From the NCBI RefSeq assembly GCF_026410085.1, contig NZ_CP112866.1:62001-126000 (forward strand): DNA of 64,000 bases, given 5' to 3'. Positions within the stretch are counted from its first letter, which is position 1. Each line of letters begins with the position of its first letter. The DNA comes from Pseudomonas quebecensis. GTDB lineage: Bacteria > Pseudomonadota > Gammaproteobacteria > Pseudomonadales > Pseudomonadaceae. This document shows positions 1 to 64,000 of this stretch, piece by piece. The notes beneath the pieces are model-generated. The model was not told the origin of the DNA and did no database searches. It saw nothing but the letters and a program-made list of their open reading frames with translations. A program made the position numbers and the translations under genes.

Positions 1-630
1 CACATGCTTGCCGATACTGGTGGCGCCGGTGAACAGCAAGTGATCGAAGCGCAGCCGGGAGAACGCGATGCCCATATCGGCCTCGCCGAGCACCACGCAC
101 ACCAGGTCTTCAGGGAAGATTTTCGCCAGCAGCGTCTTGAGCAATTGCCCGGTAGCGGGAGTGGACTCACTGAGTTTGAGCATCACCCGGTTACCCGCCG
201 CCAACGCTCCGACCAGCGGGCCGATGGCCAGGTACAGCGGGTAGTTCCACGGCACGATCACACCGACGACCCCCAGTGGCTGGTAAATAACGCTGGCTGA
301 GGCCGGTTGGAAGGCAATGCCTACGGTGCGTCGGGATGGTTTCATCCAACGCTTGAGGTGTCTGCTGGCGTAGTGAATGCCATGCAGGCTGGGCATCAAT
401 TCAGCGAAGAGGGTTTCGTCGGCGCTGCGGTGGCTGAAGTCCTGGCTGATGGCGTCGATCAGGGCCTGGCGTTCGTTGCTGAGCACATTCCGCAGGGCCT
501 TGAGCCATTGCTGGCGTTGCGCGGCCGGCGGCATCGGGTTTGCGGCGTAGGCATGCCGTTGGGCGTCAAACAGCGCCTGGAGTTGATCCAGCGCCTGGGT
601 ATCCTGCAGGTAAGCAACGTTGGCGGACAT
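1..630 (-). CDS. Coniferyl aldehyde dehydrogenase family protein (N-terminal part)
   Basis: The first 210 residues of an NAD(P)-dependent aldehyde dehydrogenase are present; the rest lies beyond the left edge of the window. The start is the ATG at 628-630 (MSANVAYLQDTQ). The segment has the Rossmann-side motif VPWNYPLYLAIGPLVGAL and the LLFTGATSIGKHV stretch that precedes the catalytic region. The catalytic Cys and Glu are outside the window. Resemblance is to the coniferyl aldehyde dehydrogenase (CalB-like) subgroup, which oxidises aromatic or medium-chain aldehydes; the true substrate is not shown by the sequence. It is divergent from a TetR gene at 777, which is a plausible regulator. Confidence 0.85.
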   Translation of the reverse strand, partial: MSANVAYLQDTQALDQLQALFDAQRHAYAANPMPPAAQRQQWLKALRNVLSNERQALIDAISQDFSHRSADETLFAELMPSLHGIHYASRHLKRWMKPSRRTVGIAFQPASASVIYQPLGVVGVIVPWNYPLYLAIGPLVGALAAGNRVMLKLSESTPATGQLLKTLLAKIFPEDLVCVVLGEADMGIAFSRLRFDHLLFTGATSIGKHV

Positions 631-665
631 GGCGCAGTACCGATTGTTATTGGTCTGCGTGGATT

Positions 666-685
666 TTTAGAGTCATTACTCTAAA
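666..685. promoter_or_regulatory. Candidate TetR operator
   Basis: A perfect inverted repeat (TTTAGAGT, 4-nt centre, ACTCTAAA) lies in the 146-bp gap between the divergent aldehyde dehydrogenase and TetR genes, about 36 bp upstream of the dehydrogenase start codon. Size and position fit a TetR-family operator; binding by the adjacent regulator is inferred. Confidence 0.45.
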
Positions 686-776
686 TTGTCAAATAACATT
701 GCAGCAACATGATGGATTTATCCAGGCCGAGATAGCCCGTAAGATGCCCCATCCCGTGTACAGAAGCTGATCCCCT

Positions 777-1448
777 ATGGCACCACGAGTAAAGACCAGC
801 GAGCGCATTGTGCAAACCAGCCTGGAGCTTTTTAACCAGCAGGGCGAACGCAGTGTCAGCACCAACCATATCGCCGCCCATATGGAAATTTCGCCGGGCA
901 ACCTGTACTACCACTTCCCCAACAAGCAGGCGATCATCGCCGTGCTGTTTCGCGAATACGAAGCGCTGGTGGACAGCTTCCTGCGTCCGCCCCAAGGGCG
1001 CGCCATGCAGGTGGAGGACAAGCGCTTCTACCTGCAGGCCGTGCTGGCCGGCATGTGGCGCTATCGTTTCCTGCACCGTGACCTGGAACACCTGCTGGAA
1101 AGCGACCCGGAGCTGGCTACTGGCTATCGGCGTTTTTCCCAGCGCTGCCTGATCCAGGGCGGTGCTATCTATCAGGGCTTTGTCGATGCCGGCATCCTCA
1201 ACATGGACCCGGTGCAAACCGAAGCCCTGACCCTCAATGCCTGGATCATCCTCACCTCCTGGGTGCGGTTTTTGTGCACCACCAATGAAAACTCTGCCCA
1301 CCTGAGCGCCGAAGCGATCAAGCGCGGGGTGTATCAGGTGCTGGTGCTGGAGGCGGGTTTTGTCACGCCCCAGGCGAAAGAGGCGGTAGACGCGCTGTTC
1401 AAGGAGTTTTACGTGCCGTTGAATCAGGCACTGGAAGACGTGAAGTAG
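777..1448 (+). CDS. TetR/AcrR family transcriptional regulator
   Basis: This 223-residue protein has an N-terminal TetR helix-turn-helix at about residues 8-60, including the typical ISPGNLYYHFPNKQAI recognition segment, followed by an all-helical ligand-binding half. The length is normal for the family. It is divergent from the aldehyde dehydrogenase gene starting at 630, with a palindrome between them, so control of that gene and itself is likely. The ligand is unknown. The next gene, a rhodanese, starts 30 bp downstream on the same strand and may be co-transcribed. Confidence 0.9.
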   Translation: MAPRVKTSERIVQTSLELFNQQGERSVSTNHIAAHMEISPGNLYYHFPNKQAIIAVLFREYEALVDSFLRPPQGRAMQVEDKRFYLQAVLAGMWRYRFLHRDLEHLLESDPELATGYRRFSQRCLIQGGAIYQGFVDAGILNMDPVQTEALTLNAWIILTSWVRFLCTTNENSAHLSAEAIKRGVYQVLVLEAGFVTPQAKEAVDALFKEFYVPLNQALEDVK

Positions 1449-1478
1449 GCCCTTTCTCTAATGCTACAGGAGTCCGCC

Positions 1479-2333
1479 ATGCCGCTTGCCCAACTGATCA
1501 GTCCCCAGCAATTGGCCGAGCGCCGCAAGGCCGAAGGTCTAGTGATCCTCGATTGCCGCTTTGCCCTGGAAGACCCGGACTACGGGTGCTCCAGTTATGA
1601 AGAAGGTCACATTGAGGGGGCGCAATATGCCGATCTGGATCGTCACCTCAGTGGTCCGGTGGTAAAAGGCGTGACCGGCCGCCACCCTTTACCGGCGGCG
1701 GACACCTTCGCCAAGCAACTGCGGGCCTGGGGCATCAGTGCGGATACCGATGTCGTGCTATATGACGACGGCCCGGGCGCCTATGCTGCGCGGGCATGGT
1801 GGCTGCTCGCCTGGCTGGGCAAGCGCGACGGCGTGTTCATTCTGGATGGCGGCCTCAAGGCTTGGCACAGCGCCGGTTTCCCATTGAGCCTGGACGTTCC
1901 GGTAAACGAAGCGGGGAGCTTTGTCGGCCAGCCGGACAATCATCTGCTGCTGGACGCCGAACACCTGCAAAAACGCTTGGGTCAGCCGGGCATGACCTTG
2001 ATCGATGCTCGCGCACGCGCCCGTTTTCGCGGCGACGTTGAGCCCATCGACCCGATTGCCGGGCATATTCCCGGCGCGCAGTGCGCGGCATTCAATGAAA
2101 ACCTCGGCAGCGACGGGCGCTTTTTGCCGGCTGAACAACTCAAGCAACGCTTCGCCGCACAGTTGCAGGGGCGTTCGCCGGAAGAACTGGTGGCCTATTG
2201 CGGTTCGGGGGTGACGGCGTGCCACAACCTGTTCGCCCTGAGCCTGGCGGGTTATCCACTGGGTAAGTTGTATGCGGGGTCGTGGAGCGAGTGGATCACC
2301 GATTCGAAGCGGGCGATTGCTACGGGCGACTGA
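1479..2333 (+). CDS. Sulfurtransferase with two rhodanese domains
   Basis: This protein of 284 residues has two rhodanese domains: an inactive N-terminal one and a C-terminal one with the active-site loop CGSGVTA (Cys about residue 241). That loop is typical of 3-mercaptopyruvate sulfurtransferases (SseA-like) rather than the CRKGV loop of classical thiosulfate sulfurtransferases. It would move sulfane sulfur to cyanide, thiols or thioredoxin in the cytoplasm. I chose the ATG at 1479 because ACAGGAG lies just upstream; an in-frame ATG at 1461 lacks such a site. It follows the TetR gene by 30 bp. Confidence 0.88.
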   Translation: MPLAQLISPQQLAERRKAEGLVILDCRFALEDPDYGCSSYEEGHIEGAQYADLDRHLSGPVVKGVTGRHPLPAADTFAKQLRAWGISADTDVVLYDDGPGAYAARAWWLLAWLGKRDGVFILDGGLKAWHSAGFPLSLDVPVNEAGSFVGQPDNHLLLDAEHLQKRLGQPGMTLIDARARARFRGDVEPIDPIAGHIPGAQCAAFNENLGSDGRFLPAEQLKQRFAAQLQGRSPEELVAYCGSGVTACHNLFALSLAGYPLGKLYAGSWSEWITDSKRAIATGD

Positions 2334-2346
2334 CCTTCCACCCGTT

Positions 2347-3342
2347 TTAGCCATGTTGTGCCAATAACCATTGGGGGATGCGACGTTCCAGGTAGTAGCC
2401 GGGGCGTTTCAGTGAACCATCGACAAAGCCCACATGGCCACCCTTGGTCGTGAGCTCAAACTCGGTGCAATCCGACAGCTCGCTGGCCTGCGGCAGGCTA
2501 TGGGCAAACACGAACGGGTCGTCGGCGGCCTGGATAATCAGGGTGGGGGTGCGGATGCCGCCCAGATAGTAACGACTCGACGCGCGGCGGTAATAATCCT
2601 CGGCACTCAGAAAACCGTGCAGCGGCGCGGTGACCCGGCCGTCGAAGTCCCAGAACGTGCGCATCTTCTCCAGCGAGCCGAGGGCCTCCAGGGTTTTCAG
2701 TCCCTCCACCTGGCCGTCCTGTAGGAAGCGGCGTTGCTTGACGCGGATATACGCCAGCATCTCGCGCATGAAGTGCTTTTGATACACCCGCGAAAACCCC
2801 AACCCGATGCGATCGGCGCACTGATCCAGGCGAAAGGGTACCGACACTGCCGCTGCGCCTTGCAACCCGGACATTTCCCCCGTTTCCCCCAAGTGCTTGA
2901 GCAACACATTGCCGCCCAGCGAGTAACCCACCGCGTACAAGGGCGCCAACGGTCGCTTGGCGCGCAGGTGCGCAATGGTCGCTGCGAGGTCTTCGCTGGC
3001 GCCGGAGTGATAGCTGCGCGCCAACAGGTTCGGCTCGCCGGAACAGCCCCGCCAGTTCAGCGCGACGCTGGCCCAGCCCTGGCCGGCGAGGACTTTCTGC
3101 AAGCCTGCGACATAGGGGGAATTGGACGAGCCGGTCAGCCCATGCAGCACCAGCACCAGCGGCACGTGTGCGTCGTGGGGGCCATGCCAGTCGAGGTCCA
3201 GAAAGTCGCCGTCGTCCAGCCACAAGCGCTCGCGTTGGCGCTTAATGTGGGTTGTGGGGCGCAACAGCGGCCCCCACAGGGTTTGCAGGTGGGGGTTGCC
3301 GAGGCCGAAGGCGGGGGTGAACAGGTCGGAGGACGGTGTCAT
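2347..3342 (-). CDS. YheT-type alpha/beta hydrolase
   Basis: This protein of 331 residues has an alpha/beta hydrolase fold. HGLTGSSNSPY forms the oxyanion region and GYSLGG is the nucleophile elbow with catalytic Ser; DDPFV and GGHVGF supply the probable Asp and His. The opening residues (FGLGNPHLQTLWGP) are characteristic of the YheT/embryonic ABHD1-3-like family, usually annotated as hydrolases of unknown substrate. The ATG at 3340-3342 is preferred over an ATG 36 bp upstream. It is convergent with the rhodanese gene, the stop codons being only 13 bp apart. Confidence 0.88.
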   Translation of the reverse strand: MTPSSDLFTPAFGLGNPHLQTLWGPLLRPTTHIKRQRERLWLDDGDFLDLDWHGPHDAHVPLVLVLHGLTGSSNSPYVAGLQKVLAGQGWASVALNWRGCSGEPNLLARSYHSGASEDLAATIAHLRAKRPLAPLYAVGYSLGGNVLLKHLGETGEMSGLQGAAAVSVPFRLDQCADRIGLGFSRVYQKHFMREMLAYIRVKQRRFLQDGQVEGLKTLEALGSLEKMRTFWDFDGRVTAPLHGFLSAEDYYRRASSRYYLGGIRTPTLIIQAADDPFVFAHSLPQASELSDCTEFELTTKGGHVGFVDGSLKRPGYYLERRIPQWLLAQHG

Positions 3343-3399
3343 GAAACTCTCAGTCTGTGGCGAGCCTGCCCGCCACAAGAATACGCGTGCTGAAAAGCA

Positions 3400-4017
3400 T
3401 TAAGCGCCGCTTTCGACCAACCGGTGCCACAACGCGTAATACACCCGCCCGGATTTTTGCTCCCGGTGCAGGCGCCACGCGCCCGGCAGGCCCAGGGTAG
3501 AAGGTGCGGTTTCGCTTTCGGTGTAGATCCACGCATCGGCAGCCAGCCATTGGCGTTCTTCCAGCAGCGCACACACGGTGGGCAACAGGTTCTGGTTGAA
3601 CGGCGGGTCGAGGAACACCACGTCGTACTCGCTGGCAGGCTGGGTTTCCAGGTAGCGCAGGGCGTCGGCGGTCTGCACCTGGCCGTTGGTGCAACGCAGG
3701 GTGCCCAGATGTTCCTTGAGGCTGGACACCGCGACGTTGCTGGCATCCAGCGCCTGGGCCTGGGCAGCGCCACGGGACAGCGCCTCCAGGAACAGCGCGC
3801 CACTGCCGGCGAACGGGTCCAGCACCCTGGCCCCGCCGATGTAGGGCGCGAGCCAGTTGAACAGGGTTTCGCGCACGCGATCCGGCGTGGGGCGCAGGCC
3901 TACCACGTCGGGGAAGCTCAGCTTGCGGCTGCCCCATTCACCGCCAATGATGCGCAGTTGGCCCACACCGTTATGCACGTTGTGGACAGGTTTTTTCGGG
4001 CGAGATGAACTGGCCAT
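3400..4017 (-). CDS. rsmD: 16S rRNA (guanine(966)-N(2))-methyltransferase RsmD
   Basis: This 205-residue class I SAM methyltransferase modifies G966 of 16S rRNA during 30S assembly. It shows LRIIGGEWGSRKL and LRPTPDRVRETLFNWL near the N terminus, the SAM-binding DPFAGSGALFLEAL at about residues 67-80 and the catalytic DPPF at 137-140, all standard for RsmD. Its start codon overlaps the stop codon of the upstream M16 gene by one base, so it is translated from the same transcript. Pseudomonads commonly carry rsmD beside two M16 proteases, near ftsYEX. Confidence 0.95.
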   Translation of the reverse strand: MASSSRPKKPVHNVHNGVGQLRIIGGEWGSRKLSFPDVVGLRPTPDRVRETLFNWLAPYIGGARVLDPFAGSGALFLEALSRGAAQAQALDASNVAVSSLKEHLGTLRCTNGQVQTADALRYLETQPASEYDVVFLDPPFNQNLLPTVCALLEERQWLAADAWIYTESETAPSTLGLPGAWRLHREQKSGRVYYALWHRLVESGA

Positions 4018-5507
4018 TAATGCTCCGGGACGCCGAGCGGCTGCTCGGCGGGTTTATCAGTAGGGGGCGGTAGTGGCTTCTGCGCAATCGTTGGGCCGGC
4101 GGTCACGATGACCATCTTGTCGGCGCTCAAGTGTTTGTTCAACGCAGCCTTGACCTGCTCTACGGTCAGGGCCTGGGATTGTTTCATGAAATCTTCGAGA
4201 TAGCTCAGCGGCAGGTTGTAGAAACCCATGGCGCCCAGCTGGCCGACGATATCGGCGTTGCTCGCCGTCGACAGCGGGAAGCTGCCGGCCAGCTCACGCT
4301 TGGCGTCATCCAATTCCTTCTGGGTCGGGCCGGTCTTGAGGTAATCGGCCAGCACTTGCTCCACCAGTCGCAGGGTGCCGCCGCTCATTTCGGCGCGGGT
4401 TTGTAAGTTGATCATGAACGGGCCGCGCACCTGCATGGGCGAGAAACCGGAGTACACACCATAGGTCAGGCCGCGTTTCTCGCGCACTTCGCTCATCAAG
4501 CGCGTGCCGAACCCACCGCCGCCGAGGATCTGGTTGCCCAGGGACAAGGCTGCGTAGTCCGGGTCGGCGCGGTCGATGCCCAGTTGGGCGAACAGCAGGT
4601 GAGTCTGCTTGGAAGGGAACTCGATATGACTCAGACCGGCCTTGGGCTCGGTGGGCTGGGCGATTTTCGGCAGGGCAGGGCCCTTGGGCAGTGAGGCGGA
4701 CACCTTGGCGGTCATGGCCTCGGCTTCGGCGCGGCTCAAGTCACCCACCACCGCAATCACTGCGTTACCTGCGGCATAAGCCTTGGCATGGAAGGCCTGC
4801 AGTTGTGCGAGGGTAATCTTCGGCACGCTTTCAGGCGTGCCTTCGCTGGAATGCGCATAAGGGTGATCGCCATACAGGCGCTTGAACAACTCAAGGCTCG
4901 CCAGTTTGGCGGGGTTCTGCTTCTGGTATTCGAAGCCGGCCAGGATCTGGTTCTTGATGCGCGCCAGGGAATCGGCCGGGAAGGTCGGTTGGCCGATCAC
5001 CTGGTCGAACAGCGCCAGGGCGGCGTCGCGCTTGGCGCTGTCGCTGAGGCTGCGCAGGGACACCAATGCCATGTCGCGGTAGGCACCGTTGCCGAAGTCG
5101 GCGCCCAGGCCTTCAAAGCCGCTGGCGATCTGGCTGACGTCCTTGCCCGGCACGCCTTCGTTGAGCATGGCGTTGGTCATCAGCGCCAGGCCGGGTACAT
5201 CGCCGTCCTGGCTGCTGCCGGCGGCGAACAGGATGCGCATGTCGAACATGGGCAGTTCGTGGGCTTCGACGAACAGCACCTTGGCGCCTTCTGCGGTGGT
5301 CCAGGTCTGCACATCCAGCTTGCGATTGGTCGGCGCCTTGCCGTCCAGTTCCGCCAGGGACTGCAGCGTGTTGGCCGATTGAGCCTGATCCAGCGCCTGG
5401 CTGGCCACGGACTCGCCGGGGCGCAGGAAGTACACGGCGCTTGCGGCGATCAAGGTGACGGCGATCAGGCCAGGCAGGATCAGGCGGCTGTTTTTGCGAT
5501 CACTCAT
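4017..5507 (-). CDS. M16 family metallopeptidase homologue lacking the zinc motif
   Basis: This 496-residue M16 (pitrilysin/insulinase) protein has an N-terminal membrane anchor or signal (LILPGLIAVTLIAASAVYFL) and two M16 half domains. Where the active partner has HALEH, this one has a PGLALMTNAML stretch with no HxxEH, so it should not bind catalytic zinc. Such subunits pair with an active M16 partner, as in two-chain M16B peptidases. The start at 5507 overlaps the end of the active gene by 8 bp, supporting coupled translation of the two halves. Location is probably periplasmic. Confidence 0.9.
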   Translation of the reverse strand: MSDRKNSRLILPGLIAVTLIAASAVYFLRPGESVASQALDQAQSANTLQSLAELDGKAPTNRKLDVQTWTTAEGAKVLFVEAHELPMFDMRILFAAGSSQDGDVPGLALMTNAMLNEGVPGKDVSQIASGFEGLGADFGNGAYRDMALVSLRSLSDSAKRDAALALFDQVIGQPTFPADSLARIKNQILAGFEYQKQNPAKLASLELFKRLYGDHPYAHSSEGTPESVPKITLAQLQAFHAKAYAAGNAVIAVVGDLSRAEAEAMTAKVSASLPKGPALPKIAQPTEPKAGLSHIEFPSKQTHLLFAQLGIDRADPDYAALSLGNQILGGGGFGTRLMSEVREKRGLTYGVYSGFSPMQVRGPFMINLQTRAEMSGGTLRLVEQVLADYLKTGPTQKELDDAKRELAGSFPLSTASNADIVGQLGAMGFYNLPLSYLEDFMKQSQALTVEQVKAALNKHLSADKMVIVTAGPTIAQKPLPPPTDKPAEQPLGVPEH

Positions 5508-6855
5508 GAGCGGTCTCCTCGGGCAGAACATGGGCGACGCTCAAACGTTCGCGGGTGAAGTAGGTGCGGGCGGCCTTCTGGATATCATCCGGGGTCACGC
5601 TTTGCAGGTCGGCGAGTTCGCTGTCCATGAGTTTCCACGACAGCCCCACGGTCTCCAGGGAGCCGATGGCGGTGGCCTGGCTGGTGATGGAGTCCCGCTG
5701 ATAGACCAGGCCGGCGATGACCTGGGCACGGATGCGCTCCAGTTCTTCAGCGGTCGGCGGCTTGGCTTTCAACTCGTCCAGAAGGCGCCACAGGCCGGCT
5801 TCGGCTTGGGCGATGGTCTTTTTCTTCTGCTGGTTCGGCGTGGCCGAGAGGGTGAACAGGGTGTCGCCACGGGTATAGGCGTCGTAGTTGGTGGAGGCGG
5901 CGGATACCAGCTCTTCGCCGCGCTCCAATTGTTCGGAAATACGCGCGCTATAGCCGCCATCCAGCAGGGCCGAGATCAGGCGCAGGGCCTGCACCGAACG
6001 CTTGTCCTCGGCAGTGGCGAGGCCCGGGACGTTGAAGCCCAGGATCACGCTGGGCAATTGAGTCTGCACGCGCATTGTCAGCAGGCGCTCGCCGGGTTCG
6101 GCCAGTTCCATCGGGATCTTGGCCGGTGGCACGTCACGCTTGGGGATCGGGCCGAAGTAGCGCTGGGCCAGGTTCTTGACCTCGTCCGGGGTCACGTCGC
6201 CGACCACCACCAACGTGGCGTTGTTGGGCACGTACCAGGACTGGTACCAGTGGCGCAGCTCCTCGACCTTCATGCGTTCCAGGTCCGCCATCCAGCCGAT
6301 GGTCGGCGTGTGATAGCCGCTGGCCGGGAAAGCCATGGCCTTGAAGCGTTCGAAGGCCTTGGACATCGGGTTGTCATCGGTGCGCAGGCGGCGCTCTTCC
6401 TTGATCACCTCGATCTCGCGGCTGAACTCGTCGGCCGGCAGGCGCAGGCTGGCCATGCGGTCGGCTTCCAGCTCGAAGGCCACACCCAGGCGGTCGCGGG
6501 CCAGTACTTGGTAGTAGGCGGTGTAGTCGTCGCTGGTGAACGCATTTTCTTCGGCGCCCAGGTCGCGCAGGATCAGCGAGGCTTCGCCTGGCCCGACCTT
6601 GGCGCTGCCCTTGAACATCATGTGTTCCAGGGCATGGGATAAACCGGTCTGGCCCGGGGTTTCATAGCTTGAGCCGACCTTGTACCAGACCTGGGAAACC
6701 ACTACCGGCGCGCGATGGTCTTCGCGCACGACCACCTTGAGGCCGTTGTCGAGGGTGAATTCATGGGTGGGTTGTGGATCGGCAGCCAAAGCTGAAAGAG
6801 GCAGACAAACTGTGCTGAACAGCAGGCCTGCGGCGCGGCGGGCGAGAGCATTCAT
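5500..6855 (-). CDS. M16 family zinc metallopeptidase (active subunit)
   Basis: This 451-residue protein has a signal peptide (MNALARRAAGLLF to SALA) and the inverted zinc motif HALEH at residues 74-78, with the downstream FELEADR glutamate expected for M16B peptidases. I chose the start at 6855 because it yields the signal peptide directly; an upstream in-frame ATG at 6945 adds a hydrophilic leader that would bury it. It is first in an operon with the inactive partner and rsmD. It probably works in the periplasm as a heterodimer on small proteins or peptides; the substrate is not known. Confidence 0.92.
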   Translation of the reverse strand: MNALARRAAGLLFSTVCLPLSALAADPQPTHEFTLDNGLKVVVREDHRAPVVVSQVWYKVGSSYETPGQTGLSHALEHMMFKGSAKVGPGEASLILRDLGAEENAFTSDDYTAYYQVLARDRLGVAFELEADRMASLRLPADEFSREIEVIKEERRLRTDDNPMSKAFERFKAMAFPASGYHTPTIGWMADLERMKVEELRHWYQSWYVPNNATLVVVGDVTPDEVKNLAQRYFGPIPKRDVPPAKIPMELAEPGERLLTMRVQTQLPSVILGFNVPGLATAEDKRSVQALRLISALLDGGYSARISEQLERGEELVSAASTNYDAYTRGDTLFTLSATPNQQKKKTIAQAEAGLWRLLDELKAKPPTAEELERIRAQVIAGLVYQRDSITSQATAIGSLETVGLSWKLMDSELADLQSVTPDDIQKAARTYFTRERLSVAHVLPEETAHE

Positions 6856-7087
6856 TCGTTTTTTAACCTGTTGGGCTGCCCGCTTGGTCTTAGCGTCGGC
6901 GGGCGAGGAGGTGCTAGGATACTGATCCGATTCAGGGACGGCCACAGCGGCTGTCTTGTTGAGGCCCTATTTAGGCCTTACAAAATGTTGCGCATGAACG
7001 AGCTGGCTAAAAAACAGTCTGTTACGCATCGAATTTTATTTACCGGCACGCCCCTAGGCGCGTCGCTACCTTGAGATAGCCGTCTCC

Positions 7088-8491
7088 ATGTTTGGTTCCA
7101 ACGACGACAAGAAGACCCCAGCCGCGGCTGGCGAGAAAAAAGGCCTGTTCGGATGGCTGCGCAAAAAGCCGCAGGAAACCGTCGTCGAACAGCCGCAGGT
7201 TCAACCTGAGCCGATCCCCGAACCCGTTATAGAAGCCGAACCGGCGGCCGAAGCGCCGGCACCGGTGGTATTGCCCCTGGTGGAGCCGGTATTGCAGCCG
7301 GTCGTCGAAGCGCCGCCTGAGCCTGAGCCGGAGCACAAGCCATGGCCGCCGTTGCCGGTGGCCGAGGAACCGGTGGCGCTGGTCGATGATGTGCAGGCTG
7401 AGCACCTCGTGCCGCCGATTCCGCCGGTTGTCGAACCTGAGCCGCAGCCGGCGGCAGTCGAGCCGACGCCTGCTCCGGTAGTTGTGCCTGCGCCGGCCGG
7501 GCCTGCGCCGGTGCTAGAGGCCGCGCCTGCGGTCATCGCTGCGCAACCGGCCGAAATCAGCAAGACCGGCTTCTTCGCCCGCCTCAAGCAAGGCCTGAGC
7601 AAGACCAGCGCCAGTATCGGTGAAGGCATGGCCAGCCTGTTCCTGGGCCGCAAGACCATCGACGACGAACTGCTCGAAGACATCGAAACCCGTCTGCTGA
7701 CCGCCGACGTCGGCGTCGAAGCCACCGCGGTAATCATCCAGAGCCTGACCCAGAAGGTCGCCCGCAAGCAACTGACCGACGCCGATGCCCTCTACAAATC
7801 GCTGCAGGCCGAGCTGGCCGCGATGCTCAAGCCGGTCGAAGCGCCGCTGGTGATCACCCCGAACAAGCCATTCGTGATTCTGGTGGTGGGCGTCAACGGC
7901 GCCGGCAAGACCACCACCATTGGCAAACTGGCCAAAAAGCTGCAGCTTGAGGGTAAGAAAGTCATGCTCGCCGCCGGCGATACCTTCCGTGCCGCTGCCG
8001 TGGAGCAGTTGCAGGTCTGGGGTGAGCGCAACAAGATCCCGGTCATCGCCCAGCACACCGGCGCCGATTCCGCCTCGGTGATTTTCGACGCCGTGCAGGC
8101 GGCCAAGGCCCGTAACATCGATGTGCTGATCGCCGATACCGCCGGTCGCCTGCACACCAAAGACAATTTGATGGAAGAGCTGAAAAAAGTGCGCCGTGTG
8201 ATCGGCAAGCTCGACGCCGACGCGCCCCACGAGGTGCTGTTGGTGCTGGACGCCGGTACGGGCCAGAACGCTATCAGCCAGGCCAAGCAGTTCAACCAGA
8301 CGGTGCAGTTGACCGGTCTGGCCTTGACCAAACTCGACGGCACGGCAAAGGGCGGTGTGATCTTCGCCCTGGCTAAACAGTTCGGCTTGCCGATTCGCTA
8401 TATCGGTGTCGGTGAGGGTATCGACGACTTGCGCACCTTTGAAGCCGAACCCTTTGTCCAGGCACTGTTTGCCGAGCGGGAGCGTTCATGA
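7088..8491 (+). CDS. ftsY: Signal recognition particle receptor FtsY
   Basis: FtsY is the membrane-associated GTPase that docks ribosome-SRP complexes at SecYEG. This 467-residue copy has a long Pro/Glu/Ala-rich acidic N-terminal A domain (about residues 1-150) and a C-terminal NG domain with GVNGAGKTTTIGKLA (G1), DTFRAAA, DTAGRLHTKDNL (G3) and TKLDGTAKGG (G4). The acidic domain is longer than the core requires, as is usual in pseudomonads. It overlaps ftsE by 4 bp (ATGA), so ftsY-ftsE-ftsX form one translationally coupled unit. Confidence 0.97.
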   Translation: MFGSNDDKKTPAAAGEKKGLFGWLRKKPQETVVEQPQVQPEPIPEPVIEAEPAAEAPAPVVLPLVEPVLQPVVEAPPEPEPEHKPWPPLPVAEEPVALVDDVQAEHLVPPIPPVVEPEPQPAAVEPTPAPVVVPAPAGPAPVLEAAPAVIAAQPAEISKTGFFARLKQGLSKTSASIGEGMASLFLGRKTIDDELLEDIETRLLTADVGVEATAVIIQSLTQKVARKQLTDADALYKSLQAELAAMLKPVEAPLVITPNKPFVILVVGVNGAGKTTTIGKLAKKLQLEGKKVMLAAGDTFRAAAVEQLQVWGERNKIPVIAQHTGADSASVIFDAVQAAKARNIDVLIADTAGRLHTKDNLMEELKKVRRVIGKLDADAPHEVLLVLDAGTGQNAISQAKQFNQTVQLTGLALTKLDGTAKGGVIFALAKQFGLPIRYIGVGEGIDDLRTFEAEPFVQALFAERERS

Positions 8492-9159
8492 TTCGATTCG
8501 AACAGGTCGGTAAACGCTATGCCAACGGGCATGTCGGCTTGCATGAGCTGAGCTTTCGAGTGCGTCGCGGCGAGTTCCTGTTTGTCACCGGCCATTCGGG
8601 CGCGGGCAAAAGTACCTTGCTGCGCCTGCTGCTGGCCATGGAGCGCCCGACCACCGGCAAACTGCTGCTGGCCGGCCAGGACCTGGCCACCATCAGCAAT
8701 GCGCAGATTCCGTTTCTGCGCCGCCAGATCGGCGTGGTGTTCCAGAACCACCAGTTGCTGTTCGATCGCACGGTGTTCAATAACGTCGCGCTGCCGCTGC
8801 AGATTCTCGGGTTGTCCAAGGCTGAGATCATCAAGCGCGTGGATTCGGCCCTGGAGCGTGTAGCGCTGTCGGACAAGACCGACCTCTACCCCGGCGACCT
8901 GTCCACCGGCCAGCAGCAGCGCGTCGGTATCGCCCGCGCTATCGTCCACCGCCCGGCCCTGCTGCTGGCGGACGAACCCACCGGCAACCTCGACCCGCGT
9001 CTGGCGGCGGAGATCATGGGCGTGTTCGAAGACATCAACCGCCTGGGCACCAGTGTGCTGATCGCCAGTCACGACCTGGCGCTGATCGCACGCATGCGCC
9101 ATCGCATGCTTACTTTGCAACGCGGCCGCCTGATCGGCGACGGGGAGGCGGGCGTATGA
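8488..9159 (+). CDS. ftsE: Cell division ATP-binding protein FtsE
   Basis: FtsE is the ATPase of the FtsEX complex, which sits at the division septum and activates periplasmic amidase regulators. The 223-residue protein has Walker A GHSGAGKST, Q loop, the ABC signature LSTGQQQRVGIARA and Walker B LLLADEPTGNLDP. Its start overlaps ftsY and its stop overlaps ftsX, each by 4 bp, the conserved gammaproteobacterial order. Confidence 0.97.
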   Translation: MIRFEQVGKRYANGHVGLHELSFRVRRGEFLFVTGHSGAGKSTLLRLLLAMERPTTGKLLLAGQDLATISNAQIPFLRRQIGVVFQNHQLLFDRTVFNNVALPLQILGLSKAEIIKRVDSALERVALSDKTDLYPGDLSTGQQQRVGIARAIVHRPALLLADEPTGNLDPRLAAEIMGVFEDINRLGTSVLIASHDLALIARMRHRMLTLQRGRLIGDGEAGV

Positions 9160-10178
9160 GTGCCACACGCAGCCCCAAGGTTTCCGAGCGCGTGGCGCCA
9201 AAACCGGCCGACCCGCAACCGAAAAAGAAAAAACACAACGATGACGACGGCCCGGACTTCAGCACCCTGCTGCGCGCCTGGATCGAAAGTCATCGCGCCA
9301 GCCTGGTCGACAGCCTGCGCCGCCTGGGCAAGCAGCCGATCGGTAGCTTTTTTACCTGCCTGGTAATGGCCGTGGCCTTGAGCCTGCCGATGGGCTTGTC
9401 GCTGTTGCTCAATAATGTGGAGCGCCTGGGCGGCTCCTGGCAACGTGCGGCGCAGATTTCGCTGTACCTGAACCTGGATGCCAGCCCACAACAGGGCGAA
9501 GCGTTGCGCGACGACATCAAGAACATGCCGGGCGTGGCGGATGCCGAGTACGTCAGCCGTGACCAGGCCCTTGAGGAGTTCCAGCAACAATCCGGCCTGG
9601 GCGAGGCGCTCAAGGAGCTGCCGCAGAACCCATTGCCCGGCGTGGTGCTGGTAACGCCGAACGAAGTGGACAAGGCCGCCCTCGAAGCCCTGCGACAAAA
9701 ACTCGCAGAGCTGCCGAAGGTGCAACAAGCGCAACTTGATCTAGTCTGGGTAGAGCGCCTGGCGGCGATCCTCAAACTGGGTGACCGGTTTGTGTTCGGT
9801 TTGACGGTGTTGCTGGTGTCTGCATTACTTTTGGTGATAGGTAATACCATTCGTCTTCATATTGAAAACCGTCGCACCGAGATAGAAGTGATTAAACTGG
9901 TCGGCGGCACGGACAGCTATGTGCGTCGGCCGTTTCTGTACATGGGCGCGCTTTATGGCTTCGGTGCGGGGATTTTGTCCTGGGGTGTCCTGGCGTTTGG
10001 CCTGAATTGGCTGAACGACGCGGTGGTCGGGCTGGCCGGGCTGTACGGCAGCGATTTCGCCCTGGCGGGCGTGCCGGTTGCCGATGGCCTGTCACTCTTG
10101 CTCGGCGCGGTATTGTTGGGGTATATCGGTGCCTGGATTGCGGTCGCACGGCATTTACGTGAGTTGGCACCGAAGTAG
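9156..10178 (+). CDS. ftsX: Cell division protein FtsX
   Basis: FtsX is the permease-like partner of FtsE. The 340-residue protein has a charged cytoplasmic N terminus (residues 1-60), a first membrane helix (FTCLVMAVALSLPMGLSLLL), a periplasmic loop of about 100 residues, then three more helices near the C terminus. It shows the conserved NTIRLHIENRRTEIEVIKLVG segment before the last two helices. It follows ftsE with a 4-bp overlap and is followed by rpoH 129 bp downstream. Confidence 0.96.
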   Translation: MSATRSPKVSERVAPKPADPQPKKKKHNDDDGPDFSTLLRAWIESHRASLVDSLRRLGKQPIGSFFTCLVMAVALSLPMGLSLLLNNVERLGGSWQRAAQISLYLNLDASPQQGEALRDDIKNMPGVADAEYVSRDQALEEFQQQSGLGEALKELPQNPLPGVVLVTPNEVDKAALEALRQKLAELPKVQQAQLDLVWVERLAAILKLGDRFVFGLTVLLVSALLLVIGNTIRLHIENRRTEIEVIKLVGGTDSYVRRPFLYMGALYGFGAGILSWGVLAFGLNWLNDAVVGLAGLYGSDFALAGVPVADGLSLLLGAVLLGYIGAWIAVARHLRELAPK

Positions 10179-10231
10179 TTAATGTCAGATTAATGTGGTT
10201 TCGTTTGTATTGACCGTATCAGTGGTTTAGG

Positions 10232-10258
10232 GAACTTGTCCTACGGTTCCCGGTCAAT
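10232..10258 (+). promoter_or_regulatory. Candidate AlgU (sigma-E type) promoter of rpoH
   Basis: GAACTT at 10232-10237, a 16-nt spacer and TCAAT at 10254-10258 match the ECF sigma factor AlgU/RpoE pattern (GAACTT-N16/17-TCTGA). It lies about 50 bp upstream of the rpoH start. P. aeruginosa rpoH is known to have an AlgU-dependent promoter; activity of this one is inferred. Confidence 0.55.
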
Positions 10259-10307
10259 TTTCGCAGTGCTGAACTGCACGAGTTATGTGAGTCGGAGGTT
10301 TTTTCGT

Positions 10308-11162
10308 ATGACCACTTCTTTGCAACCTGCTTATGCCTTGGTGCCGGGTGCGAACCTGGAAGCCTATGTGCACACGGTCAACAGCATTCCATTGCTGACG
10401 CCCGAGCAGGAGCGTGAACTGGCCGAGAGTCTCTACTATGAGCAGGATTTGGGGGCGGCTCGGCAGATGGTGCTCGCCCACCTGCGTTTTGTCGTACATA
10501 TCGCCCGTAGCTATAGCGGCTACGGCCTGGCCCAGGCTGACCTGATTCAGGAAGGCAATGTCGGCCTGATGAAGGCGGTCAAGCGCTTCAACCCTGAAAT
10601 GGGCGTGCGCCTGGTGTCGTTTGCCGTGCACTGGATCAAGGCGGAAATTCACGAGTTCATCCTGCGCAACTGGCGCATCGTGAAAGTCGCGACCACCAAG
10701 GCCCAGCGCAAGTTGTTCTTCAACCTGCGCAGCCAGAAAAAGCGCCTGGCGTGGCTGAACAACGAAGAAGTCCACCGCGTGGCCGAAAGCCTCGGTGTGG
10801 AACCGCGCGAAGTGCGCGAAATGGAAAGCCGTCTGACCGGTCATGACATGGCGTTCGACCCGGCCGCTGAAGCGGACGACGACAGCGCTTTCCAATCGCC
10901 CGCCAACTACCTGGAAGACCACCGGTACGACCCGGCGCGTCAACTGGAAGACGCGGACTGGAGCGATAACTCCAATCACAACCTGCACGAAGCGCTGGAA
11001 GTGCTGGACGAACGCAGCCGCGACATCCTCTACCAGCGTTGGCTGGCGGAAGAAAAAGCCACGTTGCACGACCTGGCACAGAAGTACAACGTGTCGGCCG
11101 AGCGGATTCGTCAGCTTGAAAAGAGCGCGATGAATAAGCTGAAGCTGTCCATCGCCGCTTAA
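10308..11162 (+). CDS. rpoH: RNA polymerase sigma-32 factor RpoH
   Basis: RpoH directs transcription of heat-shock genes. The 284-residue protein has sigma-70 regions 2 ([19 protein letters not shown]), 3 and 4 ([20 protein letters not shown]). It also has the RpoH box QRKLFFNLR that distinguishes sigma-32 from RpoD and RpoS. The ATG at 10308 is chosen because GTCGGAGG lies 7-14 bases upstream; an upstream in-frame ATG at 10236 is in the leader. The leader carries an AlgU-like promoter, linking envelope stress to the heat-shock response. Confidence 0.97.
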
Positions 11163-11165
11163 CAA

Positions 11166-11254
11166 TGTGGGAGGGGGCTTGCCCCCCGATGGCGGAGTGT
11201 CAGTCAACTTCTGTGTGACTGACACTCCGCCATCGGGGGCAAGCCCCCTCCCAT
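11166..11254. repeat. REPIN (paired REP palindrome)
   Basis: Two inverted REP sequences of the GTGGGAGGGGGCTTGCCCCC class face each other around a short loop; the near-perfect arms extend through CGATGGCGGAGTGTCAGT. It fills the gap between convergent rpoH and mtgA and can act as a bidirectional terminator. REPINs are non-autonomous elements mobilised by RAYT transposases; no RAYT gene is in the window. Confidence 0.9.
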
Positions 11255-11272
11255 ATTTGTTTCTGTGTTGTG

Positions 11273-11995
11273 TCAGTCGGACCAGGGGGCTTTGCGGGCG
11301 TTGTTCAGCTCCATCAGGTAACCATCACCGCCCAGCTGGCTCATCTGTTGTCGAATCCACGCCGCCCGCCGCGCCACGTACGCTGTTGGGTGACTGGCAC
11401 TCCACACGCGAGGGTTGGGCAACACTGCCGCCAGATAGCTGGCCTGCTGCCGTGATAAGCCCTTGGCGCTCACCCCAAAGTGATGTCGCGCCGCCGCTTC
11501 TGCGCCAAACACGCCCTCATCCCATTCCACGCTGTTGAGGTAAACCTCAAGAATGCGCTGCTTGGGCCACAACACCTCGATCAACCCGGTGAACCAAGCC
11601 TCCAGGCCTTTGCGCAAATAACTGCGGCCGGCCCACAGGAACAGGTTCTTGGACACCTGCTGGCTCAACGTACTGGCGCCGCGTATCGAACCGCCGCGCT
11701 CGTTATGCGCCAATGCCGCCTGGATCGCACCGAAATCGAAACCCCAATGCTGCGGGAAGCGTTGATCTTCACCGGCCATCACCGCGACTTTGAGGTCATC
11801 GGAAATCTCGTCCCAGGGCACCCAGGTGCGCTGCAGGTCGATGGGTTCGCCGTCGAACCATGACTCGACCTTGCGCTCCACCATCAGCGCGGTGAACGGC
11901 GGCGGGACGACACGAAACAGCAGCACCAGCAACACACTGCCGATGGCGAACCATTTCACGACTTTGAGTAAACGACTGAAGAGGACACGCAGCAT
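11273..11995 (-). CDS. mtgA: Monofunctional biosynthetic peptidoglycan transglycosylase MtgA
   Basis: MtgA polymerises lipid II into glycan strands in the periplasm. The 240-residue protein has one N-terminal membrane anchor ([19 protein letters not shown]) and a GT51 domain with [13 protein letters not shown] (catalytic Glu), [17 protein letters not shown] and [23 protein letters not shown]. It lacks the transpeptidase domain of bifunctional PBPs. The start at 11995 places the membrane anchor directly after [11 protein letters not shown]; an upstream in-frame start at 12070 overlaps the divergent gene and is less likely. Confidence 0.95.
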
Positions 11996-12068
11996 AGAGA
12001 TGGCTTGGCCGAACCCGTTGAGCGGGCCATTATACAGACCCTGCCCGATGAGTCTGACTGGAGTTCCC

Positions 12069-12449
12069 ATGCTGCGTAGCTTTCTGATGCTGGCCGCCTT
12101 TTTTGGCTTTACGGGCGTTGCCCTTGGCGCCTTCGCCGCCCATGGCCTGAAAAACCGCCTGAGCGCCGACTACCTGGCGATCTTTCACACCGGCGTGACC
12201 TACCAATTGGTGCACACCCTGGCGCTGTTGGGCGTCGCGCTGCTGGCCGCCCACATCCCCGGCCGGCTGGTGACCTGGGCCGGCGTGTCGTTTGTGGTCG
12301 GGATCGTGCTGTTCTCCGGCAGCCTGTATGCGCTGACCCTGACCGGTGTCAGCAAGCTGGGCATCATCACACCCTTCGGCGGCCTGGCCTTCCTGCTCGG
12401 CTGGTTCTTCCTGGGCCTTGCTGCCTGGCGCATGCAGCTGACCGCTTGA
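12069..12449 (+). CDS. DUF423 family membrane protein
   Basis: This 126-residue protein has four predicted membrane helices and the family opening [27 protein letters not shown] with the conserved GAFAAHGL motif. DUF423 (E. coli YgdD-like) proteins have no settled function. I chose the ATG at 12069 because the family usually begins right before the first helix; an in-frame ATG lies 21 bp upstream. It is divergent from mtgA, whose start is 73 bp away. Confidence 0.85.
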
Positions 12450-12521
12450 CGCTTGGAGCTGACCTTCAGGTCCCAATCGAGCTAGAATGCGGGCCCCTAA
12501 AAAACGATGGCGGCCCGTGGC

Positions 12522-12722
12522 ATGCGCATTCAGTTGAACGGCGAACCCTTTGAACTGCCCGACGGTGAAACCGTTGCGGCCCTGCTGACCCGTCTGGACC
12601 TGACCGGGCGTCGCGTCGCGGTGGAACTCAACCAGGACATCGTTCCGCGAAGCCAGCATGAAGGTACCGCGTTGAGCGACGGTGACCAGGTCGAAGTGGT
12701 CCACGCCATCGGCGGCGGCTAG
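12522..12722 (+). CDS. thiS: Sulfur carrier protein ThiS
   Basis: ThiS carries sulfur as a C-terminal thiocarboxylate for thiazole formation in thiamine synthesis. The 66-residue ubiquitin-like protein (MRIQLNGEPFELPDGETVAAL) ends in the required Gly-Gly. The ATG at 12522 gives the standard length; an in-frame start 15 bp upstream would add five residues. A TAGAAT -10-like box lies about 38 bp upstream of the start. thiG follows after 52 bp, so the pair is probably one transcript. Confidence 0.95.
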   Translation: MRIQLNGEPFELPDGETVAALLTRLDLTGRRVAVELNQDIVPRSQHEGTALSDGDQVEVVHAIGGG

Positions 12723-12774
12723 TCGCGTTGCTTTCTGAATTCTGCAGAACCTCACCCCATTACGAGGATTTCCC

Positions 12775-13569
12775 ATGAGCATCGTTCGTAACGACAAGCC
12801 CTTCGTCCTGGCCGGCCGTACCTACCAGTCCCGTCTGCTGGTCGGCACCGGCAAGTACCGCGACATGGAAGAAACACGCCTGGCCATCGAAGCCTCGGGT
12901 GCCGAAATCGTGACCTTCGCCGTACGTCGCACCAACCTCGGCCAGATCGAGGGCGAGCCGAACCTGCTCGAAGTGCTGTCGCCGGACCGCTACACCTTTT
13001 TGCCGAACACCGCCGGTTGCTACGACGCCGTCGAAGCCGTGCGCACCTGTCGCCTGGCCCGTGAGCTGCTCGACGGTCATAACCTGGTCAAGCTGGAAGT
13101 GCTGGCCGACCAGAAAACCCTGTTCCCCAATGTGATCGAAACCCTCAAGGCCGCCGAAACCCTGGTCAAGGAAGGCTTCGACGTGATGGTCTACACCAGC
13201 GATGACCCGATCATCGCGCGCCAATTGGCCGAAATCGGCTGCATCGCGGTGATGCCGCTGGCCGGTCTGATCGGTTCAGGCCTGGGGATCTGCAATCCCT
13301 ACAACCTGCAGATCATCCTCGAAGAAGCCACGATCCCGGTATTGGTGGACGCGGGCGTGGGCACCGCCTCCGACGCGACCATTGCCATGGAACTGGGCTG
13401 CGACGCGGTGCTGATGAACTCGGCCATCGCCCATGCCCAGCAACCGATCATGATGGCCGAAGCCATGAACCACGCCATCGTCGCGGGCCGCCTGGCCTAC
13501 CTCGCCGGGCGCATGCCGAAAAAACTCTACGCCAGCGCCTCTTCGCCGCTGGATGGTCTGATCAAGTAA
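12775..13569 (+). CDS. thiG: Thiazole synthase ThiG
   Basis: ThiG condenses 1-deoxyxylulose 5-phosphate, dehydroglycine and ThiS-bound sulfur to make the thiazole phosphate of thiamine. The 264-residue TIM barrel shows RLLVGTGKY at the N terminus, the Schiff-base lysine in [10 protein letters not shown] and [14 protein letters not shown] and [12 protein letters not shown] for phosphate binding. GAGG precedes the start. It lies between thiS and trmB, the usual Pseudomonas order. Confidence 0.97.
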
Positions 13570-13578
13570 GAGCCATTG

Positions 13579-14304
13579 ATGACTGAATCAAACGAAACGC
13601 CGAACACCCAGGAAGCAGGCGACGAATCCAAGCACCGCCGCATCAAAAGTTTTGTGATGCGCGCCGGCCGCATGACCGAAGGCCAGCAAAAGGGCCTGGA
13701 ACAAGGTACGCCGTTGTTCGTGCTGCCCCTGGCCGACGCGCCGGTGGACTACGACCAGGTGTTCGGCCGTTCGGCCCCGCGCTCGCTGGAGATCGGCTTC
13801 GGTATGGGCCACTCCCTGCTGGAAATGGCAGCGGCTGCGCCGGAACAGGATTTCATCGGTGTGGAAGTGCATCGTCCAGGTGTCGGCGCGCTGCTCAACG
13901 GCGTGCTGACCCAGGGCCTGACCAACCTGCGGGTGTACGACTGCGACGCGATCGAAGTACTTAACCGCTGCATCGCCGACAACAGTCTGGACCGCTTGAT
14001 GCTGTTCTTCCCCGACCCATGGCATAAAGCCCGCCATCATAAGCGCCGCATCGTCCAGGCTTCGTTCGCGGAACTGGTGCGCAGCAAGCTCAAAGTCGGC
14101 GGTATCCTGCATATGGCGACCGACTGGGAGCCGTACGCGGAGTACATGCTGGAAGTGATGAACGTCGCCCCCGGCTACCGCAACCTGGCCGAAGACGGCA
14201 AATGCGTACCGCGCCCGGCGGAGCGTCCAATCACCAAGTTTGAACGCCGTGGTGAGCGGCTGGGGCATGGGGTGTGGGATTTGAAGTTCGAGAAGCTGGC
14301 ATAA
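13579..14304 (+). CDS. trmB: tRNA (guanine-N(7)-)-methyltransferase TrmB
   Basis: TrmB forms m7G46 in the tRNA variable loop. This 241-residue SAM-dependent enzyme has [15 protein letters not shown] (SAM binding), [12 protein letters not shown], the [18 protein letters not shown] signature and the C-terminal [17 protein letters not shown] motif. The ATG at 13579 starts [10 protein letters not shown]; a TTG codon directly before it is in frame but not needed. It lies 9 bp after thiG. Confidence 0.96.
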
Positions 14305-14332
14305 CTCGCCACTGGCTTGAAATGCAATCCAA

Positions 14333-14360
14333 TGTGGGAGGGGGCTTGCCCCCTCCCACA
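14333..14360. repeat. Single REP hairpin
   Basis: The palindrome GTGGGAGGGGGCTTGCCCCC with CCTCCCACA forms a compact hairpin between the convergent trmB and DUF3392 genes. It is followed by a T-rich run and could terminate trmB transcription. Confidence 0.85.
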
Positions 14361-14383
14361 GTTGTTTTGTGTTGGATTTAAGA

Positions 14384-14707
14384 TCAGCGGCGGTCGGCGA
14401 CGACCCCAATCAACACCAGCACCACCACCAGCACCGGTGCCAGGCTGTAGTTGTTGAACTGGCTCAACCCGCGCACGATCCACGGTGTGGCGTAGATCAA
14501 GGCGGCGCCGCTGCCGATCATGCAGACCAGGGCCATCAAAGGCACGCGCAAGGCGCCGGCGATGCTGCCCAGGCGTGCTTCGATCCAGCCCTTGATGTCG
14601 GCACCGAACAGCACCAGCAAGCAGCCGACGAGGGCCAGGGAGATTTCCGACAGGTTGCTGCGGCTCCAGCGGGATACGGTGGCGAGCAGGTCGAGTACCA
14701 AATCCAT
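14384..14707 (-). CDS. DUF3392 family membrane protein
   Basis: This 107-residue inner-membrane protein has three hydrophobic helices, with a GADIKGWIEARLG amphipathic segment after the first. It matches what I know of the DUF3392 family in Pseudomonas and Vibrio; no function is established. It is the last gene of the minus-strand run that begins at yggS and lies 17 bp after hemW, so it is probably co-transcribed. Confidence 0.75.
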   Translation of the reverse strand: MDLVLDLLATVSRWSRSNLSEISLALVGCLLVLFGADIKGWIEARLGSIAGALRVPLMALVCMIGSGAALIYATPWIVRGLSQFNNYSLAPVLVVVLVLIGVVADRR

Positions 14708-14724
14708 TCGAATTCCTTAGAGCG

Positions 14725-15927
14725 TCAGCTCAAAAACTTCTGCAACAGGTCATTGAGAAAGAGTTGCCCGCGGTCGGTGGCCGCCAGGCGTGACGGTTCG
14801 ACCTGCATTAAGCCGCTTTGTTCTGCCTCCCTGCGTGCTTCGTCGAGGCTTGCCAGGGCCAGACCGGTGCGCTCGGCGTAGAGCCTGGCATCAACGCCGT
14901 CGGTAAGCCGCAGGGCATTCATCAGAAACTCGAATGGCAGTTCTTCGTTGGTCAGTTCCTTCGCGCCGGCCTGGAAGCTTTTGGCCGGGTTCAGATAGTC
15001 CTTGGGCGCGCGGGTTTTCCACGTGCGCACAATACGCCCGTCCGGATGACTGAGTTTGCCGTGGGCACCGGCGCCGATACCGATAAAGTCGCCGAAGCTC
15101 CAGTAGTTCAGGTTATGCCGTGCCGGTCGGCCCGGCTGCGCATAGGCCGAGACTTCATATTGTGCGTAACCGTGCTCGGCCAGCAGCGCCTGGCCCGCTT
15201 CCTGGATATCCCACAGCGTGTCGTCTTCCGGCAGCGCCGGCGGCTGGTTCCAGAACACGGTGTTGGGTTCCAGGGTCAACTGGTACCAGGACAAATGCGT
15301 GGGCTTGAGCGCGATGGCCTGGCGCAGATCGCTCAACGCGTCGTCCAGGGACTGATCGGGCAAGCCGTGCATCAGGTCGAGGTTGAAGTTATCGAACCCG
15401 GCCTGGCGCGCCATCCCGGCGGCGCGTACGGCCTCGTCGCCGTTGTGAATGCGGCCCAGGGCTTCGAGTTTTGCTTGCTGGAAGCTCTGGATGCCGATGG
15501 ACAGCCGGTTGATTCCCAGCTTGCGGTAAGCGACGAACTTCTCTTGCTCGAACGTGCCGGGGTTGGCTTCCAGGGTAATTTCGATGTCGCCGGCAAACGG
15601 GATGCGTGCTTCCACGCCTTTGAGCAGTCGCCCCAACGCCGCAGCGCTGAACAGGCTGGGCGTGCCGCCGCCGAAGAAGATCGAACTCAGTTCACGCCCA
15701 TATACCGCGTGCAGATCTTGATCGAGGTCAGCCAGCAAGGCGTCGACGTATTCTTCTTCCGGCAGCACCTTGCTGGCGGTGTGGGAGTTGAAGTCGCAGT
15801 ACGGGCATTTGCGCACGCACCACGGAATATGGATATACAGCGCCAGGGGCGGCAGCACAGGCATGGCCGCCCGAGGTGTTTGCACGCCGCCGTGAATCAG
15901 CGGCTGCGCAGAGGTGTTCTGGGTCAT
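14725..15927 (-). CDS. hemW: Radical SAM heme chaperone HemW
   Basis: HemW is related to oxygen-independent coproporphyrinogen oxidase (HemN) but acts as a heme chaperone. The 400-residue protein has the cluster motif [10 protein letters not shown], the [10 protein letters not shown] glycine motif, RLSIGIQSF and the C-terminal HemN-like domain. It lacks the extra N-terminal residues of true HemN. Its start overlaps the end of rdgB by 4 bp, indicating translational coupling. Confidence 0.93.
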
Positions 15928-16520
15928 TTCAGGCTCAGGCGTTGGCGCAGCAAATCCATTGCGCGAGCACGGTGGCTGATCTGGTTCTTGTCGGCCGGGC
16001 TCAGCTCGGCACTGGACACGTTACGCTCCGGCACCCAGAACAGCGGGTCATAGCCAAACCCATGCTCGCCGCTGGCCGCATGCAGGATGCGCCCGTGCCA
16101 CAGGCCTTCACAGAGGATCGGCAGCGGGTCGTCGGCGTGTCGCACCAGCGCCAGTACGCAGACGAACTGCGCGCCGCGCTCGGCATCCGGTACGTCCTTG
16201 AGGGCTTCGAGCAGCTTGGCGTTGTTGGCTGCGTCGCCCTTGCCGTCGGCATAGCGTGCCGAGTAGATCCCCGGCGCACCGCCAAGGAAGTCCACCGCCA
16301 GGCCCGAGTCGTCCGCCAGTGCCGGCAGACCGGAAATACGCGCGGCATTGCGCGCCTTGAGGATGGCGTTTTCGACGAACGACAGGCCGGTCTCTTCCGG
16401 CTCCACCTGGCTGAACTCGCCGATGGAGCGCAGTTGCACGGAGTCACCGAGCATGGCCTGCAGTTCTTTGAGTTTGCCGGCGTTATGGCTGGCCAGTACC
16501 AGTTGAGTCAGGTTCATCAT
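15924..16520 (-). CDS. rdgB: XTP/dITP diphosphatase RdgB
   Basis: RdgB hydrolyses non-canonical purine triphosphates (XTP, dITP) to keep them out of DNA. The 198-residue protein shows the Ham1 family motifs [57 protein letters not shown] and [12 protein letters not shown]. Two adjacent ATGs are possible starts (16520 or 16517). It overlaps DUF4426 upstream and hemW downstream. Confidence 0.95.
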
Positions 16521-16951
16521 TCGGCCGGAAACAGTTCTTGGTTGAATTGGAAGCTATGCGCTTTGCCGCCGGTTTCAACATTGATGGTAAAGGTCTTGTA
16601 TTCGCGCTGGGTCACGGAGTACGGCGCGAGGTAGCTGATCCCGTTTTTCTCATCGATTTGCTTGAACGTCAGGATCTCGCTTTTGCCACCCAGGTCCTTG
16701 ATGGTACCGGTCACCTGAGCCGCGCCCGGCGTCACTCCCTTGATCACGGTCACATTGATCAGCCCTTTTTCCTTGCTGCGCACCACGCCGATTTTCTGCG
16801 CGGTCTCCGGGGGCAGGAAGCTGGACGTGAATGTGTTGTAGTGAACGGTGATATCGCCGAAGTCTTTCTTGCGATTTGCGTCGATAGCGTCCGCGGCCAT
16901 GGCGCTGGCGCCCAGGCAGGCGGTCAATAGAAATACAGCCAGGCGGCTCAT
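16517..16951 (-). CDS. DUF4426 family periplasmic protein
   Basis: This 144-residue protein has a clear signal peptide ([19 protein letters not shown], cleavage after AMA) and a mature beta-rich domain with [21 protein letters not shown]. This fits DUF4426, a small secreted family of unknown function commonly placed between metW and rdgB in gammaproteobacteria. It starts 21 bp after metW and overlaps rdgB by 4 bp. Confidence 0.85.
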
Positions 16952-16972
16952 GAGCGTCCCTCTTGAAAATGA

Positions 16973-17593
16973 TTAGACGGCAATCTTGTGGTCGGCCAGA
17001 CCGGGGCTGCTGACCCGGTAGATACCAATTTCGCCCAACAGGTTGGGCCATAGTTTACTCGCCCAGCCGTGACGGTGCTGTTGGTCGACGGCGAGGCGGT
17101 TGATCACCTTGGCTTCACGCTCACCACACAGGGCTTCGAAGTCTTCGAAGGTGCAAAAGTGGATGTTCGGCGTGTTGTACCAGGTATAGGGCAGGAAATC
17201 CGATACTGGCATACGGCCCTTGGTGGCCAGGTACCAGCGGCAGCGCCAGTGCCCGAAATTGGGGAAGGTGATGATGCACTGGCGGCCTACGCGCAGCATC
17301 TCGTCGAGGATGCGGTCCGGGTAGTGCACCGCCTGCAGGGCCTGGGTCATCACCACGATGTCGAAGCTGTTGCTGGCAAAGTTGCCGAGGCCCTTGTCCA
17401 GGTCCTGCTCGATCACGTTGATGCCCTTGGCCACGCACTGGGCGATGTTGTCCGCGTCGTTTTCCAGGCCGTAGCCGGTGACTTGCTTGTTGTCCCGCAG
17501 CCAGCTCAGCAGTTCGCCATCGCCGCAGCCCAGGTCGAGCACGCGGCTGCCGGCGGGGATCCAGTCTTGGATAATTTCCAGGTCGGCTCTCAT
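16973..17593 (-). CDS. metW: Methionine biosynthesis protein MetW
   Basis: MetW is a small SAM-methyltransferase-like protein that works with MetX in homoserine acylation. The 206-residue protein has RVLDLGCGDGELLSWL (SAM-like site) and the MetW-typical NNKQVTGYGLEND-like stretch and NFGHWRCRWYLATKGRMP. It starts 7 bp after metX, the conserved metXW arrangement. Whether it has catalytic activity or only assists MetX is not shown by sequence. Confidence 0.94.
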   Translation of the reverse strand: MRADLEIIQDWIPAGSRVLDLGCGDGELLSWLRDNKQVTGYGLENDADNIAQCVAKGINVIEQDLDKGLGNFASNSFDIVVMTQALQAVHYPDRILDEMLRVGRQCIITFPNFGHWRCRWYLATKGRMPVSDFLPYTWYNTPNIHFCTFEDFEALCGEREAKVINRLAVDQQHRHGWASKLWPNLLGEIGIYRVSSPGLADHKIAV

Positions 17594-17600
17594 GGCGTTC

Positions 17601-18740
17601 TCACACAGTTATGCGGTTCATATAGTTGCCGAAGGCCTGCAGGTAGCGCGGGATCGGAATCAGGAAGGCATCGTGGCCTTGCGGAGCATCGATCTCCAGG
17701 TAGCAGACGTCCTTGCGCGCGGCCATTAGGGCATCCACCAGCTCACGGGAGCGGGCCGGCGAGAAGCGCCAGTCGGTGGTAAATGACATCACACAGAACT
17801 TGGCCTTGGCGATCTCAAAGGTTTTCGCCAGGTCATCGTCGTGGTTGGCCGCCGGGTCGAAGTAGTCCAGGGCCTTGGTCATGAGCAGGTAGGTGTTGGC
17901 GTCAAAACGCCCGGAAAACTCCTCGCCCTGATAGCGCAGGTAGCTTTCCACCTGGAACTCGACGCTGTGGAAATCGTAGTTGAGCTTCTCGCTCTTGAGA
18001 CCGCGGCCGAATTTCTCGCCCATGGAATCATCGGACAGGTAAGTGATGTGGCCGACCATGCGCGCCAGCATCAGGCCGCGCTTGGGAATCACGCCGGCTT
18101 CCTGAAACGAGCCACCGTGGAACTCGGGGTCGGTGAGGATGGCCTGGCGCGCCACTTCGTTGAAGGCGATGTTCTGCGCCGATAATTTAGGCGCCGAAGC
18201 GATAGCCAGACAATGGCGCACCCGGTCCGGGTAGGTGATGGTCCATTGCAGCGCCTGCATGCCGCCCAGGCTGCCGCCGATCACCGCCGCCCACTGGTTG
18301 ATACCCAGCCGATCGGCCAGGCGGGCCTGGCTGTGCACCCAGTCTTCCACGGTGAGCACCGGGAAATCGGCGCCGAACGGCTTGCCGGTTTCCGGGTTGA
18401 GGCTGCTGGGGCCGGTGGACCCGTTGCAGCCCCCGAGGTTGTTGAGGCTGACCACAAAGAACTTTCGCGTGTCGATGGGCTTACCGGGGCCGATGCAGCT
18501 GTCCCACCAGCCGGGCTTGCGCTCATCGACGCTGTGGAAACCTGCGGCATGATGATGGCCGGACAGGGCATGACAGATCAGCACGGCATTGCTCGCCGTG
18601 GCATTCAATTGGCCGTAGGTTTCGTAGATCAGGTCGTAGGCTGGCAGCGACCGACCGCAGGCCAGGGCCAGCGGTTCGCTGAAGTGCGCCACTTGGGGCA
18701 CGACCAGTCCAACAGAATCGGGGGGGAAGGCAGTTGGCAT
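17601..18740 (-). CDS. metX: Homoserine O-acyltransferase MetX
   Basis: MetX activates homoserine for methionine synthesis. The 379-residue alpha/beta hydrolase-fold enzyme has the nucleophile elbow [25 protein letters not shown] and the catalytic Asp/His region near FTTDWRFSP and GHDAFL. In Pseudomonas this MetX class has been described with succinyl-CoA as donor, but acetyl versus succinyl specificity cannot be read with certainty here. metW follows after 7 bp. A REP hairpin separates it from yggT upstream. Confidence 0.94.
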
Positions 18741-18842
18741 CGACCCTGCTCTCGTCTAAATGAGGCGTAAGTCTAAAGAGCGGGGACCCCAGCGGCAAGC
18801 AAAGGCCTGCACGGATGCAATTCAACGGTGCAAATACAAAAA

Positions 18843-18867
18843 GTGGGAGGGAGCAAGCTCCCTCCCG
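18843..18867. repeat. REP-like hairpin
   Basis: GTGGGAGGGAGCAAGCTCCC is a near-perfect palindrome in the 140-bp gap between yggT and metX. It may reduce read-through or stabilise the upstream transcript. Confidence 0.75.
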
Positions 18868-18880
18868 CCTTTGATCCGGG

Positions 18881-19471
18881 TCAGATCAGGCCAAACAGCT
18901 CTTTAGGCATGAACGCGTAGAACGCCAGGCGCGGAATCACCCAGCTCTGCAGCAGCTGGATGGCGATAAACGCGAAGATCGGCGAAATATCCAGGCCGCC
19001 CAGGTTGGGAATCAGGCGACGGAACGGCGCCAGCACCGGTTCGGTGATCTGGTAGACCAGCTCGGCGCCCGGGCTGCGGCTGCCGGGGGCGACCCACGAC
19101 AGGATCACGCTGATGATCATCGACCAGAAGATAATCTTCAGGAACAGCGAAAAGATGCCGATCAGCGCCCAAGGCAACAGCAGCACGGTGAAGGCCTGGT
19201 AGCCGTTGAGCGACAGCACGACCACAAACAGCAGGATCTGCAGCAGCAGGGCCAGTACCAGCGACGACATGTCCAGCCCGAACAGACTCGGGATCACTCG
19301 GCGCAGTGGCTTGAGCAACGGCTGGGTGGCCTTGACCACGAACTGGCACAGCGGGTTGTAGAAGTTCGCCCGCACCAGTTGCAGGATAAAACGCATCAGC
19401 ACGATCAGCAGGTACAGGCTGCCGAGGGTCTGGATGATGAAGATCAGGGCGTCATTGAGTCCAAGCATCAT
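18881..19471 (-). CDS. YggT family membrane protein
   Basis: This 196-residue protein contains two YggT repeats, each with a pair of membrane helices and the family FYNPLCQFVVKATQPLLKPLRR or TEPVLAPFRRLIPNLGGLDISP signature. YggT proteins have been linked to osmotic or potassium stress tolerance and membrane organisation, but the mechanism is unclear. It follows proC by 21 bp in the yggS-proC-yggT block conserved in many gammaproteobacteria. Confidence 0.92.
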   Translation of the reverse strand: MMLGLNDALIFIIQTLGSLYLLIVLMRFILQLVRANFYNPLCQFVVKATQPLLKPLRRVIPSLFGLDMSSLVLALLLQILLFVVVLSLNGYQAFTVLLLPWALIGIFSLFLKIIFWSMIISVILSWVAPGSRSPGAELVYQITEPVLAPFRRLIPNLGGLDISPIFAFIAIQLLQSWVIPRLAFYAFMPKELFGLI

Positions 19472-19492
19472 GTATTCCTTCGTAGGAGACGA

Positions 19493-20311
19493 TTATTTGC
19501 CCAGTTGCTCGGCCAGCTCGGCCGAACGGTGTGCCGCGGCACCCAGCGCTTTTTCCACCAGGGCTTCGAAGCCTCCGGCCTGGAACGATTCGATGGCGGC
19601 CTGGGTGGTGCCACCCGGCGAGGTCACGCGGCGGCGCAGCTCTGCGGCGTCTGCATCGCTGGACACCGCCATATGCGCGGCGCCCAGTGCGGTCTGCTCG
19701 GCCAGTTGTTCGGCAACGTCCTTGGGCAGGCCCAGTTTCACACCGGCGGCGGTCATGGCTTCGATCAGCAGGAAGAAGTACGCCGGGCCGCTGCCGGACA
19801 CGGCGGTCACCGCATCCAGTTGCTGCTCCTGTTCCAGCCACAGGGCGATACCCACGGCGGACAGCAGCTCCTGCGCCTGGTCGCGTTGTTCGGCGCTCAC
19901 CTGGGCGGTGGCGTACAAACCGCTCACGCCCTGGCGCACCAACGCCGGGGTGTTGGGCATGCAGCGCACGATCGGCTGCGCGCCCAGCCAGTTGTGCATG
20001 CTGGCGCAGGTGATGCCGGCGGCGATGGATACCACCAGTTGATGCGGCTGCAGATGGGCGCGCAGGCTTTCGCACACCGCTTTCATGGCCTGTGGCTTAA
20101 CCGCCAGTACGACCACATCGGCGCCCTGGATGGCCTCGGCGTTGTCGGCGAAGGTCTCGATGCCGTGTTCGGCACTGATGCGGGCTCGGGTGTCGGCGCC
20201 CGGGTCGCTGGCTCGGATCAGGGCCGGCTCCAGGCCCTTGGCCCGCAGGCCGCCGATCAGGCTGGCCGCCATGTTACCGGCGCCGATAAAGGCAATACGC
20301 GTGTTACTCAT
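19493..20311 (-). CDS. proC: Pyrroline-5-carboxylate reductase ProC
   Basis: ProC performs the last step of proline synthesis, reducing pyrroline-5-carboxylate with NAD(P)H. The 272-residue protein has the N-terminal Rossmann motif IAFIGAGNMAASLIGGL, VVLAVKPQ, MPNTPALV and the C-terminal signature AVSGSGPAYFFLLIEAM. It lies between yggS (33 bp upstream) and yggT. Confidence 0.96.
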   Translation of the reverse strand: MSNTRIAFIGAGNMAASLIGGLRAKGLEPALIRASDPGADTRARISAEHGIETFADNAEAIQGADVVVLAVKPQAMKAVCESLRAHLQPHQLVVSIAAGITCASMHNWLGAQPIVRCMPNTPALVRQGVSGLYATAQVSAEQRDQAQELLSAVGIALWLEQEQQLDAVTAVSGSGPAYFFLLIEAMTAAGVKLGLPKDVAEQLAEQTALGAAHMAVSSDADAAELRRRVTSPGGTTQAAIESFQAGGFEALVEKALGAAAHRSAELAEQLGK

Positions 20312-20344
20312 GACAGGTCCTTACTCAAAGAGAAGTCAGCCATT

Positions 20345-21031
20345 TCAAGGCTGGCCGTAGTCGCGGGCGCCAAACAGAGCGGTACCGATCCGCACCCAGG
20401 TAGCGCCTTGGGCGATGGCCGATTCAAGGTCGTGGCTCATGCCCATGGAAAGTGTGTCGAGCGCCAGGTTCAGGCTGGCCTGCAGGTCGCGTACCGTGGC
20501 AAACGCGGCGTCTTGCGCGGCACGATCGTCGGTCGGCTCCGGGATCGCCATTAAGCCGCGCAGCGACAGGCGCGGCAGGGCAATGATGGCGTTGGCCAGG
20601 GCCGGCAGGTCGGCGGGCGTACAGCCGGACTTGCTGGCTTCGCCGCTGACGTTGACCTGAATGCAAATATTCAACGGCGGCAGCTCGGCCGGGCGTTGCT
20701 CGGACAGGCGTTGTGCAATTTTCAAGCGGTCCACGGAATGCACCCAGGCGAAGTGCTCGGCGATCGCACGAGTCTTGTTCGATTGAATGGGGCCGATGAA
20801 GTGCCAACTCAAGGGCAGGTCGGTCAATTCGGCCTGTTTGCTCAAGGCTTCCTGCAGATAGTTCTCGCCAACGTCACGCAGGCCGGCGGCATAAGCTTCG
20901 CGCACGGCTTGCGCGGGTTTGGTCTTGCTCACGGCCAGCAGGTGGACGCTGTCGGGGTCACGTTGCGCGGCGGCGGCCGCGGCGCGGATGCGCTGGCTAA
21001 CCAGGCCGAGGTTGTCTGCTATCGTCGACAT
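20345..21031 (-). CDS. YggS family pyridoxal phosphate homeostasis protein
   Basis: This 228-residue PLP-binding protein has a single alanine-racemase-like barrel. It has the lysine in LLAVSKTKPA, GENYLQEA, WHFIGPIQSNKTR and the phosphate-binding SMGMSHDLESAIAQGATWVRIGTALFG. YggS/PLPBP proteins control free PLP and amino-acid balance and have no known catalytic reaction. It heads the minus-strand run to DUF3392 and is divergent from pilT, the classic order in Pseudomonas. Confidence 0.95.
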   Translation of the reverse strand: MSTIADNLGLVSQRIRAAAAAAQRDPDSVHLLAVSKTKPAQAVREAYAAGLRDVGENYLQEALSKQAELTDLPLSWHFIGPIQSNKTRAIAEHFAWVHSVDRLKIAQRLSEQRPAELPPLNICIQVNVSGEASKSGCTPADLPALANAIIALPRLSLRGLMAIPEPTDDRAAQDAAFATVRDLQASLNLALDTLSMGMSHDLESAIAQGATWVRIGTALFGARDYGQP

Positions 21032-21088
21032 TCAAGTTGCGCCCGTGGATATGGAGTCCGCGGCATTCTACTGGAAATGGAAAGCCCT

Positions 21089-22123
21089 ATGGATATCGCT
21101 CAATTGCTGACGGTCAGCGTGCGCCGAGGCGCCTCCGACCTGCATCTCTCGGCAGGCCTGGTGCCAATGTTAAGGATCGATGGCGAGGTTTGGCCCCTGG
21201 ATTGGCCCGTACTTTCAGCCCGGCAAGTTGCAGATTTGCTGAGCCCGTTGCTTAACGAGCACCAACAAAAGGATTTCGAAACGTCTCTTGAAACTGATTT
21301 TTCCTTCGAGCTGCCCGATGTGGCACGGTTCCGGGCTAACGTGTTCCAGCAGGATCGCGGCATGGGCGCAGTGTTTCGCACCATCCCGACGGAGGTCCTG
21401 AGTCTGGAGAGGCTGGGCCTGGGCGATGTATTCCAACGTATCGCCCGGTTACCGCGCGGCCTGGTGCTGGTGACCGGGCCTACCGGTTCAGGCAAGTCCA
21501 CCACCCTGGCGGCGATGATCGACTACCTCAACCAGCACCGGCGCCAGCACATCCTCACGTTGGAAGACCCCATCGAATTTATCCACACGCCGAAAGTCGC
21601 CCTGATCAATCAACGCCAGGTGCACCGTGATACGCACAGTTTTTCGGTAGCGCTGCGCTCGGCATTGCGCGAAGACCCCGATGTAATCCTGGTCGGCGAG
21701 CTGCGCGACCTGGAAACCATCCGCCTGGCATTGACCGCAGCGGAGACCGGGCACCTGGTGTTCGGCACCTTGCACACCACCTCGGCGGCGAAAACCATAG
21801 ATCGCCTGGTCGATGTGTTCCCCGCAGGCGAAAAGGCCATGGTGCGTTCGATGCTGTCGGAGTCGCTGCAAGCCGTGGTGTCCCAGGTGCTGGTGAAGAA
21901 GCTCGGCGGCGGGCGTGCGGCGGCCCATGAAATCATGCTGGGCACACCGGCAATTCGTAATCTGATCCGTGAAGACAAAGTGGCTCAGATGGTCTCGGCG
22001 ATGCAGACGGGGGGCGCGCTGGGGATGAAGACACTGGATATGAGTTTGAAGGCGCTGGTCGCGCAGGGCGTGATCAGCCGGGAAGAGGCGCGGGAAAAGG
22101 CGAGGGTGCCTGGGGATATATAA
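21089..22123 (+). CDS. pilT: Type IV pilus retraction ATPase PilT
   Basis: PilT is the hexameric ATPase that depolymerises type IV pili to drive twitching. The start at 21089 gives the standard 344 residues (MDIAQLLTVSVRRGASDLHLSAG). Motifs are Walker A GPTGSGKST, the Asp box, Walker B with DPDVILVGELRD, the His box GHLVFGTLHTTSA and the C-terminal AIRNLIRE signature specific to PilT. A much longer in-frame reading upstream overlaps yggS and is not used. It complements the pil-chp cluster at 29.7-39.5 kb. Confidence 0.96.
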   Translation: MDIAQLLTVSVRRGASDLHLSAGLVPMLRIDGEVWPLDWPVLSARQVADLLSPLLNEHQQKDFETSLETDFSFELPDVARFRANVFQQDRGMGAVFRTIPTEVLSLERLGLGDVFQRIARLPRGLVLVTGPTGSGKSTTLAAMIDYLNQHRRQHILTLEDPIEFIHTPKVALINQRQVHRDTHSFSVALRSALREDPDVILVGELRDLETIRLALTAAETGHLVFGTLHTTSAAKTIDRLVDVFPAGEKAMVRSMLSESLQAVVSQVLVKKLGGGRAAAHEIMLGTPAIRNLIREDKVAQMVSAMQTGGALGMKTLDMSLKALVAQGVISREEAREKARVPGDI

Positions 22124-22134
22124 GCAGGTCTAAA

Positions 22135-22161
22135 TGTGGGAGGAGGTTGCCCCCTCCCACA
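22135..22161. repeat. Degenerate REP hairpin
   Basis: GTGGGAGGAGGTTGCCCCCT with CCCACA is an imperfect REP palindrome between the convergent pilT and NlpC/P60 genes; it may serve as terminator. Confidence 0.75.
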
Positions 22162-22184
22162 CTCGACCGCATTCGAGCTTCGGA

Positions 22185-22820
22185 TCAGCGTTGTACTACC
22201 CGCATAGTGTTCTGCTCTTTCGGCAGAACCCGCTTGGCAATTACGTAGTTCTTGTCCCAGAACGGCTTTTTCAGCGTGTCGATGCTCACCGACTTGCCAC
22301 GTCGTGGTGCGTGGATAAAACGGTCGTTGCCCAGGTAGATGGCAACATGGTTGACCTGGCGGCTCTTCAACTTGAAGAACAGCAGGTCGCCCGGTTTCAG
22401 GTCTTTGCGGTCAACCTTCAAACCGTGACCGGCAGCCATGGCGTTGGAGGTGCGTGGCAAATCCACCGCTTTTACATCGTTAAAGGCATATTTCACCAAG
22501 CCACTGCAGTCGAACCCTTTACTTGGGCTGCTGCCGCCCCAACGATAAGGCGTACCGAGCACATTCACCGCGCGGCTGAGCACGTTGCTGCTCTGCTTGG
22601 TGTTAACGGCCATCAGGCCCGGGGTCGCTTTACCGTGGGCCTTGCTCAGTTGAGTCGGACGGTTGACGGTCGGCTTGGAGGCTTTGGCGGTGCTCGGCGT
22701 GCTGTGGACTTTAGGGGTGAAACCGTTGACGTTTGGAAGTCGTTGCTCACGATTGGTGGCGTGGGCGGCCAGTGGCATTAATAGGCAAATGGTTAGCCAT
22801 GTCTTGAAAAATGGTCGCAT
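22185..22820 (-). CDS. NlpC/P60 (C40) cell-wall endopeptidase
   Basis: This 211-residue secreted protein has a signal peptide (FFKTWLTICLLMPLAAHA), a Thr/Lys-rich linker to about residue 80 and a C-terminal NlpC/P60 domain with catalytic Cys in FDCSGLVKYAF, His in HVAIYLG and a third polar residue near HAPRRG. Such enzymes cut peptide stems in peptidoglycan. I start it at 22820 because the signal peptide begins there; an upstream in-frame start at 22928 adds a hydrophilic extension. Confidence 0.9.
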   Translation of the reverse strand: MRPFFKTWLTICLLMPLAAHATNREQRLPNVNGFTPKVHSTPSTAKASKPTVNRPTQLSKAHGKATPGLMAVNTKQSSNVLSRAVNVLGTPYRWGGSSPSKGFDCSGLVKYAFNDVKAVDLPRTSNAMAAGHGLKVDRKDLKPGDLLFFKLKSRQVNHVAIYLGNDRFIHAPRRGKSVSIDTLKKPFWDKNYVIAKRVLPKEQNTMRVVQR

Positions 22821-23069
22821 TAGGCGTGGCTCTTGTGGGTTTGCGCGCAACTTTATAACAGCTTTTGATGTCGTTCTCAGGCCGTTTGTCGACTGAACCT
22901 TGGGGTCAAATTCAGGAAAACGCGACAAATCGCCGCAATTGTCCTACACAAGGCAGGTGGCATAAGGCTTTCAGGGCAGGGAAGATACCACTCGCCGTAC
23001 GTCGGGCGCCTGTAAAAAAGTCACAAAGAAAGTGAAAAAATTTATCTATCGAGGCAAAAGAGGTACGCG

Positions 23070-23498
23070 ATGAACACCTATCAACAGATTGGCCCGCAGC
23101 AAGACACCCACAGCAAGGTGATCGGTTACCTGCTGTGGATTTTCGGTTTTACCGGCGCGCATCGCTTTTATTACGGTAAACCGGTCACCGGCACGATCTG
23201 GTTTTTTACCTTCGGCTTGCTGGGTATCGGTTGGCTGATCGACCTGTTCCTGATCCCGGCCATGGACCGCCAGGCAGACCTGCGCTTTACCGCCGGGCCC
23301 ATCGAATACAACCTGGCATGGATTCTGTTGACGTTCCTAGGGGTGTTCGGCGTGCACCGCATGTATCAGGGCAAATGGATCACCGGGCTGATTTACCTGC
23401 TGACCGGCGGCTTGTTTCTGGTGGGAGTGCTGTATGACTTTCTGACGTTGAACACTCAGATTTCCATCCGCAATGCCGAGCGCAATAACGGGCGTTGA
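23070..23498 (+). CDS. TM2 domain-containing membrane protein
   Basis: This 142-residue protein has two TM2-type units: KVIGYLLWIFGFTGAHRFYYGK and ILLTFLGVFGVHRMYQGKW, each followed by hydrophobic helices and a D-L-F or D-F-L motif. Four membrane segments are expected. TM2 proteins of bacteria have no clear function. GAGGTACGCG precedes the ATG. The 249-bp gap upstream shows no gene. Confidence 0.85.
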   Translation: MNTYQQIGPQQDTHSKVIGYLLWIFGFTGAHRFYYGKPVTGTIWFFTFGLLGIGWLIDLFLIPAMDRQADLRFTAGPIEYNLAWILLTFLGVFGVHRMYQGKWITGLIYLLTGGLFLVGVLYDFLTLNTQISIRNAERNNGR

Positions 23499-23523
23499 TA
23501 TCTCTGGCTGAATAGAAAGCTGA

Positions 23524-23553
23524 GTGTGGGAGGGGTAAGTTCCCTCCCCACAC
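23524..23553. repeat. REP-like hairpin
   Basis: GTGTGGGAGGGGTAAGTTCC with the matching CCTCCCCACAC arm is a strong palindrome followed by CTTTTCC. It lies between the convergent TM2 and pyrC' genes and can terminate TM2 transcription. Confidence 0.8.
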
Positions 23554-23570
23554 CTTTTCCCCGCGACCGT

Positions 23571-24842
23571 TTAGGCCTGGTAGCTGATGCGCCCATCCAC
23601 CAAGGTGTAGCGCACGCTCGCCGGCAGGCTATGGCCGATGAACGGGCAGTTTTCGCCCTTGGACAGCCAGTGTTCCCCGGCGAGGGTAGAGCTGGCCGGA
23701 TCAAACAGCACCAGATCCGCCGCCGCCCCCACCGCCAACTTGCCAGCCGGCAGACGCAACGCCTCGGCAGGGCCGCTGCTCAAGCGCGCCAGCAGCGTCG
23801 GCAGGTCCAGCAAGCCTTCTTCCACCAATGTCATCGCCAGTGGCAATAACAGCTCGACGCTGCTGATGCCAGGCTCGGTCGCACCGAAGGGCGCGAGCTT
23901 GGCATCGCGCTCGTGGGGTTGGTGATGGCTGGAAATCGCCGAAACCACGCCCGATTTCACCGCCGCGCGCAAACCTTCCCGGTCTGCCAAGGTGCGCAGG
24001 GGCGGCTGTACGTGGTACAGGCTGGAGAAGTCGATCAGCGCCTCGTCCGTCAGGATCAACTGATACAGCGCCACATCCGCCGTGACCGGCAGGCCGCGGG
24101 CCTGGGCCTGAGCGATCAGGGCCACGCCCCGGGCGCTGGTCAGCTGGCTGAAGTGCGCGCGCACGCCGCTTTGTTCCACCAGCAACAGGTCGCGGGCCAG
24201 GGCCACGGTTTCGGCGGTTTCCGGGATGCCCGGCAGCCCGAGGAAACTGGCCACGGCGCCTTCATGGGCCAGGCCGCCTTCGGCCAGGTCGCGGTCCTGG
24301 GAGTGGAAGATCACCGTCAGGTCGAAAGTGGCCGCGTACTCCAGTGCGCGGCACAGCGTGCGGGTGCTGCGGAAACTTTCCAGGCCGTTGCCGAACGCCA
24401 CGCAACCGGCATCGCGCAGGGCGATCAGCTCCGCCAGTTGCTCGCCGTCCAGACCTTTGCTCAGGGCGCCGATGGGGAACACTTTGCAATTGCCGGCTTC
24501 GCGGGCGCGGTCGAGGATCAGTTCGGTCACCGCCGAGGTATCGAGGATCGGCTTGGTATGCGGCGGACAGCACAGGCTGGTCACGCCTCCGGCGGCGGCG
24601 GCGCGTGTTTCGCTGGCGATGCTGCCTTTGCGGCTGTAACCCGGCTCGCGCAGGGCGACGCTCAGGTCCACCAGACCTGGCGCGGCTACCAGGCCCTTGG
24701 CGTCGATGTGTTCGCTGGCGCTGAAACCGGCAGGCGCGGCGCCGATGGCGATGATCTTGCCGGCTTCCACATGAAGATCGGTGATTTGATCCAGGCCGCT
24801 GGCCGGATCGATGACTCGGGCGCCGAGAATGCTGAGCTTCAC
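23571..24842 (-). CDS. Dihydroorotase-like PyrC' (non-catalytic ATCase subunit)
   Basis: This 423-residue amidohydrolase-fold protein resembles dihydroorotase but lacks the metal-binding HxH: the usual DxHxHLREPG reads [11 protein letters not shown] here. In Pseudomonas, inactive dihydroorotase homologues of this kind (PyrC', also called PyrX) form a dodecamer with PyrB and are needed for ATCase assembly. The gene overlaps pyrB by 4 bp, matching that role. A separate active dihydroorotase must be encoded elsewhere. Confidence 0.92.
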
Positions 24843-25843
24843 TGGGCGTTCTCCTGCTCGAATTGACGTTGCGCGGTTTGCCCGCTCATGGCCATGGACA
24901 AGACCGCCATGCGCACGGCGATGCCGTAGGTCACCTGGTTGAGAATTACAGACTGGTTGCCGTCGGCCACCGCCGATTCAATTTCCACCCCACGGTTGAT
25001 CGGCCCCGGGTGCATCACGATGGCATCCGGCTTGGCGCCGGCCAGGCGTGTGGTGGTCAGGCCGAACAGGCGGTAGAACTCGCCTTCGCTCGGCAGCAGG
25101 CCACCGGCCATGCGCTCGCGCTGCAGGCGCAGCATGATCACCACGTCCACATCCTTGAGGCCTTCGGTCATATCGGTGTAGACCTTCACGCCGTACTGCT
25201 CGATACCGATGGGCAGCAGGGTTTTCGGTGCGATCACGCGAATATCCGGGCAGCCCAGGGTCTTCAGGGCCAGCATGTTCGAGCGCGCCACCCGCGAGTG
25301 CAGGATGTCGCCGACGATGGCCACCGAGAGGTTTTCAAAGCTGCCCTTGTGCCGGCGAATGGTGAGCATGTCGAGCATGCCCTGGGTCGGGTGGGCGTGG
25401 CGGCCGTCGCCGCCGTTGATGATCGCCACCTGCGGGCACACGTGCTCGGCGATGAAATGCGCGGCGCCGGAGTCGCCGTGGCGCACCACGAACATGTCGG
25501 CGGCCATGGCTTCCAGGTTGCGCAGGGTGTCGAGCAGGGTTTCGCCCTTGCTCGCCGACGAGGTGGAAACGTTCAGCGTAATCACGTCGGCCGACAGCCG
25601 CTGGGCCGCCAGTTCAAAGGTGGTGCGGGTGCGCGTGGAGTTCTCGAAGAACACGTTGCAGATGGTTTTGCCGCGCAGCAGCGGGACTTTCTTCACTGCC
25701 CGGCCGCCGACTTCGAGGAACGAGTCAGCGGTGTCGAGGATTTCGGTGAGCAGTTCGCGGGGCAAACCGTCGAGGGACAAGAAGTGTTGCAACTGACCCT
25801 GAGCATTGAGCTGCAGCGGGCGCTTGGCATCTAGAGGCGTCAT
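24839..25843 (-). CDS. pyrB: Aspartate carbamoyltransferase catalytic chain PyrB
   Basis: PyrB makes carbamoyl aspartate, the committed step of pyrimidine synthesis. The 334-residue protein has the carbamoyl-phosphate site [26 protein letters not shown] and the aspartate-domain RLQRERM. Its N-terminal extension relative to E. coli PyrB is typical of class A pseudomonad enzymes, which bind nucleotide effectors there. It lies 24 bp after pyrR and overlaps pyrC' by 4 bp. Confidence 0.96.
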
Positions 25844-25867
25844 CGCGGGGACTCTTTACAAGGCGGT

Positions 25868-26374
25868 TTAAGGGGCGAGGTCTTGCAGTTCGAGTTCGAG
25901 CGGCGTGGGACCGGACAATTTTACCCGCTGATGGGCTTGCAGCGACAGGGTGGCGCCGACCACATCGGGGCTGATCGGTAATTCGCCGGCGTCCAGGTCC
26001 AGCAGGCACACCAGGGTCACGCTGGCCGGGCGGCCGTAGTCGAACAGTTCATTCATGGCCGCGCGAATGGTGCGCCCGCTCATCAGTACGTCGTCGATCA
26101 GCACCAGGTGCTGGCCTTCGATTTCAAAGGGCAGGGCGGATGGGCGGACTTGCGGGTGCAGGCCGTTCTGGCTGAAGTCGTCGCGGTAGAAGGACACATC
26201 CAGCGTGCCGAGCGGCGACTCGCTGCCCAGTGCTTCGAGCAACGCCTGGGCGACCCATACGCCACCGGTGCGGATGCCGATAAAGCGCGGTTCTTTGATG
26301 CCGCGGTGTTCCAGGTGCGCCTTGAGGCGTATTGCCATCTGGCTGATCAGTTCGGCGGGATTGGGCAGGCTCAT
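25868..26374 (-). CDS. pyrR: Bifunctional pyr regulator/uracil phosphoribosyltransferase PyrR
   Basis: The 168-residue protein has a type I PRTase fold with the PRPP loop [17 protein letters not shown], plus [12 protein letters not shown] and the flexible-hood [10 protein letters not shown]. The start at 26374 is preceded by AGAAGGAGCC, which decides it over an in-frame ATG 72 bp upstream. In pseudomonads PyrR may regulate the pyr genes by a DNA- or RNA-linked mechanism. It is first in pyrR-pyrB-pyrC', separated from ruvX by a terminator. Confidence 0.94.
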
Positions 26375-26431
26375 GGTGGCTCCTTCTAGGCCTTGCGCCT
26401 CGAGGTGGCGGCAGGGGTCGGGCTCAAACGT

Positions 26432-26454
26432 AAAAAGACGCGGCAAGCCGCGTC
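26432..26454 (-). terminator. Rho-independent terminator after ruvX
   Basis: Read on the minus strand, a GACGCGG/CCGCGTC stem with a 4-nt loop is followed by TTTTTA. It starts 2 bp after the ruvX stop codon and lies 58 bp before pyrR, so it should end the gshB-tonB-yqgE-ruvX transcript and leave pyrRBC' to its own promoter. Confidence 0.8.
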
Positions 26455-26456
26455 AG

Positions 26457-26894
26457 TCAGGATTCAAATAAAGCCGTGTTTTCATCCAGCCAACCCTGCA
26501 ACAGCAGGGCGGCGGCGATGGCATCCACGGGGTTGTCGCGGTAGCTGCCCTTCTGCCCGCCACGGTCACGGCGTTCACCCTTGGCTTCGAAGGTGGTCAG
26601 GCGCTCGTCATGGGTATAGAAGGGGATGTTGTAGCGGCCATTGAGGCGGCGCGCGAACTTCTCGGCGCGCAGGCACATGTCGCTGGGCGTGCCGTCCATA
26701 TTCAGGGGCAGGCCGACGACGACCGCGTCGGGTTTCCATTCCTTGATCAGGGCTTCGACCTGATTCCAGTCCGGGATGCCGTTCTGGGCCTTGAGGGTGC
26801 ACAGCTCACGGGCCTGGCCGGTGATAACCTGGCCGACCGCCACGCCGATCTGCTTGGTGCCGTAGTCAAAACCGAGGATCAAGCGCAAAGCCAT
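26457..26894 (-). CDS. ruvX: Putative pre-16S rRNA nuclease / Holliday junction resolvase RuvX (YqgF)
   Basis: This 145-residue RNase H-like protein shows the family opening LGFDYGTKQIGVAVG with the first catalytic Asp, VVGLPLNMDGTPSD and the C-terminal DRGGQKGSYRDNPVDAIAAALLLQ with further acidic residues. YqgF proteins process 16S rRNA ends in E. coli and were also proposed as junction resolvases. The start codon overlaps the stop of yqgE by one base, the common yqgE-yqgF pairing. Confidence 0.95.
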   Translation of the reverse strand: MALRLILGFDYGTKQIGVAVGQVITGQARELCTLKAQNGIPDWNQVEALIKEWKPDAVVVGLPLNMDGTPSDMCLRAEKFARRLNGRYNIPFYTHDERLTTFEAKGERRDRGGQKGSYRDNPVDAIAAALLLQGWLDENTALFES

Positions 26895-27463
26895 CAGGCG
26901 TGCCCCGCCTGACTGGTCAGCAGGCTGAGGTTGACCCCAAGCTTTGCCGCCGCCGCGTCCAGGCGCAGTTCGCTGGCGGTGCTGAACAGAATGTCGGGGT
27001 CAAACGGGCAGGTCAGCCAGGCATTGCCGGCCAGCTCGGCTTCCAGTTGTCCGGCTTCCCAGCCGGCATAACCCAGGGTGATGACGCTTTGCTCGGGGCC
27101 CACGCCGTCGGCGATGGCGAACAACACGTCCTGGGAAGTGGACAGCGACACACCGTCCAGGTCCACCGTGGCCTGGAACGTTGGCCCGGTAGGGTGCAAT
27201 ACGAAGCCGCGATCGGTCTGTACCGGGCCGCCAATGTAGATCGGCACGCCCTGGCAACGTGCCGGCGGGTCAACTTCGGGGCGCAGTTGCTCGAGGATAT
27301 CGGCCAGGTTCAGCTCCTGCGGGCGGTTCACGATCAGCCCCATGGCACCATTGGCCGTGTGCTCGACGATGTAGGTCAAGGTGTGCGCAAAGTTCGGGTC
27401 GGCCATGTGGGGCATGGCGATCAGGAATTGGTGCTTGAGGTAGGTCGGGCTGACATTTTTCAT
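26894..27463 (-). CDS. YqgE/AlgH family protein (UPF0301)
   Basis: This 189-residue protein has the family opening YLKHQFLIAMPHMADPNFAHT followed by GAMGLIVNRP, VYIGGPV-like and ALGYAGWEAGQLE-like segments. In P. aeruginosa AlgH was proposed to affect alginate regulation, but the biochemical role is unknown. The start at 27463 gives the usual length; an in-frame ATG 36 bp upstream exists. It is coupled to ruvX. Confidence 0.92.
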   Translation of the reverse strand: MKNVSPTYLKHQFLIAMPHMADPNFAHTLTYIVEHTANGAMGLIVNRPQELNLADILEQLRPEVDPPARCQGVPIYIGGPVQTDRGFVLHPTGPTFQATVDLDGVSLSTSQDVLFAIADGVGPEQSVITLGYAGWEAGQLEAELAGNAWLTCPFDPDILFSTASELRLDAAAAKLGVNLSLLTSQAGHA

Positions 27464-27517
27464 GCCCGCTAGTGTGGCGGCGCGGGGGCGAACTGACAAG
27501 CCAGGTGTGATCGCCGA

Positions 27518-28423
27518 TCAGTTGCTGGAGAGTCGATCGCCCTTGGCGAATTTCCAGGTGCGGATGATTTCCAGGCGGTCCACATCATTCAAGTCCCCGG
27601 TGAACGGTGCAAACGGCGCCGCCAGGCGCACGATGCGCTGGGCGGCCTGGTCCAGCAGCGGCTGCCCGGAAGATTCCAGCACCTGCACTTCATACAGCGT
27701 GCCGTCGCGGTTGATCGACACCAATAGGCGCAGATTGCCGTAGATCTGCTGGCGGCGAGCTTCTTCGGGATAGTTAAGATTGCCGATGCGCTCGACTTTC
27801 TTGCGCCATTCGTCCTTATACCAGGCGCCTTTATCACGCATGGTCGAGGCCGCGTTCAGGCGGTAGATGCGCGGGCGCTTGGCGTACAGCTGTTGTTCGT
27901 TGGCCAGTTCGGCTTCCAGGCTGGAGATCTCGTCGGACAGTTGCGAGCTGTCGAACGTCGGCGCCGGTTTTACCGGCTCGGGCTGCGGCTCGGTCTTGGT
28001 CTTCTCGCGCTGGGTCGGGGCTTTCTGCGGCTTGGGCGCCACGGTGGTCACAGCGGCTTTTGGCGCGGCCTGCTTGACCTCCGGCTTGGGCGCCGGCGGC
28101 GGCGTGACTTTATTGACCTTGTTGTCCTGGAAGGGCGCCACTTCAGTGGTCTTGGGGACCGCTTTCTTGTCCAGCGTGCCGCTGCCTTGCTGATTATCCT
28201 GCGCGAGAAAGTCGGCCTTTTCAGGCTTCTTTTCGCTTTTGAAGGTGGCGAGGGTGATTTCCAGGGTCTTGGTGATCTGCTTGGGCTCGACCATGGTAAA
28301 GCCCACGCCGAGGATGACGGCCAGGTGAATCAACGCTGCCAGGAACAGGGTAAAACCGAGCCGATCAGCCGGGCGCACGCCGCTGTGGGAGAGTTCGGGG
28401 GGCAGCTCGGACGGGAGGGACAT
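27518..28423 (-). CDS. tonB: TonB family energy transducer
   Basis: TonB passes proton-motive-force energy from ExbBD to outer-membrane receptors. The 301-residue protein has one N-terminal membrane anchor (LGFTLFLAALIHLAVILGVGF), a Pro/Lys-rich periplasmic linker (about residues 75-185), a short coiled segment (SSLEAELANEQQLYAKR) and a C-terminal TonB_C domain with YPEEARRQQIYGNLRLLVSI. The start at 28423 is preceded by a weak site; in-frame upstream ATGs exist. It lies between gshB and yqgE. Confidence 0.9.
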   Translation of the reverse strand: MSLPSELPPELSHSGVRPADRLGFTLFLAALIHLAVILGVGFTMVEPKQITKTLEITLATFKSEKKPEKADFLAQDNQQGSGTLDKKAVPKTTEVAPFQDNKVNKVTPPPAPKPEVKQAAPKAAVTTVAPKPQKAPTQREKTKTEPQPEPVKPAPTFDSSQLSDEISSLEAELANEQQLYAKRPRIYRLNAASTMRDKGAWYKDEWRKKVERIGNLNYPEEARRQQIYGNLRLLVSINRDGTLYEVQVLESSGQPLLDQAAQRIVRLAAPFAPFTGDLNDVDRLEIIRTWKFAKGDRLSSN

Positions 28424-28486
28424 AAAAACCAACATCGCGTATTTCGAGGTTCGGCATGATAACGCAATGTTGGTTTTTAGCTTCAT

Positions 28487-28564
28487 GCGACAAGTTACAA
28501 GCTGCAAGCTTTGGCGCGGTCAGCCTTGAACTTGCCGCTTGGAGCTTGTCACCTGCAGCTTCGC
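28487..28564. repeat. Interspersed inverted repeat at the gshB 3' end
   Basis: Two arms with related sequence (CAAGTTACAAGCTGCAAGC and GCTTGTCACCTGCAGCTTCG, imperfectly inverted) flank a short centre. The element is transcribed as the end of gshB and supplies its last codons and stop. It could fold as a terminator between gshB and tonB. Confidence 0.6.
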
Positions 28565-29497
28565 GTCTATCGCGGCCATCAACATTTCGCCGATGTTCGT
28601 GCCAAATGCGTTATCGATCTCGCGGATGCATGTCGGGCTGGTCACGTTGATTTCAGTGAGATGCTCGCCGATCACGTCCAGACCGACAAACAGCAGGCCT
28701 TTTTCCCGCAGCGTCGGGCCGACCTGCGCGGCGATCCAGCGGTCTTTGTCCGACAGCGGGCGTGCCTCACCGCGCCCGCCGGCGGCCAGATTGCCTCGGG
28801 TCTCACCGGCGGCCGGGATGCGCGCCAGGCAATAATCCACCGGTTCGCCGTCGATCATCAGGATGCGCTTGTCGCCGTCCTTGATTGCCGGCAGATAGGC
28901 CTGGCCCATAATTTGCTGGCTGCCCAGCACGGTCAGGGTTTCCAGGATCACCGACAGGTTGGGGTCGCCGGCGCGGTGGCGGAAGATCGAGGTGCCGCCC
29001 ATGCCGTCCAACGGTTTAAGGATCACGTCACCGTGTTTGGCGGCGAATTCACGCAGCACATCGGCGCGGCGGCTGACCACGGTGGGCGGGGTGCATTGCG
29101 GGAAGAGGGTGGCGAACAGCTTTTCATTGCAGTCGCGCAGGCTCTGCGGCTTGTTGACGATCAATACGCCGTCGCGCTCAGCCTGCTCCAGCAGGTACGT
29201 GGAGTAGACGAACTCCATGTCGAACGGCGGGTCCTTGCGCATCAGGATCACGTCCAGATCGCTCAGGGGGCTGTCGATTTCATCCTGCAGTTCAAACCAT
29301 TTTTCGGGGTTGGCGAACACTTGCAGCGGGCGCATGCGCGCACGGGCCTGGCCCTCGCCCTGGTACAGGTCGCGCTGCTCCATATAGAACAGGGTCCAGC
29401 CACGGGCCTGGGCGGCCAGGAGCATGGCCAGCGAGCTGTCCTTTTTATAGGAAATGCTGGCGATAGGGTCCATGACAATGCCGACGCGAACGCTCAT
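28520..29497 (-). CDS. gshB: Glutathione synthetase GshB
   Basis: GshB joins gamma-glutamylcysteine and glycine using ATP. The 325-residue ATP-grasp enzyme shows RVGIVMDPIASISYKKDSS, MRKDPPFDMEFVYSTY, KPLDGMGGTSIFR and the C-terminal GLDVIGEHLTEINVTSPT metal/ATP site. The start at 29497 is preceded by AGAGGAAATC. The C terminus continues about ten residues past the usual IDAKLQ end into the inverted repeat. It is divergent from pilG. Confidence 0.95.
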   Translation of the reverse strand: MSVRVGIVMDPIASISYKKDSSLAMLLAAQARGWTLFYMEQRDLYQGEGQARARMRPLQVFANPEKWFELQDEIDSPLSDLDVILMRKDPPFDMEFVYSTYLLEQAERDGVLIVNKPQSLRDCNEKLFATLFPQCTPPTVVSRRADVLREFAAKHGDVILKPLDGMGGTSIFRHRAGDPNLSVILETLTVLGSQQIMGQAYLPAIKDGDKRILMIDGEPVDYCLARIPAAGETRGNLAAGGRGEARPLSDKDRWIAAQVGPTLREKGLLFVGLDVIGEHLTEINVTSPTCIREIDNAFGTNIGEMLMAAIDAKLQVTSSKRQVQG

Positions 29498-29735
29498 GGG
29501 GGATTTCCTCTGGCAAATTGGGCGCATAAAAGTGGCGTCAGAGTGGCGCTGACGCTGTTGTGGGTCAAGGAAAAACCACCTGGCGGGTGCCTCGATAGAT
29601 TGCTCCCCGAGACTGTGCTAAAAAGGCTGCCACGACGCAGCAGGCCGTGAATTCCAAGGCCCGCGGCGCTCATCCTGTGCAACATCAGGCAGTACACACC
29701 GAAAACCGATTCGCTGTGGCGATGGTAGAGCAGAT

Positions 29736-30143
29736 ATGGAACAGCATTCCAACGCCTTGAGGGTGATGGTGATCGACGATTCGAAGACGATCCGCCGTAC
29801 CGCCGAGACGCTGTTGAAAAACGCGGGGTGCGACGTCATCACGGCCATCGACGGTTTCGATGCCCTGGCGCGGATTGTGGATCATCACCCGCACATTATC
29901 TTTGTCGACATCATGATGCCGCGCCTGGATGGCTATCAGACCTGCGCCCTGGTGAAGAACAACCCGGCGTTCAAGGCGATCCCGGTGATCATGCTGTCAT
30001 CCAAGGACGGCCTGTTCGATAAAGCCAAGGGGCGCATCGTGGGGGTCGACCAGTTTTTGACCAAGCCTTTCAGCAAGGAAGAACTGCTGGGTGCGATCAA
30101 GGCCTACGTGCCGGGGTTCGCCGCAGTGGAACAAGCACACTGA
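29736..30143 (+). CDS. pilG: Twitching motility response regulator PilG
   Basis: PilG is a single-domain CheY-like regulator of the Chp system that promotes pilus extension through cAMP and the motor. The 135-residue receiver has VIDDSKTIRR (acidic pocket), phospho-acceptor Asp in IIFVDIMMPRLDG, Thr/Ser in MLSSKDG and Lys in LTKPFSK. It is first in pilG-pilH-pilI-pilJ-chpA-chpC. Confidence 0.95.
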   Translation: MEQHSNALRVMVIDDSKTIRRTAETLLKNAGCDVITAIDGFDALARIVDHHPHIIFVDIMMPRLDGYQTCALVKNNPAFKAIPVIMLSSKDGLFDKAKGRIVGVDQFLTKPFSKEELLGAIKAYVPGFAAVEQAH

Positions 30144-30188
30144 CGCCGCTTCACAACGCCGGCGCCGACCAATGTAGTGGGGAAAACC

Positions 30189-30554
30189 ATGGCACGTGTT
30201 CTGATCGTCGACGATTCGCCGACCGAAATGTACAAACTCACCGGCATGCTGGAAAAGCACGGGCACGAAGTGCTCAAAGCCGAAAACGGCGCGGACGGCG
30301 TGGCCCTGGCCCGTCAGGAAAAACCCGACGCCGTGCTGATGGACATCGTAATGCCGGGCCTCAATGGCTTCCAGGCCACCCGCCAGCTGTCCAAGGAGCC
30401 GGAAACCAACGGTATCCCGATCATCATCATCACCACCAAGGACCAGGACACCGACAAGATCTGGGGCGCGCGCCAGGGTGCCAAGGATTACCTGACCAAG
30501 CCGGTGGACGAAGAAACCCTGATCGCCACCCTGAACAAGGTGCTGGCCGGCTGA
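30189..30554 (+). CDS. pilH: Twitching motility response regulator PilH
   Basis: PilH is the second CheY-like receiver of the Chp system, thought to oppose PilG or act as phosphate sink. The 121-residue protein has LIVDDSPTEMYK, the phospho-acceptor in VLMDIVMPGLNG, IITTKDQ and DYLTKPVDE. The start at 30189 is standard; an in-frame start 12 bp upstream would add four residues. Confidence 0.95.
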   Translation: MARVLIVDDSPTEMYKLTGMLEKHGHEVLKAENGADGVALARQEKPDAVLMDIVMPGLNGFQATRQLSKEPETNGIPIIIITTKDQDTDKIWGARQGAKDYLTKPVDEETLIATLNKVLAG

Positions 30555-30566
30555 CGGCACGCCATC

Positions 30567-31091
30567 ATGACCGAGTCGCAGACCGCCTTCGAGCTGTTGC
30601 TGGACATCGACCGCCGCTGTCGCCTGTTGGCCGCCGACCTGCCGTCCCAGGATGCCGGCTTGCAGCGCTGGAGCGGGATTGGCTTTCGGGTGGGCGCGCA
30701 CTGGTTTGTGGCGCCGATGGGGGAAGTCGCCGAAGTCCTGCATGAGCCGCGCTGCACGTTAATGCCCGGAGTCAAGACCTGGGTGCGAGGCGTGGCGAAT
30801 CTGCGTGGGCGGTTGTTGCCGGTGATGGACCTCGGCGGGTTCCTCGGCGAGGCGCTGTCCAAGGCGCGCAAGCAACGGCGGGTGCTGGTGGTGGAATTCA
30901 ATGACCTGTTTGTCGGGTTGCTGGTGGACGAGGTGGTGGGCATGCAGCATTTCGCGCAAGACGCTTTATTGGCCAGCGCCCAGCCAGGCGCGCCGTTTAT
31001 CCAGGGCCGATTTGACGGCGAGCCGCTCTGGCAGGTTTTCAGCCCCTTCGCCCTGGCCCAGGCGCCGGGCTTCATGGATGTCGCCGCATGA
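30567..31091 (+). CDS. pilI: Twitching motility CheW-like adaptor PilI
   Basis: PilI couples the PilJ receptor to the ChpA kinase. The 174-residue protein is a single CheW domain with [36 protein letters not shown] and [12 protein letters not shown], the usual CheW core. It starts 12 bp after pilH and overlaps pilJ by 4 bp. Confidence 0.94.
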
Positions 31092-33139
31092 CCACCGTGA
31101 CCCCGCCCAAACCCCAGGCCGGCTCGCGCAGCCGCTCGCAGATCATCGTGCTGTTTATCGCGCTGATCGTGTTCATCATGTTGTTGTTCGCCAACTTCGC
31201 CTACCTCAATACCCAATCCACTTACGACAAGCAGTACATCGGCCACGCCGGTGAATTGCGCGTGCTGTCCCAACGTATCGCCAAGAACGCCACCGAAGCC
31301 GCCGCCGGCAAGGCCGCCGCGTTCAAGCTGCTGGGCGAAGCGCGCAACGACTTTGCCCAGCGCTGGGGCTACCTGAAAAAAGGCGACCCGCAAACCGGCC
31401 TGCCCGCCGCCCCCAGCGCCGTGCGCGGCGAAATGCGCGCGGTGCAGACCGACTGGGAAGCCTTGCTGAAAAACACCGACGCGATCCTGGCCAGCGAACA
31501 AACGGTGCTGTCCCTGCACCAAGTGGCGGCGACCCTCGCCGAAACCGTGCCGCAATTGCAGATGGAATCGGAAAAAGTCGTCGATATCCTGCTTCAGCGC
31601 GGCGCGCCGGCCAGCCAGGTAGCCTTGGCCCAGCGCCAATCGTTGCTCGCCGAGCGCATCCTGGGCGCGGTCAATACCGTGCTTGCCGGCGACGAAACCG
31701 CCGTACAGGCTGCCGATGCCTTCGGTCGCGATGCCAACCGCTTCGGCCAGGTGCTCAATGGCATGCTCAACGGCAACCCGGGGCTGCGCATCACTCAGGT
31801 CGAAGACCGCGATGCCCGCGCACGGCTGGCGGAAATCGCCGAGCTGTTCGAATTCGTTTCCGGCTCGGTGGATGAAATCCTGGAAACCTCGCCCCAGTTG
31901 TTTCAGGTGCGCGCCTCGGCGAGCAATATTTTCAACCTCTCCCAGACCCTGCTCGATGAAGCCTCGCGCCTTGCCAGCGGCTTTGAAAATCTGGCCGGCG
32001 GGCGCAGTTTCGACACCATCGGCGGCTACGTACTGGGCCTGCTGGCGTTGACCTCGATTATCCTGATCGGCTTGGTGATGGTGCGTGAGACCAACCGCCA
32101 GTTGCACGAAACCGCCGAGAAAAACGAGCGCAATCAGAACGCGATCATGCGCCTGCTCGACGAAATCGAAGACCTCGCCGACGGCGATCTCACCGTGACC
32201 GCCTCGGTCACAGAGGATTTCACCGGCACCATCGCCGACTCCATCAACTATTCGGTGGACCAACTGCGCGATCTGGTGGCCACCATCAACCTCACCGCCG
32301 GGCAAGTGGCCGGTGCAGTGCAGGAAACCCAGGCCACCGCCATGCACCTGGCACAGGCGTCCGAGCACCAGGCCCAGCAGATCGCCGAAGCGTCCACCGC
32401 GATCAACCAGATGGCCCAGTCCATCGACCAGGTGTCGGCCAACGCCGCCGAATCCTCCGCGGTGGCCGAGCGCTCGGTGGAAATCGCCAACAAGGGCAAC
32501 GAGGTGGTGCATAACACCATCCATGGCATGGACAACATTCGCGAGCAGATCCAGGACACCGCCAAGCGCATCAAACGCCTGGGCGAGTCCTCACAGGAGA
32601 TCGGCGATATCGTCAGCCTGATCGACGACATTGCCGATCAGACCAACATCCTCGCTCTCAATGCGGCAATCCAGGCCAGCATGGCCGGCGACGCCGGGCG
32701 CGGGTTCGCCGTGGTGGCCGATGAAGTGCAACGCCTGGCCGAGCGTTCATCGGCGGCAACCCGGCAGATTGAAACCCTGGTGCGGGCGATCCAGGCCGAT
32801 ACCAACGAAGCCGTGATCTCCATGGAGCAGACCACCACCGAAGTGGTGCGCGGCGCGCGGTTGGCGCAGGACGCCGGGGTGGCGCTGGAAGAGATCGAGG
32901 GCGTGTCGAAAACCCTGGCGGCGTTGATCCAGAGCATCTCCAACGCGGCGCAGCAGCAGACCTCGTCGGCGGGGCAGATCTCCCTGACCATGAACGTGAT
33001 CCAGCAGATCACCACGCAGACCTCGTCGGGTTCCACCGCTACCGCCGAAAGCATCGGCAACCTGGCGAAGATGGCGAGCCAGTTGCGCCGGTCGGTGTCG
33101 GGTTTCACCCTGCCGCCGCCCAAACAGGTCGACAGTTGA
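31088..33139 (+). CDS. pilJ: Twitching motility methyl-accepting chemoreceptor PilJ
   Basis: PilJ senses surface contact or pili. The 683-residue protein has an N-terminal membrane helix (residues about 18-40), a periplasmic helical sensor with two PilJ-type segments ([13 protein letters not shown] and [16 protein letters not shown]) and a second helix near residue 315 ([21 protein letters not shown]). A HAMP domain and a cytoplasmic MCP signalling domain with [25 protein letters not shown] follow. No pilK methyltransferase gene follows it, unlike P. aeruginosa. Confidence 0.95.
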
Positions 33140-33192
33140 CAGGTACAGGTTTCAAGAACACCAGCAATCCATGAATTCAAAGCGGAGCAGTT

Positions 33193-36100
33193 ATGGTTGA
33201 TCGGCACGACTACGTGGCCCTCGAATGGGTCAAGGACGACATTGCCGAGACCCTGCAACACGCCCGTTCGGCGCTGGACGCTTACGTCGAAACCGCCGAC
33301 GGCGATGTGATCGACGAATGCCTGGCCGGCATCCACCAGGTGCACGGCGCGCTGCAGATGGTCGAGTTCTACGGCGCGGCGCTGCTGGCCGAGGAGATCG
33401 AGGCATTGGCGATGGCCCTGCGCGACGGGCAGGTCGGCCAGCGCGATGAGGGCATCCGCCTGCTGCAACAGGCCTTTGGCCAGTTGCCGCTGTACCTCGA
33501 CCGCGTGCACAGCGCTCGCCGTGACTTGCCGCTGGTCGTCCTGCCGCTGCTCAACGACCTGCGCAGCGCCCGCGGTGAAAGCCTGCTGTCGGAAACCAGC
33601 CTGTTCAGCCCGCAACTGCTGTCGATTGCGCCGTTGCCCGACGAGGCCCTGGCCCGGCGCGCAGGGCCGGACCTTCACGAACACCTGCGCCAATGGCACC
33701 AACTGCTGCAACAGGCGCTGGCCGGGTTGCTGCGCGAGGATCACGGCCCGAGCAACCTGGAAGACATGGCGCGGGTGTTCGCGCGTCTGGAAGCGCTGTG
33801 CCAGGGCGCACCTCTGTTGCCATTGTGGCAAGTGGCCTCGGCGCTGGTCGAGGGCATGCTCACGGGCGTGATCGCCAACAGCCCGGCGCTGCGCAGCCTG
33901 CTCAAGGCCAGCGACAGGCAGCTCAAGCGCCTGCTGGCCCAGGGCATCGAGGGCATCAACCAGTCGGCGCCGGATGACCTGCTCAAGAGCCTGCTGTTCT
34001 ATGTCGCCAAAGTCACCCGCCCGACGCCCCGCATGCAAAGCTTGAAAGAACGCTACGGCCTGGACGATGCCTTGCCCGACAGCGCCGTGGTGGATGCCGA
34101 GCGCGCGCACATGGCCGGGCCGGATCGCAATGCGATGGGCTCGGTACTCGGTGCGTTGTGCGAGGAGCTGGTGCGGGTCAAGGAGCGCCTGGACCTGTTC
34201 GTGCGCAGCGACCGCCAGCACGCCAGCGACCTTGACGCGCTGCTGGCACCGTTGCGACAGATCGCCGATACGCTGGCGGTGCTCGGCTTCGGCCAGCCGC
34301 GCAAAGTGATCATCGACCAGCTCGCCGTGGTGCTGAGCCTGGCCCAGGGCCATCGCGAACCGGACGATGCGGTGCTGATGGATGTGGCCGGCGCGCTCCT
34401 TTACGTCGAAGCCACGCTGGCGGGCATGGCCGGCACCGTCGAGCCGGAGAGCCGCGAAGAAAGCCGCCTGCCCACCACCGACCTGACCCAGATTCACCAA
34501 TTGGTGCTGCGCGAATCCTGCCAGTGCCTGCGCCAGGCCAAAGAATTGGTGATCGACTGCATCGAGGCCGACTGGGACCGCCAACGCCTGGAATCCCTGC
34601 CGGAACTGCTGAGCCAGGTGCGCGGCGCGCTGGCCATGATCCCTCTGCCCCGGGCGGCCAGCCTGATGCGCGGTTGCACCGATTACGTCGATGCGCAGTT
34701 GATGGTCGACGAACAACCGCCGAGCGAGAAGCAATTGGCGCACTTCGCCGACGTAATCAGCAGCCTGGAGTATTACCTCGAACGCATGCTCCAGGACCCG
34801 GATGCCGCCGGCGAACGGGTGCTGGAATTGGCCACCCAGGGGCTGGTCGCGCTCGGCTACCTGCCGGCGGAAAAACCCTGGCGCCAAGCCCTGGCCGCGC
34901 CGGACGGTGCACTCTCTACCGAGGCTGCGCCCAGCCAATCCCAATTCGACGCATTGGCCAGCCCCACGTCGCGCCTCAACCCGCCGGCCTTGCAGCGCCC
35001 CGGCAGCCTGTTGCCGCCGCCGGCCGATGAAGCGCCGGTCGACGATGAGTTGCGCGAGGTGTTTCTCGAAGAGACCGACGAAGTCCTCGAGGTGCTGCAC
35101 CGCTATCTGCCCAACAGCGCGGACAAAAACGCCCAAGGCGAGATGCGCCGCGCGTTTCACACCCTCAAAGGCAGCGGCCGCATGGTGCGCGCCCTGGTGC
35201 TGGCGGAACTGGCCTGGGCCGTGGAGAACCTGCTGAACCGCGTGCTCGAACGCAGCGTGACCCTGGGCCCGCAGGTGCAACAGGTGCTGGATGAAGCCGT
35301 GGCACTGTTGCCGGAATTGATCGCCGATTTTGCCCAGGGCGCCCAGCGCCAGCGCGATGAAGTCGACGCCCTGGCCGCCCGTGCCCATGGGTTGGCCAGT
35401 GGTGTCGCCGTGACGGCCGCCGAGCCCCATGACCCGCTGCTGCTGGAGATCTTTCGCAACGAAGCCCTGAGCCACCTCGACAGCCTCAACCGCTTCCTGG
35501 AACAGGCCGCCGAGCATGTGCCGCTGCAAGTCAGCGATGAACTGCAACGGGCCCTGCACACCCTCAAGGGCAGCGCCTACATGGCCGGCGTATCGCCCAT
35601 CGCCGAACTGGCGCGGCCGCTGGATCACCTGACTCGCGAGTACAAGGCTCACCGCCTGCCGCTGGACCTGGATGAAGTGGAGCTGCTGCTGGAAGCCGAA
35701 GGCCTGTTCCAGCGAGGGTTGCGTCAGTTGGACAGCGACCCCCTTGCACCGATCTCGGGCGCCGCGGACCTGATTGCACGTACCCAACAGCTGCTCGAGC
35801 GCCAGCTCCAGGCGTTGCTCGACGCGCCCAGCAGTGGTCTGCGCATCAAGCGCAACCCGCACCTGATCGCCGATTTCCTGGCCCAGGGCATGGACATCCT
35901 GCTCGATGCCGAAAGCCTGCTGCGCCGCTGGCAGCAACACCCCGGCGAGCGCCAGGAACTCACCGCGCTGCTGGATGAGCTGACCACCCTCGGCGAAGGC
36001 GCGCATCACGCCGATCTGCATGCCATCGACGAGCTTTGCGAAGCCTTGCTCGACCTGTACGGCGCCGTGGAAGAAAGCAGCCTGGCGGTCAGCGAGCGGT

Positions 36101-39012
36101 TTTTCCAGGAGGCCGAACAGGCCCATGAAGCGCTGATCAACATGCTCGACCAACTCGCCGCCGGCCAGGAGATCAGCCCCGCGCCGGCTCGTGTACAGGC
36201 CTTGCGCGAGCTGTTGGATGAAGCCCTCGCCCCCTCGGCCACCGGCCTGATCACACGCCAGGGCGACCGCGCGCCGAACATTGCCGAACTGGGCGCGGCG
36301 ACGCGGCAGTTGGATCACGCCACCACCGTGGACGATGAGATCGTCGAGATTTTCCTGGAAGAAGCGGTCGATATCCTCGACAGCGCCGGGCAATCCCTCA
36401 AGCGCTGGTTGCTGGAGCCCGAGAGCATGGCGCCGTTGTCGTCGTTGCAGCGCGACCTGCACACCCTCAAGGGCGGCGCGCGCATGGCCGAGATCGCGCC
36501 GGTAGCCGACCTGGCCCATGAACTGGAAGGCCTTTACGAAGGCCTGGTCGACCGTCGCTACAACTACTCCAACGAACTGTCCCAGGTGTTGATGGCCAGC
36601 CATGAACGGCTGGCGCTGCAGCTGGAAGAGCTGCACCAGCATCAGGCCCTGAGCGACAGCACGGAGCTGGTGGCCAAAATCCGGGCGCTGCGCCACAACG
36701 GCGCCCCGGCAGCCGCCACGCCGGCGAGCGACGCGTCGAGTGCCGACCCTGAGTTGCTGGAGATCTTTCTCGAAGAAGCCGCCGACATCCTCGACAGCTC
36801 CGGCGCCGCGCTGCTGCGCTGGCAGGCCGAGCCGAGCAATCGCCAGGAGGTCGAAACCCTGCTGCGCGACCTGCACACCCTCAAGGGCGGCGCGCGCATG
36901 GTCGAGATCGGTCCGATTGGCGACCTGGCCCATGAACTGGAGTTTCTCTACGAAGGGCTGTCCGCCGGCCAACTGGTTGCAAGCCCGGAGCTGTTCGCGC
37001 TGCTGCAAGGTTGTCACGATCGCCTGGCACAGATGATCGACGCGGTGGCCGACGGCTTGCCGGTGGGCTCGGTGGACAAACTGATCGAGCGCATCAAGAG
37101 CCTGGTGCACCCCAGCGACGAGCCGCTGGGGCCGGTGGCGTTGCCGACGGGCAAGGCCGAGGCGGCGGTGGACCCGGCCGCCGATACGGTGAAAATTTCG
37201 GCGGATCTGCTTGATGACCTGGTCAATCTGGCCGGCGAAACCTCGATCTTCCGAGGGCGGATCGAGCAGCAGGTCAACGATGCCAGCGTCGCCCTCAACG
37301 AGGTGGAAACCACCATTGAGCGCATGCGCGATCAGTTGCGCCGCCTGGACACCGAAACCCAGGGCCGCATTCTCAGTCGCCAGAAAGTCGAGGCCGAGCG
37401 CCTGGGCTACGAAGAATTCGACCCGCTGGAAATGGACCGTCATTCGCAACTGCAGCAATTGTCTCGCGCGCTGTTCGAGTCGGCCTCGGACCTGCTGGAC
37501 CTCAAGGAAACCCTGGAACGGCGTAACCAGGACGCGCACAACCTGTTGCAGCAGCAGGCGCGCATCAACACCGAGTTGCAGGAAGGCCTGATGCGTACCC
37601 GCATGGTGCCGTTCGAACGCATGCTGCCACGGCTCAAACGTATCGTGCGGCAGGTGGCGAGTGAGCTGGGCAAGGATGTCGAGTTCATCGTCGGCAATGC
37701 CGAGGGCGAAATGGACCGCAACGTGCTGGAGCGCATGGTGGCGCCGTTGGAGCATATGTTGCGCAACGCCGTCGACCACGGCCTGGAGTCCCGGGAGGTG
37801 CGCCTGGCCGCCGGCAAGCCGGAAAAGGGCCGCATCACCCTCGACCTGACTCATGAAGGCGGCGATATCGTCTTCGACATGCGCGACGACGGTGCCGGCG
37901 TGCCGCTGGACGCGGTGCGGCGCAAGGCGATCAAGCGCGGCCTGCTCAGTCCTCAGCAAGAGATCAGCGACCGTGACGTGCTGCAGTTCATCCTGCAACC
38001 GGGCTTCTCCACTGCGGAAAAAATCACCCAGATTTCCGGGCGCGGCGTGGGCATGGACGTGGTGCATGAAGAAGTGCGCCAGCTCGGCGGTTCGATGGTG
38101 ATCGACTCGACGCCGGGGCAGGGCGTGCATTTCCGCATCCGCCTGCCTTTCACCGTGTCGGTCAATCGTGCGTTGATGGTGCAGTGCGCGGACGAGCAGT
38201 ACGCGATCCCGCTCAACACCATTGAGGGCCTGGTGCGTGTGCTGCCCCATGAACTGGCGGGCCACTATCAGCAGGACCCGCCGTGCTACGAGTATGCCGG
38301 CCAGCGCTATGAGCTGTTCTACTTGGGCGACCTGCTGCACACCGTCGCGCGCCCGAAACTGCTGGGCCAGTACCAGCCCGTGCCGGTGCTGCTGGTGCAG
38401 TGCAATGAGCGGCATGTGGCGGTGCATGTGGACGCCATGGCCGGCACGCGTGAGATTGTGGTCAAGGGCTTGGGCCCGCAATTTGCCGGGGTAAAAGGCG
38501 TCTCGGGGGCGACCATTCTCGGAGACGGTCGCGTGGTGCTGATCATCGACCTGCTGGCCCATATCCGCGCCCGGCCAGCGGCATTGCCGGCCCAGGCGAG
38601 CCACGCGCCGCTGATCCTCAACGATCCCCTGAAAAAGCGCCCGCTGCTGGTGTTGGTGGTCGACGACTCGGTGACGGTGCGCAAAGTTACCAGCCGCCTG
38701 CTGGAGCGCAACGGCATGAACGTACTCACCGCCAAGGACGGCATTGACGCCCTGGCCGTGCTTGAGGAACACACCCCGGACCTGATGTTGCTGGACATAG
38801 AAATGCCGCGCATGGACGGCTTTGAAGTGGCGATTCAGGTGCGTAACGACCCGCGGCTGATGCGCCTGCCGATCATCATGATCACCTCTCGCACCGGCCA
38901 GAAACACCGCGACCGCGCCATGGCCATCGGCGTCAACGATTACCTGGGCAAGCCGTACCAGGAGTCGGTGCTGCTCGAAAGCATCGCTTACTGGAGCAAG
39001 TCCCATGCTTGA
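33193..39012 (+). CDS. chpA: Hybrid chemosensory histidine kinase ChpA
   Basis: This 1,939-residue CheA-type kinase drives PilG and PilH. The N terminus has a degenerate Hpt-like region (HQVHGALQMVEFYGAALLAEE), followed by four canonical Hpt domains with phospho-His at about residues 656, 789, 1090 and 1228 (HTLKG motif in each). Next come the dimerisation helix pair, the ATPase domain (N box NAVDHG near 1525; DDGAGV and GRGVGMDVV), a CheW-like domain and a C-terminal receiver with Asp near 1868 (LLDIEMPRMDG). P. aeruginosa ChpA is about 2,470 residues, so this is a shorter version. Its end overlaps chpC by 8 bp. Confidence 0.95.
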   Translation: MVDRHDYVALEWVKDDIAETLQHARSALDAYVETADGDVIDECLAGIHQVHGALQMVEFYGAALLAEEIEALAMALRDGQVGQRDEGIRLLQQAFGQLPLYLDRVHSARRDLPLVVLPLLNDLRSARGESLLSETSLFSPQLLSIAPLPDEALARRAGPDLHEHLRQWHQLLQQALAGLLREDHGPSNLEDMARVFARLEALCQGAPLLPLWQVASALVEGMLTGVIANSPALRSLLKASDRQLKRLLAQGIEGINQSAPDDLLKSLLFYVAKVTRPTPRMQSLKERYGLDDALPDSAVVDAERAHMAGPDRNAMGSVLGALCEELVRVKERLDLFVRSDRQHASDLDALLAPLRQIADTLAVLGFGQPRKVIIDQLAVVLSLAQGHREPDDAVLMDVAGALLYVEATLAGMAGTVEPESREESRLPTTDLTQIHQLVLRESCQCLRQAKELVIDCIEADWDRQRLESLPELLSQVRGALAMIPLPRAASLMRGCTDYVDAQLMVDEQPPSEKQLAHFADVISSLEYYLERMLQDPDAAGERVLELATQGLVALGYLPAEKPWRQALAAPDGALSTEAAPSQSQFDALASPTSRLNPPALQRPGSLLPPPADEAPVDDELREVFLEETDEVLEVLHRYLPNSADKNAQGEMRRAFHTLKGSGRMVRALVLAELAWAVENLLNRVLERSVTLGPQVQQVLDEAVALLPELIADFAQGAQRQRDEVDALAARAHGLASGVAVTAAEPHDPLLLEIFRNEALSHLDSLNRFLEQAAEHVPLQVSDELQRALHTLKGSAYMAGVSPIAELARPLDHLTREYKAHRLPLDLDEVELLLEAEGLFQRGLRQLDSDPLAPISGAADLIARTQQLLERQLQALLDAPSSGLRIKRNPHLIADFLAQGMDILLDAESLLRRWQQHPGERQELTALLDELTTLGEGAHHADLHAIDELCEALLDLYGAVEESSLAVSERFFQEAEQAHEALINMLDQLAAGQEISPAPARVQALRELLDEALAPSATGLITRQGDRAPNIAELGAATRQLDHATTVDDEIVEIFLEEAVDILDSAGQSLKRWLLEPESMAPLSSLQRDLHTLKGGARMAEIAPVADLAHELEGLYEGLVDRRYNYSNELSQVLMASHERLALQLEELHQHQALSDSTELVAKIRALRHNGAPAAATPASDASSADPELLEIFLEEAADILDSSGAALLRWQAEPSNRQEVETLLRDLHTLKGGARMVEIGPIGDLAHELEFLYEGLSAGQLVASPELFALLQGCHDRLAQMIDAVADGLPVGSVDKLIERIKSLVHPSDEPLGPVALPTGKAEAAVDPAADTVKISADLLDDLVNLAGETSIFRGRIEQQVNDASVALNEVETTIERMRDQLRRLDTETQGRILSRQKVEAERLGYEEFDPLEMDRHSQLQQLSRALFESASDLLDLKETLERRNQDAHNLLQQQARINTELQEGLMRTRMVPFERMLPRLKRIVRQVASELGKDVEFIVGNAEGEMDRNVLERMVAPLEHMLRNAVDHGLESREVRLAAGKPEKGRITLDLTHEGGDIVFDMRDDGAGVPLDAVRRKAIKRGLLSPQQEISDRDVLQFILQPGFSTAEKITQISGRGVGMDVVHEEVRQLGGSMVIDSTPGQGVHFRIRLPFTVSVNRALMVQCADEQYAIPLNTIEGLVRVLPHELAGHYQQDPPCYEYAGQRYELFYLGDLLHTVARPKLLGQYQPVPVLLVQCNERHVAVHVDAMAGTREIVVKGLGPQFAGVKGVSGATILGDGRVVLIIDLLAHIRARPAALPAQASHAPLILNDPLKKRPLLVLVVDDSVTVRKVTSRLLERNGMNVLTAKDGIDALAVLEEHTPDLMLLDIEMPRMDGFEVAIQVRNDPRLMRLPIIMITSRTGQKHRDRAMAIGVNDYLGKPYQESVLLESIAYWSKSHA

Positions 39013-39460
39013 CCATCGCGCCAGCCAGGTCACCGGCCTGCTTCTGCCCCTGGCCGACCGGCACCTGATACTGCCCAACGTGGCCGTGGCCGAACTGATC
39101 GATTTTCAGCGCGGCGAACCGGCCAGTGATGCGCCGCCGTGGTATTTGCGGCAAGTCACCTGGCGTGACCGGCAAATCCCCCTGATCAGCTTTGAAGCCG
39201 CCTGCGGCGAAGCTATTGTCGTCGGCGAACGCTCGCGCATCGTGGTGCTGAACGCACTGGGCGGGCGGCCGACCTTGAAGTTCATCGCACTGGTGATCCA
39301 GGGGATTCCGCGGTCGTACAAGCTCGACAGCGAGCTGAGCTATGTGGACGTGCCGCTCAGCCCGCTGGAGCTGGCAGCGGTGCAGGTGGGCGAGCATGTG
39401 GCGAAGGTGCCGGATTTGATGGGGCTGGAAGCCTTGCTGGTCGAGTCAGGCCTGGCCTGA
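39005..39460 (+). CDS. chpC: CheW-like adaptor ChpC
   Basis: This 151-residue protein is a CheW-like domain (VTGLLLPLADRHLILPNVAVAELIDF, WRDRQIPLISFE, FIALVIQGIPRS), matching ChpC of the Pil-Chp system, an accessory adaptor thought to link further receptors to ChpA. It overlaps chpA by 8 bp. In P. aeruginosa chpB lies between chpA and chpC; here it is absent. Confidence 0.88.
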   Translation: MLDHRASQVTGLLLPLADRHLILPNVAVAELIDFQRGEPASDAPPWYLRQVTWRDRQIPLISFEAACGEAIVVGERSRIVVLNALGGRPTLKFIALVIQGIPRSYKLDSELSYVDVPLSPLELAAVQVGEHVAKVPDLMGLEALLVESGLA

Positions 39461-39515
39461 GCTGCGCATTTTCTGAGAAATGAAAGGCGTCCTATGATGA
39501 GGGGCCTTTTCCGGT

Positions 39516-40151
39516 TCAGGGACGCTGCAGCCGATGAAAATCAGCAATCAGCATACCCGCCAGATACACCATCAAAATCACCACGCCCGCGTCCAATAAA
39601 CGCCAGACTTTTGCCGAACGGAATAGCCCCGTCAACCTCTGGCATCCCAACGCCAAAACCACAAACCACACCAGCGACGCAGTCATTGCTCCGACGGCAA
39701 AGAACGCTTGTTGGCTGACGGGCTTTACCGCGCCAATAGAGCCAATTAGCACCACGGTATCCAGCCAAGCATACGGATTGGCAAATCCAAGTATCACCGC
39801 TGTGCGCAGCAATCCCCGTTGTGAGGTGAGGTTGCTTCGAGTGTCCGGCATCGACTGGTTACGCAGACAAGCCAATAACCGCTGCCAGCCGAACCACAAT
39901 AGGTAGGCCGCTCCCGACAGCAGCAGAAACGCCACTAAACCTGGCTTTGTGCCAAGTAACGAGCCCAAGCCCATGACCCCAAGAGCGATGAGGATGATGT
40001 CGGCGAACACGCATACCGCCACCACCCCCCAGACAGGGCTGCGACTGACACCCTGGCGAATAACCAGGGTGTCCTTCGGTCCAGGAGCGGCGAACAGTCC
40101 GATGCCCAGTAACAGGCCTTCGAGATAAAAAGCGTTGAAGTCTGGAGTCAT
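39516..40151 (-). CDS. LysE/ArgO family amino-acid exporter
   Basis: This 211-residue protein has five or six membrane helices, with the LysE family opening GLLLGIGLFAAPGPKDTLVIRQGV (conserved AxPGPK) and the later GFANPYAWLDTVVLIGS motif. LysE proteins export basic or other amino acids. It starts 22 bp after the oxygenase gene at 40174-40980 on the same strand, which suggests export of that enzyme's product. A LysE protein (ChpE) also ends the P. aeruginosa chp cluster, but here the gene faces chpC. Confidence 0.88.
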   Translation of the reverse strand: MTPDFNAFYLEGLLLGIGLFAAPGPKDTLVIRQGVSRSPVWGVVAVCVFADIILIALGVMGLGSLLGTKPGLVAFLLLSGAAYLLWFGWQRLLACLRNQSMPDTRSNLTSQRGLLRTAVILGFANPYAWLDTVVLIGSIGAVKPVSQQAFFAVGAMTASLVWFVVLALGCQRLTGLFRSAKVWRLLDAGVVILMVYLAGMLIADFHRLQRP

Positions 40152-40173
40152 GAAGCGCTCAGCCGCCTGTGTA

Positions 40174-40980
40174 TCAGATCAATTGAAGGGGGTGATTACC
40201 GAAGCTGGTATGGCGCGTGTCGGCGGCGTTTTTCAAGTCGATCGGCTGGTGGCGGAAAAAGCTTGTCAGTTCCTGCTCCGAATCAGGGTTGACGAAGTAA
40301 ATGAGAGAGCTGCGCGGCATTGGTCTCCGAGGCGTCAGAACCGCGTGGTACGCAGCGGGAATCGCACAATCCGAGAGCTCGGTCAGTAACGATCCGGCCA
40401 AGATTGCTACCTCGTTCTCCAAGAGGCGCACCGGCTCCAGCGAGCTGCCTCGAACCAGAACGAGGCCATCACGAGTAGGCTTGATAAATGACAACAGATG
40501 ACCATCCTCGTGAGGATCCTGAGCAAACTGGCGCTGACCCGACCCGGAATTAGCTCCATAGACACACAGTTGCAGATAGGACGCTGCACGCAAAGAGTTC
40601 AACGAAGTGGCTCCAAACTCCGCGCAAATTCCGTCCATCAATCCCTGGGCAAGCTCGCTGATCTGTTGTTCAAAAGCTGTGACGGCGGCAAAAAAATCAC
40701 TTCGTGTGAATTCAAAGGCTCTTCGTTTTAATGAATGTGCAGGCCAGTAACAAAATCGCTCACATAGGTCTGGCTGCTCCTCAAGGCTCGAGTACTCAGC
40801 GCCAAAGGGGAAAAATCCATCGGTGTCTTTTTCGAAGGAAAACGAGGCTTTGGTGGCTGGTGATATTGCGGGGTATCCATCAACGATTTTTTTGTAATCC
40901 AGCAGCATCGCTTCTGATATTTGCAGGGTGCCGAAGCCTGTTTGAGCAATGGATTCACAGCACGCTTTAATGTGGTTCAT
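40174..40980 (-). CDS. Isopenicillin N synthase-like 2-oxoglutarate/Fe(II) oxygenase
   Basis: This 268-residue protein has the jelly-roll iron site of the 2OG-Fe(II) family: DPHEDGHLL (His and Asp of HxD), a distal His in AAYHAVLTPRRPMPRSSLIYF and the RxS motif that binds 2-oxoglutarate within it. The family includes isopenicillin N synthase, ethylene-forming and amino-acid hydroxylating enzymes; the substrate is unknown. The start at 40980 is the first that gives a compact N terminus. It precedes a LysE exporter by 22 bp and is divergent from an HTH gene. Confidence 0.82.
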   Translation of the reverse strand: MNHIKACCESIAQTGFGTLQISEAMLLDYKKIVDGYPAISPATKASFSFEKDTDGFFPFGAEYSSLEEQPDLCERFCYWPAHSLKRRAFEFTRSDFFAAVTAFEQQISELAQGLMDGICAEFGATSLNSLRAASYLQLCVYGANSGSGQRQFAQDPHEDGHLLSFIKPTRDGLVLVRGSSLEPVRLLENEVAILAGSLLTELSDCAIPAAYHAVLTPRRPMPRSSLIYFVNPDSEQELTSFFRHQPIDLKNAADTRHTSFGNHPLQLI

Positions 40981-41211
40981 GGCTATATCCAAAGGTAGAT
41001 GTAAAGGAATGCAACAAACACTAGGTTCGCAAGCATGCGAGAAACTACGACACTGGATATGACCGGCTAAAAGGGTGCCATCCATGTCCTTCACAACATC
41101 GCCAGCAGGTGGCGAGTGTGCATGGTTCAAGACACGGGGCGGCGGACAGGTTGTCTTTTTTGGCGGACAAAGAAATGACGTTCACCTAAAAACGGGAACC
41201 GTACACTTCGT

Positions 41212-41904
41212 ATGAATATAAGAACGCGAGATACCCTCAGGTCATTGGTTGCACGGCGCAGCCGCGAATTGGGCAAGCCGCTGACTGCGCTGGCCAAGGA
41301 AGCAGGAATTTCCAGGACTTACCTGTACGGTCTAGCGGCTGGAGCGTCCAGGGACCCATCGGTACGCACGCTGATCAAGCTGGCGAAGGCATTGCAGGTT
41401 TCTCCCTTGCTGTTGTTTCGCTACTTCGCTGACCTGACAGGCGCGCCCGCTAATGCGTGCTCAATGGCTACCACCAATCGGGCTGCAGGTATTGATGATC
41501 CGGAGGACGTTGCGGTGTTCAATGCCGATGTCACGACGCCTGATCAAGCCGTCGTGTTGCCGGGGGAAGTTTTTCAGAAAACCTGGGAGATTCAGAACCT
41601 TGGCACACGACCTTGGCGAGGGCGACGACTGGTGCGTGTTGATAGGGAATATGTGATTGCCCGCCGCGCAGATCCACAAGGCCAGTTGGAGGTTGTGATG
41701 GATATTCATTTGCGTAGCCTGCACAGCGAGCTCCCTATTGCCGATACGCTGCCGGGCCAGCCGGTGCATATCAGTGTGGAGTTTGCAGCACCCAAAGAGA
41801 CCTGCACGGTGGCTTCAGTCTGGAGAATCGAGGATGAGCAGGGGAAACCCTGTTACGGGCCTGCGTTCATTTTGCATGTAGTGGTTAACGTCATGGCGCG
41901 TTGA
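41212..41904 (+). CDS. HTH (XRE) regulator with NBR1-type Ig-like domain
   Basis: This 230-residue protein has an XRE helix-turn-helix at about residues 5-68 (PLTALAKEAGISRTYLYGLA, then RTLIKLAKALQVSPLLLFRYF). A C-terminal beta-sandwich at about 95-230 matches the NBR1 central Ig-like domain pattern: VLPGEVFQKTWEIQNLGTRPW, then LPGQPVHISVEFAAP and ASVWRIEDEQGKPCYGP. This HTH-NBR1 Ig pairing is known as an uncharacterised bacterial architecture. It is divergent from the oxygenase-LysE pair across a 231-bp gap, so it probably controls them. Ligand unknown. Confidence 0.82.
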   Translation: MNIRTRDTLRSLVARRSRELGKPLTALAKEAGISRTYLYGLAAGASRDPSVRTLIKLAKALQVSPLLLFRYFADLTGAPANACSMATTNRAAGIDDPEDVAVFNADVTTPDQAVVLPGEVFQKTWEIQNLGTRPWRGRRLVRVDREYVIARRADPQGQLEVVMDIHLRSLHSELPIADTLPGQPVHISVEFAAPKETCTVASVWRIEDEQGKPCYGPAFILHVVVNVMAR

Positions 41905-41924
41905 GCGTCCGGTTGGCTTTTTCC

Positions 41925-42238
41925 TTAGTCAATCCGCGCAAACCGCTCAATCATCGGCTGCTCCCGATGCTCGGCCTGCCACAAGTCGTGGGCACTTTGC
42001 ATCGACAACCATAACTGCGCAGTACTCACGCCGGCTCGCTCCAACCTGACGGCAAGGTCTGGGCTGACGGGGGCGTGGCCATGCAAGATCCTTGAAAAAG
42101 TCTCGCGGGCGAAGCCATGGCGTCTGGCAATTCGGTGATGGTAATACCGAGGGCCGGGACTACATCCTCAAGCAGAATTTCGCCTGGGTGAGGTGGGTTG
42201 TGCATGGCTATATGGGGCTTAGTGTTCGGACTCATCAT
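41925..42238 (-). pseudogene. Frameshifted HigA-type antitoxin gene
   Basis: The minus strand begins MSPNTKPHIAMHNPPHPGEI, a HigA/VapI-like opening, and reads normally to ITITEL. One missing base after that (near 42125) shifts the frame. In the next frame it continues ARRHGFARETFSRILHG and on to QPMIERFARID with a stop at 41925. The HTH spans the frameshift, so the product is broken. No higB toxin is seen upstream, where palindromic repeats lie instead. Confidence 0.8.
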
Positions 42239-42322
42239 GTTTGCCCTTGGTGGGATTTGGACGAAAAAGGCTAGAGAGGCGAGTCCCGAGCAACAACCTG
42301 AAATCCTTGTCGGAATATTCTG

Positions 42323-42636
42323 TGTGGCGAGCGGGCTTGCCCTAATGCCGTTCAGTTAAGCGAAAGTGATTCACTGTAGGAGCGAGCTTGCTCGCGAAAA
42401 ACGCCCAGGCAACGCGTTCATTCTCGATAAGCGCGGTGGCCCTGAGTTCTTCGCGAGCAAGCTCGCTCCTACAAAAAGCCTTAACTGAACGGCATTAGGG
42501 CTTGCCCCGCGTTGGGCTGCGCAGCAGCCCCAAAACCTGCCAACTCGGTTTACCTGAAGCAACGCATTTATCTTGCTGGGGCTGTTGCGCAGCCCAACGC
42601 GGGCGGTGCGACGATTCGACAAGCCCGCTCGCCACA
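42323..42636. repeat. Nested palindromes (REP/REPIN cluster)
   Basis: The outer arms are TGTGGCGAGCGGGCTTG at 42323 and its reverse complement ending at 42636. Within them lie a second inverted pair (CCTAATGCCGTTCAGTTAAG, 42341-42360 and 42480-42499), an inner REPIN (42375-42473; GTAGGAGCGAGCTTGCTCGC arms) and a fourth pair (CGCGTTGGGCTGCGCAGCAG at about 42508 with its counterpart at about 42581-42601). The arrangement suggests successive insertions of repeats. No gene is supported here. Confidence 0.8.
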
Positions 42637-42669
42637 GAAAGCGCTTTGCGCTTGCGAGGTGTGACCAGC

Positions 42670-42775
42670 CTTCGGATTTTTCCTGCAAGATTTTGGGCCG
42701 TGCATGAACTTGTCGCGTGCAGCCCGCGCGCCTAGTCTTCGACCCGTCATCGCAAAAAACGGTGACACGGACGTG
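42670..42775 (+). repeat. Copy 1 of a duplicated RNA-like element
   Basis: This 106-bp segment recurs almost identically at 44434-44538. It holds short pairing segments such as CCGTCATCGCAAAAAACGG and runs into CGGACGTGCAAGTCCG, a hairpin, then a terminator at 42803. It has no open frame of note. It may be the 5' part of a short RNA. Confidence 0.6.
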
Positions 42776-42802
42776 CAAGTCCGGTTACATGTCGGCGCAC
42801 CA

Positions 42803-42833
42803 ACGCCCATAGCCATTCAGCGGGCGTTTTTTA
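42803..42833 (+). terminator. Rho-independent terminator (leader or small RNA end)
   Basis: AACGCCC and GGGCGTT arms enclose a 13-nt loop and are followed by TTTTTT. It closes the structured segment 42670-42800 and lies about 160 bp before the DUF6124 start, so the upstream segment is likely a separate small RNA or an attenuated leader. Confidence 0.75.
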
Positions 42834-42852
42834 TGCCTGCTGTATTTGTTAT

Positions 42853-42930
42853 GGCGGCTGTGCGTGGGAGACCTTTCGGGGTCTGCCGGGGTCCGATATG
42901 CCCGGTCTTGCACACCTGCGCACAGCTGCC
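42853..42930 (+). ncRNA. Structured leader element before the DUF6124 gene
   Basis: A 12-bp outer stem (GGCGGCTGTGCG with CGCACAGCTGCC, one G-U wobble) encloses at least two inner hairpins: AGACC/GGTCT with a TTCG-like loop and CCGGG/CCCGG. This predicts a multi-branch junction of 78 nt, 60 bp ahead of the gene start. No gene was seen in 42239-42990; this and the repeats account for most of it. Function is unknown; a regulatory leader is possible. Confidence 0.6.
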
Positions 42931-42990
42931 ACCTTAATTCGCGTGCAAGCGGAAAAGGGCAGTCTCCATCACATATCGGAGTTGTAAATC

Positions 42991-43251
42991 ATGGTCAAAC
43001 CTACACCCAATCCACCCACAAGCCTCTTCACGGTAAACCCCCACCAAAACACCGAAACCCTGCTGGTCAACGCCAGCGAAACGCTGTCCTCCCTCAACGC
43101 ATTGACCTGCAACCTGGCCTTCGACCTGGACACTTCCCAGCGCGCCATCATGCTCGGGATCCAGCAAATGGCCGAGTTGGGGCAGTTGTTAGTGGATAGA
43201 GCGCTGGAACAGGTAAGCCCTTCGCCGGAAAAGGTTCCAAACAGGGGCTGA
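42991..43251 (+). CDS. DUF6124-like small protein
   Basis: This 86-residue protein (MVKPTPNPPTSLFTVNPHQN, ETLLVNASETLSSLNALTC, RAIMLGIQQMAELGQLLVDRALEQV) matches the Pseudomonas-restricted DUF6124 pattern, a short N-terminal variant of it. These proteins have unknown function and occur in many copies per genome, often after the same structured leader. A TCGGAG site lies 9 bases before the ATG. It sits between a structured RNA element and a REPIN. Confidence 0.7.
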   Translation: MVKPTPNPPTSLFTVNPHQNTETLLVNASETLSSLNALTCNLAFDLDTSQRAIMLGIQQMAELGQLLVDRALEQVSPSPEKVPNRG

Positions 43252-43296
43252 TCATTTCCTTTTGGGATCGCTATCTAACAGACACCACTGAGCAAA

Positions 43297-43398
43297 TGTG
43301 GGAGGGGCGGTGCGACGATTCCACTTGCTCCCGATGGCGGTGTATCAGCCTCAGTAACTGTTACTGAACCATCACTATCGGGGTAAGCCCCTCCCACA
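43297..43398. repeat. REPIN
   Basis: TGTGGGAGGGGCGGTGCGAC at the left and GGGGTAAGCCCCTCCCACA at the right are REP ends in inverted orientation, with CCCGATGGCGGTG and CACTATCGGGG as inner arms. It occupies most of the 43252-43400 gap; the rest to 43643 holds a higA remnant and the toxin promoter region. Confidence 0.85.
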
Positions 43399-43406
43399 AT
43401 CTGTAG

Positions 43407-43498
43407 AGCTCAATCATCGGCTGCTCCCGATGCTCGGCCTGCCACAAGTCGTAGGCGCTTTACATCGACGGCCATAGCCGTGCGGTAGCCACGCCGGC
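43407..43498 (-). pseudogene. Second fragment of a HigA-type antitoxin gene
   Basis: About 92 bp closely resembling 41943-42035 recur here on the same strand: the reverse complement encodes the QLWLSMQSAHDLWQAEHREQ-like C-terminal region, with several substitutions. No start or HTH remains. It is a decayed duplicate and marks a local segmental duplication. Confidence 0.75.
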
Positions 43499-43643
43499 CC
43501 CAAAAAGTCTTACTTTACTCCTAACCGATGTAAGACGTGGATCGAAAAGTAGTCTGAAGTTTCTGTAAGTTCATTTCCCGAGTTTTGGCTGATTTTTGAG
43601 TGCTAGCTTTTGACGCTCAACCCCATCAGCGAAGGATTCGCAA

Positions 43644-44027
43644 ATGGCTGTCCCTCCAATGCCCCCAGGCGTGTCGCTGCAAGACAATATCGCCCTGGCC
43701 AACAACCGCAGGATGCATTTGAAGCCTGGTTCGGCGTTCACCTATTCATGGTTTTACTCACAAGTCAGAGGGCGTGGCCCTTGGGATTACAAACAGAAAA
43801 GTCGCGAGTACGAGGCGTTTGGTAACTTCAACTATGGGGTTACCGGAACGGTGTTGGGTATCCCCGAAGGTGTGTTGCTTAGAGCGGCAGGTGCTGCGCA
43901 AAAATCAGCGGGTACCTCTCGGACGGAATTTGGAGATTGGTGGGGTGATGCGCCATATGGCGATGACCATAGCGACCAGCATTGGATCAAGGAGGGCATC
44001 GAATATGCCAGAGCTCAAGGGTATTAA
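43644..44027 (+). CDS. Toxin_44 (Ntox44-like) domain protein, orphan
   Basis: This 127-residue protein consists almost entirely of a polymorphic-toxin C-terminal domain resembling Bacterial toxin 44: a PPMPPGVSLQDNIALANNR opening, WFYSQVRGRGPWDYKQ, FGNFNYGVTGTVLGIPEG, GDWWGDAPYGDDHSDQ. Its biochemical activity is not established. It has no delivery domain (no Rhs, hemagglutinin or signal sequence), but GAAGGA lies 7 bases before the ATG, so it can be translated alone. The immunity-like gene overlaps its end by 23 bp. Confidence 0.75.
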   Translation: MAVPPMPPGVSLQDNIALANNRRMHLKPGSAFTYSWFYSQVRGRGPWDYKQKSREYEAFGNFNYGVTGTVLGIPEGVLLRAAGAAQKSAGTSRTEFGDWWGDAPYGDDHSDQHWIKEGIEYARAQGY

Positions 44028-44424
44028 GTGGTCGGTCCAGGTCTTGCTCAACGGGTTGCTGGTGGTGTGTCTCGGGTACTTGGGCGTTGGTTGGTTGATG
44101 AGTCCCGGTACACCGGAGTTGGATGAGGTAGTACTCAGGTATTCCTTGAGTAACGGCAACTCTATTTATGGCGTGCGGAATAGTCAGGGTGGTGCGACGG
44201 TGGGCTTTTCCTACAGGTACTACGTCCATAAGAATCTGGGTAATGATCACGAAATACTCACGTCATTGGTGTCGGCACATCCATTTCTAAAAACCAAGGA
44301 GCCTGATGTCCAAGTGACCCAGGTGGATGGAGTCCTCCACCTCATTGTTCGTGGGGAGGTTTATGAGTACCGCAGCTACCCGCTTGACGCTTTGGGGGCT
44401 GTGAGCATCGACATGAGGCTGTAG
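44005..44424 (+). CDS. Probable immunity protein to the Toxin_44 protein
   Basis: This 139-residue protein has one N-terminal membrane helix (VQVLLNGLLVVCLGYLGVGWL) and a beta-rich C-terminal domain. I do not recognise the family. The immunity role is inferred from position: it directly follows the toxin gene with a 23-bp overlap, has its own AAGGAGG site, and the toxin-immunity order is standard. The membrane anchor would suit a toxin that acts in or enters through the periplasm. Confidence 0.65.
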   Translation: MPELKGIKWSVQVLLNGLLVVCLGYLGVGWLMSPGTPELDEVVLRYSLSNGNSIYGVRNSQGGATVGFSYRYYVHKNLGNDHEILTSLVSAHPFLKTKEPDVQVTQVDGVLHLIVRGEVYEYRSYPLDALGAVSIDMRL

Positions 44425-44433
44425 GCCTGCTGG

Positions 44434-44538
44434 CTTCGGATTTTTCCTGCAAGATTTTGGGCCGTGCATGAACGTGTCGTGTGCAGCCCGCGCGCCTAGT
44501 CTTCGTCCGTCATCGCAAAAAACGGTGACACGGACGTG
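44434..44538 (+). repeat. Copy 2 of the duplicated RNA-like element
   Basis: This 105-bp segment repeats 42670-42775 with few differences, in the same orientation, starting right after the immunity gene. It is cut at its 3' side by the palindromic element at 44538, so the hairpin and terminator of copy 1 are missing. Confidence 0.75.
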
Positions 44539-44670
44539 TTCCCACGCTCCCGCGTGGGAATGCAGCCCGTGACGCTCCGCGTTGCCTATGCGCAGTAGTC
44601 GAAATTTGCAGCGTCTGGCGGGACGCGGAGCGTCCCGGGAGACATTCCCACGCAGAGCGTGGGAACGATC
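44538..44670. repeat. GTTCCCACGC-type palindromic element
   Basis: The outer arms are GTTCCCACGCTCCCGCGTGG and its near reverse complement ending GCGTGGGAACGATC, with inner GACGCTCCGCG / CGCGGAGCGTC arms. It is the same family as the unit found six times at 51905-53205 after the mdc operon. It lies 108 bp before mdcA. Confidence 0.85.
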
Positions 44671-44777
44671 ACCTCGATCCATTACTCCAGCCGTAATGAT
44701 CCGTCGCCCAGCTTGATTGATGACCCCCTGAATCACTCCTAAGGTACAGCCCACGACAGCAAACCCGTGGAGCGACC

Positions 44778-46448
44778 ATGACAACAACAATAAACCCCGA
44801 CTCGCGCTGGACGCGGCGGCGTGACGAGAAGCTGCGGCGGCTCGGGCTGGTCAAAAAAATCGCAGACGGGGCGGTTTTGCCCGGCGACAGGATTGTCGAG
44901 GCCCTGGAAGCCCTGATCCTCCCCGGCGACCGCGTGGTGCTGGAGGGCAACAACCAGAAGCAGGCCGACTTCCTCTCGCGCTCCCTGGCCAAGGCCGACC
45001 CGGCCAAGCTTCACGATTTGCACATGATCATGCCCAGTGTCGGGCGGTCCGAGCACCTGGACCTGTTTGAAAAGGGCATCGCGCGCAAGCTGGACTTTTC
45101 CTTCGCCGGCACCCAATCCCTGCGCATCAGCCAGTTGCTGGAAGACGGTCTGCTGGAAATCGGTGCGATCCACACCTACATCGAACTCTATGCCCGCCTG
45201 GTAGTGGACCTGATCCCCAACGTCGTACTTTCCGCCGGTTTCATGGCCGACCGCGCCGGCAATATCTACACCGGCGCCAGCACCGAGGACACCCCGGCGC
45301 TGATCGAGCCCGCGGCCTTCAGCGATGGCATCGTCATCGTGCAGGTCAACCAGTTGGTGGATGACGTCACCGACCTGCCCCGTGTCGACATCCCCGCCAG
45401 TTGGGTGGATTTCGTGGTGGTGGCCGACAAACCGTTCTACATCGAGCCGCTGTTCACCCGCGACCCCCGCCACATCAAGCCCGTACATGTGCTGATGGCG
45501 ATGATGGCGATCCGTGGCATCTACGAAAAACACAACGTGCAGTCGCTCAACCACGGTATCGGTTTCAACACCGCTGCCATCGAACTGATCCTGCCCACCT
45601 ACGGCGAATCCCTGGGCTTGAAGGGCAAGATCTGCCGCAACTGGACCCTCAACCCGCACCCCACCCTGATCCCGGCGATTGAAAGCGGTTGGGTGGAAAG
45701 CGTGCATTGCTTCGGCACCGAACTGGGCATGGAAAACTATATCGCCGCCCGGCCGGATGTGTTCTTCACCGGCCGCGATGGCTCGATGCGCTCCAACCGC
45801 ATGGTTTGCCAACTGGCCGGCCAATACGCGGTGGACCTGTTTATCGGCGCCACCCTGCAAGTCGATGGCGACGGCCATTCCAGCACCGTGACCCGTGGTC
45901 GCCTTGCCGGCTTTGGCGGTGCGCCGAACATGGGCCATGACCCGCGCGGCCGTCGCCATGGCACCCCGGCATGGTTGGATATGCGCCACGGCGACGCACC
46001 GCAAGCGCTGCTCGAACGCGGCAAGAAACTGGTGGTGCAGATGGTTGAAACCTTCCAGGAGGGCGGTAAACCGACCTTCGTCGACACCCTTGATGCCGTG
46101 GAGGTGGCGCGCAAAAGCGGCATGCCCCTGGCGCCGATCATGATCTACGGCGACGACGTCACCCACCTGCTTACCGAAGAAGGCATCGCTTACCTGTACA
46201 AGGCGCGCTCTCTGGAAGAACGCCAGGCGATGATCGCCGCCGTCGCCGGGGTCACCGCCATCGGCATGCGCCATAACCCCAAGGACACCGCGCGCCTGCG
46301 CCGCGAGGGTTTGATTGCTTTGCCCGAAGACCTCGGCATCCGCCGCACCGACGCCACCCGCGAGTTGCTGGCCGCCAAGAGCGTGGCCGACCTGGTGGAG
46401 TGGTCCGGTGGCCTGTACAACCCGCCCGCCAAATTCAGGAGCTGGTAA
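44778..46448 (+). CDS. mdcA: Malonate decarboxylase subunit alpha MdcA
   Basis: MdcA is the acetyl-ACP:malonate ACP transferase of biotin-independent malonate decarboxylase. The 556-residue protein has RPxDRIVEALEALI-like CoA-transferase features, VVLEGNNQKQADFL and GLKGKICRNWTLNPHPTLIPAI, all typical of MdcA. GTGGAGCG precedes the start. It opens mdcABCDEGH-madLM, where genes overlap or abut, indicating one operon for malonate use. Confidence 0.96.
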   Translation: MTTTINPDSRWTRRRDEKLRRLGLVKKIADGAVLPGDRIVEALEALILPGDRVVLEGNNQKQADFLSRSLAKADPAKLHDLHMIMPSVGRSEHLDLFEKGIARKLDFSFAGTQSLRISQLLEDGLLEIGAIHTYIELYARLVVDLIPNVVLSAGFMADRAGNIYTGASTEDTPALIEPAAFSDGIVIVQVNQLVDDVTDLPRVDIPASWVDFVVVADKPFYIEPLFTRDPRHIKPVHVLMAMMAIRGIYEKHNVQSLNHGIGFNTAAIELILPTYGESLGLKGKICRNWTLNPHPTLIPAIESGWVESVHCFGTELGMENYIAARPDVFFTGRDGSMRSNRMVCQLAGQYAVDLFIGATLQVDGDGHSSTVTRGRLAGFGGAPNMGHDPRGRRHGTPAWLDMRHGDAPQALLERGKKLVVQMVETFQEGGKPTFVDTLDAVEVARKSGMPLAPIMIYGDDVTHLLTEEGIAYLYKARSLEERQAMIAAVAGVTAIGMRHNPKDTARLRREGLIALPEDLGIRRTDATRELLAAKSVADLVEWSGGLYNPPAKFRSW

Positions 46449-47282
46449 ATGCGCGCCCTCAAACTGCACGAACTCAGCCTCGCGGATCGCCTGGCGGATA
46501 TGGCCGTCGACGCGCTGATCGACGAAGCCGACCTGTCGCCCAAACCCGCCCTGGTGGACCGTCGCGGCAACGGCGCCCACCACGATTTGCACTTGGGCCT
46601 GATGCACGCGTCGGCGTTGTCGCTGTGGCCGATGTTCAAGGCAATGGCCGAGGCGGCGATTGAATTCGGCGAGGTCGGTTTGCCGCTGCGCGAAGCGCTC
46701 GGTCGCATCGGTCGCGAAGGCGAGCAGGCGATGCTCGTCACCACCAACGGTGTGAATACCCATCGCGGCGCGATCTGGGCCCTCGGCTTGCTGACCGCAT
46801 CGGCTGCCCTGGAACCGCGCGCCATAACGCTGAACGCCGCCAGACTGGCCCTGCTCAACGACCGTTATGCACCTCAACCGATGAGCCACGGCGCCCAGGT
46901 CGCGCAACGCTACGGTGCACGCGGTGCCCGTGAAGAAGCGCAACTGGGCTTCCCCGCCGTGACCCAGCGCGGCCTGCCGCAACTGCACCAGAGTCGCCGC
47001 CGGAACGCCGGTGAACAGAACGCGCGTCTTGATGCCTTGCTGGCGATCATGACCGAGCTGGCCGACACGTGCGTGCTCTACCGCGCCGGCACCGAAGGCC
47101 TGCAAGCCATGCAACACGGCGCCCAAGCGGTGCTCAACGCCGGCGGCAGCGCCACCCTGGCCGGCCGCCGCAGCCTGCACGCACTGGACAACCAACTCCT
47201 GGCCCTGAATGCCTCCCCCGGCGGCGCCGCCGACCTGTTGGCCGCCTGCCTGTTTATCGACCGCCTCGACGGAGCGTTGTGA
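46449..47282 (+). CDS. mdcB: Triphosphoribosyl-dephospho-CoA synthase MdcB
   Basis: MdcB makes the prosthetic-group precursor 2'-(5''-triphosphoribosyl)-3'-dephospho-CoA for the ACP subunit. The 277-residue protein belongs to the CitG/MdcB family, with [35 protein letters not shown] and a late His/Asp-rich helical region. Its start abuts the mdcA stop and it overlaps mdcC by one base. Confidence 0.93.
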
Positions 47283-47581
47283 TGGAAACCTTATCCTTTG
47301 AATTCCCCGCCGGGCAGCCGCCAAAAGGCCGCGCGCTGGTAGGTTGCGTCGGCTCGGGCGACCTGGAAGTGCTGCTGGAGCCGGGCACGGCCGGGCGGTT
47401 GACCATTCAGGTGCAGACCTCAGTGAACGGCGCCGAGCAGCGTTGGCAGCACCTGTTCGAGCGGATCTTCCAGGAGCACACGCCACCGGCCCTGAATATT
47501 GATATCCACGACTTCGGCGCCACCCCCGGCGTGGTGCGTCTGCGCCTGGAACAGGGTTTCGAGGAGATCGGCCATGACTGA
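47282..47581 (+). CDS. mdcC: Malonate decarboxylase acyl carrier subunit MdcC (delta)
   Basis: MdcC is the 99-residue acyl carrier of the complex. The GCVGSGDLEVLLEP segment has the Ser that receives the phosphoribosyl-dephospho-CoA group. The start is the ATG at 47282, one base inside the mdcB stop; it overlaps mdcD by 8 bp. Confidence 0.94.
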   Translation: METLSFEFPAGQPPKGRALVGCVGSGDLEVLLEPGTAGRLTIQVQTSVNGAEQRWQHLFERIFQEHTPPALNIDIHDFGATPGVVRLRLEQGFEEIGHD

Positions 47582-48416
47582 CTTGCTCAGCAAACACAGC
47601 TTTGTCGAACTCGGTGCACGCCAGCGAGCCAAGGCGCTGCTGGATGCCGGTACCTTTCGCGAACTGATCGACCCGTTCCAGCGCGTCATGTCGCCCTGGC
47701 TTGGCCGCCAAGGCGTGGTGCCGCAGGCCGATGACGGGGTGATCATCGCCAAGGGCAGCATCGGTGGCTTGCCGGTGGTGGTGGCGGCCATCGAAGGCAA
47801 CTTCCAGGGCGGCAGCCTCGGTGAAGTCGGCGGCGCAAAAATCGCCGGTGCGCTGGAGCTGGCCGCCGAAGACAACCGCAACGGCATCCCCACCCGCGCC
47901 GTGCTGCTGCTGGAAACCGGCGGCGTGCGCTTGCAGGAAGCCAACCTGGGCCTGGCCGCGATTGCCGATATCCACGCGGCGATAGTCGACCTGCGCCAGC
48001 ACCAGCCGGTGATCGGTGTGGTGGCGGGCAGCGTTGGTTGTTTCGGCGGCATGTCCATCGCGGCCGGGCTGTGCAGTTACCTCGTCGTGACCCGCGAGGC
48101 ACGGCTGGGCCTCAATGGTCCGCAGGTGATCGAGCAGGAAGCCGGCTTGGAAGAATACGACTCCCGCGACCGTCCCTTTATCTGGAGCCTCACGGGTGGT
48201 GAACAGCGCTTCAACAGTGGCCTGGCCGACCGTTATGTCGCCGACGATGTGGCGCAGATTCAGCAGACCGTCAGCGCGTTGTTGCAGCAAGGCGTGCCCG
48301 CCCAGCAACGCAGTCGCCAGGCTGATTATTACCTCGCACGCTTGGCCGAGTTGGACGCCATACCGCAAATCGACCCGGCGACGGTGCGCGAGCTGTATCA
48401 AGGAGAACGCTCATGA
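47574..48416 (+). CDS. mdcD: Malonate decarboxylase subunit beta MdcD
   Basis: MdcD is the carboxyltransferase-fold subunit that, with MdcE, decarboxylates malonyl-ACP. The 280-residue protein has SFVELGARQRAKALLD, VVAAIEGNFQGGSLGEVGGAKI and the oxyanion/acyl-binding VAGSVGCFGGMSIAAGL. The ATG at 47574 is in frame after mdcC and overlaps it by 8 bp. Confidence 0.95.
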   Translation: MTDLLSKHSFVELGARQRAKALLDAGTFRELIDPFQRVMSPWLGRQGVVPQADDGVIIAKGSIGGLPVVVAAIEGNFQGGSLGEVGGAKIAGALELAAEDNRNGIPTRAVLLLETGGVRLQEANLGLAAIADIHAAIVDLRQHQPVIGVVAGSVGCFGGMSIAAGLCSYLVVTREARLGLNGPQVIEQEAGLEEYDSRDRPFIWSLTGGEQRFNSGLADRYVADDVAQIQQTVSALLQQGVPAQQRSRQADYYLARLAELDAIPQIDPATVRELYQGERS

Positions 48417-49183
48417 GAGGCTTGCAGTGGTTCAACGCATTGACCGCCGGCGCTCCACCTGTAGACGGTTTGCCGGCGTCACTGAGGGTTGCCGACGCTG
48501 TATTGGGTGAGCAAAAGGTGCGCTTTGTCGCCGTGATCACGGACGCGCAAAACCGCTTCCCTCGGGCGCGCAATGGCGAAGTCGGCCTGCTCGAAGGCTG
48601 GGGTCTGGCCAAGGCCGTCGATGAGGCTATTGCCCGTGGCGACAAGCGCCCGATCATCGCCATCGTCGATGTGCCGAGCCAAGCCTACGGCCGTCGCGAA
48701 GAAGCCCTCGGCATCCATCAGGCCCTGGCCGCTGCCGCCGACAGCTATGCGCGTGCTCGCCTGGCCGGCCACCCGGTGATTGCGCTGCTGGTGGGCAAGG
48801 CCATGTCCGGTGCGTTCCTGGCCCACGGTTACCAGGCCAACCGCCTGATCGCCCTGCGTGATCCCGGTGTGATGGTGCACGCGATGGGCAAGGCTTCGGC
48901 CGCGCGTGTGACCTTGCGCAGCGTCGAAGAGCTGGAAACCCTGGCCGCCAGCGTGCCGCCCATGGCCTATGACATCGACAGCTATGCCAGCCTCGGTCTG
49001 CTGTGGGAGACCTTGTCGGTCAGCCAGATCGAACAGCCCACGGCGGACGATGTGGCGCGGGTCAGTAATTGCCTGGTGAATGCGATCAAGGATGTCGGCA
49101 GCACCGATCTGCGCGGGCGCCTGGGCGCGACTAATCGCGCGGCGTCCAGCCATGTTCGCCAACTGCTGCGGGAACAATGGTGA
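48413..49183 (+). CDS. mdcE: Malonate decarboxylase subunit gamma MdcE
   Basis: MdcE pairs with MdcD as the carboxyltransferase-like decarboxylase. The 256-residue crotonase-related protein has VDVPSQAYGRREEALGIHQAL and VGKAMSGAFLAHGYQANRLIAL, typical of the family. It overlaps mdcD by 4 bp and mdcG at its end. Confidence 0.95.
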   Translation: MRGLQWFNALTAGAPPVDGLPASLRVADAVLGEQKVRFVAVITDAQNRFPRARNGEVGLLEGWGLAKAVDEAIARGDKRPIIAIVDVPSQAYGRREEALGIHQALAAAADSYARARLAGHPVIALLVGKAMSGAFLAHGYQANRLIALRDPGVMVHAMGKASAARVTLRSVEELETLAASVPPMAYDIDSYASLGLLWETLSVSQIEQPTADDVARVSNCLVNAIKDVGSTDLRGRLGATNRAASSHVRQLLREQW

Positions 49184-49773
49184 ACGCCCACGACTTGCTC
49201 TGGGGCATGACCCCGGCGCACCTGCCCGCCGATGCACCGGCCTGGGGGCTGGAGGCGCTCGGCGCCGGCCACCCGGTGGTGGTGCGCCGCGCCATCGCCG
49301 CACCGGGTTATGTGGCGGTTGGTGTGCGCGGGCGTTTGCGTGAGCAGCGTTTCGCCACCGAGATGCCGCTGGCGGCGGTGCAGCGGCGAGTGATACCGGA
49401 AGCGTTGCGCGGGGTGATCTCGCCGAGGGATTTGCCGGCGTTGCGCGCGCTCGACCAATTGCGGCCGGTGCTGGCGCAGGAAACGTGGGGCGTTGCAGGC
49501 AGCGCGGGTTTCGAGTTGGCCAGCGGGATTGAAGCGTTACATGCCCAGAGTGATCTGGATTTGATTCTGCGCACGCCCGAGCCTTTGGCCAGAGGCGATG
49601 CTGAAGACATTTTGGCGATTATTGATAGGGCAGAGTGCCCCGTCGATCTGCAACTGCAAACCCCGTTCGGCGCTGTCGCCTTGCGCGAGTGGGCCAGCGG
49701 CTCACGCCGTGTGCTGCTGAAAACCGATCGCGGCGCCCACCTCGTGCTCGACCCCTGGCAGGCCGTGGCATGA
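49177..49773 (+). CDS. mdcG: Malonate decarboxylase holo-ACP synthase MdcG
   Basis: MdcG is the nucleotidyltransferase that attaches the prosthetic group to MdcC. The 198-residue protein has a nucleotidyltransferase-like LDLILRTPEPL segment with the acidic DLDLIL site and HDLLWGMTPAHLP at the N terminus. The ATG at 49177 and a GTG at 49180 are both possible starts. It overlaps both neighbours. Confidence 0.9.
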   Translation: MVNAHDLLWGMTPAHLPADAPAWGLEALGAGHPVVVRRAIAAPGYVAVGVRGRLREQRFATEMPLAAVQRRVIPEALRGVISPRDLPALRALDQLRPVLAQETWGVAGSAGFELASGIEALHAQSDLDLILRTPEPLARGDAEDILAIIDRAECPVDLQLQTPFGAVALREWASGSRRVLLKTDRGAHLVLDPWQAVA

Positions 49774-50669
49774 GCAGCCTCCTGGTGTTTCCGGGGCAGG
49801 GGGCGCAGCGACCCGGCATGCTCCAGTCGTTGCCCGAACCTGTACTGGAAGAAGCCAGCGATGCTCTGGGCGAAAACGTGCGCCTGCTCGACTCCGCGCA
49901 AGCCCTGGCCAGTACCCGCGCCGTGCAGTTGTGCCTGTTGATCGCAGGTACGGCCCACGCTCGCCTGTTGGCGCGCACCCCGGACTATGTGGCGGGCCTG
50001 TCCATCGGCGCCTACCCGGCTGCGGTGATCGCCGGGGCCCTGGATTTTGCCCAGGCAGTAAAACTGGTAAGCCTGCGCGGCGAACTGATGCAAAACGCTT
50101 ATCCACACGGCTACGGCATGACGGCGATCATCGGCGTGGAGTTATCCACCGTCGAAACACTTCTCGCCGCCATCCACAGCCCCGAAACCCCGGTGTACCT
50201 GGCCAATATCAACGCCGATAACCAGAGCGTGATCGCCGGCAGCGACGAAGCCATGAAGCGCGTCGCCGCGCGTATCAAAGGCAACGGCATCGCCAAGCGC
50301 CTGGCCGTGAGTGTGCCGTCCCATTGCGCGTTGCTGGCGCAACCGGCCGAGGCCCTGGCCCAGGCATTTGTCCCGCTCAAGGCGCCGCGCATCACCTACC
50401 TGAGCAGCACCCGAGCGCGGCCGATTCACAACCCCGAACACCTGCGCGACGATCTGGCCTTCAACATGTGTCGCGTCGTTGACTGGCGCGGCACGGTGCA
50501 AAGCGCCTACGAACGCGGTGTGCGCCTGCAAATCGAAGTGCCTCCGGGCGCCGTGCTCACCGGCCTGTCACGCCGCGTGTTCGAGCAAGGCACGGTGATC
50601 GCCTGCGAGGGCGCGCGCCTGGATACCTTGCAGGCCCTGCTGGAAGAGGAGGAGCGCCGCCACCGATAA
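49770..50669 (+). CDS. mdcH: Malonyl-CoA:ACP transacylase MdcH (malonate decarboxylase subunit epsilon)
   Basis: MdcH charges MdcC with malonyl from malonyl-CoA to start the cycle. The 299-residue FabD-like protein has LLVFPGQGAQRPGML, the catalytic Ser in GLSIGAYPA and His in VPSHCALL. The start at 49770 overlaps mdcG by 4 bp. Confidence 0.94.
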   Translation: MSSLLVFPGQGAQRPGMLQSLPEPVLEEASDALGENVRLLDSAQALASTRAVQLCLLIAGTAHARLLARTPDYVAGLSIGAYPAAVIAGALDFAQAVKLVSLRGELMQNAYPHGYGMTAIIGVELSTVETLLAAIHSPETPVYLANINADNQSVIAGSDEAMKRVAARIKGNGIAKRLAVSVPSHCALLAQPAEALAQAFVPLKAPRITYLSSTRARPIHNPEHLRDDLAFNMCRVVDWRGTVQSAYERGVRLQIEVPPGAVLTGLSRRVFEQGTVIACEGARLDTLQALLEEEERRHR

Positions 50670-50736
50670 AGCACTACCCAAGGCTGTCGAAGCACAAAAA
50701 CAACAATGTCGATCGAGCACTTTGAGGACAACAACA

Positions 50737-51141
50737 ATGATTATTTACGGTGTGGCACTGCTGGCGATCTGCACGCTTGCAGGGGTGATCATGGGCGACA
50801 TGCTTGGCGTGTTGCTGGGCGTCAAATCCAACGTGGGCGGGGTGGGGATCGCCATGATCCTGTTGATCTGTGCCCGCCTGTGGATGCAAAAGCGCGGCGG
50901 CATGACCAAGGATTGTGAAATGGGCGTGGGCTTCTGGGGCGCCATGTATATCCCCGTTGTTGTGGCAATGGCCGCGCAGCAGAACGTTGTAACCGCGTTG
51001 CACGGCGGGCCGGTGGCGGTGCTCGCCGCCATCGGGTCGGTGGTGGTCTGCGGTTGTACCATTGCCTTGATCAGCCGCACGCATAAAGGCGAACCGTTGC
51101 CCGATGAAGAACCGCTGATCGTGCCTGCGGGAGGTCGCTGA
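50737..51141 (+). CDS. madL: Malonate transporter subunit MadL
   Basis: MadL is the small subunit of the sodium-coupled malonate uptake system. The 134-residue membrane protein has four helices and opens MIIYGVALLAICTLAGVIMGD. The ATG at 50737 is chosen as the first giving the helix start; an in-frame ATG 15 bp upstream exists. madM follows after 1 bp. Confidence 0.94.
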   Translation: MIIYGVALLAICTLAGVIMGDMLGVLLGVKSNVGGVGIAMILLICARLWMQKRGGMTKDCEMGVGFWGAMYIPVVVAMAAQQNVVTALHGGPVAVLAAIGSVVVCGCTIALISRTHKGEPLPDEEPLIVPAGGR

Positions 51142-51142
51142 T

Positions 51143-51907
51143 ATGTGGGATCTCATCGAAAAGGGCCTGGAGCATAACGGCCTGATCACTGCGTTTGCCT
51201 TTGTTGGCGTGGTGATGTGGATTTCCGTGGTGCTGTCCAGGCGCTTGACCTTTGGCCGCATCCACGGCTCGGCGATTGCCATTGTGATCGGCCTGGTACT
51301 GGCCTGGGTCGGCGGCACGATTACCGGTGGCCAGAAAGGCCTGGCCGACCTGGCGCTGTTTTCTGGCATCGGCCTGATGGGCGGCGCGATGCTGCGTGAC
51401 TTCGCCATTGTCGCCACGGCGTTTGAAGTGCAGGCCACCGAAGCGCGCAAGGCCGGGATGATCGGCGTGGTTGCGCTGCTGTTGGGCACCGTCCTGCCGT
51501 TTATCGTCGGCGCGAGCATGGCCTGGGCATTTGGTTATCGCGATGCGATCAGCATGACCACCATCGGCGCGGGTGCCGTGACCTACATCGTCGGCCCGGT
51601 GACCGGCGCGGCGATTGGCGCGACATCCGATGTGATGGCGCTGTCGATTGCCACCGGCTTGATCAAGGCGATCCTGGTGATGGTCGGCACACCGGTGGCG
51701 GCGCGCTGGATGGGCTTGGACAACCCGCGCTCGGCGATGGTCTTCGGTGGCTTGGCCGGCACCGTGAGCGGCGTGACGGCAGGGCTGGCGGCGACGGACC
51801 GGCGCTTGGTGCCGTATGGCGCGTTGACAGCGACGTTCCATACCGGGCTTGGGTGCTTGCTCGGGCCTTCGCTGCTGTACTTCATTGTGCGTGGGTTGGT
51901 CGGCTGA
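51143..51907 (+). CDS. madM: Malonate transporter subunit MadM
   Basis: MadM is the large subunit of the malonate transporter. The 254-residue protein has about eight membrane helices, with GSAIAIVIGLVLAWVGGTIT and GAGAVTYIVGPVTGAAIGATSDV. Its stop codon is the first base triplet of the tandem array that follows, so the operon ends at the array. Confidence 0.94.
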   Translation: MWDLIEKGLEHNGLITAFAFVGVVMWISVVLSRRLTFGRIHGSAIAIVIGLVLAWVGGTITGGQKGLADLALFSGIGLMGGAMLRDFAIVATAFEVQATEARKAGMIGVVALLLGTVLPFIVGASMAWAFGYRDAISMTTIGAGAVTYIVGPVTGAAIGATSDVMALSIATGLIKAILVMVGTPVAARWMGLDNPRSAMVFGGLAGTVSGVTAGLAATDRRLVPYGALTATFHTGLGCLLGPSLLYFIVRGLVG

Positions 51908-53205
51908 CGATCGTTCCCACGCTCCGCGTGGGAATGCATCCTGTGACGCTCCGCGTCACGCCTTCAAGAGCGGACGCAGAGCGTCCAGGGCTGCGTTCCC
52001 ACGCGGAGCGTGGGAGCGATCATCTCAAGCCTGGCGGTTGGCATACATCCGACACACGGCCAGCAACGCCAGCAAGCTCGGATCGCGCATAACCTACCCC
52101 CGAGCTGACCCTGCTCAGCAGGGTAAAGATGACGATCGTTCCCACGCTCCGCGTGGGAATGCATCCTGTGACGCTCCGCGTCACGCCTTCAAGAGCGGAC
52201 GCAGAGCGTCCAGGGCTGCGTTACCACGCGGAGCGTGGGAACGATCATCTCAAGCCTGGCGGTTGGCATACATCCGACACTCCGCCAGCAGCGCCAGCAA
52301 GTTCGGATCGCGCATAACCTACCCCCGAGCTGACCCTGCTCAGCAGGGTAAAGATGACGATCGTTCCCACGCTCCGCGTGGGAATGCATCCTGTGACGCT
52401 CCGCGTCACGCCTTCAAGAGCGGACGCAGAGCGTCCAGGGCTGCGTTACCACGCGGAGCGTGGGAACGATCATCTCAAGCCTGGCGGTTGGCATACATCC
52501 GACACACGGCCAGCAACGCCTGCAAGTTCGGATCGCGCATAACCTACCCCCGAGCTGACCCTGCTCAGCAGGGTAAAGATGACGATCGTTCCCACGCTTC
52601 GCGTGGGAATGCATCCTGTGACGCTCCGCGTCACGCCTTCAAGAGCGGACGCAGAGCGTCCAGGGCTGCGTTACCACGCGGAGCGTGGGAACGATCATCT
52701 CAAGCCTGGCGGTTGGCATACATCCGACACTCCGCCAGCAGCGCCAGCAAGTTCGGATCGCGCATAACCTACCCCCGAGCTGACCCTGCTCAACAGGGTG
52801 AAGATGACGATCGTTCCCACGCTCCGCGTGGGAATGCATCCTGTGACGCTCCGCGTCACGCCTTCAAGAGCGGACGCAGAGCGTCCAGGGCTGCGTTACC
52901 ACGCGGAGCGTGGGAACGATCATCTCAAGTCTGGCGGTTGGCATACATCCGACACTCCGCCAGCAACGCCAGCAAGTTCGGATCGCGCATAACCTACCCC
53001 CGAGCTGACCCTGCTCAGCAGGGTAAAGATGACGATCGTTCCCACGCTCCGCGTGGGAATGCATCCTGTGACGCTCCGCGTCACGCCTTCAAGAGCGGAC
53101 GCAGAGCGTCCAGGGCTGCGTTACCACGCGGAGCGTGGGAACGATCATCTCAAGCCTGGCGGTTGGCATACATCCGACACTCGGCCAGCAGCGCCAGTAA
53201 ATTCG
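51905..53205. repeat. 225-bp tandem array with mdcR fragments
   Basis: Units begin at 51905, 52130, 52355, 52580, 52805 and 53030: five full units and one partial. Each has a GTTCCCACGC-type palindromic element (about 115 bp), a copy of the last 56-57 bp of mdcR and a copy of 47 bp from inside mdcR (genuine site 53326-53372), joined with the 120 bp between them deleted. The last unit runs into the true mdcR 3' end. Units are nearly identical. The array separates convergent madM and mdcR. It could act as terminator or barrier; no coding role is supported. Confidence 0.93.
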
Positions 53206-54064
53206 GGTCTCGCTCCTTGGCCTTCAAGAACACCACGCCAATATGCTGCTGCAACCGATACCTGGCTTGCAGCGGTATCAGCTTCACGCGGTTCTCGTAC
53301 ACCGCCGCGATCCTGCCCGGCAGCAGCGCATAACCTACCCCCGAGCTGACCATGCTCAACAGCGTGAAGATGTCATTGACCTGCATCGCCACCTTCGGCT
53401 CGAACCCCGCCTGCTTGAACACTCGGTTGCCGTCCTGGTGGGTGGCGAAGCCTTGGGTGAGGGTGATGAAGGTGGCGTCGCGCACGTCGGCCAGGTCGAT
53501 TTCCTGCTCGCGGTCGAAAGGCGAGTCGGCCGGGGTGGCGAGGAAGATATCGTCGCAGAACAGTTCGATCTGTTCGCAGTCCGGATCGTTGGCGTGTTCG
53601 TCCAGGGAGATGAGGATCGCGTCGACTTCCATGTTCTTGAGCTTATAGAGCAGGTCGAAATTGGAGCCGAGGATCAGGTCGATGTTGAGTTCGCTGCGGC
53701 GTATCTTCAGGCCCATGATCAGTTGCGGCACGGTTTTTACCGTCAGCGAATACAGCGAGCCGAGCTTGAAACGTTCGGCGGAGAAACCGGCGGCCTCCCG
53801 AGTCAGGCGCACGCTGTCGACCACATCGGCGATCAGTTTCTGTGCGCGCTCTTCGAGAACGTAGGCGCTTTCCAGCGGCGTGAGGTTGCGCCCCTCATGT
53901 TTGAACAGCGGGCAGCGCAGGGCGTTTTCCAGTGAATGAATGGCGCGGTGCACGCTGACATTGCTGGTCTGCAGCTCGGCGGCGGCGCGGGCCAGGTTGC
54001 CGGTGCGCATGAACGCCAGGAAGATTTCGAGTTTTTTGAGGGTGAATTCTTCGTCGATCAGCAT
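53150..54064 (-). CDS. mdcR: LysR-type malonate regulator MdcR
   Basis: MdcR is the LysR activator of malonate utilisation. The 304-residue protein has an N-terminal winged HTH (residues about 9-68: FLAFMRTGNLARAAAELQTSNVSVHRAIHSLE) and a substrate-binding domain. The start at 54064 gives the usual LysR length; an in-frame ATG at 54184 adds a hydrophilic extension. Its gene is convergent with madM, and its 3' end was the source of the tandem array. Confidence 0.92.
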   Translation of the reverse strand: MLIDEEFTLKKLEIFLAFMRTGNLARAAAELQTSNVSVHRAIHSLENALRCPLFKHEGRNLTPLESAYVLEERAQKLIADVVDSVRLTREAAGFSAERFKLGSLYSLTVKTVPQLIMGLKIRRSELNIDLILGSNFDLLYKLKNMEVDAILISLDEHANDPDCEQIELFCDDIFLATPADSPFDREQEIDLADVRDATFITLTQGFATHQDGNRVFKQAGFEPKVAMQVNDIFTLLSMVSSGVGYALLPGRIAAVYENRVKLIPLQARYRLQQHIGVVFLKAKERDPNLLALLAECRMYANRQA

Positions 54065-54207
54065 GGCCGTGGCTCTGGTTCGCGTGGGGTCGATTGTGCC
54101 CGCAAAAGCGCTCGGCGTCCTCGGAACGTCACACGGCACTTGCACTCTGATGCGCAAGGCCGGAGGCTTGCGGCCAGTCGTCAACGGTTACGGGAGGTCA
54201 GTGATTC

Positions 54208-54825
54208 ATGTACCACGGGGAACGATTCAACGCCTGGAGCCATTTGCTCGGTGCCGTCGCGGCGTGTATTGGCGCCGTATGGATGCTGGTGGTAGCCAGT
54301 CTGGATGGCAGCCCCTGGAAGATCGTCAGCGTGGCGATTTATGGCTTTACGCTGATGGTGCTGTACAGCGCGTCTACTGTGTATCACAGCGTGCAGGGGC
54401 GGCGAAAAGAGATCATGCAGAAGGTCGATCACTTTTCCATCTACCTGCTGATCGCCGGCAGCTACACGCCGTTCTGCCTGGTGACCCTGCGCGGGCCGTG
54501 GGGTTGGACGCTGTTCGGGATTGTGTGGGGGCTGGCGGTGATCGGCATCCTGCAGGAGATCAAGCCGCGTTCCGAGGCGCGCATTTTGTCCATCGTCATT
54601 TATGCGGTGATGGGCTGGATCGTGCTGGTGGCGGTCAAGCCGCTGATGGCCGCGCTGGGCACGGCGGGGTTTATCTGGCTGGCGGCGGGCGGCGTGCTGT
54701 ACACCGTCGGCATCATCTTTTTTGCCCTGGAGCATCGCCTGCGGCATTCCCATGGTATCTGGCATTTGTTTGTGATCGGCGGCAGCGTGCTGCATTTCGT
54801 GGCGATCATGCGCTACGTACTCTGA
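54208..54825 (+). CDS. Hemolysin III family (TrhA/PAQR-type) membrane protein
   Basis: This 205-residue protein has seven membrane helices and family motifs: MYHGERFNAWSHLLGA, YSASTVYHSV with the metal-binding His, VDHFSIYLLIAGSYTPF and HGIWHLFVIGGSVLHF. Bacterial members (TrhA) affect membrane lipid homeostasis; the name hemolysin III comes from one early report and need not indicate toxicity. It starts 143 bp from mdcR, divergently. Confidence 0.93.
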   Translation: MYHGERFNAWSHLLGAVAACIGAVWMLVVASLDGSPWKIVSVAIYGFTLMVLYSASTVYHSVQGRRKEIMQKVDHFSIYLLIAGSYTPFCLVTLRGPWGWTLFGIVWGLAVIGILQEIKPRSEARILSIVIYAVMGWIVLVAVKPLMAALGTAGFIWLAAGGVLYTVGIIFFALEHRLRHSHGIWHLFVIGGSVLHFVAIMRYVL

Positions 54826-54843
54826 CAGCCGACTCGATCAAAA

Positions 54844-54873
54844 AGTGGGAGGGTGCTTGTCGCACCGTCCCAC
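54844..54873. repeat. REP-like hairpin
   Basis: GTGGGAGGGTGCTTGTCGC with CACCGTCCCACC is a degenerate REP between the hemolysin III gene and the AT-rich cluster. It marks the left edge of the cluster. Confidence 0.7.
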
Positions 54874-54931
54874 CCCGATGGCGGTGGGCCAGTGACGAAT
54901 AGGTTGGCTGACGCTGGTTTACATTGAAAAT

Positions 54932-56188
54932 TTACTTTTCTTTCAGCTGTTTGTAAGTAGTAGAAAAGCAGTAAGCTCCCATGAGCATTATTAAACCATA
55001 GCTTAGCCCATTCATTATTTTCTCTGGAGAAAAGAAAAGGCTGCTTACCATAACTGTAAATATAACCGCAATTGTCGTTACGAGTTCGGTGATTAGAAAG
55101 AAAGAGAATATTTCCTGTCTACATGCACGATCTAGAACTTCATTTGATGTAACTCTGGTCATTATGATTCCAATCCCAGCCCCAAAAAAACAGAAGGCCG
55201 AAAGAATCAGGAAGTATGAAGTGTTTGTGTTGTCAATGGCCGTTGGCAGGGATATGGCAACGGTTATGAAAAAGCAAAAAAATGAAAATGTTGAGCCGGA
55301 TTTTTTGAGTGTCGGCTGGGATAGTCCCACGACTCCGAGAACCGTAGACGCCAAAAAAACTACAAAGGCTGTTAGTGAGCTTCCTAGCCAAGATAAACCT
55401 TCAGGTATGTCTGTCGAGGGTTTGTGTCGATATAATAAGCCAATTGCGTACATGAGGATCAACATCTCAAAAGTATTGCCTGCTACGTATCCCAAAAACT
55501 GGCTAGGGTATTTAGAGATGACTTTAAAGTGATGAATATAATAAAGGCGGGTTCGGTGCTTTGAGCTGTTCTTTTTAGTGAGAACTGGCTTGAGATCATG
55601 GTAGGAGACGTAAGTCTGAATGACTCGGCATAGTAATATTGGCAACATCGTCACTAGCATGGCGTACAGGTAGTATCCGCTACTCATCATGAGTGATGCT
55701 ATCAGTAATAGAGTTAATGGAGTCCCTATGCGTATGTGCAGGTGTTTTTTAAAAGCTCCCACGTAATCTGCGCTATGTCCAGTAAGGTGCAGGTGGAGGT
55801 CGTTGTAGGCCGGCCTGAAAGATGATCGCAGGCAGCCAGTGCCTATTGAGTCGAAGGTGAATGAAATAAGTATCAAGCACCAACTAATATGCCAGTAGTC
55901 GAGTAGCGCTAAATAAAATCCGGTGGTTAAAAAAATAGCGCATGCAAACTTGAATATGAACCCGTAAATTGTTGTGTATGCCGTACCAAAACGGTTTGCA
56001 AACGAATGCCCAACGTAAAACTCAATAACCAGAGAAATTAGCAGCTGTGTAATGAGCGAGAACTCTAAGGAAAAACTCCCAAGCTTAGGGTTGGTTGCTA
56101 TCAGAGCCAGTTCTAGTATCGTTACACCCATCGCGATGCCACCATATAGTGCGTCTGAACGGGAGACAATATTGGTGGCGCTTTTCAT
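54932..56188 (-). CDS. Membrane transporter of MFS type (cluster exporter)
   Basis: This 418-residue protein has about 12 hydrophobic helices and short loops, with charged residues between helices 2-3 and in the central cytoplasmic loop (LKPVLTKKNSSKHRTRLYYI). It looks like a major-facilitator-type carrier, but I see no certain subfamily signature. It is AT-rich like the genes upstream, overlaps the 177-residue gene by 4 bp, and ends the minus-strand cluster, so export of the peptide product is the likely role. Uncertain: importer or resistance pump. Confidence 0.65.
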   Translation of the reverse strand: MKSATNIVSRSDALYGGIAMGVTILELALIATNPKLGSFSLEFSLITQLLISLVIEFYVGHSFANRFGTAYTTIYGFIFKFACAIFLTTGFYLALLDYWHISWCLILISFTFDSIGTGCLRSSFRPAYNDLHLHLTGHSADYVGAFKKHLHIRIGTPLTLLLIASLMMSSGYYLYAMLVTMLPILLCRVIQTYVSYHDLKPVLTKKNSSKHRTRLYYIHHFKVISKYPSQFLGYVAGNTFEMLILMYAIGLLYRHKPSTDIPEGLSWLGSSLTAFVVFLASTVLGVVGLSQPTLKKSGSTFSFFCFFITVAISLPTAIDNTNTSYFLILSAFCFFGAGIGIIMTRVTSNEVLDRACRQEIFSFFLITELVTTIAVIFTVMVSSLFFSPEKIMNGLSYGLIMLMGAYCFSTTYKQLKEK

Positions 56189-56718
56189 AGGCTGACCCTG
56201 AAAGTTTTGCCGGGTTCAAGTACTAGATTTTTATAAAAGATCGACGGGGCATGAGCTCTACCATAAAACATTAGTGTCGTGTAAATGGAGTCCAAGTCGA
56301 AAGGAACTAAAGTGAGAGAACGTCCTGCGGGCGGGGTAGAGACATATTTGTATTGTGTGTCTCTTCTATTTCGAAAATCTTCGTAAAGCAGTAGTTCGTA
56401 ATCGATAGGGGGGAATTGAGTTTTTATCTTCTGTAGAAAAATTTCACACGCCGCGGCGTTTAAATTTTTGTAGATTTTCGAGGTTTTATCAAAACGATCA
56501 AATACGGCGATTAAAACTTCCTCTCCATGAATTGATTCTAGATACCTGATCGTATAGGGCCATCTTCTACTGATGTGCCTAGAGATGTCTAAATACCTTC
56601 TGATGCTTTCAAACGCGAAGTGTTTTTCTTCCGAGGATGTTGGAGTTGATAGCAAGTTATTAGGTTCATATATTTTTGAGAAAAATATAGTTGTTGAGAT
56701 ATGGCAGGATTTTTTCAT
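56185..56718 (-). CDS. Unknown protein next to the DUF692-like gene
   Basis: I do not recognise this 177-residue protein. It has a basic, aromatic middle (RRYLDISRHISRRWPYTIRY, LLYEDFRNRRDTQYKYV) and a C-terminal STPPAGRSLTLVPFDLDSIY stretch. No membrane segment or signal. It overlaps the start of the transporter gene and the end of the TIM-barrel gene by 4 bp each, so all three are translationally coupled. DUF692 oxidases such as MbnB and TglH need a small partner (MbnC, TglI) encoded next to them; this protein has a similar place and size, but homology is not evident. Confidence 0.6.
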   Translation of the reverse strand: MKKSCHISTTIFFSKIYEPNNLLSTPTSSEEKHFAFESIRRYLDISRHISRRWPYTIRYLESIHGEEVLIAVFDRFDKTSKIYKNLNAAACEIFLQKIKTQFPPIDYELLLYEDFRNRRDTQYKYVSTPPAGRSLTLVPFDLDSIYTTLMFYGRAHAPSIFYKNLVLEPGKTFRVSL

Positions 56719-57563
56719 TTTTTATTCGCTTCTATGAGCGCCTTTTTTATGAGAATTATGTTGCTGTTTTCAATATCTAGCGGAGCTCCCTCCATTTCCA
56801 ACAAAATGTTGTGCGTTTTTAGGCTTTTTATTACCGCGCTTTTAAATGTTTCGGTTAGTTCGTTTTTGAAGTGGTCTGAATGTTGGTCAAGCCAGACGGG
56901 AATACCATTCCATAGCCAAGACTTCACTCCTGAGATGTGTAGCGTCTTAATTAGATTCCAAATTTCGTGGGCAGCGCAGGGCAAATCGAACGCTAGACCT
57001 TTAGTTTTACAGTAGCCAAGATAGTGCCCAATATCAAACGCCATCATGCATTCAGAGCGCCTGCACAGCTCTAGGTAAAACTCCCAAAATTCTATGTTTC
57101 CAAATTCGCTATAGATTGGTGGGTTTTCCAAAACTACAGGTATTTCAAAGTAGTCATTTATGAATCTGGCATTGTCAGCAGTGGTTTTTAATGTTTCTTT
57201 ATTCATAGGCGGATTGGTTTGGTGAGCGCCCAAAAATAGATTGCCATTCCTCCAAATTCCGATGTCTTCCTCGATATAAATTATAGGAAGTGTGGCTAGC
57301 GCCTCCTTCAGGTTTTTTAAGTCTGCCAAGTCAGTAACCCCTGAGAAATTGATGTCTACGGGGTGTGCGGACATCGTAAAGTCTGCGGATAGGCATATAT
57401 CAGTTAATGAGCTTTCTATTTTATCCCAAGGGCGTATACCCAAACTAAAGTGGCGAATCGGTGTTTGATTATATATATGGTTGTTGTCAGTGCGATGCTG
57501 AACGAATTTTTTTAGTTTCTCTACGTCGCCGCTAATGCCTATGCGAATTGAGCGGTTGTTCAT
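56715..57563 (-). CDS. TIM-barrel protein with DUF692-like metal ligands
   Basis: This 282-residue protein has motifs in the order seen in DUF692 (MbnB/TglH) iron enzymes and the xylose-isomerase-like barrel: SAHPVDINFSG (His), GAHQTN (His), VVLENPP (Glu), MAFDIGHYLGY (Asp and His), KTLHISGV (His) and ILLEMEG (Glu). That spacing suggests two or three metal ions. DUF692 enzymes oxidise or remove atoms from peptide residues during RiPP maturation. Identity is by motif pattern only; a sugar isomerase/epimerase-like role is the alternative. It lies 22 bp after the radical SAM gene. Confidence 0.6.
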   Translation of the reverse strand: MNNRSIRIGISGDVEKLKKFVQHRTDNNHIYNQTPIRHFSLGIRPWDKIESSLTDICLSADFTMSAHPVDINFSGVTDLADLKNLKEALATLPIIYIEEDIGIWRNGNLFLGAHQTNPPMNKETLKTTADNARFINDYFEIPVVLENPPIYSEFGNIEFWEFYLELCRRSECMMAFDIGHYLGYCKTKGLAFDLPCAAHEIWNLIKTLHISGVKSWLWNGIPVWLDQHSDHFKNELTETFKSAVIKSLKTHNILLEMEGAPLDIENSNIILIKKALIEANKK

Positions 57564-57585
57564 AAATCACCCGTTTGAATGTTGG

Positions 57586-59322
57586 TTATAAGGATCTACC
57601 TATAAGTTCGCCTCTCCTACCTCCTGAACCAGTTGTCGGTGTTTCTAGGATTTTGAGTTTGGGCGCGTTGACCGGTTTGTCATCGGCGATAGCTTTGTTG
57701 ATTGTTGCCACATAGTTGATAAAGAATGGCTCGCGGTTAATTTCAGTTGTTTTATCCGTGTTGTGGCAAAGCCACCATAAGACTTTGAATGGCATATGCT
57801 TTAAGTGAATATTTAGCAAGGAGTGGTAGGCTGTCTCTGTAAGCGACGTATGTGTCCCAATTTTTTCAATGTTTGATTCGATTGCTTGTTCGAGTTGATT
57901 TAGTAGTGGGATTGCAAAGTTGTCTATATAGGCGGTATATATGTTATATACTTCGTGATTTTCAATAAATTCTCTGCTGTTTGGTAGCTGTGTCAGGTCA
58001 AGCTTTGTGCCTGTCTTTCTCTCCAGATTTTTTCTTACGGGGGTTCCTGGATACAACATCATAATATTGAAATAGTGATCTAAAGATTCGTGTTCTGTAA
58101 GCCCGGATTTTACCAAAAAAACTAAGTTTTCAATGATTTCTCTTTTTTGTTGGTCGTGATAAAACATTATAAAGTCAAGTCCGACATCGATCTTGTTGTT
58201 TTGTAGGGCTCTTACGGCATCAATATTGTTTTGCACGGTGACCCTTTTGTTCATGTAGTCTAGTTGCGACTGTGAGCCAGACTCGATGCCCATCTCGACA
58301 AGCCTTAGTCCCTGACTCACTAGTTTTGGTAGTTCGGATTGTAACTTTAGAAGGTAGCCTACCGTGGAGGAACTGCTCCATGTGACCCGGCCGTTAAATA
58401 AGTTGTACAGTTTCTCTGAGAATTCCAGCACCCTATCTTTACGAACGAAAAAATTCGCATCCATCATGTATATGTGTTCGAACGAGTAGTGCGTATAGGC
58501 TTCCGCTATCCAGCTAACAAGTGTCGTGGCTTCGATGGCGCGCCATTTTGGCCCCTCCTTGTCTGCTGCGACAATAGCGCAAAAAGAGCATGCTAATGGG
58601 CAGCCTCGACTGCTTGTCAATGCTATGGCTTTTCTCTGTTTAGAGTCTTTCCTATCTGTGAAATAAAGTTTTTGTAAGCGTTCCGAAGAGTATTCAAGGA
58701 GCGGGTTCTCCCAGTCCGCTGTGGGGAGTTGTATCTTTTCTATATAGGACTCTTTCAGCTTTCCAGATGTCGTAAGCCACACTGCGTTTGGTATTCTATT
58801 GAAGTGATTTTTATAAATGTGTTTTTTTGATTTTGTTTTGCGTGGGAACTGAGTGTGAGTATTATTAAATACGTCTATGAGTTTAGCAGTTGAATGCTCA
58901 CCCTCGCCACGTATCGCTAACTCAAAGGTCCTGTTACTCGCACGCAGAAAATCTTCCGCTGCTAGGCTTATATGTGGGCCGCCACAAAAAATGAATGTTC
59001 CGGGCAAGGCATTTTTTATTGTTTTTCCCCATGTTATCGCTGCCTGCACATGACTGCTATATATTGAGATCCCTATAAAGTGTGGTGCCCAGTTGATTAA
59101 ATCGGCTAGCTCGTCAATATCTGATGTGTATAGGTCGGAATAGTCAAAGATTTTACAAGTTGTGTGCTCGGAATTTTTTCTTACATAAGCTGAAATGTTC
59201 TGTAGGCCAAGCGGCATCACTTTTTGTGGGCCTTCGCCGTAGGGTAGAGCGACTAATGCGAGTCGACAGAGTTCGACAGGCTCACTCGTGCAAGGCGCGG
59301 AAAAGTTGTGAGCTTTTTTCAT
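57586..59322 (-). CDS. B12-binding radical SAM enzyme
   Basis: This 578-residue protein has an N-terminal cobalamin-binding domain (about residues 60-180: IGISIYSSHVQAA, FIFCGGPHISLAAEDF, LAIRGEGEHS). A radical SAM domain follows, with CPLACSFC (CxxxCxxC, about residue 240) and the later MDANFF and LRLVEMGIESGSQ motifs. The C-terminal part (about residues 460-578) is unassigned. Enzymes of this class often methylate unactivated carbons, also in RiPP maturation. I start it at 59322 because CGAGGAG lies 5-6 bases upstream; an in-frame ATG lies 18 bp before. It overlaps the 84-residue gene. Confidence 0.85.
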   Translation of the reverse strand: MKKAHNFSAPCTSEPVELCRLALVALPYGEGPQKVMPLGLQNISAYVRKNSEHTTCKIFDYSDLYTSDIDELADLINWAPHFIGISIYSSHVQAAITWGKTIKNALPGTFIFCGGPHISLAAEDFLRASNRTFELAIRGEGEHSTAKLIDVFNNTHTQFPRKTKSKKHIYKNHFNRIPNAVWLTTSGKLKESYIEKIQLPTADWENPLLEYSSERLQKLYFTDRKDSKQRKAIALTSSRGCPLACSFCAIVAADKEGPKWRAIEATTLVSWIAEAYTHYSFEHIYMMDANFFVRKDRVLEFSEKLYNLFNGRVTWSSSSTVGYLLKLQSELPKLVSQGLRLVEMGIESGSQSQLDYMNKRVTVQNNIDAVRALQNNKIDVGLDFIMFYHDQQKREIIENLVFLVKSGLTEHESLDHYFNIMMLYPGTPVRKNLERKTGTKLDLTQLPNSREFIENHEVYNIYTAYIDNFAIPLLNQLEQAIESNIEKIGTHTSLTETAYHSLLNIHLKHMPFKVLWWLCHNTDKTTEINREPFFINYVATINKAIADDKPVNAPKLKILETPTTGSGGRRGELIGRSL

Positions 59323-59536
59323 AAGAACTCCTCGCTTCACTGGCTTTAGCCAGGCAAAAAAAATCTGGATAGCGCTCCGCTATGAGCGCAGATTTCTCGT
59401 CAGACTCTAGTGCATCAATAAATTTATTTTTCGATATTTTTAGAAGGTGCGTCCCGTTATGGAAGAAGCAATATCCTAGTTCTGTTAGGCAGACTACTCC
59501 GATCTTCGTTTTTATTCTCATGCGGCGTTGATCCAT
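59282..59536 (-). CDS. Small unknown protein between hairpin and radical SAM gene
   Basis: This 84-residue protein has an N-terminal beta-like half (KIGVVCLTELGYCFFHNGTHLLKIS, two or three strands) and a helical C-terminal half. Size and position (before a radical SAM gene, after the peptide gene) fit a peptide-binding RRE or chaperone-type protein, but I see no proven match. It overlaps the next gene by 41 bp. Alternative: an unrelated small regulator. Confidence 0.55.
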   Translation of the reverse strand: MDQRRMRIKTKIGVVCLTELGYCFFHNGTHLLKISKNKFIDALESDEKSALIAERYPDFFCLAKASEARSSYEKSSQLFRALHE

Positions 59537-59546
59537 CCGCTCTCAG

Positions 59547-59577
59547 TAATTGGACACTGTTTTACAGTGTCCAATTA
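59547..59577 (-). terminator. Perfect hairpin between peptide gene and enzyme genes
   Basis: The 14-bp arms (TAATTGGACACTGT and its exact complement) with a 3-nt loop lie 18 bp after the peptide stop and 10 bp before the 84-residue gene. On the minus strand it lacks a good U tract, so it may be a partial terminator or a 3'-end stabiliser that raises peptide mRNA over enzyme mRNA, as in other peptide operons. Confidence 0.7.
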
Positions 59578-59595
59578 GTAGCTAGTAGTACTTCA

Positions 59596-59715
59596 TTAGA
59601 ATTCGGGTGCCGTTTTTCCAGCAACCATGTCGTAACTTCCATCTGGTACCGGAGTTAAGGTCTCGACATCAGAGGCCAGTTCATCCAGATAGTCATCGTC
59701 ATTTTCGTCTGCCAT
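59596..59715 (-). CDS. Candidate RiPP precursor peptide (39 residues)
   Basis: The peptide begins MADENDDDYLDELASDVETL, with Asp/Glu-rich leader-like character, and ends in a short GSYDMVAGKTAPEF tail. It has no Cys, His, Trp or Arg. AAGGAG lies 7 bases before the ATG, a strong ribosome binding site, which decides the start over an in-frame ATG 69 bp upstream. A sigma-70-like promoter lies ~90 bp upstream. The role is inferred from size, leader-like composition and place in front of a radical SAM and a DUF692-like enzyme. Confidence 0.65.
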   Translation of the reverse strand: MADENDDDYLDELASDVETLTPVPDGSYDMVAGKTAPEF

Positions 59716-59802
59716 GATATTGCTCCTTTTTGTTTTTGATTTCAGCGTATTTGCAGTCGGATTAAGCGTCTTGCATGCCAGCAAGAATCGTGGCTGCTCT
59801 TA

Positions 59803-59832
59803 TATAAAAGTCCCAGAGATTCTTTAAGTCAA
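59803..59832 (-). promoter_or_regulatory. Candidate sigma-70 promoter of the peptide cluster
   Basis: On the minus strand TTGACT (59827-59832) and TTTATA (59803-59808) are spaced by 18 nt, a good housekeeping promoter. It points at the peptide gene start 88 bp downstream. Confidence 0.55.
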
Positions 59833-60217
59833 ATAGAAAATGAAATTTCAGAAATTTCCTAAGATTACTGTTTGCTTGTAAGAAAAGTCCCGCTTTGAAG
59901 GATGGCTCCTACGAGTATGTAGGATGAAGAGGCCATGGAGGCAATCGAATCGTTTGTGGTGTGCTTGTTTATTTTTTGGAATTATGGATTAACGGCTGAC
60001 TCGTTACAGCAAAACTCTATTTTCGAAATTTCAAGACTTTTTAAGCAGTTATATCGTGCGAATGTAATCCGATTCCTATCTCTTGGTCTAAAAAACAGTC
60101 CTCTGAGCTGTTTCTGCGATCGAGACTCAGATTCCAATTTATGCATTAAGTAAGTGCTTTAACTGAGATAAACATATGGAGTAGGGCTTGCCCTACTACA
60201 TTGGATCTTCTGTGTTC
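59833..60217. other. Intergenic region without a clear gene
   Basis: About 385 bp of AT-rich sequence between the peptide-cluster promoter and the LysR gene. A 72-codon open stretch at 59935 has no convincing family or coding pattern. A REP half-like palindrome (GTAGGGCTTGCCCTAC) lies near 60182-60197. Confidence 0.6.
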
Positions 60218-61120
60218 CTACAGACGTTGCAGTAGTTCCCAGGCACGCTGCCCAACAATCCCCAACAACTTGGCCAACATATGCGGCGGTGGCTCATCTG
60301 CGCGGGTCAGGGCGTACAAGGTGATCGGCAACGGTGGCGTGAGCGGGCGGATGCAGGTGGTGGCGGTCGAGGCGCCGAGGGCGGTGAAGGGGTCGATGAC
60401 CGTCAGGCCAGCGCCGGATTCGACCATGGCGCGGGCCAGGGAATAGGTTTGCACCGAGATTGTCACCCGGGGCGCGGGGTCGACGTTTTCCAGGTAGCTG
60501 TCGAGTTTGGCGGCCAGCGGATCGGCGCTGGAAAGGCCGATCAACGGCGCACCCGCCAGGTCCGCCAAGGGCAATGGCGTGCTCAGTTCGGCTTCGGTCC
60601 AGTAGCCTTTGGACGCCAACGCCACCAGCACACCGTTGGCCAGCACTTGGGTGGTCAAGCCCGGGTGCCCGGAGAAGTTGAGGGTCAGCGCCAGATCAAT
60701 CTCGCGCATCAGCAGTTTCTGCACCAGCTCACGGCTGTGGTCGCTGGACAGCTCGCAGGCCATGTCCGGGTAATCGCGGGTCCATTCCAGGATTGCCGGC
60801 GGCAGCAGCGACAAGGCCAGCGCCGGGATCGCCCCGATGCGCACGCTCTGGCCCGGTGCGCGGCGCAAGCTCTTGGCCAGGCGCCGCACGGCTTGCAGGC
60901 TGTCGGTGACTTTATCGACTTCGCGCTCCAGCGCCAGCGCTTCCGGCGTGGGCTGCAACTTGCCGCGCACCCGCAGAAACAACGGGAAACCCAACTGCAA
61001 CTCGGCGTGCTGCAGCACCTTGGTCACTGCCGGTTGTGACACGTGCAACAACTGCGCGGCAGCGCTGACGGAGCCGGTCTGGCGGATAGCCTGGAAGATT
61101 TCGATATGACGCAGGCGCAT
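60218..61120 (-). CDS. LysR family transcriptional regulator
   Basis: This 300-residue LysR protein has a winged HTH at about residues 2-62 (RHIEIFQAIRQTGSVSAAAQLLHVSQPAVTKVLQ) and a substrate-binding domain. The start at 61120 gives the standard LysR start; an upstream in-frame ATG at 61165 is less typical. It is divergent from the D-amino acid oxidoreductase-ridA-binding-protein genes, which it probably regulates. Effector unknown. Confidence 0.92.
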   Translation of the reverse strand: MRLRHIEIFQAIRQTGSVSAAAQLLHVSQPAVTKVLQHAELQLGFPLFLRVRGKLQPTPEALALEREVDKVTDSLQAVRRLAKSLRRAPGQSVRIGAIPALALSLLPPAILEWTRDYPDMACELSSDHSRELVQKLLMREIDLALTLNFSGHPGLTTQVLANGVLVALASKGYWTEAELSTPLPLADLAGAPLIGLSSADPLAAKLDSYLENVDPAPRVTISVQTYSLARAMVESGAGLTVIDPFTALGASTATTCIRPLTPPLPITLYALTRADEPPPHMLAKLLGIVGQRAWELLQRL

Positions 61121-61228
61121 GGCAAGTCCATAACCTTTGTTTATAGGTGAACCATCTTTATTCATTGTCGCTGGCCTGTCACCTGCCCCTAGGCTGGAAC
61201 CCTCTTAATGCAACGGCAGGTGGCGGGG

Positions 61229-62452
61229 ATGGTGTGCATCATCGGCGGTGGGGTGATCGGTCTGGCCAGTGCCTATGCGCTGGTGCGTGCGGGCCATGAA
61301 GTGACGGTGATCGATGCGCGCGACACCCTGGGTAGCGAGACCAGCTTCGCCAACGGCGGGCAATTGTCCTACCGCTACGTCGCCCCGCTGGCGGATGCCG
61401 GTGTGCCGCTGCAAGCCATCGGTTGGTTGCTGCGTGGTGACTCGCCGCTCAAGCTGCGCCCGCGCCTCGACCCTCGGCAGTGGCGCTGGATGGCGGCGTT
61501 CCTCGGCGCTTGCCGTGGCTCGGTGAACCAGCGCAATGCCGCGCACCTGCTGCGCCTGGCGGCCTTGAGCCAAGCGACGTTGCAGCAATGGCGCGAGGAT
61601 GATCGTCTGGACGGTTTCGACTGGCGGCGCAACGGCAAGCTGGTGACGTTTCGCACTGCGGCAAGCTTTGAATCGGCACGCAATAAAATCACCGACATCC
61701 TGCAACAGCAAGTGCTATCCGCCGTCGATTGTGCACGCTTGGAACCGGCGCTGGAGGGCGGTGGTTTTGTCGGTGGGATCTACACACCGAGCGAAGAAGT
61801 GGCCGATTGTCATGCCTTCTGCCAGCGTTTGGCGGCGCGGCTGCAAGCGTCGGGGCGTTGCCGCTTTGTGCTGGGGCGCAAGGTCACTGGCGTTCGTCAT
61901 GCCGACGGCGCGGTGCAGGCAATCGAGTTGGGCGATGAGGTGATGCCGGTCGAAAACCTGGTGCTGGCCGCCGGTTATCGCAGCGCTGAACTGGGGGCCT
62001 CGCTGGCGCTGTACCCGCTCAAGGGCTACAGCCTCAGCGTGCCGATTGGCGCGCAGCATCGGGCGCCGAACGTGAGCATCACCGACTACGACCGCAAGAT
62101 CGTCTACGCGCGCATCGGCGAGCAACTGCGGGTGGCGGCGATGGTGGACATCGTCGGTTTCGATGCGAGCCTCGACCCCAAACGCCTGGCGCTGATGAAA
62201 CGCCAGGCCCTGGAGACTTTACCCCTGGCTGGCGACTATGCCCATGCGGTGGAATGGGCCGGCATGCGTCCGGCCACCCCGACCGGCGTGCCGCTGATTG
62301 GCGCCGGTCAATATCGCAACCTGTGGCTGAACCTGGGCCACGGCGCGCTGGGTTTTACCCTGGCCTGTGGCAGCGGCAAACTGCTTGCCGAACTCATCGA
62401 CCAACAGGTCACTTCCATTGATATGCAGGGCCTGGCGCCCCGCGCGGCATAA
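61229..62452 (+). CDS. FAD-dependent D-amino acid oxidoreductase (DadA-like)
   Basis: This protein of about 407 residues has an N-terminal FAD site (VCIIGGGVIGLASAYALVRAGHEV), GSETSFANGGQLSYRYVAPLAD as in DadA proteins, and the C-terminal WAGMRPATPTGVPLIG and GHGALGFTLACGSG motifs. It would oxidise D-amino acids to 2-oxo acids in membrane-linked respiration. The ATG at 61229 has an AGGTGG site 5 bases upstream; an ATG at 61208 is also possible. The ridA gene follows at 11 bp. Confidence 0.9.
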   Translation: MVCIIGGGVIGLASAYALVRAGHEVTVIDARDTLGSETSFANGGQLSYRYVAPLADAGVPLQAIGWLLRGDSPLKLRPRLDPRQWRWMAAFLGACRGSVNQRNAAHLLRLAALSQATLQQWREDDRLDGFDWRRNGKLVTFRTAASFESARNKITDILQQQVLSAVDCARLEPALEGGGFVGGIYTPSEEVADCHAFCQRLAARLQASGRCRFVLGRKVTGVRHADGAVQAIELGDEVMPVENLVLAAGYRSAELGASLALYPLKGYSLSVPIGAQHRAPNVSITDYDRKIVYARIGEQLRVAAMVDIVGFDASLDPKRLALMKRQALETLPLAGDYAHAVEWAGMRPATPTGVPLIGAGQYRNLWLNLGHGALGFTLACGSGKLLAELIDQQVTSIDMQGLAPRAA

Positions 62453-62462
62453 GGAAGCCCCC

Positions 62463-62813
62463 ATGACCATCAACCGAATCAGCAGTAATGAACGCCTGAG
62501 CGGCGCCGTGACGTTCAAGAACTTGGTGTTCCTCTCCGGCCAGGTGCCAGGCGACGGTGAGGACGTGGCGACGCAAACCCGCGAAGTCCTCGCCAAGATC
62601 GATGGGCTGTTGGCCCAGGCAGGCAGCGACAAGGATCATCTGCTCAATGCAACGATTTATCTGAAAGACATCAGCAGTGGTTTTGCACCGATGAACGCGC
62701 AGTGGTCTGCGTGGCTTTCGCCAGGCATGGCGCCGACCCGCACCACCCTGCAAGCGGAACTGGCTCGACCCAGTGTGCTGGTGGAAATCAGCGTGATTGC
62801 TGTACGTAAATAA
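62463..62813 (+). CDS. RidA family protein
   Basis: This 116-residue protein of the RidA/YjgF/UK114 family hydrolyses reactive enamine/imine intermediates of amino-acid catabolism. It shows VFLSGQVPG, REVLAKIDGLLAQAGSDKDHLLNATIYLKD and the C-terminal PTRTTLQAEL with the catalytic Arg. Its place between a DadA-like enzyme and an amino-acid binding protein fits removal of imines formed from D-amino acids. Confidence 0.93.
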   Translation: MTINRISSNERLSGAVTFKNLVFLSGQVPGDGEDVATQTREVLAKIDGLLAQAGSDKDHLLNATIYLKDISSGFAPMNAQWSAWLSPGMAPTRTTLQAELARPSVLVEISVIAVRK

Positions 62814-62837
62814 CTCAAAGACCAACGGAGAATAACA

Positions 62838-63740
62838 ATGAAAAAGATCCTGTTGACCGGCTGCACCCTCGGGCTGTTATTGGCCGCACAGGCCCAAGCG
62901 AGCACGGCCCCGCTGGACGGCACACTGGCCAAGATCGCCAGCGCCAAGTCAATCACCCTGGGTTATCGCGACGCCTCGGTGCCGTTTTCGTACGTGGGCG
63001 ATCACAGCGGCAAACCCATGGGCTATTCGGTGGACCTGGCAAACAAGATCGTCGAACGCATCCAGCAGAAAACCGGGGTGCCCACCCTCAACGTCAAATA
63101 CAACCTGGTGACCTCCCAAACCCGTATTCCGTTGGTGCAGAACGGCACCGTCGACCTGGAATGCGGCTCCACCGGCGTGACTGCCGAACGGCAGAAACAG
63201 GTGGCGTTTTCCTACGGGTTTATCTATGTGAAAGGCCAGTTGTTGACGGCTAAAGACAGCGGCATCAACGGCTTCGCCGATCTGGCGGGCAAGAATGTGG
63301 TGACCACCGCCGGCACGACCAACGAGCGTTTCCTTAAAAGCTACAACGCCGAGCACAAGGCCAATATGTTTGTGATCAGCGCCAAGGACCATGGCGAAGC
63401 GTTCAAGATGCTGGAGACCGGTCGTGCGGCGGCGTTCTATATGGACGATGCATTGCTCTACGGCGAACGTGCCAAGGCCCGCGACCCGCACAACTGGGTG
63501 GTGGTGGGCGAGGAACAGTCGCGGGAGATCTACAGCTGCATGGTGCGCAAGGAGGACCCGCAGTTTCTGGCGGTGGTCAACGAGACCCTCGGTGACCTGT
63601 ACCGCAGCGGGGAAATCAACGGGATTTACCAGCGCTGGTTTGAACAGCCGATTCCGCCCAAGGGCTTGAACCTTGAGTTCCCGATGACCAGCGAGTTGAA
63701 GGCGATCATTGCCAAGCCGGTCAGCGACCCGGTGGAGTGA
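62838..63740 (+). CDS. Amino-acid ABC transporter substrate-binding protein
   Basis: This 300-residue periplasmic binding protein (family 3) has a signal peptide (MKKILLTGCTLGLLLAAQAQA), SITLGYRDASVPFSY, VDLECGSTGVTAERQKQVAFS and the aspartate/glutamate-type GRAAAFYMDDALLYG. It resembles GltI-like glutamate/aspartate binding proteins. No permease or ATPase genes are in the window, so it probably shares a transporter. AACGGAG precedes the start. Confidence 0.92.
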   Translation: MKKILLTGCTLGLLLAAQAQASTAPLDGTLAKIASAKSITLGYRDASVPFSYVGDHSGKPMGYSVDLANKIVERIQQKTGVPTLNVKYNLVTSQTRIPLVQNGTVDLECGSTGVTAERQKQVAFSYGFIYVKGQLLTAKDSGINGFADLAGKNVVTTAGTTNERFLKSYNAEHKANMFVISAKDHGEAFKMLETGRAAAFYMDDALLYGERAKARDPHNWVVVGEEQSREIYSCMVRKEDPQFLAVVNETLGDLYRSGEINGIYQRWFEQPIPPKGLNLEFPMTSELKAIIAKPVSDPVE

Positions 63741-63767
63741 TGTGCTGATGTGGTAACCCAATCTAAC

Positions 63768-63872
63768 TGTGGGAGCTGGCTTGCCTGCGATAGCTTCACC
63801 CAAGTGTTACTGAAAGACCGAGGTGACTGCATCGCGGGCAAGCCCGGCTCCCACACAAGCCCGCTCCCACAG
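63768..63872. repeat. REPIN with extra REP end
   Basis: TGTGGGAGCTGGCTTGCCTGCGA at the left (REP class with CTGGCTTGCC) and GGGCAAGCCCGGCTCCCACA at the right, followed directly by a second REP end (AAGCCCGCTCCCACAG). It lies between the binding-protein gene and rsmE. Confidence 0.8.
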
Positions 63873-63900
63873 TTTTGATTGGGTTTGCAAAGTAAGGGCG

Positions 63901-64000
63901 TTAGAAGTCGCCCCAGAGTTGTTGGGCCACGGCCAATGCAACGACGGGCGCGGTTTCGGTACGCAACACCCGCGGCCCAAGGCGGGCGGCGTGGTAGCCG
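63901..64000 (-). CDS. rsmE: 16S rRNA (uracil(1498)-N(3))-methyltransferase RsmE (C-terminal end)
   Basis: The last 32 residues are in the window, reading GYHAARLGPRVLRTETAPVV and on to QQLWGDF. The LGPRVLRTETAP motif is the knotted SPOUT C-terminal signature of RsmE, which methylates U1498. The rest lies beyond the right edge. Confidence 0.88.
   Translation of the reverse strand, partial: GYHAARLGPRVLRTETAPVVALAVAQQLWGDF

Follow-up and report, generated by a model that had tools for sequence, protein, structure and literature searches.

The question raised by this locus, which lies in a 64,000-nucleotide stretch of the Pseudomonas quebecensis chromosome (the window, analysed as a whole), is whether a compact set of six genes, all on the minus strand of approximately 5.4 kb of foreign DNA, forms a RiPP operon and, if so, whether the operon belongs to a class already described. 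Between 55 and 60 kb, the GC content per 1-kb step was 0.41–0.43 (five steps), compared with 0.53–0.67 for the steps elsewhere in the window (i.e., 41–43% for the island versus about 62% for its surroundings), in agreement with the AT-rich island of the first-pass annotation. Low GC and the flank distances in five aligned relatives placed the inserted island at 54826–60217, between two convergent native genes that we take to be hemolysin-III-like and LysR-type. Both flanking genes were strongly matched (E < 1e-100) in 7 of 28 relatives searched, the own genome excluded. In the five aligned relatives (G004, G005, G010, G016 and G017), 25 to 303 bp separated the flank matches, as opposed to about 5.4 kb in the window; this alignment took in loci L016, L017, L018, L020, L022, L023, L024 and L026 and left out L019 (G006) and L025 (G002). 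Coordinates only, from outside the alignment, put the flanks 106 bp apart in G002; coordinates also put them on different contigs in G007 and indicated no good right flank in G006. The radical SAM gene of the cluster was absent from all seven relatives with both flanks. The five aligned relatives thus represent the empty site and the island is therefore an insertion; we are highly confident that it represents a RiPP operon acquired horizontally. The six genes and a hairpin were found where they had been annotated and on the same strand, and neighbouring genes overlapped by 41, 4 and 4 nt or, at one junction, were separated by 22 nt, as annotated. Two gene starts called for correction, that of an 84-residue protein probably to 59521 and that of the radical SAM enzyme probably to ATG 59322.

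The presence of two metalloenzymes in this cluster was evident from profile matches as well as from conserved motifs. Thus, the product of the gene at 57586–59322 (minus strand, 578 residues) matched PF02310 with 43.3 bits (cut-off 32.1) and PF04055 with 58.9 bits (cut-off 29.5) and carries the CxxxCxxC motif as CPLACSFC; with these B12-binding and radical SAM domains it is, by sequence, the cobalamin-dependent radical SAM enzyme that had been annotated. The ATG at 59322, which follows GAGGAG, is the more likely start of this gene, rather than the GTG at 59340 (57586–59340, 584 residues). The profile of the enzyme matched parts of the solved structures of OxsB, TokK and the apramycin oxidoreductase 6fd2, and the 19 NCBIfam families listed for it were all below their own cut-offs. 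A TxGxGGRxGE tail at its C-terminus was conserved beyond a variable linker. The gene at 56715–57563 (minus strand, 282 residues) encodes the TIM barrel that had been called DUF692-like, an assignment confirmed by PF05114 (51.6 bits, cut-off 25) and by a set of nine iron ligands, H67, D100, E146, D177, H180, H209, D226, H228 and E256, invariant in all members of a 24-sequence alignment made up of the window and 23 of 32 homologue matches. PMC12257519 names these ligands for PbsC on the basis of an AlphaFold 3 model, and they were assigned to the window enzyme by order and spacing rather than by structural alignment. The enzyme is thus an MNIO (formerly DUF692), and the ordinary sugar isomerase that the first-pass annotation had offered as the alternative was ruled out by the same profile and ligands.

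An MNIO homologue was found at seven loci (L004–L010), and the order of all six genes was the same in five intact loci, from P. fluorescens PS858 (L005), Pseudomonas sp. PDM05 (L006), Photorhabdus namnaonensis (L007), P. folii (L008) and Ph. akhurstii (L009). All six genes placed the PDM05 locus closest to the window, PS858 next and the other three further away. The locus of P. lurida (L004) is 99.3–99.4% identical to the window in DNA sequence, yet is a decayed copy that has lost about 2.1 kb, and with it the genes of the 84-residue protein and the radical SAM enzyme as well as MNIO residues 1–51, and that retains an MNIO remnant with a stop. A genome of the same species (G040, L013) had the same deletion end points and may represent the same strain as L004. 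The seventh locus (L010), from a Deltaproteobacteria metagenome-assembled genome, encodes an MNIO that is 26% identical and was not counted as a copy of the cluster, as the other five proteins found nothing there at E < 0.01. By eye, the ORF that follows this MNIO gene resembles the 177-residue protein described below. In PS858 the cluster lies in the same neighbourhood at a different junction, between homologues of the window genes at 53150–54184 (presumably LysR-type) and 51143–51907, which indicates that this region took up, or moved, the cluster more than once. Overlapping samples of the genus (398 genomes, E <= 1e-30), the class (369 genomes) and the order (293 genomes; both E <= 1e-60) yielded the radical SAM gene once each, always in the genome that contains the window. 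Carriage by phage or plasmid was rejected, as none of 33 IMG/VR stretches that matched MNIO patterns encodes a relative and a search of 72,556 plasmids with the radical SAM enzyme returned nothing at E 1e-20. A pattern of GKTAPEF followed by a stop occurred in five IMG/VR contigs, by eye none with a precursor-like upstream frame, and these contigs gave no tblastn match to any of the six proteins; the occurrences are therefore taken to be chance or unrelated coding.

The first gene of the cluster (59596–59715, minus strand), preceded by the Shine-Dalgarno-like sequence AAGGAG, encodes a candidate RiPP precursor that, as annotated, is an acidic peptide of 39 residues without Cys (net charge -11); its C-terminus reads Y-DMVA-GKTAPEF. 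The gene was retained in 6/6 loci (L004–L009), those with an MNIO at least about 42% identical, so that the homologues without the small peptide that would have spoken against the first-pass annotation did not appear among them; at the seventh locus, with its 26% identical MNIO, no peptide match was found. All six aligned precursors (the window and the five intact loci, the window and PDM05 sequences being identical) lack Cys and share the terminal GKTAPEF, and their net charges range from -8 to -11. In the last 12 residues, Tyr28 is the sole invariant residue besides this motif, while the invariant residues upstream are E12, A14 and V23; Tyr28 and Phe39 are the only two invariant aromatics. 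Over 32 codons compared with PS858, first, second and third positions differed 6, 2 and 16 times, respectively; within the final 12 codons, 5 changes were synonymous and 0 non-synonymous. The third-position bias was weaker in comparisons with the distant Ph. namnaonensis, P. folii and Ph. akhurstii loci (9, 8 and 23 differences at codon positions 1, 2 and 3 for Ph. namnaonensis). By this codon pattern, the ORF is a real gene under purifying selection.

Between the precursor gene and the next ORF is a gap of 59 nt, or of 74 nt with the shorter start of that ORF, which contains an RNA hairpin (59547–59577, minus strand) as perfect as had been annotated, with 14-nt arms (59547–59560 and 59564–59577) and a loop of 3. 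The window hairpin was absent from the list of a terminator scan. Fold z-scores of the interval were -4.7, -3.9, -4.6, -2.9, -2.9 and -2.9 for the window, PS858, PDM05, Ph. namnaonensis, P. folii and Ph. akhurstii, respectively, and 0, 1, 0, 3, 1 and 3 of 200 shuffles were as stable (0/200 for the window). The two Photorhabdus loci are identical in this interval, so the hairpin recurs across four lineages (window and PDM05; PS858; Photorhabdus; P. folii), and since their stems appear by eye to be unrelated in sequence, position and structure rather than sequence have been kept. The hairpin may act in attenuation or in 3' stabilisation (protection) of the precursor mRNA. The separation of the peptide from the enzymes by so strong a hairpin might be taken to mean that the small ORF, instead of being the substrate, has a regulatory role or arose by chance, both enzymes then modifying a small molecule or some other protein; this is extremely improbable given the occurrence of the peptide beside the MNIO in 6/6 loci, the selection on its sequence and the predicted folds, like those of leader-binding proteins, of the products that adjoin both enzymes.

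The first of these products is probably a stand-alone RRE-like protein of 79 residues (59282–59521, minus strand), or of 84 residues with the ATG at 59536, further upstream, as its start (59282–59536). The shorter form is the probable one from sequence comparison, its start being the start position in 10 of 15 aligned homologues. The model of the 84-residue form was most like RiPP recognition elements, though weakly, with VIA-align rows that cover mainly residues 1–62, and a separate RRE is thus only suggested by modelling; a Pfam match to DUF6371 was discarded as below cut-off (18.7 of 27.7 bits). The second product (56185–56718, minus strand, 177 residues), which comprises a helical domain and a truncated RRE-like part, is a probable MNIO partner protein. 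Its model was most like two MNIO partner proteins, NGO1945 and the presumed TglI chain of the TglHI complex, and its gene directly follows the MNIO gene in 6/6 loci. No Pfam match was found for this protein, and hence no DUF2063 signature. Position after the MNIO gene without DUF2063, together with an NGO1945/TglI-like fold, are the two features that define PME-type 2 partners in the available text of PMC12452194, and the assignment as a partner of the MNIO is supported by the model. The last gene (54932–56188, minus strand), which follows the 177-residue protein gene in 6/6 loci, encodes a polytopic membrane protein of 418 residues, probably an exporter, that matched no Pfam family over cut-off and no NCBIfam or PDB entry. 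The 12 helices claimed for it are plausible from hydropathy plots, which gave 12, 9 and 12 peaks for three homologues, and remain unproven by the 11 hydrophobic peaks of the window protein.

The conserved acidic Cys-free precursor, the B12 radical SAM enzyme, the MNIO with a full set of iron ligands and the linkage of the six genes are thus evident at the level of sequence. A conserved precursor is linked to maturation genes in 6/6 loci, five of them with all maturation genes, and the RiPP reading of the cluster is strongly supported. Comparisons with known systems were based on available text of PMC12257519, PMC12707348, PMC10635010, PMC12452194, PMC12636437, PMC13174530, PMC12710340, PMC3621798 and PMC11002830. 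The first-pass reading of a RiPP cluster in an AT-rich island, with a precursor that lacks Cys, was supported, and the island is an acquired one; that the enzyme combination is undescribed was not supported. Pairs of a B12 radical SAM enzyme and an MNIO are on record for aminopyruvatide clusters (PMC10635010) as well as for those of the biphenomycin type (PMC12257519, PMC12707348), and the latter (pbs, bip) have a short precursor (41 residues for Sg_BipA) with B12 radical SAM, MNIO and partner genes in that order; the enzyme combination is therefore already described.

Shared gene order, a short precursor, an MFS-type exporter gene, the same nine MNIO metal ligands and exactly two invariant aromatic residues would all fit a divergent biphenomycin-type cluster, in which ortho-hydroxylation of Phe would fall to the MNIO, and the radical SAM enzyme would link the rings of Tyr28 and Phe39 by a carbon-carbon bond. 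We nevertheless consider this unlikely. The FHAFRF, FHTFMF and YHxYxY motifs are absent from the six aligned precursors, which end instead in GKTAPEF; Tyr28 and Phe39 are 11 positions apart rather than 2; the six genes include no arginase (a trait of the FHAFRF subgroup), ornithine hydroxylase or TldD-type protease gene; and an RRE-like gene is additional. The hosts also differ, in that biphenomycin clusters are described mainly from Actinomycetota and Bacillota, as opposed to Pseudomonas and Photorhabdus. Because biphenomycin motifs and arginase are lacking, the cluster was not filed as a biphenomycin member, but we think that it works on the same chassis. Aminopyruvatide clusters (apy, Burkholderia; PMC10635010, PMC11002830) share an MNIO, a partner and a B12 radical SAM enzyme with RREs for both, fused to the partner and to the radical SAM enzyme, which fits the RRE-like gene that here overlaps the radical SAM gene. 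They differ from the window cluster, which has no P450 or methyltransferase gene and whose precursor ends in Phe and has no Cys, as opposed to a C-terminal Asp and a central Cys motif. Moreover, the MNIO was far below the ApyH, BufB and HvfB cut-offs (42.5 of 400 bits for ApyH and 43.2 of 310 bits for BufB, the Cys-free precursor likewise being unlike that of a bufferin), as was the radical SAM enzyme for ApyD (47.1 of 750 bits).

Resemblance of the modelled partner to the TglHI chain taken as TglI also brings 3-thiaglutamate and other pearlins into consideration, in which case the peptide would be a re-usable scaffold to whose C-terminal Phe a tRNA-dependent ligase encoded elsewhere adds an amino acid that is modified and released as a small molecule. 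The conserved C-terminus and lack of Cys are compatible with a scaffold, the latter being at the same time a difference from the 3-thiaglutamate system, but a peptide aminoacyl-tRNA ligase gene is missing among the six genes, and this alternative is highly improbable. PF04738, presumably a marker of such ligases, had 0 matches in the own genome, a weak argument as 14 control genomes were equally silent.

Two further systems resemble the cluster in host. In Photorhabdus luminescens, according to the available text of PMC3621798, the methanobactin-like operon of group V is a DUF692-family RiPP cluster whose precursor and MNIO genes are likewise separated by a further gene. It differs in its MbnA-like precursor, a MATE exporter and the lack of a described radical SAM gene, radical SAM being mentioned there only among the references; such operons are, by that description, a different MNIO system. 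The pfl/pos clusters of Pseudomonas, as described in the portion of PMC12636437 at hand, are MNIO RiPP clusters with an MNIO fused to a nitroreductase, a HEXXH enzyme and a precursor with a Gln run and an ARMD end, features not seen here. No published description of the precursor family, the exact gene set or the cluster in Photorhabdus was found in literature that covered few subscription journals. Since the precursor motifs and characteristic tailoring genes of biphenomycin and aminopyruvatide clusters are lacking, we rate the cluster as a new family of RiPPs built on a known chassis. Most characterised MNIO reactions in the accessible literature use Cys, with Asn, Asp, Phe and homocitrulline as named exceptions. 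The precursor collections of the MNIO landscape study, in the available text of PMC12452194, consist of Cys-containing proteins with genes preceding the MNIO gene, small MNIO groups also having been inspected by hand; a Cys-free precursor two genes further upstream would therefore fall outside these collections.

Overall, a horizontally acquired RiPP operon is very probable, and its putative mechanism is as follows. The RRE protein and the RRE-like part of the partner would both bind the leader (around LDELASDVE), and the MNIO-partner pair would oxidise one residue of the conserved Y...GKTAPEF segment. By analogy with PbsC, which acts on Phe, the single most likely outcome, in itself doubtful, would be hydroxylation of the C-terminal Phe. 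The radical SAM enzyme would C-methylate the core (e.g., at the conserved Tyr, as ApyD does on Tyr) or join two core side chains. The leader would then be removed by a housekeeping protease and the product exported by the protein of the last gene, while the hairpin may keep the precursor mRNA more abundant than that of the enzymes. A core that hardly varies between Pseudomonas and Photorhabdus suggests a single product rather than a variable antibiotic family, and we tentatively regard it as possible, judging from the aligned peptides, that the cluster makes one nearly invariant compound as opposed to diverse antibiotics; if true, this is its most interesting reading. With four maturation proteins, a likely substrate encoded alongside them and a near-invariant core, two metalloenzyme reactions are directly testable in E. 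coli.

Close relatives of the window cluster in a state of decay were noted in P. lurida (L004:7840-10479) and at L013, a locus in another genome of that species that may represent the same strain. Comparison with the window indicated that approximately 2.1 kb of the cluster is deleted at these loci and that the MNIO remnant of the decayed copy carries both a stop and a change of one invariant Glu, which is not an iron ligand, while its peptide, 177-residue protein gene and transporter are still 99.8–100% identical to those of the window.

Positions 51905-53150 of the window contain about five tandem copies of a unit of approximately 225 bp, adjoining a LysR-type gene, and the edge of L004 likewise gave a match to this unit. 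The repeats fall in the region that hosts the cluster in two strains, with a different junction in each.

A minus-strand block preceding the precursor gene (59800-59865; TAGGAAATTTC.GAA.TTT ... TTGACT ... CTTTTATA), seemingly common by eye to the window and the intact P. fluorescens PS858 locus (L005), is possibly an operator and promoter; it was not among the promoters listed by the promoter scan. In alignments, the radical SAM enzyme closes with a conserved TxGxGGRxGE tail (57586-57650), preceded by a variable linker.

In a Deltaproteobacteria MAG (L010:2257-3752), the gene for an MNIO of 26% identity precedes an ORF whose product looks, by eye, like the 177-residue partner, both flanked by ORFs of cupin-like appearance (also named by eye). 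The two may represent an older relative of the MNIO-partner pair. Outside the window, the P. quebecensis genome itself gave a second, distant MNIO-like match (29% identity, E 9.6e-7) at G000:C1:5359567-5359965 (L002).
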